From a bacterium (GTDB lineage Bacteria > Patescibacteriota > Andersenbacteria > UBA10190), in the NCBI GenBank assembly GCA_027624555.1, contig JAQBWN010000003.1:1-50163 (forward strand): a DNA stretch of 50,163 nt, written 5' to 3'. The translations under genes and the position numbers were made by a program. This document shows, piece after piece, positions 1 through 50,163 of this stretch. The stretch's first letter is position 1. Each line of letters starts with the position of its first letter. Under the pieces are notes generated by a model. That model was not told where the DNA came from, did no database searches, and saw only the letters and a list, made by a program, of their open reading frames with translations.

Positions 1-403
1 AAATATTTAAAAATCCAAACCCCTGCAATGCAGCGAAAGGAATTGCTAATAGGCGAGTCCACTGAGCAAGTTTGCGCCTACCTGCTTCACCCTCTTCTTT
101 TTGCATTTCTTCTAAGCGCGGAAAAATCATTGTTGAAAGTTGTATCACAATGGATGCGGTGATGTACGGACCAAGCCCAAGCATTACAACAGAAAGTCGA
201 GACAGACCTCCGCCAGAAAATATATCAAGAAGTCCAAAAAGCTGATTTCCTGAAAATATTTGCGCTAAACTCTCTTTTGGAATTCCTGGAACAGGAATTA
301 TTGCAGCAATTCTAAATACAAGAATAAGCCAAAGTATCATAAATAGCTTCTTGCGAAGCTCCGGCACTCTAACAATTGCTGCAAATTTCTTAAAATCAAC
401 CAT
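1..403 (-). CDS. secY: Preprotein translocase subunit SecY, N-terminal part (runs off left edge)
   Basis: Minus-strand translation from ATG at 403: MVDFKKFAAIVRVPELRKKLFMILWLILVFRIAAIIPVPGIPKESLAQ...; follows rplO as in spc operons; overlaps rplO stop by 8 nt. Confidence 0.9.
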   Translation of the reverse strand, partial: MVDFKKFAAIVRVPELRKKLFMILWLILVFRIAAIIPVPGIPKESLAQIFSGNQLFGLLDIFSGGGLSRLSVVMLGLGPYITASIVIQLSTMIFPRLEEMQKEEGEAGRRKLAQWTRLLAIPFAALQGFGFLNI

Positions 404-851
404 TGCTCACTGGAATAATTTCTACTTTTCCGCCCGCTTTTTCTACGGCGCTTGTTGCTCCTTTTGTTGCCCCGTGAACTCTCACGGTGTATGCATGTTC
501 CAGTGTTCCTTTTCCAATAAGTTTCAGCGTATCAATCCTGCTACTCATATACCCGCGCTTCTTTAACTGCCCCGGGCCTACAATGCTTCCCTTTTCAAAC
601 GTTCGTAAAATTCCAAGCGTAATCACAACAGGTTTTACAACCTGAGACTTGTTTATTTGCTTGCTTCCACGATTCTTTGGAAATCGCATATAGATAGGAG
701 TTTGCCCTCCTTCAAACCCAGCCTTTGAGCTGTAACCGGCACGTGATTTTTGCCCTTTTTGCCCACGACCAGACTTTCCTCCGTTGCGACCATGTCCGCG
801 ACCAAGGCGATTTTTTTTCTTTGTAACTGCTGGTAATTGAAATATTGACAT
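396..851 (-). CDS. rplO: 50S ribosomal protein L15
   Basis: GRGHGRNGGKSGRGQKGQKSRAGYSSKAGFEGGQTPIYMRFPKNRG motif; position in spc operon. Confidence 0.96.
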   Translation of the reverse strand: MSIFQLPAVTKKKNRLGRGHGRNGGKSGRGQKGQKSRAGYSSKAGFEGGQTPIYMRFPKNRGSKQINKSQVVKPVVITLGILRTFEKGSIVGPGQLKKRGYMSSRIDTLKLIGKGTLEHAYTVRVHGATKGATSAVEKAGGKVEIIPVSNG

Positions 852-862
852 AGGTTATGTTG

Positions 863-1324
863 TTATGCGACGTGTTGCAGCGCCTTTAGCACAGCACGCG
901 CGTTACTAATTCTGCTCACAGAACCGTATCGCTTCGATACTAAATCTTTGATTCCTGCCAAATCTGCGATCGTACGAATAACGCCTCCTGCAATAACTCC
1001 TGTACCCGGGCGAGCTGGTTTTAATAAAACTTCCGCACCTTTAAATTTTGCCGTTACTTCATGAGTAATAGTCCCATCAATAACCTGAACAGTAACAATC
1101 TTTTTCATAGCTTGTGCTTGGGCTTTTTGAATAGCTTGCTGCACGTCTTTGCTCTTGCTAATTCCAAATCCGAGCTTACCGGCCCTATCTCCTACTATAA
1201 CGCTGGCACGGAACCGGAACCTGCGTCCTCCTTTTACCACACGCACCACACGAGAAATCTCCAACACTTCGTGTGCGAATTGATTATCTTCAATTGTTGA
1301 TGTTCCGTAAGCCATATAATTCAT
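863..1324 (-). CDS. rpsE: 30S ribosomal protein S5
   Basis: RVVRVVKGGRRFRFRASVIVGDRAGKLGFG; synteny. Confidence 0.96.
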   Translation of the reverse strand: MNYMAYGTSTIEDNQFAHEVLEISRVVRVVKGGRRFRFRASVIVGDRAGKLGFGISKSKDVQQAIQKAQAQAMKKIVTVQVIDGTITHEVTAKFKGAEVLLKPARPGTGVIAGGVIRTIADLAGIKDLVSKRYGSVSRISNARAVLKALQHVA

Positions 1325-1331
1325 TCAAATA

Positions 1332-1667
1332 TTAAAACTGTAATCCGCCGGCTCGCATGGCTTCTGCAAGCGCCTTTACTCTTCCATGGTACATGTACCC
1401 TCCACGATCAAACACAATATTCGTAATTCCTTTTTTCTTTGCAGCATCCGCAAGCGCCTTACCCATGTCTTCCGCAAGTTGCGTCTTGTTTAAAGAATCT
1501 TTTGCGATCATATGGGAAGATACCAGAGTGACTCCTTTTGCATCATCAATGATCTGCACTTCCATTCCGCGCGCACTACGAAACACACAGGCTCTTGGAC
1601 GAGCAGCTGTTCCAATCATACGAGATCGGATTTTTTTGTGACGTTTTGTACGATTAATGAGATTCAT
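1332..1667 (-). CDS. rplR: 50S ribosomal protein L18
   Basis: RPRACVFRSARGMEVQIIDD...VFDRGGYMYHGRVKALAEAMRAGGLQF. Confidence 0.96.
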   Translation of the reverse strand: MNLINRTKRHKKIRSRMIGTAARPRACVFRSARGMEVQIIDDAKGVTLVSSHMIAKDSLNKTQLAEDMGKALADAAKKKGITNIVFDRGGYMYHGRVKALAEAMRAGGLQF

Positions 1668-1678
1668 AGAAATATGTA

Positions 1679-2221
1679 TTATGAGGCAGAACCAACAACT
1701 TTACCTACCTTTCGACGAACGTGTTCGCCGAGGTATCGAATTCCTTTTCCTTTATATGGTTCTGGCGGACGCACTTTGCGAATATTCGCAGCAACTTGAC
1801 CCACTACGTATGCATCAAATCCAGTCACTGTAATAATTTCTTTCTCTACAGTAAACGTTACCCCTTCTGGCGCTTCTATGCTAACAGGATGAGAAAACCC
1901 AACAAGCAGCTGAATATTTTTGCCTACAAGAGATGCGCGGTATCCAACACCTTGCAATTCCAGCTTTTTTGTAAACCCTTCATGCACACCCGTAACTGCG
2001 TTCGCAAGAATAGCACGCATCGTTCCCCATAACGCAGGGGCTTTCTTTGTTTTATGAGCAATAGAACATGTAAGAGTGCCGTCTGCTACCGTAACTGCAA
2101 TGTCAGGATGCACAGCAACTGCCAATGTGCCCTTGGGGCCTTGTACGTTCACCGTTTCACCATCAACAGTGACACTCACACCGGTAGGAATTGGGATAAA
2201 TTGTTTACCAATACGTGACAT
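1679..2221 (-). CDS. rplF: 50S ribosomal protein L6
   Basis: MSRIGKQFIPIPTGVSVTVDGETVNVQGPKGTL...RKVRPPEPYKGKGIRY. Confidence 0.97.
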   Translation of the reverse strand: MSRIGKQFIPIPTGVSVTVDGETVNVQGPKGTLAVAVHPDIAVTVADGTLTCSIAHKTKKAPALWGTMRAILANAVTGVHEGFTKKLELQGVGYRASLVGKNIQLLVGFSHPVSIEAPEGVTFTVEKEIITVTGFDAYVVGQVAANIRKVRPPEPYKGKGIRYLGEHVRRKVGKVVGSAS

Positions 2222-2227
2222 AGAAGT

Positions 2228-2614
2228 TTACCAAATAGCGCAAATAAGTTCTCCGCCTATTCCTTTTCCTCGTGCCCTTTTTTCATTCATTAAGCCCTCT
2301 GGAGTTGAAACTATAATCATTCCAGATTCTTGTCTTGAATAGGGCAAAAAGTCTGCACCTGCATATACGCGTCGACCCGGCTTACTAATTCTCTGCGAAC
2401 CACTTATTGCTCCTTTACCAGCTTCAGAATACGCAAGAGAAACAATGAGCTTTGCCTTAGGACTTTCTTGTAATCGGATATCGCCAATCAATTTCTGCTC
2501 TTTCATAAACGTAAGCAAGCGTTCCGTAAAGCGCGAGAAAGGAACTGCAACCCGCTTTTTTCCTACGCGTTGTCCGTTGAGCAAAATAGTTAATGTGTTT
2601 CCTACAGTATCCAT
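2228..2614 (-). CDS. rpsH: 30S ribosomal protein S8
   Basis: Internal start MDTVGNTLTILLNGQRVGKKRVAVPFSR preferred over the ORF-track start at 2695, which overlaps rpsN; C-terminus STPEGLMNEKRARGKGIGGELICAIW typical of S8. Confidence 0.9.
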   Translation of the reverse strand: MDTVGNTLTILLNGQRVGKKRVAVPFSRFTERLLTFMKEQKLIGDIRLQESPKAKLIVSLAYSEAGKGAISGSQRISKPGRRVYAGADFLPYSRQESGMIIVSTPEGLMNEKRARGKGIGGELICAIW

Positions 2615-2618
2615 AGAA

Positions 2619-2804
2619 TTACCAAGATGACTTTCTAATACCTGGAATGTGCGCTTTTTCAGCACTTTCTCTAAAGCAAATACGGCACATTCCAAACGCG
2701 CGCATATAGCCTCGAGGCCGTCCGCAGAGTTTGCATCTTGACCTAGCCCGTGTTGAGAACTTAGGTTCTCTCATGCTTTTTGCGATTTGTGATGTTTTTG
2801 CCAT
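2619..2804 (-). CDS. rpsN: 30S ribosomal protein S14 type Z (zinc-binding)
   Basis: 61 aa with [23 protein letters not shown]. Confidence 0.96.
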
Positions 2805-2832
2805 ACAAGTGTAATTGAGAATACGCTACTTC

Positions 2833-3375
2833 CTATTCTTCTTCAAGTTCTTCTGTTCGAAACGGGAATCCGAGTGCCCGAAACATCTGCTCTGCAGTTT
2901 CATTATTTTTTGCCGTTGTTACAAAAGTAATACCAACGCCAAAGATAATATCAGTCTTGTCTGCACGAATTTCCGGAAATGCCAGATGTTCCGCAAGCCC
3001 AATGCTTACGTTTCCTTGACCATCTAATACAGACAAAGATAGTCCTCTAAAGTCACGGATACGGGGGAGTACAGTGCCCACAAATCGAGCTAAAAAGTCT
3101 TCCATGCGCTTGCCTCGAAGCGTTACACTATACCCAACCAAATTTCCTTCACGAACATTAAAACCCGCAATAGATTTTTTCGCTCGTCGTTCGCTTGGCT
3201 TTTGTCCAGTAATTGCAGACAAATCCCTTTGCACCGCCTCAACATACGTTTTATTGTCTCTGTTTTTACCAACACCGACGGAAACAATAGCTTTTGTAAC
3301 GCGAGGGACAGCATGAATATTTTTTATTTGAAGAGACTGGGCAAGTCTTTTAGTTGTAGGAGTAATAATAGGCAT
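2833..3375 (-). CDS. rplE: 50S ribosomal protein L5
   Basis: KAIVSVGVGKNRDNK...RRAKKSIAGFNVREGNLVGYSVTLRGKRM...RDFRGLS. Confidence 0.96.
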   Translation of the reverse strand: MPIITPTTKRLAQSLQIKNIHAVPRVTKAIVSVGVGKNRDNKTYVEAVQRDLSAITGQKPSERRAKKSIAGFNVREGNLVGYSVTLRGKRMEDFLARFVGTVLPRIRDFRGLSLSVLDGQGNVSIGLAEHLAFPEIRADKTDIIFGVGITFVTTAKNNETAEQMFRALGFPFRTEELEEE

Positions 3376-3385
3376 AAGTCAAAAG

Positions 3386-3706
3386 TTATTCGATAATTGC
3401 CTTACAATGCTTACACACACGAGCTCGCACGCCATTTTCTCTCGTTATTCCAACTCGTGTTCCTTTTTTGCATTGAGTGCAAATGAGTTGAACATTCGCA
3501 ATACGAATTGGAGCAGCAATGCTTACACGTTGGCCTTTTTGACCACCGCTTTTTGCCTTTACGTGTTTCTTTACCATATTTAAACCTTCAACTACTACTG
3601 TTGAAGCTTTCGGCAAAACCGCTAAAACTTTGCCTTTTTTTTGTGCATCCTTACCACGAAGAATTCGCACACTGTCGCCTCGTTTAATTTTTAGAAGAGT
3701 CGTCAT
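3386..3706 (-). CDS. rplX: 50S ribosomal protein L24
   Basis: KIKRGDSVRILRGKDAQKKGKVLAVLPK; C-terminal CxxC...CxxC. Confidence 0.95.
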   Translation of the reverse strand: MTTLLKIKRGDSVRILRGKDAQKKGKVLAVLPKASTVVVEGLNMVKKHVKAKSGGQKGQRVSIAAPIRIANVQLICTQCKKGTRVGITRENGVRARVCKHCKAIIE

Positions 3707-3712
3707 AGAGTA

Positions 3713-4084
3713 TTACCAAACTTCAGATGCTAAAGATACAATTTTTTGAAACCCCTTTGTTCGAAGTTCTCTTGCTATTGGACCAAACACGCGTGTCCCA
3801 ACAGGCTCTTTTGATTCTTTTCCAACAATTACTGCTGCATTGTCATCAAAGCGAATCGCCGTTCCATCAGGACGTTTGTGCTCTTTTCGAACACGCACAA
3901 TAACGGCACGCACTACATCACCCTTCTTTACCGTTGCTCGTGGTTCTGCAACCTTAACTGCAGCAACAACAATATCGCCAATATACGCATACCTACGATG
4001 CGTGGAGCCCAATACTCGAATCACTTTCACCATTTTGCCTCCAGAATTATCGGCAATAATTAGTTTTGATTCTTCTAAAATCAT
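3713..4084 (-). CDS. rplN: 50S ribosomal protein L14
   Basis: [54 protein letters not shown]. Confidence 0.97.
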
Positions 4085-4356
4085 AGAGCAGTTCCTTTCT
4101 TCGGTACAACAACCCAGCGCTTGCGGGCAGATAGAGGTCTCGATTCTTGAATAGTGACCGTATCTCCAACAGAAAGACTATTACTCTCATCGTGAGCTAG
4201 GTATCGCTTTGTTTGCTTAATGCGCTTTCCATAGAGAGAATGAGCAATAACACGCACAATTTCAACAGCAACCGTTTTTTGCCCAGACTTGCTCACCACA
4301 ACGCCGTCAAGCTCTCGCTTGTGCCGTACAATTTCAGTTGTGGTGGCTTGTTTCAT
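4081..4356 (-). CDS. rpsQ: 30S ribosomal protein S17
   Basis: [42 protein letters not shown]. Confidence 0.95.
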
Positions 4357-4365
4357 AAAAATAGA

Positions 4366-4557
4366 TTATGAATGAGAAAGCGTTGAAATGCAAGTACTAA
4401 TTTGAGCAATCTCCTTTTTTATAACTCTAGCCTGTGCATGATTTTTATCTTTTCCAGAAGCAACCTCTTCTCGGACAAAATGCAACCTTTGACGAGCTTC
4501 TAAGAGCTTGTTATGTAATTCCGGAAGAGAAAGTTGTCGTAATTCTTGTATATTCAT
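4366..4557 (-). CDS. rpmC: 50S ribosomal protein L29
   Basis: MNIQELRQLSLPELHNKLLEARQRLHFVREEVASGKDKNHAQARVIKKEIAQI. Confidence 0.92.
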   Translation of the reverse strand: MNIQELRQLSLPELHNKLLEARQRLHFVREEVASGKDKNHAQARVIKKEIAQISTCISTLSHS

Positions 4558-4567
4558 AGATATGTAA

Positions 4568-4981
4568 TTATCCTACTTTTGCAACAAATTTCGTTTTTAA
4601 AGGAAGTTTTTGTGCGGCTAATCGCAATCCTTCCCGTGCTGTTTTTTCATCCATTCCATCTACCTCAAACATAATTCTTCCACGATGAACCACAGCAACA
4701 AAATGATCCACTGCTCCTTTTCCTTTTCCCATAGGCAATTCTTGCCCTTTCGCCGTAATTGGCTTGTCAGGAAATACTCGAATCCATATTTTTCCATTTC
4801 GCTTTGCATGGCGAGTTACCGCACGTCTTGCAGCTTCTAGCTGACGCGCACTTACCCATCTGCTCTCAATCGCCTTTAACCCATATTGGCCAAAATCAAT
4901 CGTAAGCGCACCCTTTGACGCACCTCGGACAGAGCCCTTTTGGTGCTTGCGATGCTTTACTTTGCGTGGAATAAAAGACAT
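4568..4981 (-). CDS. rplP: 50S ribosomal protein L16
   Basis: Internal start MSFIPRKVKHRKHQKGSVRGASKG chosen over 5050; MGKGKGAVDHFVAVV. Confidence 0.95.
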   Translation of the reverse strand: MSFIPRKVKHRKHQKGSVRGASKGALTIDFGQYGLKAIESRWVSARQLEAARRAVTRHAKRNGKIWIRVFPDKPITAKGQELPMGKGKGAVDHFVAVVHRGRIMFEVDGMDEKTAREGLRLAAQKLPLKTKFVAKVG

Positions 4982-4991
4982 AATTAAACAA

Positions 4992-5741
4992 TTATTTTTT
5001 GATCGGCTTTGCAACTTTTTCGGACAAAGACGCTCTGCGTCTTGGTTCAACCTTTGCTTGTTTTACCTCTCTAATTGCTTCGCCCGGACGATCATCTTTT
5101 TCTACTTCATATTCACCACGGTTAATCCAAACCTTTACACCAATAGTGCCGAACGTGGTAAATGCTGCTCGCTCTGCATATGAAATATCTGCGCGAAACG
5201 TGTGCAACGGAACACTGCCATCTGCAAGCCATTCGCGACGTGCGATATCGGCTCCATTGAGTCGGCCTGCTACCGCAATACGGATTCCTCGAGCACCTGC
5301 TTGAAGTGAGCGTTGTACAGACTGCTTTAATACTCTTCGGTATGGCATTCGTCGTTCAATTTGGTCAACAACCTGAGTTGCAACAGCACTTGCATCTGTT
5401 TCGGGATTACGAATTTCTTGTACGTTAATGCGAAATTTTGTTCCTTTTCCAAACATTTTTTGTAAGTCTTTTTGAATTTTTTCAATTCCTGATCCGCCTC
5501 GACCAATAACAACAGCGGGTCGAGAAGTATGAATTGTAAGCACAGTCTCTCTCGTTTGGCGCACAAATTCAATACGGGAGATAGATGCGGAACGCAAATT
5601 CTTTTTTAAATAATTCCTAATTTTAATATCCTGAACCAAATTATCTCGAAAATCTTTTTTGTTATCAGAAAACCACTTGGCATCCCAGTTATGAAGAATG
5701 TTTCCTACTCGCAATATATTTGGATTTGTTTTTCGTCCCAT
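4992..5741 (-). CDS. rpsC: 30S ribosomal protein S3
   Basis: MGRKTNPNILRVGNILHNWDAKWFSD...KH-like VIGRGGSGIEKIQKDLQKM; basic C-terminal tail. Confidence 0.96.
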   Translation of the reverse strand: MGRKTNPNILRVGNILHNWDAKWFSDNKKDFRDNLVQDIKIRNYLKKNLRSASISRIEFVRQTRETVLTIHTSRPAVVIGRGGSGIEKIQKDLQKMFGKGTKFRINVQEIRNPETDASAVATQVVDQIERRMPYRRVLKQSVQRSLQAGARGIRIAVAGRLNGADIARREWLADGSVPLHTFRADISYAERAAFTTFGTIGVKVWINRGEYEVEKDDRPGEAIREVKQAKVEPRRRASLSEKVAKPIKK

Positions 5742-5761
5742 AGGTAAATATGTGATTTTAA

Positions 5762-6370
5762 TTATCCGATACTCTTTCTTCGATGCGTCTTTTTCTTGTC
5801 CGCACCTTGTTGATTCATTTTAATTTTTTGAAACGCTTGGGCTTTCTTATCTACTACAGCATCAACGCTGCGTTCTTCTGTATCATGCTTTTCTAAATGA
5901 TCTTCATGATCATGACCTTCATGTTCTTTATCTTCTTTCTTCGCTTCTTTTTGTTCTTGTGCTACAAATTCATCTGTTGTTACAGTCTTAATTGCATCTT
6001 TTTTTGCCACCTTGCCCGCTGTAGCTTTAGTTAGACTTACTTCTCCTTCAACAATAACAGTAATATGCGCAGTACGCTTTAAAATAGCATGGGCCATTCC
6101 TTTTGCTGCAGGCATAAAACGCTTCATCACAAGCCCCTGGTTCACTAAAATACTCGCAACACGTAAATCCGCTTCTGGTATCTGTACATTATTTTTTGCA
6201 TTTGCGACTGCACTTTTTAACACTTCAAGAATAAGTCCCGGAGCCTTTCCAACTGCAAAAGCAAGCTGATTTTGCGCTTCTACTGCAGACATACCCTGCA
6301 CCATTTTTGCGTAAGGGCGGATTTTCCTAGGAGACATTCGCGTGTGTTTTTGTGTAGCAGATATTTTCAT
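5762..6370 (-). CDS. rplV: 50S ribosomal protein L22 with long charged, His-rich C-terminal extension
   Basis: RMSPRKIRPYAKMVQGMSAVEAQNQL...ADLRVASILVNQGLVMKRFMPAAKGMAHAILKRTAHITVIV; extension KEHEGHDHEDHLEKHDTEE. Confidence 0.93.
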   Translation of the reverse strand: MKISATQKHTRMSPRKIRPYAKMVQGMSAVEAQNQLAFAVGKAPGLILEVLKSAVANAKNNVQIPEADLRVASILVNQGLVMKRFMPAAKGMAHAILKRTAHITVIVEGEVSLTKATAGKVAKKDAIKTVTTDEFVAQEQKEAKKEDKEHEGHDHEDHLEKHDTEERSVDAVVDKKAQAFQKIKMNQQGADKKKTHRRKSIG

Positions 6371-6373
6371 AGG

Positions 6374-6688
6374 CTACTTTTTAGCAGGCTTGGCTGCGGG
6401 AGCAGCTTTTGCCGTATCAACTTCTTTTTGCAACTTTCCACCATGACGCACAAATTTGCGCGTAGAAGAAAATTCGCCCAATTTATGCCCTACCATATCT
6501 TCCGTAATATGGACGGTAATATGTTCTTTGCCGTTGTGAACTCCAAATCGAAAACCAACCATTTCAGGAAAAATCGTTGAACGGCGAGACCATGTCTTTA
6601 TAACAGTTCTGTCTCCAGCTTGAAGATTCTTGATTTTATCAAGAAGGTGCTGGTCAATAAATGGTCCTTTTTTAATTGATCGAGACAT
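6374..6688 (-). CDS. rpsS: 30S ribosomal protein S19
   Basis: [19 protein letters not shown]...[27 protein letters not shown]. Confidence 0.97.
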
Positions 6689-6703
6689 ACAATTATATAA
6701 AAA

Positions 6704-7546
6704 TTATTTCCTACGCTTATTCTTCCTTCTCTCTAAAATAAACTTGTCCGAATATTTTCCACTCTGACGAGTTTTTACTCCCAACGCATGCTTCCCCCAT
6801 GGGGTCTTTGGATATTTCATACCAACGCTTTGATTACCTTCTCCACCTCCGTGTGGATGATCCACTGGGTTCATAGCTTTTCCTCGTACTTGCGGACGCA
6901 TCCCAAGACGACGATTTCGTCCCGCAGATCCTATACGCTGATGACGCCAATCTGGATTGCTAACCTGACCTATTGTGGCATACGATTCCCGAGAAATCAA
7001 GCGAATCTCGCTCGATGGCATGCGTAGCTGCGCATATTCACCCTGCACGTCCATAAGAATACCGTACGAACCCGCTGATCGAAAAAATGATCCGCCACGT
7101 CCTGGTTTAATCTCAACATTAAACACAAATATTCCTGGAGTAATATGTTTTAGCTGCATACGGTTTCCTTCCTTTTCTGGTGTTTTTTCGTCTGCAATCA
7201 TTAGGTCGCCTTCTTTTGCACCTTGCCAGGCAAGCACATAATTTCTGTCGCCATCAACATACAAAATACGAGCTAAATACGCACTGCGATTTGGGTCAAA
7301 TTCAATATGTTCAACTTTGCCTGCAACGCCCAGCTTTTCCTGCCCGAATGCAATTGCTCGTATTCGTCGCTTCACACCGCCGCCTCTGTGGCGAGTTGTA
7401 ATTTTTCCTTCCGATCCTCGCCCACTTGTTGCATGCTTAGAGACAAGAGAAGACTTCAAAGGTTCCCCTTTATACAGCTCAGTACGGTCTACAATAGACA
7501 TTTTCTTTCGAGCTGCGCGGTTTGGCTTGTAATTTTTAATAGGCAT
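6704..7546 (-). CDS. rplB: 50S ribosomal protein L2
   Basis: GRGSEGKITTRHRGGGVKRRIRAI...RPQVRGKAMNPVDHPHGGGEG. Confidence 0.98.
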   Translation of the reverse strand: MPIKNYKPNRAARKKMSIVDRTELYKGEPLKSSLVSKHATSGRGSEGKITTRHRGGGVKRRIRAIAFGQEKLGVAGKVEHIEFDPNRSAYLARILYVDGDRNYVLAWQGAKEGDLMIADEKTPEKEGNRMQLKHITPGIFVFNVEIKPGRGGSFFRSAGSYGILMDVQGEYAQLRMPSSEIRLISRESYATIGQVSNPDWRHQRIGSAGRNRRLGMRPQVRGKAMNPVDHPHGGGEGNQSVGMKYPKTPWGKHALGVKTRQSGKYSDKFILERRKNKRRK

Positions 7547-7549
7547 AGG

Positions 7550-7957
7550 TTATTTCTTGTTTACAAGGCCTTGCACGTTATCTACGGTAACATAGGCTTT
7601 TTTCACACGGTTCGTTTTACCTTCCGTATTACCTCGGCGTCTTGTTTTTGGATGCGACAATGCAGTTCGCACACTTTTTACCTTCACTCCGAATCTAGAA
7701 AAAATAGCAGCTGATATTTGAGTCTTGGTAACATGAGGCAATACCGTAAACACCATCGTATTGTTAACTTGTTGCTTAATCCCTTTTTCGGAAACTAACT
7801 CTACCATGCCGATACGGCCAGTGGTAAACGCATGCGCATCTACTGTTTGCTTGCTTTTCTTTACAGTAGTTGAAGCAGCAGAAATTTTCTTTTTCTTTAC
7901 TGGGGCAGATTTTTCATTCTTGCCGAGTATTTTTTTTGAGAGTGTTAAGAGTGACAT
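7550..7957 (-). CDS. rplW: 50S ribosomal protein L23 with lysine-rich N-terminal extension
   Basis: VFTVLPHVTKTQISAAIFSRFGVKVKSVRTALSHPKTRRRGNTEGKTNRVKKAYVTV. Confidence 0.93.
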   Translation of the reverse strand: MSLLTLSKKILGKNEKSAPVKKKKISAASTTVKKSKQTVDAHAFTTGRIGMVELVSEKGIKQQVNNTMVFTVLPHVTKTQISAAIFSRFGVKVKSVRTALSHPKTRRRGNTEGKTNRVKKAYVTVDNVQGLVNKK

Positions 7958-7970
7958 AGGTATATACAGG

Positions 7971-8705
7971 TTATATAGTGCAACGAACTTCTAATGCTTT
8001 CAGAGCGCTTTCATCAACCCACACTGCGTGTGCTTCAACAATATCTTTTGGAATAACGGTAGATGCATTGCGAACGCGAATAGTTGGAATATTTGCAACA
8101 ACCTTTGCAAGGCTACGATTAGCATCGCTTACAACAATTAACACTGATCGCAAATCTTTCACGTGTTTTGCCATTTCTTTAGTTTTTGTAGGAAGAGCTT
8201 CAGATAATTGCAATACAGATAAAGAGTTGTTATGCACATGCATTGCAAATGCACCAGATAGCGCGCGTCTGCGTTCCTTGAGCTGCGTTTTAGGGATGGT
8301 TGTCTTGCGACTTCGTGGGCCAAACGTAATACCACCACCTACCCAAAGTGGGGAACGAATAGAGCCATGACGTGATCTGCCAGTTCCTTTTTGCTTCCAT
8401 GGCTTGCGACCACCGCCTTGTACTTCAGATCTGCCTTTTGTATGCGCCCTACGAATACGCATGCGCTTGTGCGTTGTATGAATAGTTCGTGCAATAAGAA
8501 CTGGAAGAGCTTCCGTAAAGAATTCTGGTACAACAACCATGTCGCTAGACTTTTTTCCAAGGGTAAGAACCGCCAGCTTTTGCGCAGGCGTCGTAGCGTT
8601 TCTCCCCCTGCCCGAGGGGGAGTTAGAGGGGGTGGGAGAAGCGACACTCGTTGAAGCGGGCGCCTTTACTTTCTTTACCATTTTCTTTTTAGCAATCTTT
8701 GTCAT
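7971..8705 (-). CDS. rplD: 50S ribosomal protein L4 with N-terminal extension containing a palindromic repeat insertion
   Basis: RRAHTKGRSEVQGGGRKPWKQKGTGRSRHGSIRSPLWVGGGITFGPRSR; N-terminus ...SPTPSNSPSGRGRN... Confidence 0.95.
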   Translation of the reverse strand: MTKIAKKKMVKKVKAPASTSVASPTPSNSPSGRGRNATTPAQKLAVLTLGKKSSDMVVVPEFFTEALPVLIARTIHTTHKRMRIRRAHTKGRSEVQGGGRKPWKQKGTGRSRHGSIRSPLWVGGGITFGPRSRKTTIPKTQLKERRRALSGAFAMHVHNNSLSVLQLSEALPTKTKEMAKHVKDLRSVLIVVSDANRSLAKVVANIPTIRVRNASTVIPKDIVEAHAVWVDESALKALEVRCTI

Positions 8706-9319
8706 AGCTTATTTTTTTTCTCAATACCACGAATCTCAACAACGCTGCCTCGGCGACCCGGCACAGCTCCTTTTACTGCAACTAAATTTTGCGTAGCATC
8801 AATTTGTATAACCTCCAGATTTTTCACCGTAACTTGATCAGAACCCATTCTTCCTGCCATACGCATACCTTTCATTACATGCTGTGGAAATCGCGATCCA
8901 ATAGATCCAGGTCTGCGAAGCACGTGCTTATGTCCATGACTCTTCGGGCCACCCTTAAAATGATGACGCTTTACAACTCCGGCGTACCCTTTGCCTTTCG
9001 ATACGCCAGTCACTTCAATTGCATCACCTATTACAAATTGGTCTACACCAACCATAGATGCATCTGCAGGCATTTCTCCATGAAATTCCTTTCGAGCTGC
9101 AAATGTTTCAGTATCAATTTTTGGGGTTCGCTTCTCTCCAAGTTTCGCTCCCTCTTTTTTCGGAAGTGCAAGTTGGACAGCGGCGTACCCATCTTTTTCT
9201 ACGGTGCGGCGGATAGTAATAAAGTTAGGAAGTGCAGAAATTAAAGTAACCGGAATAACATCACCGTTAGGAGAAAATACCTGAGACATACCAACTTTTC
9301 GACCAAGTAGCGCTTTCAT
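8702..9319 (-). CDS. rplC: 50S ribosomal protein L3
   Basis: MKALLGRKVGMSQVFSPNGDVIPVTLI...GSIGSRFPQHVMKGMRMAGRMG. Confidence 0.97.
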   Translation of the reverse strand: MKALLGRKVGMSQVFSPNGDVIPVTLISALPNFITIRRTVEKDGYAAVQLALPKKEGAKLGEKRTPKIDTETFAARKEFHGEMPADASMVGVDQFVIGDAIEVTGVSKGKGYAGVVKRHHFKGGPKSHGHKHVLRRPGSIGSRFPQHVMKGMRMAGRMGSDQVTVKNLEVIQIDATQNLVAVKGAVPGRRGSVVEIRGIEKKNKL

Positions 9320-9350
9320 GATTGTAGATTCGCATGTGTTCTTAAGTAAG

Positions 9351-9383
9351 TAAGAAATTTAACCCACGCATGGGTATTTCTTA
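9351..9383 (-). other. Hairpin at the start of the rplC leader (TAAGAAAT...ACCC/GGGT...ATTTCTTA)
   Basis: Near-perfect inverted repeat read directly from sequence. Confidence 0.6.
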
Positions 9384-9411
9384 AGATAGAACATCTCTCC
9401 AAAAAACGCAA
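9383..9411 (-). promoter_or_regulatory. Candidate promoter of rplC operon, TTGCGT-17-TATCTT
   Basis: Minus-strand -35 at 9411..9406 and -10 at 9388..9383, 17-nt spacer; followed by 5' leader hairpin. Confidence 0.5.
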
Positions 9412-9446
9412 ATAAATACTGGGGATTATTCGCATATATTATCGTT

Positions 9447-9476
9447 GTCATCCCGGGCCACGACCCGAGATCCACG
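9447..9476. repeat. Palindromic REP-like element GTCATCCCGGGCCACGACCCGAGATCCACG
   Basis: Inverted repeat; related copy at 26171-26198. Confidence 0.55.
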
Positions 9477-9514
9477 TCCGCCCGCTGAATTGACTGGTCG
9501 ATTTGTAAAATGGA

Positions 9515-9546
9515 TAAAAAAAACCGGGATCTTGGTAGAAACCCGG
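9515..9546 (-). terminator. Intrinsic terminator CCGGG...CCCGG-TTTTTTTT
   Basis: Stem with 8-T tract on minus strand, about 30 nt after the 35-aa ORF. Confidence 0.75.
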
Positions 9547-9575
9547 CGTCCGACTACTGCGCTCTTTAGATTGAA

Positions 9576-9683
9576 CTAACTATAATGATTCCACCTCCAT
9601 ATATCTACCATGATTAAAACGAGCTGAAAACCCACAAGCCCTAATCCACACAACATAGGGATAATGCAACAAATTTCTAGCAT
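9576..9683 (-). CDS. Putative 35-aa membrane microprotein or leader peptide MLEICCIIPMLCGLGLVGFQLVLIMVDIWRWNHYS
   Basis: Complete ORF below the ORF-track cutoff; SD-like GAAGG upstream; promoter TTGACA-17-TACACT at 9752-9780; terminator downstream. Confidence 0.5.
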   Translation of the reverse strand: MLEICCIIPMLCGLGLVGFQLVLIMVDIWRWNHYS

Positions 9684-9751
9684 AGCTTTTTATGCCTTCT
9701 CTCTAATGTTTCAAGAACAAAACTGGTAAACCTATACCAGCCACTCTTTTG

Positions 9752-9780
9752 AGTGTACACCCTATGACCATTTCTGTCAA
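9752..9780 (-). promoter_or_regulatory. Promoter TTGACA-17-TACACT
   Basis: Consensus -35, 17-nt spacer, -10 TACACT on minus strand. Confidence 0.65.
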
Positions 9781-9806
9781 GTGCGACTTTTATAAGCGTA
9801 CAAATA

Positions 9807-9841
9807 CCAAAAAACCCCGCATATAAAGCGAGGTTTTTTGT
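9807..9841 (-). terminator. Intrinsic terminator downstream of rpsJ (CCTCGC...GCGGGG-TTTTTT)
   Basis: aaaaaaccccgcatataaagcgaggtttttt. Confidence 0.8.
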
Positions 9842-9856
9842 CGTAGGCCGTAGCCG

Positions 9857-9898
9857 TAAGCTAATGCAGCTAACGAAGCTATAAGCTAATGAAGCTAG
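9857..9898. repeat. AGCT-phased ~9-bp repeat array (single arm) at rpsJ 3' end
   Basis: agctaatgcagctaacgaagctataagctaatgaagct. Confidence 0.85.
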
Positions 9899-10245
9899 TT
9901 AGATCGTCTTCATCGAAACATCCACACCTGCAGGAAGATTCAAACTCATAAGAGTGTCTATTGTGCGAGGGGTTGATTCAATGATATCGATCAAGCGTTT
10001 GTGTACGCGGATTTCGTACTGGTCTCGTGCATTTTTATGCACAAACGTAGAACGGTTCACCGTGTACTTTTTCTTGCTCGTAGGCAACGGAGTCGGGCCG
10101 GCAACTTTTGCGCCTTCCCGCTCTACCGCTTCCATAATTTGCTTCGCAGACTGATCGATCAATTTATGATCGTACGCCTTCAGCTTGATGCGAATACGAG
10201 GTGGCACTACCTCTGGAGCTGCTTCTGATTGTACAGTATCAGACA

Positions 10246-10246
<1 letters not shown>
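9899..10246 (-). CDS. rpsJ: 30S ribosomal protein S10
   Basis: [70 protein letters not shown]. Confidence 0.97.
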
Positions 10247-11442
<1,196 letters not shown>

Positions 11443-11561
11443 AGCGTGTAAAAATATAAAAAATAATAAAATGCCTCACTTGGCGTTTTACCCAGCTCGT
11501 AAAAACGAACCGCCTCAAGGTCTGTATATTTGTAACAGATACTTGTTTAGAAGTCAAAAAA

Positions 11562-11597
11562 AGCCGAGACCTACACATATTGTGTAGTATCTCGGCT
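11562..11597 (-). terminator. Intrinsic terminator of the 264-aa gene
   Basis: AGCCGAGATACTACACA...TGTGTAGGTCTCGGCT-TTTTTT on minus strand. Confidence 0.85.
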
Positions 11598-11627
11598 GGG
11601 GTGGATTCTCGTTGATCCTGGAATGAA

Positions 11628-12422
11628 CTAATCCGGAAGGGTAAGCAGGTGATCGTAGAGATCTTTCGCGACTCGCAGAAAGTTATCTGGTTCCGCCACT
11701 ACGTACTTATCACACAGCTCGTTAGCTTTCTTGTTTTGCCCTACACGCGTATGCGTAGCAAGAAAACCAAGTATCCGTTCCGCGTTTTTTTTAACTTCTG
11801 GCTCGTGCTCTTGGAGTAATACTCCAAATTTAATTAGCCTCGCCCATTGATACACGGCGGGCAATATTTCCAGACAGCAGGGCAGGGTTGCAGCAACGCT
11901 ATAAGGAAACGTATAAAAGGATTGACGCACCTCCTGAGTACGGCTCGCAACAGTTGCCGACCCTATTTCATGAAACTTGGGCAATGCGTATTGCTGTGCA
12001 TCAAACTCCAGCGGTGCAGACAGAAATTCTGCAACATCTTGCATTAGCTTGTTTGGAACCGTCTGCAGTATTTGCAACCGTTCATGCACATACCTTTTCC
12101 AATACGTGCTCACCAATGATTGGTGCGCATGCCGTAACTCATGGATAAAAATGAACTTTTGACGAACATGTTCCTTGCTGAAGAACTTTTCAGTCAAGAC
12201 CACGTGTGCAAAAGGTGACGTAGAAAATCCGGCACTTGCTCCATTTTTATCAGAGAAACGTTTGCGAATCGTTGCACTCGCTAATGTTGCATCGTGAGCT
12301 TGAAACTGCAACCGCGGCAAATCATTTTCACTGACTGCCAGATCAATACTTGCATCAACGATGAGTTCATTTACGTCTTCCCTTCGAGAAGGCAAGGCAA
12401 TAATAGACAAATATTCACTCAT
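11628..12422 (-). CDS. Uncharacterised protein with HExxH motif (candidate metallopeptidase)
   Basis: FIFIHELRHAHQ (HExxH) followed by APLEFDAQQYA; SD AGGGAACAGGA; own terminator. Confidence 0.6.
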   Translation of the reverse strand: MSEYLSIIALPSRREDVNELIVDASIDLAVSENDLPRLQFQAHDATLASATIRKRFSDKNGASAGFSTSPFAHVVLTEKFFSKEHVRQKFIFIHELRHAHQSLVSTYWKRYVHERLQILQTVPNKLMQDVAEFLSAPLEFDAQQYALPKFHEIGSATVASRTQEVRQSFYTFPYSVAATLPCCLEILPAVYQWARLIKFGVLLQEHEPEVKKNAERILGFLATHTRVGQNKKANELCDKYVVAEPDNFLRVAKDLYDHLLTLPD

Positions 12423-12501
12423 TTTCCTGTTCCCTTTTGCGATAGGTTAAAGATCAATCCAAATGTAGACTGACACTATACTTACTACACTCTTGATATT
12501 T

Positions 12502-12546
12502 TGTCAATAATCATTATTTGACAGTTTATTATTCATGGTTTATCAT
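12502..12546. promoter_or_regulatory. Divergent promoters with -35 boxes in an inverted repeat TGTCAATAATCATTATTTGACA
   Basis: Plus: TTGACA(12518-12523)-17-TATCAT(12541-12546). Minus: TTGACA(12507-12502)-17-TAAGTA(12484-12479). Confidence 0.6.
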
Positions 12547-12603
12547 GCAATTTAGAAATTCATATCAAAACAAATTGAACATTACAATTAAAGGGGTTAT
12601 GAA

Positions 12604-12927
12604 ATGTCTCATAAATCGCATCGGTCGGGTGGTAAGATTAGCGGAAACCACACGACCCTGATTCCAACCGCAGGAATTCTCGTCGATATAGCAGTACTAG
12701 ACGAAGAGGTAACCAAAGTCCATCTGGGTCATATTAGTCCTAAGTTGTCCCCGATTCATGGCTTGGTTCGAGTGAAGTTTAAGTTTGATCTAGGAAGTCT
12801 GCTGTTACTAGTGCGTTGCAACACCTCAGCCCAAGAAATTCGTATTTATACAAACGACGTATTAAAAACTCAACACAACCTTGCAAGGTCAGCACGAGAT
12901 AACAAAATCGGTATCTCGTTCAAATAA
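12604..12927 (+). CDS. Small uncharacterised protein, possibly DUF2103-like
   Basis: SHRSGGKISGNHTTLIPTAG...VTKVHLGHI...LLLLVRCNTSAQEIRIYT; SD AAAGGGG upstream; family assignment is from memory and tentative. Confidence 0.55.
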   Translation: MSHKSHRSGGKISGNHTTLIPTAGILVDIAVLDEEVTKVHLGHISPKLSPIHGLVRVKFKFDLGSLLLLVRCNTSAQEIRIYTNDVLKTQHNLARSARDNKIGISFK

Positions 12928-12953
12928 AAGAAGCTACTCAAAAACCAACATTT

Positions 12954-12997
12954 ACTCCTGAAGCAACCACAATGGTTTGTATAGGGAGTTTTTATTT
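12954..12997 (+). terminator. Intrinsic terminator
   Basis: ACTCC...AACCA/TGGTT...GGAGT followed by TTTTATTTT. Confidence 0.6.
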
Positions 12998-13016
12998 TAC
13001 CAAAAAACCAATCCAG

Positions 13017-13487
13017 CTACCGCGCTTTTTCCAGTTTTGTTATTCTCTCACCATGGTTATATACTTCAAATTCCAAGTTCTTAACTTTGCGCAACTCAGT
13101 CGTGAGAGAGCTTACTGAATCGGTATTAACTTCAATTTTCTTTTCTAGCCGCTCATTCGTTTCCCGCTGTTCTTTTCGAAATTCATCAAACTCGTATCTG
13201 AGTCCACCAACGTTTTTTTCGATACCGCTAACTTGTTCTCGCAGACCACCAACTTGTTTCTCAAGTCCATTAGCTTGTACCTGTAAACCACCAACTTGTT
13301 TTTCTAGTCCACCAACCCGTTTTGTTAAGCCCCCAACTTGTGTTTTAACACCTTTTATTTCCTTCTTCTGCTCCTGCAACTCTTTAAACATTTTACCAAA
13401 AAAATCTTTGATCATTTCCATGCCTTCAGTCCATTGAGATTGGGTTACGAACGAGTCAGTTGCAGAAGTTTTTTTATTCTTTGCCAT
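13017..13487 (-). CDS. Coiled-coil protein with V-G-G-L heptad repeats
   Basis: Repeated (VGGLxxQ)n; TATACT 8 nt before ATG at 13487. Confidence 0.7.
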   Translation of the reverse strand: MAKNKKTSATDSFVTQSQWTEGMEMIKDFFGKMFKELQEQKKEIKGVKTQVGGLTKRVGGLEKQVGGLQVQANGLEKQVGGLREQVSGIEKNVGGLRYEFDEFRKEQRETNERLEKKIEVNTDSVSSLTTELRKVKNLEFEVYNHGERITKLEKAR

Positions 13488-13525
13488 GTACAAAAAGTAT
13501 ACTTCTTTTTTCAGAGGCTCGCACT

Positions 13526-13972
13526 TTAATCCTGCAAATCTGGCGCAAGGTCTCCTTTTAGTGGTTCAAAACGGATACGAGAATCGTGAGCAGCTTCGGG
13601 ATTTTCTGAAATTTTGGGAGTAAATAACATATCATCATCTAACGATACTGTTACATCATCTAGTGCTTCCTCTTCTTCTAATTCTTGTTTCAGTGCATAC
13701 GCAAGCGCAATGTCGCGATTTATTCTATCTAGCACATCGTCTTGCAATGAAATATCTATATGTTTTCGAATGGCGCGAGATACTGATTCTGCTTGCGGAA
13801 GTGTTAACTGCTGTTCTTGCGACTTTACTTGCTGCCCTTCAAATGCTTCTTTAGAAGCGAGCACAAACTGATTTCCATCTTCGTCGGTAAACGAAAACGT
13901 TCCGCCTAAATCTTGTAATACATGCAAAATTGGTTGGAGTGTTTCTTTCAGTGGTTTTTGTTCGTGGTGCAT
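13526..13972 (-). CDS. Hypothetical acidic protein
   Basis: 148-aa ORF, GGTFSFTDEDGNQFVLASKEAFEG; TATATT 8 nt before ATG. Confidence 0.6.
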   Translation of the reverse strand: MHHEQKPLKETLQPILHVLQDLGGTFSFTDEDGNQFVLASKEAFEGQQVKSQEQQLTLPQAESVSRAIRKHIDISLQDDVLDRINRDIALAYALKQELEEEEALDDVTVSLDDDMLFTPKISENPEAAHDSRIRFEPLKGDLAPDLQD

Positions 13973-14011
13973 GTATTAAAAATATATCGAGAAATAAAAA
14001 TGCGCAAACGT

Positions 14012-14145
14012 TTTCCCCTCTTTACGAAGGAGGGGTTAGGGGAGGTTAGGTGAGAACGCGAACGCGCTTCTCCCACACCAGCCCTCACCCACCCGCCTGT
14101 TGGCGAGGTGCCCTCTCCCCCATATGGGTAGAGGGGAGCGACGTT
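14012..14145. repeat. G/C-rich palindromic repeats (CCCCTC...GAGGGG; CTCTCCCCCATATGGGTAGAGGGG)
   Basis: Two hairpins; same type as the insert in rplD (8599-8645). Confidence 0.55.
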
Positions 14146-14151
14146 TCACCA

Positions 14152-14197
14152 AAAGCTAATGAAGCTAAGGCAGCTAACGAAGCTAGTGAAGCTAATT
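14152..14197. repeat. AGCT-phased repeat array (single arm) at fusA 3' end
   Basis: agctaatgaagctaaggcagctaacgaagctagtgaagctaa. Confidence 0.85.
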
Positions 14198-16290
14198 TAT
14201 TTCTTCGCCGCAGTGCCTACAATTGCTTCTTGAACGTTTCTTGGAACTTCTTGGTAGTGGTCAAAATGCATGGAGTAATTTGCTCGCCCCTGGCTCATCG
14301 AACGAATTTGCGTAGCGTATCCAAACATTTCTCCAAGTGGCACCGTTGCGTCTATCACTTTTAAATTTATTCGGTCATTGATTGCAAGAATTTGTCCTCG
14401 ACGAGAATTTAAGTCGCCCACTACGTCTCCCATATAGTTTTCTGGGGTAATGACTTCTACTTTCATAATCGGCTCAAGAAGAACAGGGTCTGCGGCGCGC
14501 ATACCATCTCGAAACGCCATAGCTCCGGCAATTTTAAAGGCAATTTCAGAGGAATCTACATCATGGTAGCTTCCATCAAACGCAGTAGCTTTAATATCAA
14601 CAACAGGGAACCCTGCAAGTACTCCATTTTTCGAAGCTTCTTCTACACCCTTTCCGATTGCAGGAAGATACTCTTGTGGAATAACTCCACCCTTAATTGC
14701 TTGTTCATATTCAACGCCAGCTCCGCGCTCTTGTGGCTCCAAGCGAATCCATACATGGCCGTACTGCCCACGTCCTCCCGATTGCTTGATATACTTTCCT
14801 TCTGCTTCCACTGTTTTGCGAATGGTTTCTTTGTATGCAACTTGTGGCTTTCCGACGTTCACTTCCACTCCAAATTCTCGTTTCATACGATCCACAATAA
14901 TTTCCAAGTGGAGTTCTCCCATTCCTTCTATAATCATCTGCATTGTTTCTGTATCCGTATGTGCTCGAAGCGTAGGGTCTTCTCCAATAAGAGCCTTCAG
15001 TGCCATTCCCATCTTTTCTTGGTCAGCTTTCGATTTTGGTTCAATCGCAAGCGAAATAACAGGCTCATGACCTATGATGCGTTCCAAAATAATTGGACTA
15101 TCTTCTGCACAAAGCGTATCGCCCGTAGTAGTTGCCTTCATTCCGACCAAGGCGCCAATTCCTCCAGCAGAAATTTCTCCTACTTCTTCCCTATCGTTTG
15201 CATACATGCGAAGTATTCGGCTTATACGTTCTCGTTTTCCAGTTGAAGAATTTAACACATACGAACCGGCTGTTAACTTCCCTGAATACACTCGGAAGAA
15301 TGTGAGCTGACCAACATACGGATCTGTAGCAATTTTGAACGCGAGCGCAGCAAACGGTTCAGAATCTAACGGTTTTCGAGTTAGAATTTTTTCTGGGTTA
15401 TCCACATCTATTCCTTCAATAGCTGGTACGTCTGCGGGGGAAGGTAAATAGTCCACTACTGCATCAAGCATTTTCTGCACTCCTTTATTCTTGAGCGCAG
15501 TTCCGCACAAGACGGGCACAATAAGCCCTGCAACTACACCTTTGCGAAGCGCAGCGTTTAATTCATCAACGGAAATATCTTTTCCTTCTAAATACTTTTC
15601 CGTAAGCGCGTCATCGAGCCCTGCGATTTTTTCTACCATTTCTGCGCGGTGCATTTTTGCTTCTTCTACTAATTCCGCCGGAATTTCTTTTTTCTCAATT
15701 TGAATTCCCATTTCACCTTCAAAATACCACGCTTGCTCGGTTAACAAATCAATAATACCTCCAAAGTTTTCTTCCTCCCCAATGGGGAGTGTTAATACAA
15801 CGGTGTTTTTTGTAAGACGTTCGTGAATAGAATCTAATACTTTCCAGAAGTTTGCACCTGTTCTATCTAATTTATTCACGAAACATAACCGAGGCACTTT
15901 ATGCACATCTGCTTGACGCCATACGGTCTCAGATTGTGGTTCTACTCCTGCAACACCATCAAACACCACCACTGCTCCGTCGAGTACGCGAAGACTTCGT
16001 TCTACTTCAACAGTAAAATCTACGTGACCAGGTGTGTCGATAAGATTGAGACGATAATCGCGCCAAAAGGCCGTTGTTGTTGCAGAAGTAATCGTAATAC
16101 CACGCTCTCGCTCCTGTTCCATCCAGTCCATAACAGTATCCCCTTCATGCACTTCCCCAATTTTATGGGTAAGACCAGTATAAAAAAGCACGCGTTCAGA
16201 AACCGTAGTTTTTCCTGCGTCAATATGAGCAATAATTCCAAAATTGCGAACCTTATCAATAGTAACCTGCGGAAATTGCTTCGTTGCCAT
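14197..16290 (-). CDS. fusA: Elongation factor G
   Basis: [53 protein letters not shown]. Confidence 0.99.
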
Positions 16291-16303
16291 ATTAGTCAGG
16301 CTC

Positions 16304-16780
16304 CTACCGTGCGAAATGAGAGAACGCGCGGTTTGCTTCTGCCATGCGATGCATGTCTTCCCGCTTTTTCATTGCTCCGCCCGTTTTTTGAGATGCCTCT
16401 ACGAGTTCAGCAGCCAGCTTCTCAGCCATAGATCTGCCACCTCGGCTTCTTGCAGCATCACGGAGCCAACGCATAGAAAGCGTATCGCGTCTCGCAGGGC
16501 GCACCTCTTGTGCTATTTGATAATTTGCGCCACCTACTCTGCGCGCCTTTACCTCGAGTACTGGGGCAACATTTTTCAGCGCAGTATCAAATACCATGAG
16601 CGGATCGTTTTTTGTTGTATTTGAAATGATTTCCAACGCTTCATATATAATGCGCTGAGAAACACTCTTTTTGCCGTCATACATCATATAATTAATAAAT
16701 TTTGACAGCGCCATATTCCCGAATTTTGGATCAGGTTTTAAATATTTCTTATTCTTATATACTCGTTTTTTTCGTGGCAT
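16304..16780 (-). CDS. rpsG: 30S ribosomal protein S7
   Basis: [22 protein letters not shown]...[15 protein letters not shown]...[27 protein letters not shown]. Confidence 0.97.
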
Positions 16781-16788
16781 AAATAGTG

Positions 16789-17211
16789 TTATTCGGATTT
16801 AGGTTTCTTTGCTCCGTATCTGCTTCGTCCTCGTCTGCGAGCCTCTACTCCAACCGTGTCGAGTACTCCTCGCACTACGGTATATCGAACTCCAGGTAAG
16901 TCTTTCTTTCTTCCTCCTCGAATTACAACTATAGAATGCTCTTGCAAGTTGTGGCCTTCACCGGGAATAAACGCGGTTACTTCCATTCCATTCGTTAAAC
17001 GAACTCGCGCAACTTTTCGAAGTGCAGAGTTTGGCTTCTTAGGAGTCATTATTTTTACCTGTAAGCAAACTCCACGCTTAAATGGGCTACCCTTCTTAAA
17101 CGTAGTAGGACGGTCCGTTAACACGTTAAAGCCTTTCAAGAGCGCGGGAGCTTTTGACTTCTTTGTCTTCCATTGTCGTCGTTTGCGGACAAGCTGGTTA
17201 ATCGTTGGCAT
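16789..17211 (-). CDS. rpsL: 30S ribosomal protein S12
   Basis: [12 protein letters not shown]...[18 protein letters not shown]...[32 protein letters not shown]. Confidence 0.98.
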
Positions 17212-17217
17212 TTATGT

Positions 17218-17246
17218 ACTATAGATAAGCCGACAAAAAAAGTCAA
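17218..17246 (-). promoter_or_regulatory. rpsL (str operon) promoter, TTGACT-17-TATAGT, -10 ends 6 nt before ATG
   Basis: TTGACTTTTTTTGTCGGCTTATCTATAGTacataaATG read on minus strand. Confidence 0.75.
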
Positions 17247-17905
17247 AGCAGGTTTATTAGTTCAGAAACGGAAACTCCCATCATAATGCTCGTAAGGGTA
17301 ATTGCGGGTAAAAATACTGCATTAGTCAGGAACCCCGGAAAAAAAATAATAACACCAAACACGACAAACATCCCATATCTCTCAAGCATAGCAATAATGT
17401 CAGGTCGTTTTTCTAAAAAAATAAAGAGAATTTTAGAACCGTCAAGGGGGGGAATGGGCAAAAGGTTAAAAAGCATCAAAAAGGTATTTGTAAGCCCTAT
17501 TATAAGAAAAAGATATGGCAACGCAGTATTGGGAGAAGAAATGCGAAATAATGCTCCGCAGATGATTAATATAAGAAAATTTGCCGCCGGACCAGCTAAC
17601 GCAACGAGGAGTGGGCCATATTTTCCATACTTCAAATTATAGTAATTCACAGGTACCGGCTTTGCCCAGCCAAATAACACACCCGCCTGGGTTATAAGAA
17701 GAATTCCAGGAATAATAATAGTTCCCCATAAATCAATGTGCTTTATAGGATTTAGGGATAATCTGCCCGCATATTTTGCTGTTGGGTCCCCCAACCAATT
17801 CGCCACGTATCCATGAGAAACTTCATGAAAAACAACGGCAATACCGATCGCCAGTATAGACGTAAGTAACGAAAGCCCCTCCGGAGCAGCTAATATACTA
17901 AACAT
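17243..17905 (-). CDS. Site-2 protease family (M50) membrane metalloprotease
   Basis: VVFHEVSHGYVANWLGDPTAKYAGRLSLNPIKHIDLWGTIIIPG; LPIPPLDGSKI; extended -10 TGCTAAAAT 6 nt before ATG. Confidence 0.9.
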   Translation of the reverse strand: MFSILAAPEGLSLLTSILAIGIAVVFHEVSHGYVANWLGDPTAKYAGRLSLNPIKHIDLWGTIIIPGILLITQAGVLFGWAKPVPVNYYNLKYGKYGPLLVALAGPAANFLILIICGALFRISSPNTALPYLFLIIGLTNTFLMLFNLLPIPPLDGSKILFIFLEKRPDIIAMLERYGMFVVFGVIIFFPGFLTNAVFLPAITLTSIMMGVSVSELINLL

Positions 17906-17948
17906 ATTTGCATTTTAGCATGATAGCTTCTATAGTAAAACCTATTCT

Positions 17949-18140
17949 ATGGCACGTATATGCGACATCTGCAAAAAGGGTAAAACAATGGGCAACATGA
18001 AGAAACTGTTGCGCGGTCATTATAATATAACCGGCAGACGGTCATTTAAGCCAAACTTGCAGTCTATCAAGCACGAAGGCAATCGCGTCCTTGCTTGCGT
18101 AAGATGCATCCGTACAAAGTCCAAAAACGCAGCCGTATAA
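17949..18140 (+). CDS. rpmB: 50S ribosomal protein L28
   Basis: MARICDICKKGKTMGN...ITGRRSFKPNLQSIKHEGNRVLACVRCIRTKSK. Confidence 0.85.
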   Translation: MARICDICKKGKTMGNMKKLLRGHYNITGRRSFKPNLQSIKHEGNRVLACVRCIRTKSKNAAV

Positions 18141-18149
18141 AAAGAAAAA

Positions 18150-18180
18150 GAGCGAAGCAAGATTAAATCTTACTTCGCTC
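18150..18180 (-). terminator. Intrinsic terminator of the minus-strand small gene
   Basis: GAGCGAAG...CTTCGCTC-TTTTTC on minus strand. Confidence 0.65.
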
Positions 18181-18208
18181 GGAATAACGCTTGAATGATG
18201 TAAATGTG

Positions 18209-18394
18209 CTATCTGGGCTTTTCAGACCGCGCGTCCGTACGTCTACCCGTAGTCCACTGGATCGGCGGCAGCTGGCGCGCTTCATCCTGTTTTCGCTGAT
18301 TTTCTTCTTCTCTACGCAGAGCTGCAACCCTTTGACTTTGCGCAACGCGCTGCAAGTTGGCCAATACCCTTGTTGAATGTGCCGACATCTTCAA
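18209..18394 (-). CDS. Small basic hypothetical protein (61 aa)
   Basis: Promoter CTGACA(18480-18475)-16-TATAAT(18458-18453), SD GAGGGG, downstream terminator. Confidence 0.5.
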   Translation of the reverse strand: MKMSAHSTRVLANLQRVAQSQRVAALRREEENQRKQDEARQLPPIQWTTGRRTDARSEKPR

Positions 18395-18528
18395 AACCCC
18401 TCTTAGGTTCTATCAAAATTAGAGAAGAGACCCTTTCTCTACTCTGATAAGCATTATACTCCTATTTTTAACTTTGTCAGCTATTTCTGACAAAATGCAC
18501 TGTTAGTCTTTTGGTATACTATACAGCC

Positions 18529-19188
18529 ATGGATACTACAGCAAATTCTCAACAAGAACGAAAACAACGAGCAGAAATTATCCACAAAGAACTGGAACGC
18601 CTATTTCCTGGTGAGCTTGCTACGCCACTACACTACGAAACTGACTTTCAACTTTTGGTTGCTGTTATTCTTTCTGCACAATGCACAGATGACAGGGTAA
18701 ATATTGTTACGAAAGATTTGTTTCAGAAATATACATCTTTAGATAGCTTTGCGCATGCAAATGCTCATGATTTAGAACGAGCAATATTCTCAACGGGCTT
18801 TTACCGAAACAAAGCAATGGCAATTATTGATAGTGCTGTAATTATTCAGGAAAAATATAAGTCTAAAGTTCCCGGAACCATGCAAGAATTACTGCAATTG
18901 CCGGGAGTTGGCAGAAAAACCGCAAACGTCATACTTGGGCATTTATTTAAGAAAGTGGAAGGAATTGCAGTAGATACACATGTTATTCGATTATCAAATA
19001 AATTTGGCCTCACGGAATCCAAAAATCCAAATACTATTGAAAAAGATTTGTGTGAAATCTTGCCTCAAGAGCACTGGTGGAATTTTTCGTATCGCTTAAA
19101 AGCATATGGCAGAAAATACAGCCCAGCATGGAAAAAGCATGACCAGGACGACCCGGTGAGCGTTGCGCTACTCCAATATTCCGTCTAA
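18529..19188 (+). CDS. nth: Endonuclease III-like DNA glycosylase lacking the C-terminal Fe-S cluster
   Basis: LLVAVILSAQCTDDRVN...LPGVGRKTANVIL...VDTHVIRLSNKFGL; no Cys cluster at C-terminus; start MDTTANSQ chosen. Confidence 0.88.
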   Translation: MDTTANSQQERKQRAEIIHKELERLFPGELATPLHYETDFQLLVAVILSAQCTDDRVNIVTKDLFQKYTSLDSFAHANAHDLERAIFSTGFYRNKAMAIIDSAVIIQEKYKSKVPGTMQELLQLPGVGRKTANVILGHLFKKVEGIAVDTHVIRLSNKFGLTESKNPNTIEKDLCEILPQEHWWNFSYRLKAYGRKYSPAWKKHDQDDPVSVALLQYSV

Positions 19189-19761
19189 GTTTACGTCGTA
19201 TAATACTTGCTCTTGTAAAAGTCTGTATGAAATAATTTCGCTCTCGGTGAACCATAGCGGAATTTCCCTCTTTGCTTCCTCGGGACTATCGGAACAATGA
19301 ATAAGGTTACGAACGGCTCGATTATCAAGACTGGAAAGCGCGTACGAGTCTACGGTTAAATCTCCGCGAATTGTTCCAACATCAGACGTTGCAGGTTCTG
19401 TGTCACCTACAAGTTTTTTTACGATTGCAACTGACTGGTTGCCCTCTATAACAAATGCAAGAACTGGCCCCGATGTAAAAAAGGCGACATTCGACTTAAT
19501 AATATCTTTTCCGTATTCCATAACTTCCTTTTCGATGGGCATTCCGTGTGCTTTTCTGTCTTCAGTTACGCGTGTTCCCTTTTTCATAAACCATTCTTCA
19601 TCTTTATTATAGTGCTTCCAGCATTGGTCAGCTTCGGGCACCAAAAACTTAATCGCTACAAACTTGAGCCCAGTACGTTCGAGGCGCGCCATGATGTCTC
19701 CCATTAATGAACGCTGTACTCCATCTGGCTTTATAATGACTAATGTTTGTTCTTTTATCAT
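19168..19761 (-). CDS. ndk: Nucleoside diphosphate kinase with internal insertion
   Basis: TLVIIKPDGVQRSLMGDI...SGPVLAFVIEG...RNLIHCSDSPEEAKREI. Confidence 0.92.
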   Translation of the reverse strand: MIKEQTLVIIKPDGVQRSLMGDIMARLERTGLKFVAIKFLVPEADQCWKHYNKDEEWFMKKGTRVTEDRKAHGMPIEKEVMEYGKDIIKSNVAFFTSGPVLAFVIEGNQSVAIVKKLVGDTEPATSDVGTIRGDLTVDSYALSSLDNRAVRNLIHCSDSPEEAKREIPLWFTESEIISYRLLQEQVLYDVNLDGILE

Positions 19762-19768
19762 AGGTGTA

Positions 19769-20671
19769 TTACTTCTTGATACATAATTCTTGCAAAAAAG
19801 GCAAATGTGTTTTTCCGTTACACGAAATTCGCCATGAATTCCCTACAAATAGTATCGAAACAGTGCCTTGCGTATCTGTACGAAATATCTGAGTGCTTGC
19901 AAGCCGAGAAAGCACTTCTTTCGTAGGATGACCATACGTATTTGTAGCACTAACTGAAATTAATGATGCAGAAGGAGAAGTAGCGGAAAAAAACGCATCC
20001 GTTGTAGATGTTTTACTCCCATGATGACCGACTTTTAGTATATCTACGTCAAACGCATCAGCAGGCACTCGGGAGAGTATTTGCTTTTCTATCCCGGATT
20101 CTGCATCTCCGGTAAGCAAAAACGAAATAGGCTTTTTGCCCCTTGGCGCAATATCTGCACGCATAATAACAGACGCGTTATTCGATTTACTCTTTGCAAG
20201 CCTCTGCCACTCCCCGCCTGGTATCGGAGACATAACCCGAAGGGTCAGAAAACCAGCCCGGACACTCTGGCCGTACCATGCGTAGCGGTACGGAATATTT
20301 TTTTGCGTAAGCATATCAATAAACTGCTTTTTTATATCCGTAGTAGTTGCCGTATGCATCGGCATCAGCACCATACCAACATCATATGTATTTAATACAT
20401 GGGAAAGCCCTTCTACATGGTCCCGATCAAAATGGGTAGCAATTACAACTTCAATTGTCCTATCAAATAAAGGCATTTCTTCTGCAAGGCGTGTTAAAAC
20501 TTCCGAACCTGGCCCCCCATCAACTAATACTTGTATCGATTTTTCTTGAAACAGCAACGAATCTCCCTGCCCAACATCAAGCATGTGCATACCCGGCGTG
20601 CTAGGAAGCAAAATCATGCTGATTGCTACAACACACAAAAGCAGCAGTGCGTTCAACAAAGGCATATTCAT
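19769..20671 (-). CDS. ComEC-type metallo-beta-lactamase domain protein (split ComEC, C-terminal part)
   Basis: MHMLDVGQGDSLLFQ...VVIATHFDRDHVEGL...ILKVGHHGSKTST. Confidence 0.88.
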   Translation of the reverse strand: MNMPLLNALLLLCVVAISMILLPSTPGMHMLDVGQGDSLLFQEKSIQVLVDGGPGSEVLTRLAEEMPLFDRTIEVVIATHFDRDHVEGLSHVLNTYDVGMVLMPMHTATTTDIKKQFIDMLTQKNIPYRYAWYGQSVRAGFLTLRVMSPIPGGEWQRLAKSKSNNASVIMRADIAPRGKKPISFLLTGDAESGIEKQILSRVPADAFDVDILKVGHHGSKTSTTDAFFSATSPSASLISVSATNTYGHPTKEVLSRLASTQIFRTDTQGTVSILFVGNSWRISCNGKTHLPFLQELCIKK

Positions 20672-21963
20672 ATCCACCACTGCCGCCAAGAAATCTTATG
20701 CCACTTCATAATAACTATGATACCAAGCATGAGCACAGCATAATATAATCCAATACCCCACAATGGGAACAAAATATTTTCAAAATGCCCATAGGGAATG
20801 CTTGCGCATAGTCTGGCCACAAAAAGTATCCATGCAAGAAGCAGGTGAACAACAAAAGCGATCATGAGCGCAAATGGAAATGCAAATGCTTGGAGAACGA
20901 GTGCTATGAGCACTGCATACGTTACAAGCGGCAACAGAGGAATAACGACTATATTGGTAATAATTCCAACTAAAGAAACAGTTCCAAAATAATACAATGT
21001 GAGTGGTGCAGTTGTGAGCGTTGCCCCAAAAGATACCGCACATAATGTGAAAATAGCTTTAAGATACGGAGCAACTCGAATCCTTCTCGTGAAAAAAATT
21101 GCAATTCCTATGCCACAAACAGCAGTAACGGAAAGCTGGAATCCAATTGTATTAATGATACGTGGAGACGATGTAAGCAATACGGCGAGTGTAAGAAAAA
21201 TGACCGTTAAAGTCCCCGTAAGTGCTCGTACGTGATACGCCAGCACATATAACGTCCAGAATACACCTGCACGGACTGCGGACGCAGGGAAGCCCACTGA
21301 TGCGATGTATACCCAAAGCAAACTAAAAATTAATATAGAGCGAATAAACCCTGGTATTTGAAAAATACTTATACAGACTGTAAGTACGATTGCGATTATA
21401 GAAACATGCAAACCCGATATAGAAAGAATATGCGTAATGCCGCTATTTCGATATACATCTTTTATTTCCTTCCCAATTCCGCCCTGATCCCCAGTGAGCA
21501 TAGCAACAAGCAAAGAACTGTCTGGTTCTCGAAAAAGAGTTGTGAGCAAAGATGCAATTCTGACGCGAAAGGTATCGATGTATACATCTTTTTTTTGTAA
21601 AATTTTTACCTCAGCATTTTTAACCACAAAAGAAACATTTTCATCACGAAGAAACTCCGCATATTCCGGTATTCCACTAAAAGCATCTTCGGGTGTTTCT
21701 TGCTTCCCACTAATTTCCACAATGCTACCGCGCACAAGCACCGGAAATCGCGGCGCGTACACTAAGCGTAAGCAACCATTTTCTTGCGTGAACACATATC
21801 GTGCCTGGGTTGGTGCAAGTGCGATTGTTTTTGTAAGCGTTGCAGTACTTTTTTCAGAAGCCTGGCAATTACTAGTTTGCATCGCATCTTTTTGTGCACC
21901 ATAAAAATACCCAAGTAAGAACAAAAGCGCAGCTGCTACGGCAGTGGGCACATTTACGCGCAT
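20668..21963 (-). CDS. comEC: ComEC/Rec2 competence membrane domain protein (split ComEC, N-terminal part)
   Basis: AMLTGDQGGIGKEIKDVYRNSGITHILSISGLHVSIIAI; multiple TM helices; start MRVNVPT preferred. Confidence 0.9.
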   Translation of the reverse strand: MRVNVPTAVAAALLFLLGYFYGAQKDAMQTSNCQASEKSTATLTKTIALAPTQARYVFTQENGCLRLVYAPRFPVLVRGSIVEISGKQETPEDAFSGIPEYAEFLRDENVSFVVKNAEVKILQKKDVYIDTFRVRIASLLTTLFREPDSSLLVAMLTGDQGGIGKEIKDVYRNSGITHILSISGLHVSIIAIVLTVCISIFQIPGFIRSILIFSLLWVYIASVGFPASAVRAGVFWTLYVLAYHVRALTGTLTVIFLTLAVLLTSSPRIINTIGFQLSVTAVCGIGIAIFFTRRIRVAPYLKAIFTLCAVSFGATLTTAPLTLYYFGTVSLVGIITNIVVIPLLPLVTYAVLIALVLQAFAFPFALMIAFVVHLLLAWILFVARLCASIPYGHFENILFPLWGIGLYYAVLMLGIIVIMKWHKISWRQWWI

Positions 21964-22052
21964 AAAACACCTACAATAATCCCAACTATCCAACTACCAA
22001 CCAGAAGCGCGATATTCTGTCGCATACCCTTGTAGGGTACACTAGCGACGAG

Positions 22053-23264
22053 TTACTCAATAGGCTCGTCAGTTTGAGTTTGCTTCCGTTCTCTCATTTT
22101 TCTACGAATGAACGTAGGAACTTCCAAGTCTTCCTCTTCTGCACTGCCAAATTTTTGAGGTATAGTATTTTGCCTATTCATCGGAGACATACTTTGCCCA
22201 TATGGTGACCGAAGTGGTTGCGGTTGTCGTGGTGCTTCTTGTTGGATCGGCATATGTTGTGCAGGCATATATGCTGCATTTTGGCTTGGCCGCACCATAC
22301 TTTGCGGCTTATCAAAACCGGTTGCAACTACAGTAATTTTCATTTCGCCTTCCTCAACTTGATCTGAATCCATAACAGCCCCAAAAATAACCTTTGCATG
22401 AGGGTCAGCATGCTCTGTAATCGTTCTTGCGACAGCCTCCACTTCATACATGCGCAAATCTGGACCAGCGGTAATATTAAACACAATACCCTTTGCTCCA
22501 TCTATAGTAATATCAAGCATGGGGCTATCAATTGCAGCACGAGCTGCCTCTATTGCCCGGTTTTCCCCAGACGCTCTCCCAATACCCATAAGCGCAGATC
22601 CTGCATTTTGCATAATAGCTTTAATGTCTGCAAAGTCTACGTTTACCATTCCATGGTGAGTAATTAAGTCCGAAATACCCTGAACTCCTTGCCGCAACAC
22701 ATCATCAACTACGCGAAATGCATCTATAAGGCTGGTTTTCTTATCAATTATTTGGAGAAGTCTATCGTTTGGGATAACCACAGAAGCATCTGCTCTGCTT
22801 TGCAATTCTACCAGCGCTTCTTCGGCAAGTGTCATTCGTTGTTGTCCTTCAAAAGAAAAAGGTTTTGTAACAATAGCCACTGTTAAAGCGCCAACCTCGC
22901 GTGCAATTTCAGATACTACGGGAAGTGCACCTGTAGCCGTTCCTCCGCCGAAACCTCCAGCAGTAAATACCATATCGGAACCTTTAAGAAGTTCATAAAT
23001 TTCTTCTCGACTTTCTTCTGCTGCCTGTTGCCCGAGTGCTGGGTTCATTCCTGCCCCAAGGCCTCGCGTTACGGTTTGCCCAATGTGCAGTTTTGTAGGT
23101 GCACCCGAATAATGGAGCGCCTGTGCGTCGGTATTTACTGCAATAAATTCTACTCCTTTTATATTCGCCTGGATCATTCGATTGAGCGCTGCGTTTCCGC
23201 CACCGCCAATGCCAACAACCTTAATGTTCGCTACGTTTTCAATAGTGGGCCGTTTGAGTGGCAT
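22053..23264 (-). CDS. ftsZ: Cell division protein FtsZ
   Basis: IKVVGIGGGGNAALNRM...FTAGGFGGGTATGALPVVSEIARE. Confidence 0.98.
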   Translation of the reverse strand: MPLKRPTIENVANIKVVGIGGGGNAALNRMIQANIKGVEFIAVNTDAQALHYSGAPTKLHIGQTVTRGLGAGMNPALGQQAAEESREEIYELLKGSDMVFTAGGFGGGTATGALPVVSEIAREVGALTVAIVTKPFSFEGQQRMTLAEEALVELQSRADASVVIPNDRLLQIIDKKTSLIDAFRVVDDVLRQGVQGISDLITHHGMVNVDFADIKAIMQNAGSALMGIGRASGENRAIEAARAAIDSPMLDITIDGAKGIVFNITAGPDLRMYEVEAVARTITEHADPHAKVIFGAVMDSDQVEEGEMKITVVATGFDKPQSMVRPSQNAAYMPAQHMPIQQEAPRQPQPLRSPYGQSMSPMNRQNTIPQKFGSAEEEDLEVPTFIRRKMRERKQTQTDEPIE

Positions 23265-23343
23265 ATACTATTCATCGTACGAACGAAAAAAAGAATGTCA
23301 ACACAAAGTGGTGTTCATCTCGAACACACTTGGTGTTCGTAAC

Positions 23344-24582
23344 TCAAGGAAGAAACGTTTTTGCCCAGCCTCGAACCTTAGAAAGTGTTGCGCCAATGTT
23401 CGGTAAACGTATCGAGGAATGAAAAGATGGTCTGCTTTCTTGCTCTATTGCAAAATGTATAAGCCCGATACCAACACTATATTCTGGTTCATCGGTACCG
23501 TCAGCTAACCCCCCAAGTATTGCAGGGCGACCAATACGGACAGGAAGGCGAAGCTTCTTTTTCGCAAGATCTACGAGCCCTTCCATGTGTGCCCCTCCAC
23601 CAGTTAAAATAACTCCAGCAGGGAGAATGCCACTCCGTCCAATTGACTTCAGTTCACGGTCAACAAACGAAAGTAGTTCATCGAGCCGAGCACTAATAAT
23701 ATTCGCGACTTCTCGTCGTGAAATAGTTTCTTGTTCACTGTCTTCTCCTTCTATAGAAATTGTTTCATTTTGATGTACGTCAGAAGGAACCGCGGTACCG
23801 TGAGAAACTTTTAGTGCTTCAGCAATCTCAATAGATGTCCGTAGGCCAATAGCGATATCGTTCGTAATGTGAGAAGTGCCAACTGGCAACACACTTGTAT
23901 GTAACAGCACGTGTTCCTCATACACAACCATGCTCGTGGTGCCTGCACCCAAATCAACCAACACAACACCAAGTTCCTTTTGTCGCTTATCCAGAACCGC
24001 AAGGGCACACGCAAGAGGCGCGAACACAAAATCTTCAATATGAACTCCTGCCTGATTCACAACCTTGGTAAGATTTTTAATAAACGGTACCGAACCTTCG
24101 ATAACGTGCGCCTCTACTTCAAGTCGGACACCTGTCATGCCTACTGGGTCACTAATATGCTCCTGACCATCAACAATATAGTTTTGCGGTAGCACATGAA
24201 GTATTTCCCTATTTTGAGGCAGCGAAATTGCCTGCGCAGCATTAATAACGCGGTCTACATCATCTGTTGTTATCTCCCCATCTGCTCTGCTTACTGCAAT
24301 AATTCCACGCAAGTTATGAGAAGTGAGGTGTGACCCGTTAATACTTACATATGCTTTTTCTACCATAACCCCAGATACCCGCTCTGCCATGTCACGAGCT
24401 TCGCCAAGGGCAGCAACTGCCTCTTCCACATCTGTAATAACACCTCTTTGCATGCCGCGCATTTGCACAACACCTACACCGAGAATTTTTACTTCTTCGC
24501 TGCCCAGTTCTTTTTGGGCTACTAGTACACGCACAGCACTCGAGCCTATATCAATACCTATAAATGTGTGGGGAGTCTTCAT
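23344..24582 (-). CDS. ftsA: Cell division protein FtsA
   Basis: FIGIDIGSSAVRVLVAQKE...LVDLGAGTTSMVVYEE...ILTGGGAHMEG. Confidence 0.95.
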   Translation of the reverse strand: MKTPHTFIGIDIGSSAVRVLVAQKELGSEEVKILGVGVVQMRGMQRGVITDVEEAVAALGEARDMAERVSGVMVEKAYVSINGSHLTSHNLRGIIAVSRADGEITTDDVDRVINAAQAISLPQNREILHVLPQNYIVDGQEHISDPVGMTGVRLEVEAHVIEGSVPFIKNLTKVVNQAGVHIEDFVFAPLACALAVLDKRQKELGVVLVDLGAGTTSMVVYEEHVLLHTSVLPVGTSHITNDIAIGLRTSIEIAEALKVSHGTAVPSDVHQNETISIEGEDSEQETISRREVANIISARLDELLSFVDRELKSIGRSGILPAGVILTGGGAHMEGLVDLAKKKLRLPVRIGRPAILGGLADGTDEPEYSVGIGLIHFAIEQESRPSFHSSIRLPNIGATLSKVRGWAKTFLP

Positions 24583-24586
24583 AGTG

Positions 24587-24967
24587 CTATACGTAAAAAA
24601 TTAGCGCAGGAAGTAATATCAATATTCCTACAATACATGCACCTATACTTGCGAGCAAAACCGCTCCAGCAGCCATGTCTTTCACGTCCCGTATTTTTTC
24701 GCTAAATTCCGGATGAACTATATCCGATAATATCTCAAATGATGTGTTAATGATTTCCAGTGTAATAACAAGTATAATCGCAAGCACAAGAACTGCCATA
24801 TGAAAGAATGGCAAACGGAGATATAGCATCGCGCACACAACAAGTGTTCCTATAACAACTTGGACGCGTACATTTATTTCTCGAACAAAAACACCCTTTA
24901 GCCCAAGGAATGCAAAAGAAATGGCTTCAAAAATAGTACTGCTACGATGCCACTGATTCATATTCAT
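24587..24967 (-). CDS. Diacylglycerol/undecaprenol kinase-like (DgkA family)
   Basis: AFLGLKGVFVREINVRVQ...LEIINTSFEILSDIVHPEFSEKIRDVKDMAAGAVLL; start MNMNQWHRS approximate. Confidence 0.85.
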   Translation of the reverse strand: MNMNQWHRSSTIFEAISFAFLGLKGVFVREINVRVQVVIGTLVVCAMLYLRLPFFHMAVLVLAIILVITLEIINTSFEILSDIVHPEFSEKIRDVKDMAAGAVLLASIGACIVGILILLPALIFYV

Positions 24968-24972
24968 ACCTA

Positions 24973-25407
24973 TTAGTATACATCGGAAAGTGAAATCGCT
25001 ACGAATCCACATGCAAGTAAAATTTCCCGTTCCGCTTCTTTCATGATAAATGAATCCTTTTTTGATGCTTCATGATCCATTCCACACACGTGAAGTACCG
25101 CATGTGTTACAAGAAGCGCTACGTAATCGCGAATTGCAATACCGCGAGTCTCAGCTTCAGCACGCGCAACCTCCATGCAAATTGCAATGTCATGATCTCC
25201 TTCTGGTTCATATGAAAAGGTAAGTATATTCGTCGGAATATCTTTATTTCGGTATTCCTTATTTAATCGCTGTATTTCTTCCACTCCTACACATCTCATT
25301 GCAACTTCGTCATCAGCAACGTTACGTTTCATACGAGCCGCCTGCCAAAGATTCTCTAATTCACTCTTGGTAAGTGGAAAATCTTTGCAACCTGAAAACA
25401 CGAACAT
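24973..25407 (-). CDS. ybeY: Endoribonuclease YbeY
   Basis: IQRLNKEYRNKDIPTNILTFSYE...LVTHAVLHVCGMDHE. Confidence 0.9.
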   Translation of the reverse strand: MFVFSGCKDFPLTKSELENLWQAARMKRNVADDEVAMRCVGVEEIQRLNKEYRNKDIPTNILTFSYEPEGDHDIAICMEVARAEAETRGIAIRDYVALLVTHAVLHVCGMDHEASKKDSFIMKEAEREILLACGFVAISLSDVY

Positions 25408-25422
25408 AATTGATGCGTCGAA

Positions 25423-26064
25423 CTACAACTTATCGTTTGGGGAAGCAATAAGAGGATTATATCCACGAGTTATTTCTTCTCCGTCAGAATAGCCATCTTT
25501 ATCCGTATCCGGATTAAAAGGATCTGTTCCAAATTTTCGCTCATCCGGATCGGGAAACCCGTCATTGTCTGAATCTAATTTTCCCGAACCCAACGGATTA
25601 TATCCGTTCCGCACTTCATCGCCATCTAAATAGCTGTCACCATCAGTATCCGGGATATTAGGATCTGTTCCATAGTACCTCTCTTCTGCGTTCGTGAGCC
25701 CGTCATTATCAGGGTCTGCAAGATCAGATGTGTCATTTGAAAGTATTTCTGGTACCAAAACAGGCATTCCAATTTCAGCTGGGGCAATACTTGTTACTGG
25801 AACAGGGCTATACGTAGGTATAACGGTTGATACTGGCTTTGTAAATAATCCGTATACAAGAAAAACCACTGCGACAAGCGAAACAACGGCAATAAATATG
25901 CCAATACTAATAAACACCCACCTGGCTGCATGCCTGCTCTCCATTGCATGCTTCGTAACAGATATTGGAGCAACGCCTATAGGTGACGGAATACTTTTCA
26001 AAGGCGCAAATGGGTCAGGAATATCAAACCCTTCTCCCGGTATATTAATTGGAGGCGTTGTCAT
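25423..26064 (-). CDS. Membrane-anchored protein with tandem Ca-binding (thrombospondin type 3 / EF-hand-like) repeats
   Basis: DPDNDGLTNAEERYYGTDPNIPDTDGDSYLDGDEV...DSDNDGFPDPDERKFGTDPFNPDTDKDGYSDGEE; one TM. Confidence 0.8.
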   Translation of the reverse strand: MTTPPINIPGEGFDIPDPFAPLKSIPSPIGVAPISVTKHAMESRHAARWVFISIGIFIAVVSLVAVVFLVYGLFTKPVSTVIPTYSPVPVTSIAPAEIGMPVLVPEILSNDTSDLADPDNDGLTNAEERYYGTDPNIPDTDGDSYLDGDEVRNGYNPLGSGKLDSDNDGFPDPDERKFGTDPFNPDTDKDGYSDGEEITRGYNPLIASPNDKL

Positions 26065-26125
26065 AATTATATAATCATTATAAAGGATAATAGTATTTAT
26101 AACAAAAAAGCGCGTCATCCCGCTA

Positions 26126-26198
26126 CGCCCCACATAGCTCTTTGAGCGACGTGGGGGGGGTGACATAAACGTGGATCCCGGCTCATGGGCCGGGATAA
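26126..26198. repeat. Palindromic REP-like cluster (CGCCCCAC..TAGCTCTTTGAGCGA..GTGGGGGG; GTGGATCCCGGCTCATGGGCCGGGATAAC)
   Basis: Two inverted repeats; first shares 15-mer TAGCTCTTTGAGCGA with pth, second related to 9447-9476. Confidence 0.6.
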
Positions 26199-26208
26199 CA
26201 GTTACCTC

Positions 26209-26460
26209 TTAAAAATGTCTGCCTTTTTTTTGTGGGAAAGAAAATTCATCTATCTCTCCAGTTTTTATCAATCGCTCACGCTCAGCTTGGAGCTCCCCTT
26301 TTCGTTGTGCTTCTTCACGAATCCTATTCTTGCTTTTCTTCGGCTCATGATATCTAACTTTTTTTGCCTGCAATAATACTCCACTTTGTTGCACAATGCG
26401 AGTAAACCGACGGACTAACCCTTCGGAATTTTCATGATCTCTTTTTTTTGCCTCTAACAC
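26209..26460 (-). CDS. rpsU: 30S ribosomal protein S21-like
   Basis: NSEGLVRRFTRIVQQSGVLLQAKKVRYHEPKKSKNRIREEAQRK; strong SD AGGAGGTG; GTG start inferred. Confidence 0.75.
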   Translation of the reverse strand: MLEAKKRDHENSEGLVRRFTRIVQQSGVLLQAKKVRYHEPKKSKNRIREEAQRKGELQAERERLIKTGEIDEFSFPQKKGRHF

Positions 26461-26555
26461 AAACAACACCTCCTATTAAAAATAATACCGTGAATAAATC
26501 CTTAAAAAACCTTAGCACGCGAAGCGCACAAAGTCAATGTGCGAAAGCAAACGTT

Positions 26556-26972
26556 CTACTTGCCTCCTAAAAACTTCGTACCGCTAAAGTACCCTCCCGG
26601 ACCATCAGCTACCCCCAATGCGACAAGAAGCGTATTTACAATAATGTACGCCAAGAGGATAACTGCAAGCCCAATTAATGCTTGCGTTATAGTACTCTTG
26701 CCCCGCTTTACATGCTCCTCATCTACCGAGTAGAGGAACATTTGCACGCCACCATATATTAGAAGCCCAAGTGCAACAATACCCGCCATCCCAAGTAAAA
26801 AGTTGTAAATTCCAATAAGTAACTCAAAGAGGTCTTTCAACTCACAAAGCCTTTGAGTTCCCTGCGGTCCACATTTTACGATTCCAGTGCCCTGCGCATA
26901 CGCGAGTACTGGGCTAATCCATCCAAGTAATACAAAAAAATATGTAAAAAATCGTTGTTTCATGCCTTGCAT
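26556..26972 (-). CDS. TrbC/VirB2-like pilin family small membrane protein
   Basis: Signal-like N-terminus, two TM helices, ...GLLIYGGVQMFLYSVDEEHVKRGKSTITQALIGLAVILLAYIIVNTLL. Confidence 0.7.
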   Translation of the reverse strand: MQGMKQRFFTYFFVLLGWISPVLAYAQGTGIVKCGPQGTQRLCELKDLFELLIGIYNFLLGMAGIVALGLLIYGGVQMFLYSVDEEHVKRGKSTITQALIGLAVILLAYIIVNTLLVALGVADGPGGYFSGTKFLGGK

Positions 26973-27334
26973 CTCAGTGGCCCAAGCGGCTCTCCTCCTA
27001 ATATATGAATGTGAAGATGAGGAATTTCCTGGCCAGCGTGCAAACCGATATTCGTTATTACCCTATAGCCTGACTTCATTATTCCCGCATCTCGCGCTAC
27101 ATGCGTTGCGTCGTGCAATAACTTTCCCATCAAGAGGTGGTCATCTCCAACCATCCCGTCAAGTGACGTGATGTGTTGCTTGGGAATTCCTACAATGTGT
27201 ACGGGTGCTTGCGGGTGAATATCCTTAAAAAACAGTGTATCGCCTCCATCAAATAAAATATCCGCGGAAATTGTTCCGCTGATTATGTTGCAAAATATAC
27301 ACGTGTCTGACTGTTCCATTTTATAGCCTAACAA
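26960..27334 (-). CDS. HIT family protein
   Basis: DTCIFCNIISGTISADILF...GLHAGQEIPHLHIHILGGEPLG. Confidence 0.92.
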   Translation of the reverse strand: MLGYKMEQSDTCIFCNIISGTISADILFDGGDTLFFKDIHPQAPVHIVGIPKQHITSLDGMVGDDHLLMGKLLHDATHVARDAGIMKSGYRVITNIGLHAGQEIPHLHIHILGGEPLGPLRCKA

Positions 27335-28649
27335 TATTAAGTCTACGCTCCAATTCTTTTACCAGCTTATCACGATCTATAACTTCCTGCATACCACTTT
27401 CCATATTGCGAAGAATAACGGTTTGATCCAATACTTCTTTTTGCCCAATAATAATGGTCCACTGAACTTTTAATCTATCTGCCATTCTAAGTTGTGGCTG
27501 CATACCATCACGGTCAATGCTTTCCGCAAACGGAATATCGGCATCGCGCAAATCTTTCATAATTTTAAGCCCCAAAAGCTTTGCCTGTTCTCCTAATTGT
27601 GCAATAAAGAGCTTTGGCTGATCTCCGAGCATTAGCTCAATTCCCTCTTCTTTTACTCGCTCAATAACGCGTTCGATACCAATTGCAGCACCTATTGCAG
27701 GAACATCTTTTCCACCTAACTGTTTCACTAAATTATTATATCTCCCGCCGCCCGCAAACGTGTTTTGTTGAGATAACCCGCGAGTAGATTTCGGAACAAA
27801 TTCAAATACGGTGTGCGTATAGTAATCAAGCCCACGAACTAAGGAAGGAGTCACTTCATACGGAACACCAAGTTCCTGTAAACTCTCGAGAATATATTCA
27901 AAATGTTTTTTAGAAGATTCTGAAAGATGGTCAATTAGGCGAGGAGCCGTATTACCTACTTGCTGACATTTTTCCTCCTTACAATCAAGCAGCCGAAGTG
28001 GGTTAGATACCAAACGATCCTTACAATCGCGACATAATTTTTGTCGATTTCTTTTATAATGGTCTTTCAAAAGTGAAATATATGCAACCCGCTCTGCTGG
28101 TTCGCCGAGAGTATTGATGAGTACTATAAAATCTTCCAGACCCAAATGTTTAAAATAGAGATGCAATACATAGATAACCTGGACATCAGTAATAGGAGAC
28201 GCAGAACCAACTACCTCCACCCCTACCTGGTGAAACTCGCGAAGTCTACCTGCTTGAGGCCGTTCGTAGCGAAAAAAAGATCCAATCATAAATAGCTTCA
28301 CTGGCCTTGGCCAACTTCTCATTCCGTGTTCAATATATGAACGAATCATGGAAGCAGTGCCTTCTGGTCGCAGTGCATAGTGCGAACCTTTGCCACGAGA
28401 CTTCACCTCGAACAATTCTTTCTGAACAATGTCTGTATCATTTCCTATACCGCGGGTAAACAAGTTAATGTCCTCAAATGTCGGAGTTTCTATTTGCTGA
28501 AAATGCCATCCTCGTAAAAATGATTTTGCGTTCTCTATTACATATTCCCAATACTTCTGGTCAGAAGGGAGCAAATCAGTAGTACCGCGAGGACTTCTAA
28601 GCGGAAATTCAACATTTGAAGTATTTTTTTTCTTTTTAGAAACAGCCAT
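27321..28649 (-). CDS. hisS: Histidyl-tRNA synthetase
   Basis: RGTTDLLP...ALRPEGTASMIRSYIEHGMRSWPRPVKLFMIGSFFRYERPQAGRLREFHQVGVEVVG. Confidence 0.96.
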   Translation of the reverse strand: MAVSKKKKNTSNVEFPLRSPRGTTDLLPSDQKYWEYVIENAKSFLRGWHFQQIETPTFEDINLFTRGIGNDTDIVQKELFEVKSRGKGSHYALRPEGTASMIRSYIEHGMRSWPRPVKLFMIGSFFRYERPQAGRLREFHQVGVEVVGSASPITDVQVIYVLHLYFKHLGLEDFIVLINTLGEPAERVAYISLLKDHYKRNRQKLCRDCKDRLVSNPLRLLDCKEEKCQQVGNTAPRLIDHLSESSKKHFEYILESLQELGVPYEVTPSLVRGLDYYTHTVFEFVPKSTRGLSQQNTFAGGGRYNNLVKQLGGKDVPAIGAAIGIERVIERVKEEGIELMLGDQPKLFIAQLGEQAKLLGLKIMKDLRDADIPFAESIDRDGMQPQLRMADRLKVQWTIIIGQKEVLDQTVILRNMESGMQEVIDRDKLVKELERRLNIVRL

Positions 28650-28683
28650 ATGGTAAGACAGTGTACAAGGAAAATAAAAAAAA

Positions 28684-29295
28684 TCAAGTGGCTGTTATAA
28701 AGCGTGGAGATATTGGATAGAACAGCAACATACGATTTAAGGGCCACAATCGAATCCAGGCCCTGCCAATGATTTCGTCGCGCTTTACCGCTCCCCATAA
28801 TCTAGAGTCGGAACTCTCAGACCTGTTATCTCCCAAAATAAAATACTCCCCATCATTTAAGTGTATATTTATTTGTCCGCCCGTTCGTACGCCAGATGCA
28901 AGATACTTTAATTCTTCAATTTCCGCACCGCTGGGATATGCGCTATTACTGATAATTACTCGTCCATCATTCACCTGTATATCTTCGCCAGGCAGTCCAA
29001 TTACTCTTTTAATGAAAAACTTGGTGTGATCTTGTGGGTACTGAAATACAATTACCTCGCCTCTTCTTGGATCTCGAAACCGATATGACAATTGATCTAT
29101 GACAAGGTATTCTCCATCATGAAAACTTGGCTCCATAGAAGATCCTCGTACAAAAAATGGTTGCACTACAAAATACCGAATGGGAACAATTATCACCATT
29201 GCTAAAATAAAAGCTTTCAATAACTCCCAAAAAAATAACCCGAGTGCGCCACCAAAAGAGTCTCTCTCCTTTTTTAGTTCTTCCATACGCTTCAT
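28684..29295 (-). CDS. lepB: Signal peptidase I
   Basis: FFVRGSSMEPSFHDGEYLVIDQLSYRF...FIKRVIGLPGEDI...FILGDNRSESSDSR. Confidence 0.93.
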   Translation of the reverse strand: MKRMEELKKERDSFGGALGLFFWELLKAFILAMVIIVPIRYFVVQPFFVRGSSMEPSFHDGEYLVIDQLSYRFRDPRRGEVIVFQYPQDHTKFFIKRVIGLPGEDIQVNDGRVIISNSAYPSGAEIEELKYLASGVRTGGQINIHLNDGEYFILGDNRSESSDSRLWGAVKRDEIIGRAWIRLWPLNRMLLFYPISPRFITAT

Positions 29296-29347
29296 TGTAC
29301 GGACGATATTGCACATTTGGCAAGTTATATATACTATTGAACTGATA

Positions 29348-30817
29348 ATGAGCGACAAAAATAGTGAGAATTTAAACGCTGAAAAGCGAGCGCTTGCACA
29401 AGTACGTCAAAGGCATAATATTGCCATGCCACCACGAAAAAAACATTCCACACGTTTCCGCGCGCTACGATTATTATCCCTGCTTATCTTCATCGGCGGC
29501 CTTTTTATCGCTGGCATTTTTGGATACAAAATTCTTGCGGCAGGAAATAATATTAGTACGGTAAAACAATCAATCCTCGGGCAATTATCAGACCTTTTAT
29601 TCAAATCCGGCAATGAACTACAAGGAGAACATGAGGGTCAAATAAACATTCTCCTTATTGCTGTAGGCGGAGAAGGACACTCTGGCGAAAACCTCGCGGA
29701 CACCATTATGGTTGCATCTATCCAAAAAGACACAAATAAAGTTTCCCTCCTCTCTATCCCACGTGACTTCTATGTCAAGGTTCCCGGACAAGAATTTTAC
29801 TCAAAAATTAATGCAGTACACGCGTATGGAGAATCACAAAAGAAAAACAATGGTCCAGAACTTCTCGAAAAAAAGGTTGAAGAAATAACAGGTCTATCTA
29901 TTCACTACTTCGCGCGAATTGATTTTACTGCATTTAAAAAAATAGTAGAGGCAGTGGGCGGAGTAAACGTCCATATACAAAACGGTTTTACTGATTATTT
30001 CCACAAAATAGCTTTTCCTACTGGTACAGAAACGATGAACGGAGATAGAGCTCTTGCCTATGTACGGGCACGATACGTAGAAGGCTCAGAAGGAGGAGAC
30101 TTTAAGCGTGCGTCACGTCAACAACAGATGTTAGGAGCCATGCTACATAAGGTATTTTCCGTAAATACTGCGCTAGACTTTTCTGCAATAAACGGAATTA
30201 TAAATTCCATTTCTGAAGACATTCGCACGAGTATGCAGACTTGGGAAATGAAACGTTTTTTTGAAATTGCACGTCAACTAGATACCAATTCAATTAAATC
30301 TGTAGTCCTTACCACAGGCCCACGGGGAGTACTTGTAGGAGATACGGTAGTGCTGGGCGGAGAACCAGCATCCATACTAAAACCACGGACAGGCGACTAT
30401 TCAGAAATTCAAGCACTTGCAAAAAATATGTTCTCATCTGAAGTTGGCAAAATAATAAACGATACAGCAACAGAAAATTCATCTCCGAAGCCAAGTTTGT
30501 TGCCAAGCCCAACACCAAAAAGCGAACAAGCTGAAAAACCAACTCTTGAAGTAAGGAACGGCACAGCGGTAAACGGACTTGCTAAAAAAATTACTGATGA
30601 GTTTACAAAAAAGGGGTACAAAATACTGGCAACTGGAAATGCATCGGCCAAAAATATCAAAAAAACAAAGGTCTACGCGCCAAAAGTTACCCATGCAGAT
30701 GATGCGCAAGCAATAGCCTCAGCACTTAAAGCAACGTCTGAAACGGACTTCCCTGCTGCGGAAGCAAAAACAACTGCAGATATTTTAATAGTGCTAGGAG
30801 CAGACGCGGCTAATTAG
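29348..30817 (+). CDS. LytR-CpsA-Psr family protein with LytR_C domain
   Basis: INILLIAVGGEGHSGENLADTIMVASIQKDTNKVSLLSIPRDFYVKVPG...ALAYVRARY; C-terminal LEVRNGTAVNGLAKK. Confidence 0.93.
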   Translation: MSDKNSENLNAEKRALAQVRQRHNIAMPPRKKHSTRFRALRLLSLLIFIGGLFIAGIFGYKILAAGNNISTVKQSILGQLSDLLFKSGNELQGEHEGQINILLIAVGGEGHSGENLADTIMVASIQKDTNKVSLLSIPRDFYVKVPGQEFYSKINAVHAYGESQKKNNGPELLEKKVEEITGLSIHYFARIDFTAFKKIVEAVGGVNVHIQNGFTDYFHKIAFPTGTETMNGDRALAYVRARYVEGSEGGDFKRASRQQQMLGAMLHKVFSVNTALDFSAINGIINSISEDIRTSMQTWEMKRFFEIARQLDTNSIKSVVLTTGPRGVLVGDTVVLGGEPASILKPRTGDYSEIQALAKNMFSSEVGKIINDTATENSSPKPSLLPSPTPKSEQAEKPTLEVRNGTAVNGLAKKITDEFTKKGYKILATGNASAKNIKKTKVYAPKVTHADDAQAIASALKATSETDFPAAEAKTTADILIVLGADAAN

Positions 30818-30943
30818 CTTATAGCTGAACTGCGAGCTGCGTTAGCTTCTTTAGCTTCACTAGCTTCGTTAGCTTACGCGATTACGAGGGCGAAAAAAGC
30901 TAATGCAGCTAACGAAGCTACAAGCTAACGAAGCTCGTTAGGG
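30810..30943. repeat. AGCT-phased repeat, two opposed arms between convergent genes
   Basis: agctgcgttagcttctttagcttcactagcttcgttagctt ... aagctaatgcagctaacgaagctacaagctaacgaagct. Confidence 0.88.
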
Positions 30944-31502
30944 CTTCTAATATCCCCGATTCCTTTTCTTCCAAAATTCTTTTCTCATCCGGCGTAAACG
31001 TAGACAAAACATATTTGTCTATTGGCATAACTTGGGCGGCTGCGCCCCCCGTAGCTCTTTGAGCGAAGGGGCGGCCAATTCCAATTCGCAGTTGCGGAAC
31101 ATTTGTATTCCCCATGTATTCATGAACAGACCGCATACCGTTATGGCCATGGGCACTCCCGCTTGCCTGGAATTTCATTTCGCCAAGCTGTAGTTCTAAG
31201 TCGTCATATAGCACCAGCATTTGTTCGCGCTCGAGTGGATGATACCGAAGATACGCATGCAATACTTTTCCTGATTCATTCATAAAAACAAGCGGTGATA
31301 AAATAGTCACTTCACAATCACCAAAAATAATTCCACATACACGTGCGTGAAATTTTTCATGTGTGTTCCAAGTAGAAACTGTCGCGCCTTGTAATCGCAT
31401 ATACTCAATCCACTTCTGCAAAATATCTGCGCCAAGATTATGACGTGTGTACGAAAAATCATTTCCAGGGTTTCCAAGTCCAAATAGCAAGAATTTCTTC
31501 AT
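30918..31502 (-). CDS. pth: Peptidyl-tRNA hydrolase
   Basis: KKFLLFGLGNPGNDFSYTRHNLGADIL...VTILSPLVFMNESGKVL...YDDLELQLGEMKFQASGSAHGHNGMRSV. Confidence 0.92.
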   Translation of the reverse strand: MKKFLLFGLGNPGNDFSYTRHNLGADILQKWIEYMRLQGATVSTWNTHEKFHARVCGIIFGDCEVTILSPLVFMNESGKVLHAYLRYHPLEREQMLVLYDDLELQLGEMKFQASGSAHGHNGMRSVHEYMGNTNVPQLRIGIGRPFAQRATGGAAAQVMPIDKYVLSTFTPDEKRILEEKESGILEALTSFVSL

Positions 31503-31528
31503 GTGTATTTACTTTACTATCCTCTTGA

Positions 31529-31604
31529 GTGTTCCGCCAGCGAGCCTCTGATTGAAATCTTGGAGGGGGTGATTCCAATTGATCGACTTGCTGAAACGGA
31601 ACAC
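31529..31604. other. Unassigned 76-nt imperfect hairpin upstream of pth
   Basis: GTGTTCCG/CGGAACAC terminal stem plus CAGC/GCTG. Confidence 0.4.
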
Positions 31605-31667
31605 CAAAGACGATAAAAGAACCAGCTAATAACCTTACTGTGGCAAGTTACATAAAGTCAAATAAAA

Positions 31668-32007
31668 GAAAAGGGCCCGGTAGTTTCTTTTTTAGAGAAA
31701 AAACCGGGCTGTTGTGTTGTAGTGGTAGAATAACGGAATAATTCTTACCATCACAACGGTTTAGGTTCGAAAGACCGAGTAAATGCTTCGAACTACATCG
31801 CTTACATTATGCGTCATGCAACCCACCCTCCATGGAGGGGTTGGTGCGCATGTGGAAGTCTAACCTCCCATTTCATGTACTCCTCTCCTAAAAGGACAGG
31901 GACTACTGTGACGCTTGCTTATCAAAGAACGAGCGTCTCGCTTTACCTAACTCATCATCGCACCGTGCAATGAGAGGCAATAGATTACGGTACACATTCC
32001 CGTAATA
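31668..32007 (-). ncRNA. Candidate novel structured ncRNA (~340 nt) with 6-7 consecutive hairpins and terminal intrinsic terminator
   Basis: Perfect stems ATTACGG/CCGTAAT, GACGCT/AGCGTC, GTTCGAA/TTCGAAC, plus others; terminator AGCCCGG..CCGGGC + T-rich; possible promoter TTGACA-17-CAAACT at 32042..32014; no ORF explains it. Confidence 0.5.
31674..31710 (-). terminator. Intrinsic terminator
   Basis: AGCCCGGTTTTTTCTCTAAAAAAGAAACTACCGGGCCCTTTTCTTTT on minus strand. Confidence 0.7.
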
Positions 32008-32025
32008 CTTTCCAGTTTGAGCTTA

Positions 32026-32808
32026 TTATTTTGTGTTGTCAAGAGTTTCTGCGCCTTCCCACGCAAGCTCGAACAAAGCACGCATCATATTTACCATTTG
32101 CTGACTTTCGATAACAACGCCAAACAATTTCCCCGTAAAGGAACCTATGGCAATATAGTCTTGATATAACGTCATTCCGGCAGGCACCGGAAACTTTTCT
32201 GGTGAAACAAAACGCCGTTCGTTTAATTCATTAATATTTATAGCAAGCCATCGCTTCTTTAGTGCCTCTGAAGTGGTGGTGAATAATGTTTTTGCAAATA
32301 TTCGTTTTGCAATTCTTTGGGTAACAAATGTATCTTGCGAATCAGGAAACACGCTATTTAAATGATCTGCCGGAGTAAAATTATAGATGGTATCGCCCGC
32401 ACGAGAATTCAGAACAATCTCTCTTCGCATTGCAAGTAAGCCTTCCTTTCCCTCAAAATACCTCACAGATGGCGTGTCTCCGGCTGCTTTTGTAAGCATC
32501 TGCAACTGAGGTAATATAGCCTCTATATTGTGTTGTTTTTCTTGAATAACTTCTTCTTGTTTTTCTAGCAATCGCAGTAGTTGGCGGGGCGTTTCTGCAG
32601 AAAAGAACGTCTTTTTCCCTTCTTTGAACTTTGTCACCAACCCCATACCCATAAGAGATTCTAAAATAACATATGTAGTGGCTCTTACTACCTTCGCCGT
32701 GCGGCCGATTGGTTGAACTGGGGATGGACCAAGCTCTAAACACGCAAGATACACTGCGGCTTCTTTATCTTTTAAACCCAGGCTCGTAAGTTCTTGAATA
32801 TATTTCAT
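32026..32808 (-). CDS. TrmB-family transcriptional regulator
   Basis: LTSLGLKDKEAAVYLACLELGPSPVQPIGRTAKVVRATTYVILESLMGMGLV; TrmB-type HTH. Confidence 0.85.
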   Translation of the reverse strand: MKYIQELTSLGLKDKEAAVYLACLELGPSPVQPIGRTAKVVRATTYVILESLMGMGLVTKFKEGKKTFFSAETPRQLLRLLEKQEEVIQEKQHNIEAILPQLQMLTKAAGDTPSVRYFEGKEGLLAMRREIVLNSRAGDTIYNFTPADHLNSVFPDSQDTFVTQRIAKRIFAKTLFTTTSEALKKRWLAININELNERRFVSPEKFPVPAGMTLYQDYIAIGSFTGKLFGVVIESQQMVNMMRALFELAWEGAETLDNTK

Positions 32809-32849
32809 AAAGTTGATTGACTCATGAATTTACAGTACTACTATATCAT

Positions 32850-35384
32850 ATGTCAACTATTACCTACGAAATCGCATATACGCTTTCGGGGCAAGAGCAA
32901 GAGGGCATTATTGTAACCGCCCTATCTTGTGCATACCATGCACTGCTTGCAGACGTACCTAACGCGAGCTACAGCGTCACACAAGAGCTCTTACAATCAA
33001 ATGTACCGAGCCAAGCGGCGTATCGCAAGCTAACTTTTTCTGTATCGCAAGGCGAGAGGCTGCAAATATCAGATCTCGCAGCGCTTCTAGTAAAACGTGG
33101 CTATTCTAGGCATTCATCTAAGATTGCCGACCCTGGGTTTTTTGTACAAGGAGATGAAATAACAATTATTCACCCTCTGATAAACGGCGCTATAACTATT
33201 TCTTTTTTGGGAAGTACGGTTGATCGTATTGTTCAACAAAAAGAACGTAAAAAAGAAATCCTGTTAACCACTACTATTTTCCCCCTCGCATTCCCTACGG
33301 ACCAAGTTTTGCTGTCTAGCATCCTCAAAAATTATACGCTCATAAAAAAACCAGTTGTAAAAATTCCAACAACATCCCCAGTATCTGTTGAACGAGCGCT
33401 AGAATTAATCGGCCGCCTTGTTCCCGGAAAACCTGCAGTTCATGCAGACCATGGAATTGGAATTTTTGAAGGGCTCGAGCGCAGAACCATAGGCACAGCA
33501 GAATCCGAATATCTTATTATTCGCTACAAAGGTGGCGACAGCATTGCAGTGCCCGTACCGTTTGCGCATAAAGTATCTCCGTATATCGGCGAAAGCTCTC
33601 CTGCAATATATGCACTTGGGGGAACGCTCTGGAGCAAAACAAAACGGAAGGCTCAAGCAGACGCCGCCGCATTCGCAAAAGAGCTGCTCGAAATTGCCAA
33701 GCAACGCAAGGCTGCAACCAGACCGTCATACTATATACATCCTGAAACAGAATTAAAATTAGAATCTTCGTTCGGATTTGAGCTCACTCCAGATCAAAAA
33801 CAAGTCTGGGAAGAAGTTAAAAACGACATGACACTTCCTACACCAATGGATCGCCTAATCGTTGGAGACGTTGGGTTCGGTAAAACAGAACTTGCAATTC
33901 GCGCCGCCATGCATGCTTTTAGTAATGGAAAACAAGTAGCCCTCCTTGCGCCCACAACACTGTTAGTTCAACAGCATGTAGATACATTTAGAACAAGGTT
34001 GCCAGATATTGCAGATTTTATATTTTTAATCTCCCGATTTTCATCAAAAAAAGAAATTGCGCGAGCAAAAAAAGCATTATCAGACAACAAACCCGCAATA
34101 GTTATAGGAACCCATGGATTACTTTCCAGTTCCGTTCCATGGACTAATCTTGGTTTACTGATAATAGACGAAGAACAGCGATTCGGTGTTAGCCAAAAAG
34201 AGCACCCCAAAAAAATGCGAGCAACTATCGATATTCTTTCTCTTTCTGCAACACCAATTCCCAGAACCCTTTCTATGGCATTATCTGGCCTACGCTCACT
34301 ATCAATCATTGCAACAGCTCCGCAAGGCAGAAAAGACATAGAGACTATAGTACAAAAAGAAAATAACGAAATAATAAAACATGCAATTGAACAAGAGCTC
34401 GCACGTAATGGCCAAGTGTATGTGGTGTCTCCAAAAATACGAAATCTCGCCATGATTCAAGAAATTATTTTGGGACTATTGCCAAATGCAAAAACGGCCA
34501 TTGCCCATGCGCAACTGCCCGATGAAACGCTCAGTCACATTATTCATGAATTTGATACAAAAAAAGTAGATATATTAATTTCCTCCAGCATTATTGAAAA
34601 TGGATTAGATTTACCAAATGTAAACACCATGATTATTTGGAATGCAGCACATTTTGGTTTGGGGCAATTGTATCAATTGCGCGGAAGAATTGGGCGAAGA
34701 AGTCGCCAAGGATACGCGTACTTATTATACTCACAAGATAAACTCACTCCATTGCAACGTTTGCGCTTAACAGCGCTCACCGAAGCTTCTCGCGTTGGCT
34801 CCGGGTGGGATATTGCGAGAAGAGATTTAGAAATGCGCGGGGCGGGAAATATGTTAAGTGCAGCGCAAAGCGGCTCCGCACATGAAGTGGGTATGCAACT
34901 GTATCTCGACATGGTGGATGGGCGGGCAGAGGAAGTAAAAGCAAGCATACACATCCTCTTGCCCGCTTTTATTCCTTCATCTTATATTGAGAATCCGGAT
35001 GACCGCACGGCATGGTATGTGCGTCTTTCCCGCGCAAAAGACTTGCAAGATATAACAACCAAAAAATTGCTCATGCAAGAAACATACGGGCAATTTCCAC
35101 AAGAAGTTGAAAACATTATTCGCATGATTTCTCTTGAACTACTCGCAACGAAACAAGGCATTACAAAAATAACGAGCAGTACAATTTCGCCGAGCGACGA
35201 AGATCCGTATGCAAAAATAGAAATAGTTGCCAAAGATCCCGTAAAAATTCTCCAGAAGTTATCAAATATAAAAAACAAAAATAATTCACCAAGTATCTGG
35301 CAAGTCCGTAATACAACATTGTCATGGAGCACAGACGCAATTACGCCAGAGTTAATAGATGAATTTATATTCGTGCTGCAGTAA
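32850..35384 (+). CDS. mfd: Short transcription-repair coupling factor Mfd (N-terminally reduced)
   Basis: VHADHGIGIFEGL (RID), DRLIVGDVGFGKTELAIRAAMHAF, DEEQRFGVSQKE, SATPIPRTL, GRIGRRSRQGYAYLLY; ~845 aa. Confidence 0.92.
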   Translation: MSTITYEIAYTLSGQEQEGIIVTALSCAYHALLADVPNASYSVTQELLQSNVPSQAAYRKLTFSVSQGERLQISDLAALLVKRGYSRHSSKIADPGFFVQGDEITIIHPLINGAITISFLGSTVDRIVQQKERKKEILLTTTIFPLAFPTDQVLLSSILKNYTLIKKPVVKIPTTSPVSVERALELIGRLVPGKPAVHADHGIGIFEGLERRTIGTAESEYLIIRYKGGDSIAVPVPFAHKVSPYIGESSPAIYALGGTLWSKTKRKAQADAAAFAKELLEIAKQRKAATRPSYYIHPETELKLESSFGFELTPDQKQVWEEVKNDMTLPTPMDRLIVGDVGFGKTELAIRAAMHAFSNGKQVALLAPTTLLVQQHVDTFRTRLPDIADFIFLISRFSSKKEIARAKKALSDNKPAIVIGTHGLLSSSVPWTNLGLLIIDEEQRFGVSQKEHPKKMRATIDILSLSATPIPRTLSMALSGLRSLSIIATAPQGRKDIETIVQKENNEIIKHAIEQELARNGQVYVVSPKIRNLAMIQEIILGLLPNAKTAIAHAQLPDETLSHIIHEFDTKKVDILISSSIIENGLDLPNVNTMIIWNAAHFGLGQLYQLRGRIGRRSRQGYAYLLYSQDKLTPLQRLRLTALTEASRVGSGWDIARRDLEMRGAGNMLSAAQSGSAHEVGMQLYLDMVDGRAEEVKASIHILLPAFIPSSYIENPDDRTAWYVRLSRAKDLQDITTKKLLMQETYGQFPQEVENIIRMISLELLATKQGITKITSSTISPSDEDPYAKIEIVAKDPVKILQKLSNIKNKNNSPSIWQVRNTTLSWSTDAITPELIDEFIFVLQ

Positions 35385-35451
35385 GACACAATTCCAAGGA
35401 TTATCCTTGGAATAACTACTCAACCTTCTGTATCCGTGATTAAATAGAATT

Positions 35452-36327
35452 ATGGCAGATGAAATTAGTATAATAACGCTAAACGATGACGCGTATCCTC
35501 CCCTGCTGGCACAAATTACAAAACCGCCTGAGCAATTATATTTTCGAGGAGATGTTACGCTGCTCAACCAACCTCACTTACTTGCCGTTGTAGGGAGTAG
35601 AAAAGCAACGATGTATGGCCGGCAGGCAATGCAAAAACTGTTGCCTCCGTGCATACGCTCTGGTGTTATCATCGTTTCTGGCATGGCGTATGGAATAGAC
35701 ACAATGGCTCACCGCACGTGCATTGAGCTTAACGCGCCGACAATTGCAGTACTTGGCTCAGGTGTTGATGATGTGTCGCTATACCCAAGAGGAAACAAAA
35801 CGCTCGCACAAGAAATTTTGAGATCAGGCGGACTCATAATTTCTGAATACGAACCTGGCACAACTCCGTACCTCGGCCACTTTCCTGCGCGAAACAGAAT
35901 TATTGCGGGGCTGTGCAAAGCAACGCTCATTATGCAGGCAGCAAAACGGTCTGGGTCGCTTATTACCGCGAGGCTGGCCTTAGAAAGTAACCGTGAAGTT
36001 CTCTCAGTGCCCGGCCCGATTACGGACGCTTCTTGCGAGGGAACAAATATGTTAATTCGCGACGGAGCACAGCCGATACTGGAAAGCACAGATATTCTTT
36101 CAATGTTTGAAATAGAAGAAGGAAAACAAGAAGATATATTGCGTGAACCGCTTCGCGAAGATTTGCAGCGCATTGTAACAGTTCTTTCATCATCGCCTAT
36201 TTATATAGATGATATTGCCATAGCAGCAAATAGTAATGTTGCGGATGTATCTGCTGCATTACTGGAACTTGAAATGATTGGCGTGGTTGCGCATATGGGC
36301 GGAATGAAATATACACGCAATACTTGA
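35452..36327 (+). CDS. dprA: DNA processing protein DprA
   Basis: LAVVGSRKATMYGRQAMQKL...ISEYEPGTTPYLGHFPARNRIIAGLCKATLIMQAAKRSGSLITARLALESNREVLSVPG. Confidence 0.96.
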   Translation: MADEISIITLNDDAYPPLLAQITKPPEQLYFRGDVTLLNQPHLLAVVGSRKATMYGRQAMQKLLPPCIRSGVIIVSGMAYGIDTMAHRTCIELNAPTIAVLGSGVDDVSLYPRGNKTLAQEILRSGGLIISEYEPGTTPYLGHFPARNRIIAGLCKATLIMQAAKRSGSLITARLALESNREVLSVPGPITDASCEGTNMLIRDGAQPILESTDILSMFEIEEGKQEDILREPLREDLQRIVTVLSSSPIYIDDIAIAANSNVADVSAALLELEMIGVVAHMGGMKYTRNT

Positions 36328-36367
36328 CTCATCCTAGTATTCGCGCTTTACTCCACTTACATAAACT

Positions 36368-38557
36368 ATGAAACATCTCGTCATCGTAGAATCCCCTGCA
36401 AAAGCAAAGACTATCCAAAAATATCTTGGAAAAAATTTTTCCGTGAAAAGTAGTTACGGCCATGTGCGCGATCTTCCAAAATCCAAAATCGGTGTTGACG
36501 TTAAAAAAGGTTTTGAACCCAGCTATATAATTCCAGACAAAGCAAAAGCACGCATTGCAGATTTAAAAGCAGCCGCAAAGAAAGCAGATATTGTCTATTT
36601 CGCAACTGACGAAGATAGAGAGGGAGAAGCAATTGCCTGGCATTTATTACAAGTACTCGGCACAGCGCCAGAAAAAGCCAAGCGTATTACATTCACCGAA
36701 ATTACAAAAACTGCCATTGCTAGGGCAGTTGAAAACCCAAGAGAAATAGATCAGAACTTAGTAGATGCCCAACAAGCACGCCGCGTGTTAGACAGATTAG
36801 TGGGCTATGAACTCTCTCCTCTTCTTTGGAATAAAGTACGGCGTGGACTTTCAGCGGGCAGGGTACAATCTGTTGCAGTTAGGTTAATAGTTGAAAAGGA
36901 AGAAGAAATTAAAAAATTTGAAGCGCAAGAATACTGGAGCGTTGACGCACTTCTGGCGAAAGCGGGTAATCAGTTTAATGCCAGCTTAAAAGCAATAGAC
37001 GGCAAAGTTATCGGAAAACTCGGGCTCGCCAACAAAGAAAGTGTCCAAGATATTTTGAAAAACTTAGACGGCGCAACGTATACGATTTCCAATATCACAA
37101 AAAAAGAGCGTAAGCGCACTGCTCCCGCTCCATTTACCACCAGCACACTACAACAAGCCGCATTTAACCAACTTGGATTTTCAAGCAAACGAACCATGAT
37201 GATTGCACAGGGGCTGTATGAAAATGGATTTATCACGTATATGCGTACTGACTCGTTAAACCTGTCTCAAGATGCCGTGCAAGCAGCTACCAGGGCCATT
37301 ACAAGTATGTTTGGGAAAGAATACGCACTCGATGCTCCGAGGGTATTTACGAAGAAATCCAAAAATGCACAAGAAGCTCATGAAGCAATACGCCCGAGCG
37401 ACCCGGAAAAATCTCCGGAAAGCCTCGCACCTGAACTCGATACAACACAATTAAAACTGTATCGGCTAATTTGGCAACGCATGGTTGCATCCCAAATGGC
37501 AGATGCAAAGCTAAATCAAACAGCTGTAGATATTACAGCGAAAAATTATATATTCCGCGCTAGTGGCACTTCCGTTATTTTCGATGGCTTCGTAAAAGCA
37601 CTCGGAGAAAAAGCGGCGTTCCAAGAAACCGTACTACCAGACCTCACAGAGCAAGATGTATTAGATCTTATAAAACTGCAACACGAACAACACTTTACAC
37701 AAGCGCCTGCAAGATATTCTGAAGCAACACTCGTGAAAGCACTCGAAGAACACGGTATTGGACGACCAAGCACATATGCTCCAACAATAGACGTTATTCA
37801 AAAACGAGAGTATGTGGTGAAAAATGATGAGAAACGGTTAGCTCCAACAGAAATTGGAACACTGGTAAATAGCGTTCTTACCGAACATTTCCCAAATATT
37901 GTAGACATCGATTTTACCGCAAACATGGAAAGCAGTCTGGATGATGTAGCGTCTGGAGAAAAAGCATGGCAACCGGTTATGAAAGAATTTTACGATCCGT
38001 TTCATGCGCTTATAAAAACAAAAGATAAAGAACTAAAAAAATCAGATATTACAGAAGAAGCAACAAATGAAACGTGCCCAAAATGTTCCAGTCCGCTTAT
38101 TATAAAACTCGGTAGGTTCGGCAAATTTAAAGCGTGCAGTAAATACCCAGATTGCAAATTCACAGAGCCGCTTGGAGATGAAAAGAAAATGGAAGAAGAA
38201 CATTCAGGGCAAATATGTCCGGATTGCGGAAAGCCACTCGTAGTAAAGCGCGGACGTTTTGGTGCATTTCTTGGCTGTTCCGGCTACCCCGATTGTAAGC
38301 ATATAACTCCAATTGTAAAAGAGACTGGAGTAGATTGTATTGCATGCAATAAAGGAAAAATTATTGAGAAAAAATCCCGCAGAGGAAAAATGTTTTATGC
38401 ATGTAACCAGTACCCCGATTGCAAAAATGCATACTGGAGCAAACCAACGGGAGAAAAATGCTCGCAGTGTGAAAGCATGTTAGTCTATGGCGCAAAAAAT
38501 ACAATAAGATGCAGCGCCAAAGGCTGTGGGTTTAAGAAAGACAACGAGGAAGAGTAG
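36368..38557 (+). CDS. topA: DNA topoisomerase I with C-terminal zinc ribbons
   Basis: KHLVIVESPAKAKTIQKYLGKNFSVKSSYGHVRDLPKSKIGVD...three C-x2-C zinc ribbons. Confidence 0.97.
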   Translation: MKHLVIVESPAKAKTIQKYLGKNFSVKSSYGHVRDLPKSKIGVDVKKGFEPSYIIPDKAKARIADLKAAAKKADIVYFATDEDREGEAIAWHLLQVLGTAPEKAKRITFTEITKTAIARAVENPREIDQNLVDAQQARRVLDRLVGYELSPLLWNKVRRGLSAGRVQSVAVRLIVEKEEEIKKFEAQEYWSVDALLAKAGNQFNASLKAIDGKVIGKLGLANKESVQDILKNLDGATYTISNITKKERKRTAPAPFTTSTLQQAAFNQLGFSSKRTMMIAQGLYENGFITYMRTDSLNLSQDAVQAATRAITSMFGKEYALDAPRVFTKKSKNAQEAHEAIRPSDPEKSPESLAPELDTTQLKLYRLIWQRMVASQMADAKLNQTAVDITAKNYIFRASGTSVIFDGFVKALGEKAAFQETVLPDLTEQDVLDLIKLQHEQHFTQAPARYSEATLVKALEEHGIGRPSTYAPTIDVIQKREYVVKNDEKRLAPTEIGTLVNSVLTEHFPNIVDIDFTANMESSLDDVASGEKAWQPVMKEFYDPFHALIKTKDKELKKSDITEEATNETCPKCSSPLIIKLGRFGKFKACSKYPDCKFTEPLGDEKKMEEEHSGQICPDCGKPLVVKRGRFGAFLGCSGYPDCKHITPIVKETGVDCIACNKGKIIEKKSRRGKMFYACNQYPDCKNAYWSKPTGEKCSQCESMLVYGAKNTIRCSAKGCGFKKDNEEE

Positions 38558-38664
38558 CTTCTTCCAGCTTCATTAGCTTCACTAGCTGCTTTAGCTTCGT
38601 TAGCTTTTGTTCGAACGCATTCGTAAGCTAATACAGCTAACGAAGCTATAAGCTAATGAAGCTC
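38557..38664. repeat. AGCT-phased repeat, two opposed arms between topA and parB
   Basis: agcttcattagcttcactagctgctttagcttcgttagctt ... aagctaatacagctaacgaagctataagctaatgaagct. Confidence 0.88.
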
Positions 38665-38665
38665 G

Positions 38666-39811
38666 CTACTCCCCTACCAAATCTTTCTCCAAATCCTGCC
38701 CAGGAAGTTCGTATTTTCCAAGAAGCCTGCCTGTAAGCTGATCCAGCTCATCTTCACTGGCTGCTCGAAACACTACCTCAAATACATGCCGGTCTACTTC
38801 ATATCGAACAGAAGAGTGAAATCCGTATTTATCTTCAAGCGCCGGGCCATACTTTAATGAAAGTGGATCTTTCTTCACACGGTTTACCATACGTCTTGGA
38901 TCATCAATATTCATTGCGCGCTGAATTCGACGTGCTCGTATTTCCGCCTTGCGCACAGTAAGCCCCTCTTCCACAAGATGATTGTAAAATCGAATTTGTT
39001 TATCTTCATCAGGAATCATGAGAATTGCCTTTGCATGCCCCATTGTAATTTTTCCTTCCACTAATCCGCGCTGAATTTCTTGCGGTAATTGGAGTACGCG
39101 AACAATATTTGTAACACCAACTCTACTTTTACCCATGCGCGCACCAATTTCTTCGTGGGTCAATCCAAAGTCTTTATTTAATTGATGGTATGCCAATGCT
39201 TCTTCAATTGGATTTAAATTCTCACGTTGAATATTTTCAATAAGTGCATACACAAGGCGAGATTGGTCAGACTTTACGTCGCGACGTACCACGCAAGGCA
39301 CCTTATCCCACCTCAGCCCCCTTGCGGCGCGAAGGCGTCTTTCTCCTGCAATCAACTCATAGGTTCCGTTCTCCAAGCGAGCAACTACGAGCGGTTGTAA
39401 TATTCCATTTTGCGCTATAGATTCTTGCAAGTCTTCAAGTTCTCGCGGATCAAACGAACGTCTTGGCTGAAGTGGGTTTATAGAAATGTTGTCGAGTGCA
39501 ATATGTTGTACTGAATCTTCGTGCTGATCCCACGCGTCACCTTTCATCGTTTCCATCTTGGAAACAGCTTCTTGTATAACAGGCGGAGTTGCAACTTCTT
39601 CCATTGCCATTGGAATAGGTTCTATTTCTGGTTCACTTTCAGTGACCTCTTCCTCTGTATCAACGCGAAGCATAGTCACCAAAGGCTTTTTTGGTGCAGG
39701 TAGTGAATCTGTTTCAAATTCCATAGTATCTATTTGTTCTAATACATCATCAGCAGATACTTCCGTATCTCGCCTTGATATAAGTGATGCTAGTCCTCGT
39801 CCAAGTCCCAT
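38666..39811 (-). CDS. parB: Chromosome partitioning protein ParB
   Basis: MGLGRGLASLI...NPLQPRRSFDPRELEDLQESIAQNGILQPLVV...YELIAGERRLRAARGLRWDKVPCVV. Confidence 0.96.
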   Translation of the reverse strand: MGLGRGLASLISRRDTEVSADDVLEQIDTMEFETDSLPAPKKPLVTMLRVDTEEEVTESEPEIEPIPMAMEEVATPPVIQEAVSKMETMKGDAWDQHEDSVQHIALDNISINPLQPRRSFDPRELEDLQESIAQNGILQPLVVARLENGTYELIAGERRLRAARGLRWDKVPCVVRRDVKSDQSRLVYALIENIQRENLNPIEEALAYHQLNKDFGLTHEEIGARMGKSRVGVTNIVRVLQLPQEIQRGLVEGKITMGHAKAILMIPDEDKQIRFYNHLVEEGLTVRKAEIRARRIQRAMNIDDPRRMVNRVKKDPLSLKYGPALEDKYGFHSSVRYEVDRHVFEVVFRAASEDELDQLTGRLLGKYELPGQDLEKDLVGE

Positions 39812-39829
39812 AGTAATAAGGTTAATGAT

Positions 39830-40594
39830 TTAAGAATAGAGATTCAATAGTTCTTCTGACAGATATTCGTACGCTCGCGCACCTGGAGACATCCTATCAT
39901 ACTCTAAAATAGTCTTTCCGGTACTGGGCGCTTCCGCTAATTCCGTATTTCGAGGGATGATACTTTCAAACACGTGCCCGGGAAATGTTTTCCGAACCTC
40001 TCGCACCACTTTTCGAGAAAGCGTAGTTCTGCGGTCAAACATCGTTAAGACTGCTCCTAATACTTGCAAACGCGGATTTAAATGCTTTCGTACCAAATCA
40101 ACAGTTGTCAGTAGCTGATGCAGCCCTTCGAGCGCATAGAACTCGCACTGCACGGGAATAAGCAACCTATCTGCAGCTGCAAGCCCGTTAATAGTGAGCA
40201 ACCCTAAACTTGGTGGGCAATCAATTAATATAAAATCATAATTATCTTTTACGGCCTTTAGTGCTCTTCGTAAACGAAACTCGCGGTACGGCTCATCCAT
40301 AAGCTCCATAGCAGCGCCAGCCAAATCAGGAGTAGACGGGATAATATTAAACCGTTCAATGTTTGTAGGCTGAATTACTTCTGCAATAGTTGCTGTACCT
40401 GCCAATAGGTCGTACAAACTCGGCACACCATCAGGAACTCGAATTCCAACGCCAGCGCTCGCATTCGCTTGTGGATCTAAATCAACAAGCAATACAGATT
40501 TTCCAGACTCAGCGAGGTAACTCCCCAGATTAACACTGGTAGTTGTCTTCCCTACTCCCCCTTTTTGATTTACGACGGCGAGTGTTTCTGACAT
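39830..40594 (-). CDS. parA: Chromosome partitioning ATPase ParA/Soj
   Basis: MSETLAVVNQKGGVGKTTTSVNLGSYLAESGKSVLLVDLDPQANAS; start corrected from 40699. Confidence 0.96.
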   Translation of the reverse strand: MSETLAVVNQKGGVGKTTTSVNLGSYLAESGKSVLLVDLDPQANASAGVGIRVPDGVPSLYDLLAGTATIAEVIQPTNIERFNIIPSTPDLAGAAMELMDEPYREFRLRRALKAVKDNYDFILIDCPPSLGLLTINGLAAADRLLIPVQCEFYALEGLHQLLTTVDLVRKHLNPRLQVLGAVLTMFDRRTTLSRKVVREVRKTFPGHVFESIIPRNTELAEAPSTGKTILEYDRMSPGARAYEYLSEELLNLYS

Positions 40595-40699
40595 ACAATG
40601 CTTTAAGCATATGCCCATACGCAGCGCCGTACAACCGCTAGTTATGAACAGGGCTAAAAAGTGGCTAAATTCAAAATATCCGTATAAAGTGTAAAACAT

Positions 40700-40783
40700 G
40701 CCGGAGTGGCGGAATTGGCATACGCGACGGACTCAAAATCCGTTGGTCGCAAGACCTTGAGGGTTCAAGTCCCTCCCCCGGCA
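40700..40783 (+). tRNA. tRNA-Leu (anticodon CAA), 3' CCA not encoded
   Basis: GCCGGAG acceptor / CTCCGGC-type 3' end, anticodon loop CTCAAAA, T-arm GGGTTCAAGTCCC, long variable arm. Confidence 0.93.
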
Positions 40784-40786
40784 CAA

Positions 40787-41149
40787 CTATCGTCGCATCA
40801 TGCGAATTTGGACTTCTGTATCCGAAATTCGTTTTTCGTGATTTTTCAATATTATAGGATGGTCCTTGGTTTCTTTTGCACGAGCATCTATTGATTTCAC
40901 AACGCTCAAAATGGCCTCTAGAATTTTTCGATGAATTGCCATTTCTTCTTCCGCATTATCAAGCCTTACCTTAACACCAACTATCTCGCCTTTAACACCA
41001 ACTATTTCGTCTTTGACGCCAACTATTTCGTCTTTAACCTCTTCTACTGCGCCCTCAACCTCGTCTATCCTCGATGACAAATGCCCTCCAAGCAATTCTA
41101 GGTCATGTTGAGTTGCTGGCTCATTGCTATTGGTTGCTTTCTTTTTCAT
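40787..41149 (-). CDS. Coiled-coil protein with DEIVGVK heptad repeats
   Basis: VKDEIVGVKDEIVGVKGEIVGVKVRL; TATAAT 6 nt before ATG. Confidence 0.7.
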   Translation of the reverse strand: MKKKATNSNEPATQHDLELLGGHLSSRIDEVEGAVEEVKDEIVGVKDEIVGVKGEIVGVKVRLDNAEEEMAIHRKILEAILSVVKSIDARAKETKDHPIILKNHEKRISDTEVQIRMMRR

Positions 41150-41177
41150 GCATCTATTATATCACAACAAATAAAAA

Positions 41178-41199
41178 AGCTGACCCCTCTGGATCAGCT
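41178..41199 (-). terminator. Intrinsic terminator of the 368-aa gene
   Basis: AGCTGATCCAGAGGGGTCAGCT-TTTTTATTTG on minus strand. Confidence 0.75.
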
Positions 41200-41231
41200 A
41201 TAAAGTTGTTTCGAAATGTACTTCACATTAT

Positions 41232-42338
41232 TCACTCGTCGCCTGACATCCCAAGTTCATCGCGAAGCTCAGAGAGTCGTCGACTTGCACATGCCCAAAG
41301 TGCGTCATCATTAAGACGATGAACGGCTTCGACAAGATTACTCACAAGAATTTCAACTGCATCCATGTCAACAATCACCTCATCAGGATGCGTAAAGGGA
41401 TTCGGAGAATGCCTCATAGCTGGTCCGCCGGTATCCTTTCGCATCATCGTCGCATCGATCTCCCATTGAGCTATCTCATGAGAATTACCTTGAGAAGGAC
41501 GTCGAATTTTCACATTGAATTCCGAACGAACTGCCACGTCAGCAAGTTGCTGCGTGGCAAAAACCAACATCCCATCGCGAACAGCAATCTCCCAGTTGTT
41601 GCGAAATATTCGTGCATGCTCTTCGCCAAGTTGCAGCAAGCCACTAATTCTGTCGATATCCTGCTTCTCCAAAGGAAGCGTTAGTCCTAAAATGTGACTT
41701 TCTGTGCGAGGGATCATGCAAAATTTGCTGAGTCGCGCAAGTAAGTCGGGTGAGATTTGAGTTCTGCTTGGATTCTCCTTATAAAGCGCCTGCGCCATCA
41801 GAAGTTGGTCCAGATCGCGTGCTAATTCCGTTCCACTGAATAAATTTGCATCCAACTTGATCTGAATCTCTTTCCATTGCCGTGCATCGTCCAACATAAG
41901 AAAGAAATGCATTTCCGCCGATGCCCACTCGCCATGCTGGTTTTCTTCGAACATATCGATACTACTTCGAAAACCGATGCACCGCATCGAATTGCACCAG
42001 AGAACAAGGGTGTCGTCAGGTGGAGAATAAAACACCATTCGTGACGTGGAACTCCAGCGCATCTGATAAATTCCATCGTCTGGTCCAAGAACTTTTTGAA
42101 TCTCAATTTTTTTTCCGTTTAGATTGACGTCGGCCATCAACCATTCAAAACAGTCAATCAAGACTTCTGGTCCTTCCTGCTCGACGCGGAAAGTTTCTTG
42201 CTCTGCAAGCTTTTCACACAACTTGTAATCATCCTCCTCGTCCGGGAACAGCTTAAGTTGAGACAATTGTCCAACAGTAAGCGTTGGTACTTTGATCGTA
42301 CTGGCAACTTGTCGAAGAAACAGGTTTGGTGCTAGCAT
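41232..42338 (-). CDS. Uncharacterised 368-aa protein
   Basis: Long ORF; SD TAGGAG; promoter-like TTGACG-16-GATAAT; own terminator; no family recognised. Confidence 0.7.
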   Translation of the reverse strand: MLAPNLFLRQVASTIKVPTLTVGQLSQLKLFPDEEDDYKLCEKLAEQETFRVEQEGPEVLIDCFEWLMADVNLNGKKIEIQKVLGPDDGIYQMRWSSTSRMVFYSPPDDTLVLWCNSMRCIGFRSSIDMFEENQHGEWASAEMHFFLMLDDARQWKEIQIKLDANLFSGTELARDLDQLLMAQALYKENPSRTQISPDLLARLSKFCMIPRTESHILGLTLPLEKQDIDRISGLLQLGEEHARIFRNNWEIAVRDGMLVFATQQLADVAVRSEFNVKIRRPSQGNSHEIAQWEIDATMMRKDTGGPAMRHSPNPFTHPDEVIVDMDAVEILVSNLVEAVHRLNDDALWACASRRLSELRDELGMSGDE

Positions 42339-42446
42339 CTTTCACTCCTAGGTTGTAAAAAACAGGAAAAGCCACAACTACCCAATTATCCATACTTTTA
42401 TCCTCCCGTCAACTGTCAAATAACAAATCAGTGCTACGATATTTTT

Positions 42447-43268
42447 ATGACTATACCTGCATTCCAAAAGACTATTCTTGCTTGGTACGAGGAAAACGGG
42501 CGAAGTTTGCCGTGGCGAAAGACGAAAAACCCTTATCGCATTATGGTTTCGGAAATCATGCTCCAGCAAACGCAGGTTTCTCGCGTGCTCCCTAAATACA
42601 AAGAGTTTTTGCACGCATTTCCTGATATTAAAACACTGGCAAAAGCAAATGACGCAGATTTACTCGCCATATGGTCTGGGCTTGGGTATTGGAGACGGGC
42701 TAAGTTTTTAAAAGAAGCCTGTAAAGAAGTTCTGAAAAAGCATAACGGCAAATTCCCCAAAGACATTCCGACTTTACTTTCACTCCCCGGAATTGGGCCG
42801 TATACTGCGGGTGCAATTGCATGTTTCGCATTTGGAAATACAGACGCATTTATAGATACAAATATTAGGCGGGTATATTTACACTTCTTTTTTTCTGATA
42901 AAAAAGATATTTCAGATTCTGAAATACTGCCAATTGCAAAAAAAGCAGTTCTAAAAGACAAGCCTAACGATTGGCACTGGGCATTATTTGATTACGGAGC
43001 GCTTGTTTTAAAAGATAAAAAAATCAACCGCAACAGCCGTCACTACACAAAACAAAGCAAATTTACCGGGTCATTTCGGTCATACAGAGCAAAAGCGTTG
43101 CGTTTTTTACTTGCATCAGAAAATAAAGAATTAAAAAAAGAAATGCTCGAAGATTTTCTAGAAGACATTTTAAGAAAAGACGAACGTGACTTTTCTCCGC
43201 AAGAAATTTTAGATTCGCTTGAACAGGATAGGTTGATAACGATGGCAAAGGGGATTGTGAAGATCTAA
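42447..43268 (+). CDS. mutY: MutY-like A/G DNA glycosylase lacking Fe-S cluster and NUDIX-like domain
   Basis: LPWRKTKNPYRIMVSEIMLQQTQVSRVLPKY...LPGIGPYTAGAIACFAFG...FIDTNIRRV. Confidence 0.85.
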   Translation: MTIPAFQKTILAWYEENGRSLPWRKTKNPYRIMVSEIMLQQTQVSRVLPKYKEFLHAFPDIKTLAKANDADLLAIWSGLGYWRRAKFLKEACKEVLKKHNGKFPKDIPTLLSLPGIGPYTAGAIACFAFGNTDAFIDTNIRRVYLHFFFSDKKDISDSEILPIAKKAVLKDKPNDWHWALFDYGALVLKDKKINRNSRHYTKQSKFTGSFRSYRAKALRFLLASENKELKKEMLEDFLEDILRKDERDFSPQEILDSLEQDRLITMAKGIVKI

Positions 43269-43272
43269 ACGG

Positions 43273-43368
43273 AGCTGCATTAGCTTCGTTAGCTTCACTA
43301 GCTTCGTTAGCTTACGCGACGAATAAAAAGCTAATGCAGCTAACGAAGCTATAAGCTAATGAAGCTAG
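43273..43368. repeat. AGCT-phased repeat, two opposed arms
   Basis: agctgcattagcttcgttagcttcactagcttcgttagctta ... aagctaatgcagctaacgaagctataagctaatgaagctag. Confidence 0.9.
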
Positions 43369-43371
43369 CAC

Positions 43372-44520
43372 CTACACCCTCGAGTAAAACAGCGACAACA
43401 CCATTCCTAAACAAAACGTTGCGATGAACGCAGCTTGCATAGGCAACAATATAAACAAAAGCATAATAAGAACTGCAGTTCCCGCCTTTGCAATAGCAAG
43501 CACAATTTCAAACGCAACCATAAACTCAAGCGATGCGGTACCCTTTGCCTGGGAATATATTTTGTACATCATCGGGAGTACAACGCCTATTTGCGAAACA
43601 CGAGCAATACTGTCCGTGAAAATAATTCTTACTGGGGTAACGGCAAATATTCTAAATATATAATCGATAGCCATAAAAGGCAGATAGGTACGAAGTACAG
43701 TTGCCCTTTTTTGATGATCTGCGCTTTTTCCAATGTAAAAACCCATAAGCGTCATCACAACAAGTGAAATGGACATATAAATTCCAAGAGAGTCTAAACT
43801 GCCAAGTACAAAAAATAAAAACAGTGGCCAAAACACTACATCAATTAAATTTTCTCCCCACCCCAGAGTTGCAATAAATGTTTTTCGATATTCAATACGA
43901 AAAAGCATCTCCCATGGGCTCTTATAAGAAAAATCAGACTTTCCATACACCTGCTTTACTGCAATTAGTGGAATACCCGAAAACAACACAAGCGCACCCG
44001 CAGACAAAAACAGCGCGGGAAACCCCCACACCGTTGCAATAAACCCGCCAATGGCGGGGCCACCGATAGTTGCCCCGTAGTGGAAAACGCCCAACCAAGA
44101 CAGTTCAGTACCCCTATTATTGGAATCTGAAAATCTGGCAAATATGGCATAGTATGCAGGCCAGTATAATATTTTATGAAGCGTAAGAAACATAATTACC
44201 CCAAGTATTGCAAGCGGAAACGAGGGAATAATTGCCAATGAAACAAAATATAAAATAAAGAATGGCAACGAAAATACTATCGACTTTTCTAGTCCATATT
44301 GTGATGCCACTTTACCGCCAACAGGTAGTAACACAACGTATAGTGCGTAATGAATTGCGTAGTACAGCGCAATGGCCCAAATAGGAAAACCGTGCTGATA
44401 TAAAAATATTGGCTCAAAAATCGTAATTAAAGAAGCAGCAAAAGAAAATATTCCAATAGAAATATATAGCTCTTTTAACTGGTGGCGAATGTGCGTTGCA
44501 AACATGTGACCAAACGGCAT
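43372..44520 (-). CDS. Major facilitator superfamily transporter
   Basis: About 11-12 hydrophobic helices; ATG at 44520 preferred over the ORF-track TTG at 44526. Confidence 0.8.
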   Translation of the reverse strand: MPFGHMFATHIRHQLKELYISIGIFSFAASLITIFEPIFLYQHGFPIWAIALYYAIHYALYVVLLPVGGKVASQYGLEKSIVFSLPFFILYFVSLAIIPSFPLAILGVIMFLTLHKILYWPAYYAIFARFSDSNNRGTELSWLGVFHYGATIGGPAIGGFIATVWGFPALFLSAGALVLFSGIPLIAVKQVYGKSDFSYKSPWEMLFRIEYRKTFIATLGWGENLIDVVFWPLFLFFVLGSLDSLGIYMSISLVVMTLMGFYIGKSADHQKRATVLRTYLPFMAIDYIFRIFAVTPVRIIFTDSIARVSQIGVVLPMMYKIYSQAKGTASLEFMVAFEIVLAIAKAGTAVLIMLLFILLPMQAAFIATFCLGMVLSLFYSRV

Positions 44521-44540
44521 AGACAAAGTATACCAAAATT
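44521..44540. promoter_or_regulatory. 20-bp bidirectional leaderless promoter core AGTATACC
   Basis: TATACC (plus, 44529-44534) and TATACT (minus, 44532-44527), each 6 nt from its ATG. Confidence 0.6.
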
Positions 44541-45872
44541 ATGTATAAAGAGCCTATGTCACATTCATCACCGTCATATTCATTAGCATTTATAGGCGCA
44601 GGGTACGTTGGCTTAGTATCCGGCACATGCCTCGCAGAAATTGGCCACAAGGTAATTCTTGTTGATAACAACGAAGCAAAAATTAATAAGTTAAAAGATG
44701 GGCATATCCCCATATACGAACCGGGCCTTGAGGACTTGGTAAAGAAAAACGTAGCCGCAGGCAGACTAACGTTTACAACTAGCCTTGCAAAAGCAGTAAA
44801 AGAATCAACTGTTATCTTCATCGCCGTAAATACTCCACCACAGGCAAACGGCCGGGCTGACTTATCGTATGTAGCAGGCGCAGCAAGGGAAATTGCAGAA
44901 GCAGCAGATACATATAAAGTAGTTGTAGATAAAAGCACCGTTCCTGTAAAAACTGGCGAACGAGTGCAACAAACAATTAAGCAATATAACAAGCACAATA
45001 TTGATTTCGACGTAGTAAGTAATCCAGAATTCTTACGCGAAGGTTCTGCTATTGATGATTTTATGAACCCAGACCGCATTGTTGTTGGCGTAGAAAATGA
45101 ACGCGCTGCAAAAATTATGCGAGAAATTTATGCCCCCGTGAAAGCTCCGTTCATAGAAACAAATATCAACAGCGCAGAACTCATCAAGCACGCGAGCAAT
45201 TCCTTCTTAGCGATGAAAATTTCATTTGCAAATGCTCTGGCTAAAATCTGTGAATTATCAAACGCAAACATAGACCAAGTTACCTATGGAATGGGGCTTG
45301 ATAAACGAATCGGCAAATCATTCTTAAACGCGGGTATTGGGTATGGCGGATCCTGCTTTCCAAAAGACGTATCTGCGTTTATTACAATTGCAGAAGATTT
45401 AGGGTATAAGTTCGACTTATTAAAAGAAGTAGAAATAATAAACACTGAAATGCGAGAACTCTTTATTCAAAAAATAGAGCAAGCGCTATGGGTTACAAAA
45501 GGCAAGACAATCGCCGTTTGGGGGTTGGCGTTTAAAGCAGACACAGACGATATGCGAAACGCTCCGTCTATAACCATTATTGAACGCCTTCATAAAGATG
45601 GTGCAATTATACAAGCATACGACCCAGAAGCACGCCACACAGCAAAAGAAGTACTTGGCGACAAAGTAGAATATATGTCATCAAAAGAAGCAGCTCTCAA
45701 AGGGGCAGATGCGCTTGTTATTTTAACAGAATGGGAAGAATTCAAAAACCCAAATTGGGAAGTAGTCCGCAAGTCTTTAAATAATCCAATAGTCATCGAT
45801 GGCAGAAATATGTTTGATCCGAAAGAAATGGAAAAGAGAGGCTTTGTATATCATTCAGTAGGCAGAGGCTAG
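44541..45872 (+). CDS. UDP-glucose/GDP-mannose dehydrogenase family protein
   Basis: LAFIGAGYVGLVSGTCLAEIGHKVILVDNN...NPEFLREGSAIDDFMNPDRIVVG...GIGYGGSCFPKDVSA. Confidence 0.95.
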   Translation: MYKEPMSHSSPSYSLAFIGAGYVGLVSGTCLAEIGHKVILVDNNEAKINKLKDGHIPIYEPGLEDLVKKNVAAGRLTFTTSLAKAVKESTVIFIAVNTPPQANGRADLSYVAGAAREIAEAADTYKVVVDKSTVPVKTGERVQQTIKQYNKHNIDFDVVSNPEFLREGSAIDDFMNPDRIVVGVENERAAKIMREIYAPVKAPFIETNINSAELIKHASNSFLAMKISFANALAKICELSNANIDQVTYGMGLDKRIGKSFLNAGIGYGGSCFPKDVSAFITIAEDLGYKFDLLKEVEIINTEMRELFIQKIEQALWVTKGKTIAVWGLAFKADTDDMRNAPSITIIERLHKDGAIIQAYDPEARHTAKEVLGDKVEYMSSKEAALKGADALVILTEWEEFKNPNWEVVRKSLNNPIVIDGRNMFDPKEMEKRGFVYHSVGRG

Positions 45873-45875
45873 CGC

Positions 45876-45975
45876 GTAGCTGCATTAGCTTCGTTAGCTT
45901 CACTAGCTTCTTTAGCTTAAACGACTATTCCCGCAAGCTAATGCAGCTAACGAAGCTGCAAGCTAATGAAGCTAG
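45876..45975. repeat. AGCT-phased repeat, two opposed arms
   Basis: agctgcattagcttcgttagcttcactagcttctttagctta ... aagctaatgcagctaacgaagctgcaagctaatgaagctag. Confidence 0.9.
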
Positions 45976-48900
45976 CGAATCGTCGACCTATCCGCTTCTG
46001 CGCTTACTCCTACCTGATCCTCAAGTGTAACAAACTCTTTCTGAATCCAACCTTCTACGCGACTTGGCAGAAGAAGTGATATCCAGTCGCCAACTTCCTG
46101 TAACGCGCGGTATTGTTCCTGCGGTTGAACTTCCCCTATAATCTTCCCGTTCGGATGCGGCTCATCTCGCACTTGTACTGATTCGGAAGAAATAATAGTT
46201 GCCTGCTGTGGTACATACACTGAATCTTCGGCTGCGCTAGACAGGGTTGTTATGGTGTAGTACGCATCAAACACATATTCTCCATTTTGACTCATCACTT
46301 CAAAGTAGTACGTAGTATTTGGAGATAAATTATCAATTTCAACTCGGTGATGGTCTGCATACTCAAGCGATGTCTTCGCTTCCCCGGTATACGTTTGGGA
46401 AGTGCCATAATTTACTTTACTAAACCGAGTTAAATGATTTGTATCCCATTCAATAACAGCAGAAGTTGGTTGTAGTGAAGATATTCTTACGTTTGATATT
46501 TGCGTCGGTTCTTTTGCAAAGAACAATTCATATCCATGCCTCGTAAATACGGCAACCTTTCTTCCATTGCTCGCAATTGGTGCGAACACCCGCTTCAAGA
46601 ACAGGTCAATCTCTTGCCGATTCGCCAACCCCTGACGGATACGTACGTCGCTTCCTTTGTCAAAGATAGTTGCAACGTACTGCAAAGTATGTTTGATAGT
46701 CGGCATAGGGTTGTATGAGCCAAGAGACTGCAGTTGGTTTGTTACAAATGCAATGGTTTGTGCAGTGATGCTCTGCGCAGTAGCTGCGATGTTTTGGAAT
46801 ATGTTTGCGAGGTAGTTAGTTCCTGCATCTATGAATGTTCCTATGTATTGAATACTTGCAACGAGTGATCTTTCTAACACTCCACTTCCGTTAAACAACC
46901 ATGCGAGTATTGGGTCAAAGAAGTTCTGGAAGTACTCTGCTTGTAATTGTCTTCTTACTACTGCTTGTTCTTGCAATTCTACAAGGTTAAGAGGGCTTTC
47001 TGGGAGGAGGTTTCTGAGGGTGCTGATGATAGTTTCTGTGGTGTCTGTTTCTGGGTCAAGTTGTGCGGCTGCTTCTTGTGCAATTTGTTTGTCTGAGAGG
47101 ATGTCGATACTCTTGGTGCTTGTTGTTTCGTTTCCTGCAGAATCTGTAACCGTGAGAGTGTATTTGTATGTGGTTCCTTTTTCAAGTTCGTTTCTTGGGG
47201 TGAATGTGAGAGCGTACGACGTTCCGGTGAGTGTATATGTTCTTGTTTCAAGTGCGGTGTATGAGGTGATACTGCCGAAGAGTTTGTTAGCTTTGTGGAG
47301 TGTTACGGTTGCTTCTTGTAATGCTCTGGTGTCTGAAAGTGTTGCGGTTAATACAGGATTTATGATGTTAAGGTTAGATATACTTGGTCTTGTTGCATCT
47401 ATGTACAACGCTCTCTCACTGGATCTGGTTGAGTTACTTGTTGTATCTGTTGCAGTAACATACCAAACGTATGTTCCGTCGTTGAGAGGAAGACTTGCTG
47501 TGCCGTCGTCTTTAAGCGTTACACTGATAGTTTGATTCGTGGTATTAGTAGTTCCTTCGTTGAAGTACTGCGCAGTGTATCTGTCAGTGTTATGTGTGCT
47601 GCTTGCAGGGTTACTCGCTTCTGTGCTACTTGCGGGAATGTTACTGAATGTTTGATTACCTACTTTGAGGGTGTAGAAGTCTATGGTTCCGTTTTCTTCT
47701 GTACTCTTTTTGAAGGTGAATGTAGGAAGATTGTTGTTTGTAAGTGCGCCGTCTACTGGGGATACAAGGCTTGGAGAAGTTGGGCTTACATTGTTCGTGA
47801 TGACGGTTGCAGTGTTGCTTGCTGTTGATGTTCCGTCGTCGTTGTATGCGGCTACTTTTCTGGTGTAGCTGGTGTTCTTAGTAAGTCCTGTTTCGGTGTA
47901 GCTTGTAGTGTTTGCAGTTGATATTGTTGCAATCGTTGTTCCACTACTGTCTAACAGCTTAAACCCATTCTCGTCATTCGCGTTGTCTGTCCATGTCCAG
48001 GTGATGCTCGTGTTGCTTGCGGCGGTTCCTGCGAAAACACTTGGAGCTGTAGGTTCTGCGGGGGTTACTACAGTTGCGGAATTTGAATAGCTGGAGTTTC
48101 CTGCGTTGTTGTATGCGACGACTTTTCTGGTGTAGCTGGTGCCTTTCGTGAGTCCGGTTTCGGTGTAGCTTGTTGTGTTAGCTGTTGAAATAGTTGCGAT
48201 GAGGTTGTTACTTCCGTCATACAGTTTAAACCCAGTTTCATTGTTAGAGTTGTCTGTCCATGTCCAAGTAATAGAGGTGCTGGATGGGGCACTTCCGGCG
48301 AAGCTGCTTGGTGCAGTTGCTGTTGTGTCTGAGGTTGCGCTGGCGGTGTCGGTTCTAGTGTCTCCAGAGTCTTGTGCGTCGGTGTATGTGGCGGTGATGG
48401 TTGTTGAGTTTGCGCAAGTAAGAGTTCCGTTGTTGTTGGTGTCTGATCCTGTAGATATTGCAGTTGCAAGCCCTGCGTTTCTAAATACTTCTGTTGCTAC
48501 TCCTGTTTCTGTTAAGGTGATAGCTTCAGAGTCGGTAGGGCAGCTGATAACTACTCCGGAGAGAGTGTCTGCACTTGTTCCATTTAAGTTACCGTCTTGG
48601 TCTATGAGGGAGATGTATACACTCTCTGCTCCTAAAGATATTGCATCATCAATGTCGAAATTGGAGTCTGCGATGTAGAGGTTACTGCTTGTTCCTGCGA
48701 TATACCCACTTCCTTCAGTGATAACACCAAGATTTGTTAAGAAGTTACTTCCTAAGGTGATGATGTAGCTGACTAAGGAGAGAGTTCTGCCTGCGGCAAC
48801 ACTTAAGAGGTTACTGACGGTGAAGTTGGAGCCGACAGATACGGTACCACTGCTTCCGGTTACGTTTAACGTATCAAGGATGTAGTCACCAAAGTTGAAT

Positions 48901-50163
48901 GACTGCGTACCGCCGTTTAACGTAACTGTTCTTCCAGTTGAATTAGTAATAGTTCCGGAGTTGGATACGTCTCCTGCTACGGTAGGGTTAAAGCCATTGA
49001 GGTTAAGTGTTCCGTTTGTGATAGTGAGATGGTTGTTGACGGTAAGTGCTGCATCTAAACTCCAAGTACCACTTCCGTTAAACGTAAGGTTGTAGTATTC
49101 ATCTCCGACATCGAGCGACGAGTACGTGCTGTTACCGGTATACGTAACAGTTCCGCTGTTGGTGTCGTTCGTGAGGTTAGTGAGCGTTTCTGCTCCTTGC
49201 AGAGAGAAAGTACCCGTGTTGTTGAACGTATTGCTTACTGGAAGTGAAAGGTTGTATCCGCCAGTAGCCAACGTCCCATCCGTAATCGTCAAATTACTTC
49301 CGAGCGTAGCGTTCTGGCCTAATGTTACTGTTTGACTTGCTCCGTTGATGGTGAGTGCATAGGGATTCGTGCTTTCAGTAAACGTGTGTGTTTTCGTAAG
49401 AGTAAGCGTTCCGCTTCGTGGTACCCATGTACCGTAGTCAGCCCAGGTGCCAGTGCTTACTGCGTAGTTGGAGGCGCTAACGTCCAGTGTTCCTGCTTGA
49501 ATGGTTAATGCATTTGAAACAGTAAGAGCAGAGCCGAGTGTTGTAGTAGAAGTTCCTGCAGTACCATCTGCATATTTACCTGCGGCGAGTTTAGTTATTT
49601 GTGCTTGGGTGAGTGCGGTGTTATAGATGCGGACGTCGTCGATGAGGCCCAGGAACATTCCGTCAGTGCCGCTGTATGACGCCAGTCTGCCTCGGGGGCT
49701 TCCGGAGTTAGCGGTAACGCTTGTGCTATAGGTAGAAGCCAGTCCGCTGTCTAATACGGCATCAACGTATCCCTTCAGACTTGTTCCTTCTCTCGTTGCG
49801 ACGATGTGATGCCATGCACCATTACTGACGTTGATCGTTCCGATGTTGGAGAGGGTTCCGTCCCAGAAGTATGCGTTACCGGTAGGAATATCGAGAATAA
49901 TCTGGAAATTTCCGGCTACATTCCCGGTCGGACCGTCAAGCATAAAAATACGTCTGTAGAATGCCGGGCCCGCGCTGAACGTAGACGTATTAATCCAAAC
50001 CGAGATTGCAAAATCCCCTGTTCCAAAAGCAAGCGCACTGTTGCCCGGCATATCCACATAATCATCCGTCCCATCAAAGCTCAGCGAGTATGGATTGTCG
50101 TAGGTAGTGGTTGAGTTTACTGTTGTGCTCCATTTGACTCCGTTGGTTAATGTTCCGGTATTG
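45972..50163 (-). CDS. Giant secreted/surface protein with LamG, FN3 repeats and SH3-like domain (runs off right edge)
   Basis: YSLSFDGTDDYVDMPGNSALAFGTGDFAISVWINTS (LamG); FN3 repeats SITWTWTDN..ETGFKLYD..TTSYTETGLTKGTSYTRKVVAYN; C-terminal SH3-like; frame stays open to 50163. Confidence 0.85.
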   Translation of the reverse strand, partial: NTGTLTNGVKWSTTVNSTTTYDNPYSLSFDGTDDYVDMPGNSALAFGTGDFAISVWINTSTFSAGPAFYRRIFMLDGPTGNVAGNFQIILDIPTGNAYFWDGTLSNIGTINVSNGAWHHIVATREGTSLKGYVDAVLDSGLASTYSTSVTANSGSPRGRLASYSGTDGMFLGLIDDVRIYNTALTQAQITKLAAGKYADGTAGTSTTTLGSALTVSNALTIQAGTLDVSASNYAVSTGTWADYGTWVPRSGTLTLTKTHTFTESTNPYALTINGASQTVTLGQNATLGSNLTITDGTLATGGYNLSLPVSNTFNNTGTFSLQGAETLTNLTNDTNSGTVTYTGNSTYSSLDVGDEYYNLTFNGSGTWSLDAALTVNNHLTITNGTLNLNGFNPTVAGDVSNSGTITNSTGRTVTLNGGTQSFNFGDYILDTLNVTGSSGTVSVGSNFTVSNLLSVAAGRTLSLVSYIITLGSNFLTNLGVITEGSGYIAGTSSNLYIADSNFDIDDAISLGAESVYISLIDQDGNLNGTSADTLSGVVISCPTDSEAITLTETGVATEVFRNAGLATAISTGSDTNNNGTLTCANSTTITATYTDAQDSGDTRTDTASATSDTTATAPSSFAGSAPSSTSITWTWTDNSNNETGFKLYDGSNNLIATISTANTTSYTETGLTKGTSYTRKVVAYNNAGNSSYSNSATVVTPAEPTAPSVFAGTAASNTSITWTWTDNANDENGFKLLDSSGTTIATISTANTTSYTETGLTKNTSYTRKVAAYNDDGTSTASNTATVITNNVSPTSPSLVSPVDGALTNNNLPTFTFKKSTEENGTIDFYTLKVGNQTFSNIPASSTEASNPASSTHNTDRYTAQYFNEGTTNTTNQTISVTLKDDGTASLPLNDGTYVWYVTATDTTSNSTRSSERALYIDATRPSISNLNIINPVLTATLSDTRALQEATVTLHKANKLFGSITSYTALETRTYTLTGTSYALTFTPRNELEKGTTYKYTLTVTDSAGNETTSTKSIDILSDKQIAQEAAAQLDPETDTTETIISTLRNLLPESPLNLVELQEQAVVRRQLQAEYFQNFFDPILAWLFNGSGVLERSLVASIQYIGTFIDAGTNYLANIFQNIAATAQSITAQTIAFVTNQLQSLGSYNPMPTIKHTLQYVATIFDKGSDVRIRQGLANRQEIDLFLKRVFAPIASNGRKVAVFTRHGYELFFAKEPTQISNVRISSLQPTSAVIEWDTNHLTRFSKVNYGTSQTYTGEAKTSLEYADHHRVEIDNLSPNTTYYFEVMSQNGEYVFDAYYTITTLSSAAEDSVYVPQQATIISSESVQVRDEPHPNGKIIGEVQPQEQYRALQEVGDWISLLLPSRVEGWIQKEFVTLEDQVGVSAEADRSTIR

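What the first reader, a model, noticed from the sequence alone, without database searches (positions are those of the whole stretch)
30810..30943. AGCT-phased ~9-bp repeat arrays attached to gene 3' ends, one arm per gene
Seen: arrays of AGCTTCGTTAGCTTCATTAGCTGCATTAGC occur at 9857-9898, 14152-14197, 30810-30943, 38557-38664, 43273-43368 and 45876-45975. At all four convergent junctions that carry them there are two opposed arms, each reading out of its gene. The two loci downstream of a minus gene that faces no convergent partner (rpsJ, fusA) have a single arm. AGCT recurs about every 9 bp, and one frame of each strand is full of TAG/TAA. Inference: a dispersed element used as a bidirectional transcription or mRNA 3'-end boundary, since the two-arm junctions have no canonical U-tract terminator.
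Basis: partly seen in the sequence, partly recalled or inferred. Interest (0 to 1): 0.72.

Follow-up and report, generated by a model that had tools for sequence, protein, structure and literature searches.

The report
IVP-linked inverted repeat arrays, dispersed
The AGCT arrays are the two ends of a small, apparently mobile genetic element of a tiny bacterium, related to the "intervening sequences" known from ribosomal RNA genes but living between (and sometimes inside) protein genes; similar elements, each with its own repeat sequence, surround most of the IVP genes examined in this bacterial phylum.

Summary
The arrays are real and far beyond chance: 45 matches of AGCTN5AGCTN5AGCT in the 788-kb Patescibacteria genome versus 0 for the reversed control. 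Opposed arms are not one-per-gene units. They are the two unequal ends of one element: an AGCT 9,9,9,9 arm, a short loop, then an AGCT 9,9,7,9 arm.

The genome's single 23S_rRNA_IVP (four-helix-bundle) gene is bracketed by these arms. Its 41-nt 5' arm recurs with 1-3 mismatches in five of the six window arrays (best in shuffled DNA: 18). The window copies are therefore ORF-less relatives of an IVP-bearing element.

This generalises. Of 86 distinct IVP genes, nearly all from Patescibacteria, 74% are flanked by arrays with a 7-9 bp period that are reverse complements of each other, against 5.5-6% of controls (p~1e-35). The repeat unit differs between copies. Same-genus relatives lack the arrays at all orthologous window junctions examined. 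In this genome 18 of 22 loci abut a stop codon and four are in-frame insertions in proteins (TsaD, PrmC and others).

Best reading: an IVS-like selfish element and its short derivatives, with mRNA hairpins likely trimmed by RNase III (inferred). The boundary role is partly supported. Mobility machinery is unknown.

The parts
30816..30874 (+). left-type arm after lytR-like gene (AGCT spacings 7,12,9,9,9,9)
   Evidence: lytR stop TAG 30815-30817 overlaps the first unit
30897..30937 (+). right-type arm (9,9,7,9) at the pth 3' end; 2 mismatches to the IVP-gene 5' arm
   Evidence: pth reading frame stops inside the arm (30918)
38556..38605 (+). left-type arm overlapping the topA stop
38625..38665 (+). 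right-type arm at the parB 3' end; 3 mismatches to the IVP 5' arm
43273..43312 (+). left-type arm 4 bp after the stop of the HhH-GPD glycosylase gene
43328..43368 (+). right-type arm at the MFS gene 3' end; 1 mismatch to the IVP 5' arm
45878..45917 (+). left-type arm 5 bp after the UDP-glucose dehydrogenase-family stop
45935..45975 (+). right-type arm containing the stop of the LamG/fn3 surface-protein gene; 3 mismatches to the IVP 5' arm
9858..9898 (+). solo right-type arm between the rpsJ stop and the rpsJ terminator; 1 mismatch to the IVP 5' arm
14154..14193 (-). solo left-type arm (9,9,9,9) 3 bp after the fusA stop

Best explanation
The arrays are the terminal arms of a small, apparently mobile element of the intervening-sequence (IVS) type, and the window copies are its ORF-less short forms. 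The full form is about 500 nt: a 5' arm of phased short repeats, a 23S_rRNA_IVP / four-helix-bundle gene, and a 3' arm of the same repeats in inverted orientation starting at the IVP stop codon. SHOWN by sequence: the IVP-arm linkage within this genome and across Patescibacteria; homology between window arms and the IVP arm; the short-loop versus IVP-loop forms; absence at orthologous sites in same-genus genomes; placement at stop codons and in frame inside genes. INFERRED: when transcribed as part of host mRNA the arms pair into a ~40-bp imperfect duplex that RNase III-like activity cuts, so an insertion between genes is nearly harmless. IVP binds the arms or their RNA and helps the element copy to new sites, with short forms moved in trans or left as relics. 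Any terminator or 3'-end effect at convergent junctions is secondary.
For: 1) The only PF05635 gene in the genome (C6:7094-7411, E=4e-39) is bracketed by the arrays. 2) Its 41-nt 5' arm recurs at 10 other G000 loci with 0-5 mismatches, five of them in the window with 1-3; shuffled best 18. 3) Across 86 IVP genes, the upstream flank matches the reverse complement of the downstream flank (score >=16) in 74%, versus 6.0% for mismatched pairs and 5.5% for control ORFs, p~1e-35. Arm length median 40 nt; the 3' arm starts at the stop codon (median -1); periods mainly 7-9. The unit differs between copies while the two arms of a copy agree. 4) AGCT-type elements in other Patescibacteria: 41 with loop 17-67 nt, 3 with loop 365-408 nt holding IVP. 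5) Same-genus relatives lack the arrays at every orthologous window junction compared. 6) Four in-frame insertions; the TsaD insertion is absent in G002. 7) The four two-arm copies fold with z -3.4 to -6.3 on both strands. 8) Known IVSs have this anatomy: inverted ends, an S23p/IVP ORF in the loop, RNase III excision (PMC4990558). 9) A genome with 11 IVP genes (G033) has 22 period-7/8 inverted hairpins without IVP in 240 kb, 0 in shuffles.
Against: No transposase, target-site duplication or observed movement was shown. Absence in sisters could in part be loss, and each comparison rests on 1-3 genomes. About a quarter of IVP genes have no clear inverted flanks. The RNA-strand signal is weak (G-U-type versus A-C-type mismatches 113:84, p=0.046). 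The sense orientation of IVP elements (51:3) barely exceeds that of ordinary operon genes (p=0.046). Single arms have no stable fold. RNase III cleavage was not tested, nor its gene sought. In Coxiella the IVP ORF seems not to be expressed (PMC4990558).
Confidence: 0.68

Rival explanations
1. The arrays are host-maintained bidirectional 3'-end boundaries (terminators or mRNA stabilisers) at convergent junctions; IVP linkage is incidental.
For: Convergent gaps enriched, p=7e-4; long stems on both strands; no strong U-tract terminator at the four junctions; at the UDP-glucose dehydrogenase 3' end relative G002 has a terminator hairpin where the window has the array.
Against: The arms bracket the only IVP gene and are near-identical to its arm; rpsJ keeps a separate terminator; four copies are inside proteins; same-genus relatives do without.
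Confidence: 0.15
2. They behave as in-frame palindromic selfish repeats like Rickettsia palindromic elements, spread by an unrelated activity, with IVP merely hitch-hiking between two arms.
For: In-frame copies in TsaD, PrmC, a WecG/TagA-like protein and an O-antigen-ligase-like protein; 9-bp period with two open frames per strand; a second palindrome family also makes in-frame inserts.
Against: IVP genes with unrelated repeat units still have matched inverted arms in 74% of cases, so arm formation follows the IVP gene, not the AGCT unit.
Confidence: 0.12
3. REP/BIME/REPIN-type repeats mobilised by a Y1 (RAYT) transposase.
For: Extragenic, paired inverted arms near gene 3' ends.
Against: No Y1_Tnp in this 99.5% complete genome; tandem phased units are not a REP feature.
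Confidence: 0.03
4. Assembly artefact or purely local microsatellite slippage.
For: Arrays differ in unit number between related loci (L080/L084).
Against: The same two-arm architecture in many independently assembled genomes; inverted pairing and IVP linkage.
Confidence: 0.02

Closest known systems
23S rRNA intervening sequences (IVS) with an S23p/IVP ORF (Coxiella, Leptospira; PMC4990558)
   Same: IVP-family ORF in the loop, inverted complementary ends (28-bp stem in Coxiella, ~40 nt here), total size ~430-500 nt, no transposase.
   Different: Located between and inside protein genes, not in rRNA helices; arms are phased 7-9 bp repeat arrays; numerous ORF-less short copies; many repeat-unit subfamilies.
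rRNA insertion sequences of CPR bacteria (PMC11270868)
   Same: Same bacterial group; some carry 23S_rRNA_IVP ORFs.
   Different: Those lie in 16S/23S genes and mostly encode LAGLIDADG/GIY-YIG homing endonucleases; that paper's main text does not mention repeats, inverted ends or hairpins.
MITEs / Correia elements / ERIC (PMC10969869)
   Same: Short non-coding inverted-repeat derivatives in 3' regions; Correia RNA is cut by RNase III.
   Different: MITEs derive from DNA transposons with terminal inverted repeats and target-site duplications; here the apparent parent element carries IVP and no transposase.
Rickettsia palindromic elements
   Same: Palindromic repeats inserted in frame in unrelated housekeeping genes.
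   Different: No IVP link known; RPE units are ~150 bp, not 9-bp phased arms.
REP/REPIN-RAYT (PMC3116915)
   Same: Dispersed paired inverted repeats in extragenic space.
   Different: Mobilised by a Y1 transposase, absent here.

Membership tests
IVS with IVP ORF | IVP/S23p ORF inside the element | tested here: met
   Met for the C6 copy; the window copies lack the ORF
IVS with IVP ORF | complementary ends forming a stem | tested here: met
IVS with IVP ORF | insertion in 23S (or 16S) rRNA | tested here: not met
   array loci lie between or within protein-coding genes
IVS with IVP ORF | excision by RNase III | not testable with these tools
   needs RNA work
REP/REPIN-RAYT | Y1 (RAYT) transposase in the genome | tested here: not met
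   PF01797 no match
MITE | terminal inverted repeats and no coding capacity | tested here: met
   two-arm window copies
MITE | target-site duplication / parent transposase | tested here: inconclusive
   no TSD recognised at compared junctions; sisters are too diverged to fix the exact boundaries; the apparent parent has IVP only
Intrinsic terminator | GC-rich hairpin followed by a U-tract | tested here: not met
   only weak matches overlap the arrays
Rickettsia palindromic element | in-frame insertion in protein genes | tested here: met
   (works like; homology to RPEs not tested)

The most novel reading that the evidence does not exclude
IVP genes of Patescibacteria (and at least some Verrucomicrobiota) are the core of a widespread class of transposase-less mobile elements living in operons. 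Each builds its own pair of complementary phased arms, perhaps by fold-back copying of RNA or DNA with a borrowed reverse transcriptase, and seeds the genome with short hairpins that are trimmed from mRNA.
Probability: 0.3. Interest if true: 0.87.

Novelty: new variant of a known kind. Interest (0 to 1): 0.74.

Why it matters
IVP/S23p is a widespread protein family without a known function, and how rRNA intervening sequences move has been open since about 1990. A genome-encoded IVP bracketed by arms that recur at gene ends gives the family candidate nucleic-acid targets and a mobility assay. The matched-but-diverging arms pose a sharp question: how do the two ends of each copy keep the same repeat while copies differ? 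It also explains a class of intergenic hairpins and in-frame protein inserts in Patescibacteria.

Tried and rejected
REP/RAYT origin (no Y1_Tnp). Viral origin (no match in viral contigs). Plain intrinsic terminators. A strong RNA-strand signature: G-U bias only 113:84 and sense-orientation bias only p=0.046 over operon genes, so neither is used as proof. The own-genome reverse transcriptase looks like part of a diversity-generating retroelement with no link to the arms beyond an array ~3 kb away. Literature searches for IVP plus repeats or inverted repeats found no report of these arms, within an open-access library only.

Full report
OBSERVATION. In the 788-kb, 38-contig Patescibacteria genome that holds the window, AGCTN5AGCTN5AGCT occurs 45 times per strand against 0 for the reversed pattern, and AGCTN5AGCT 103 against 12. 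The two arms at a junction differ: left arm typically 9,9,9,9; right arm 9,9,7,9. The four two-arm copies are thus one oriented element, left arm - short loop - right arm. The rpsJ array is a solo right-type arm and the fusA array a solo left-type arm on the minus strand.

WHAT IT IS. One scan of 85,462 species genomes with TAGCTTCRYTAGCTTCRYTAGCT gave 86 loci. Most are Patescibacteria of many lineages: Moran-, Yanofsky-, Peregrini-, Kerfeld-, Uhr-, Wildermuth-, Peri-, Vogel- and Taylorbacteria. Their context shows the layout (AGCTTCRTT)n-AGCTT.TTAGG - short loop - CCTAA.AAGCTAAYGAAGCT, and some loci bracket a four-helix-bundle gene. In the window's genome there is exactly one PF05635 (23S_rRNA_IVP) gene, C6:7094-7411, E=3.8e-39. 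It lies between two AGCT arms, just downstream of recA. Its solved relatives are 2gsc (XCC0516) and 2rld. The 41-nt arm in front of it recurs at ten other loci of the genome with 0-5 mismatches. Five are in the window: 9858 (1 mismatch), 30897 (2), 38625 (3), 43328 (1), 45935 (3). The best match in shuffled window DNA has 18 mismatches. In AGCT-type loci of other genomes, 41 of 49 two-arm elements have loops of 17-67 nt, while three have loops of 365-408 nt holding the IVP gene.

GENERALISATION. PF05635 occurs in 88 of 146 sampled genomes of the phylum, up to 11 copies each. Printing the flanks showed that most IVP genes, not only the AGCT type, sit between inverted arrays of short phased repeats. 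The unit varies from copy to copy: GTAGTTTGTAGTGGGTAG, TATGAATTATGAATCG, TAGGAAATAGGAG, GGTACAGGGATCAGG and so on. Statistic: 86 distinct IVP genes, best local match between 160 bp upstream and the reverse complement of 160 bp downstream. Score >=16 in 74% of true pairs, 6.0% of upstream/downstream pairs drawn from different loci, 5.5% of 597 control ORFs (Mann-Whitney p 2e-35 against either). Arms are about 40 nt; the 3' arm begins at the IVP stop codon. Best internal period is 7-9 (or 14) with autocorrelation 0.62 versus 0.43 shuffled, p 3e-12. Six of seven IVP genes seen in two Verrucomicrobiota-type genomes score 16-30 too. Genome G033 (11 IVP genes) has 22 inverted period-7/8 hairpins without IVP in 240 kb, none in shuffled DNA. 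So the AGCT arrays are one subfamily of a widespread class.

LOCATION AND TURNOVER. Same-genus genomes G001-G003 (fusA 87-90% identical) lack the arrays at every orthologous window junction that could be compared: lytR-pth, topA-parB, rpsJ, fusA, the glycosylase 3' end and the UDP-glucose dehydrogenase 3' end. Of 22 array loci in the window's genome, 18 lie within about 11 bp of a stop codon of an ORF-based gene call and four lie inside reading frames in frame: TsaD (REANEANAANEAISS), PrmC (LNKLTKLVKLTQL), a WecG/TagA-like protein and an O-antigen-ligase-like protein. Protein names for these four are from recognisable motifs, not from a family search. The TsaD insert is absent from G002, and G001 has a different insert in the same loop. 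A 9-bp period is three codons and two of three frames are open on each strand, so such inserts are tolerated. IVP elements lie between codirectional genes, the arm edge a median of 3 bp inside the stop of the upstream gene.

MECHANISM. Shown: IVP-arm linkage, arm homology, two element forms, lineage-specific presence, stem-forming potential (z -3.4 to -6.3 on both strands for two-arm copies, near 0 for solo arms). Inferred: the arms pair in mRNA and are cut by RNase III as in known IVSs (PMC4990558); IVP acts on the arms to spread the element; short copies are non-autonomous or relics. The matched arms within a copy, with different units between copies, suggest that one arm is templated on the other (fold-back copying or conversion) or that pairing is under selection. 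The strand-specific G-U test supports RNA only weakly (113:84, p=0.046). The sense orientation of IVP elements is only slightly beyond that of operon genes.

The 3'-end and convergent-junction association is real (4 of 6 convergent gaps versus 2 of 48 others, p=7e-4). At the UDP-glucose dehydrogenase junction the array stands where relative G002 has a terminator. But rpsJ keeps a canonical terminator behind its array, some copies are inside proteins, and the arms belong together as one element. A boundary effect is best seen as a possible consequence.

KNOWN SYSTEMS. IVP ORFs are known in rRNA IVSs (PMC4990558), in CPR rRNA insertions (PMC11270868) and, unexplained, inside cas operons (PMC3936711). 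No paper found describes phased inverted arms around IVP genes outside rRNA. It works like an IVS, but the defining rRNA location is not met; it works like a MITE, but no parent transposase is seen. Hence new variant of a known kind, with a more radical reading open.

Noticed in passing
window 14040-14150; L107, L108, L111, L112: A second palindromic repeat family (CCCCTCTACCCATATGGGGGAGAGGG...CCTCGCCCGCAGGCGGGT) sits next to several AGCT arrays and is also inserted in frame, e.g. in YchF (L111, SPHPNPLPHMGRGE) and apparently in TsaD of G001.
   Followed up: partly
L224:1195-3704 (G000:C31): Likely diversity-generating retroelement: variable repeat 1666-1795 in a 201-aa protein, template repeat 2134-2257 with A-biased differences, reverse transcriptase ORF 2592-3704; the only RVT_1 hit of the genome. 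No separate accessory (avd) ORF recognised.
   Followed up: partly
G033:C1:1-240000 (L234-L245): 22 inverted period-7/8 hairpins without an IVP gene in 240 kb (AAAAGTTAAAAGTG.., AATTTTCAATTTCTAATT.., TAGTTTGTAGTGAGTAG..); none in shuffled sequence.
   Followed up: partly
window 13200-13316: Imperfect 42-bp tandem repeat inside ORF 13017-13493 (minus strand).
   Followed up: no
window 40971-41038: 21-bp tandem repeat, 3.2 copies, inside ORF 40787-41149 (minus strand).
   Followed up: no
L080 and L084: Orthologous AGCT arrays in two related genomes differ in unit number and order, so the arms expand and contract.
   Followed up: no
L038, L044: In non-Patescibacteria (Methylobacter, Rhizobiaceae MAG) the pattern forms long uniform TAGCTTCAT runs without an opposed arm, possibly coding NEA-type repeats.
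   Followed up: no
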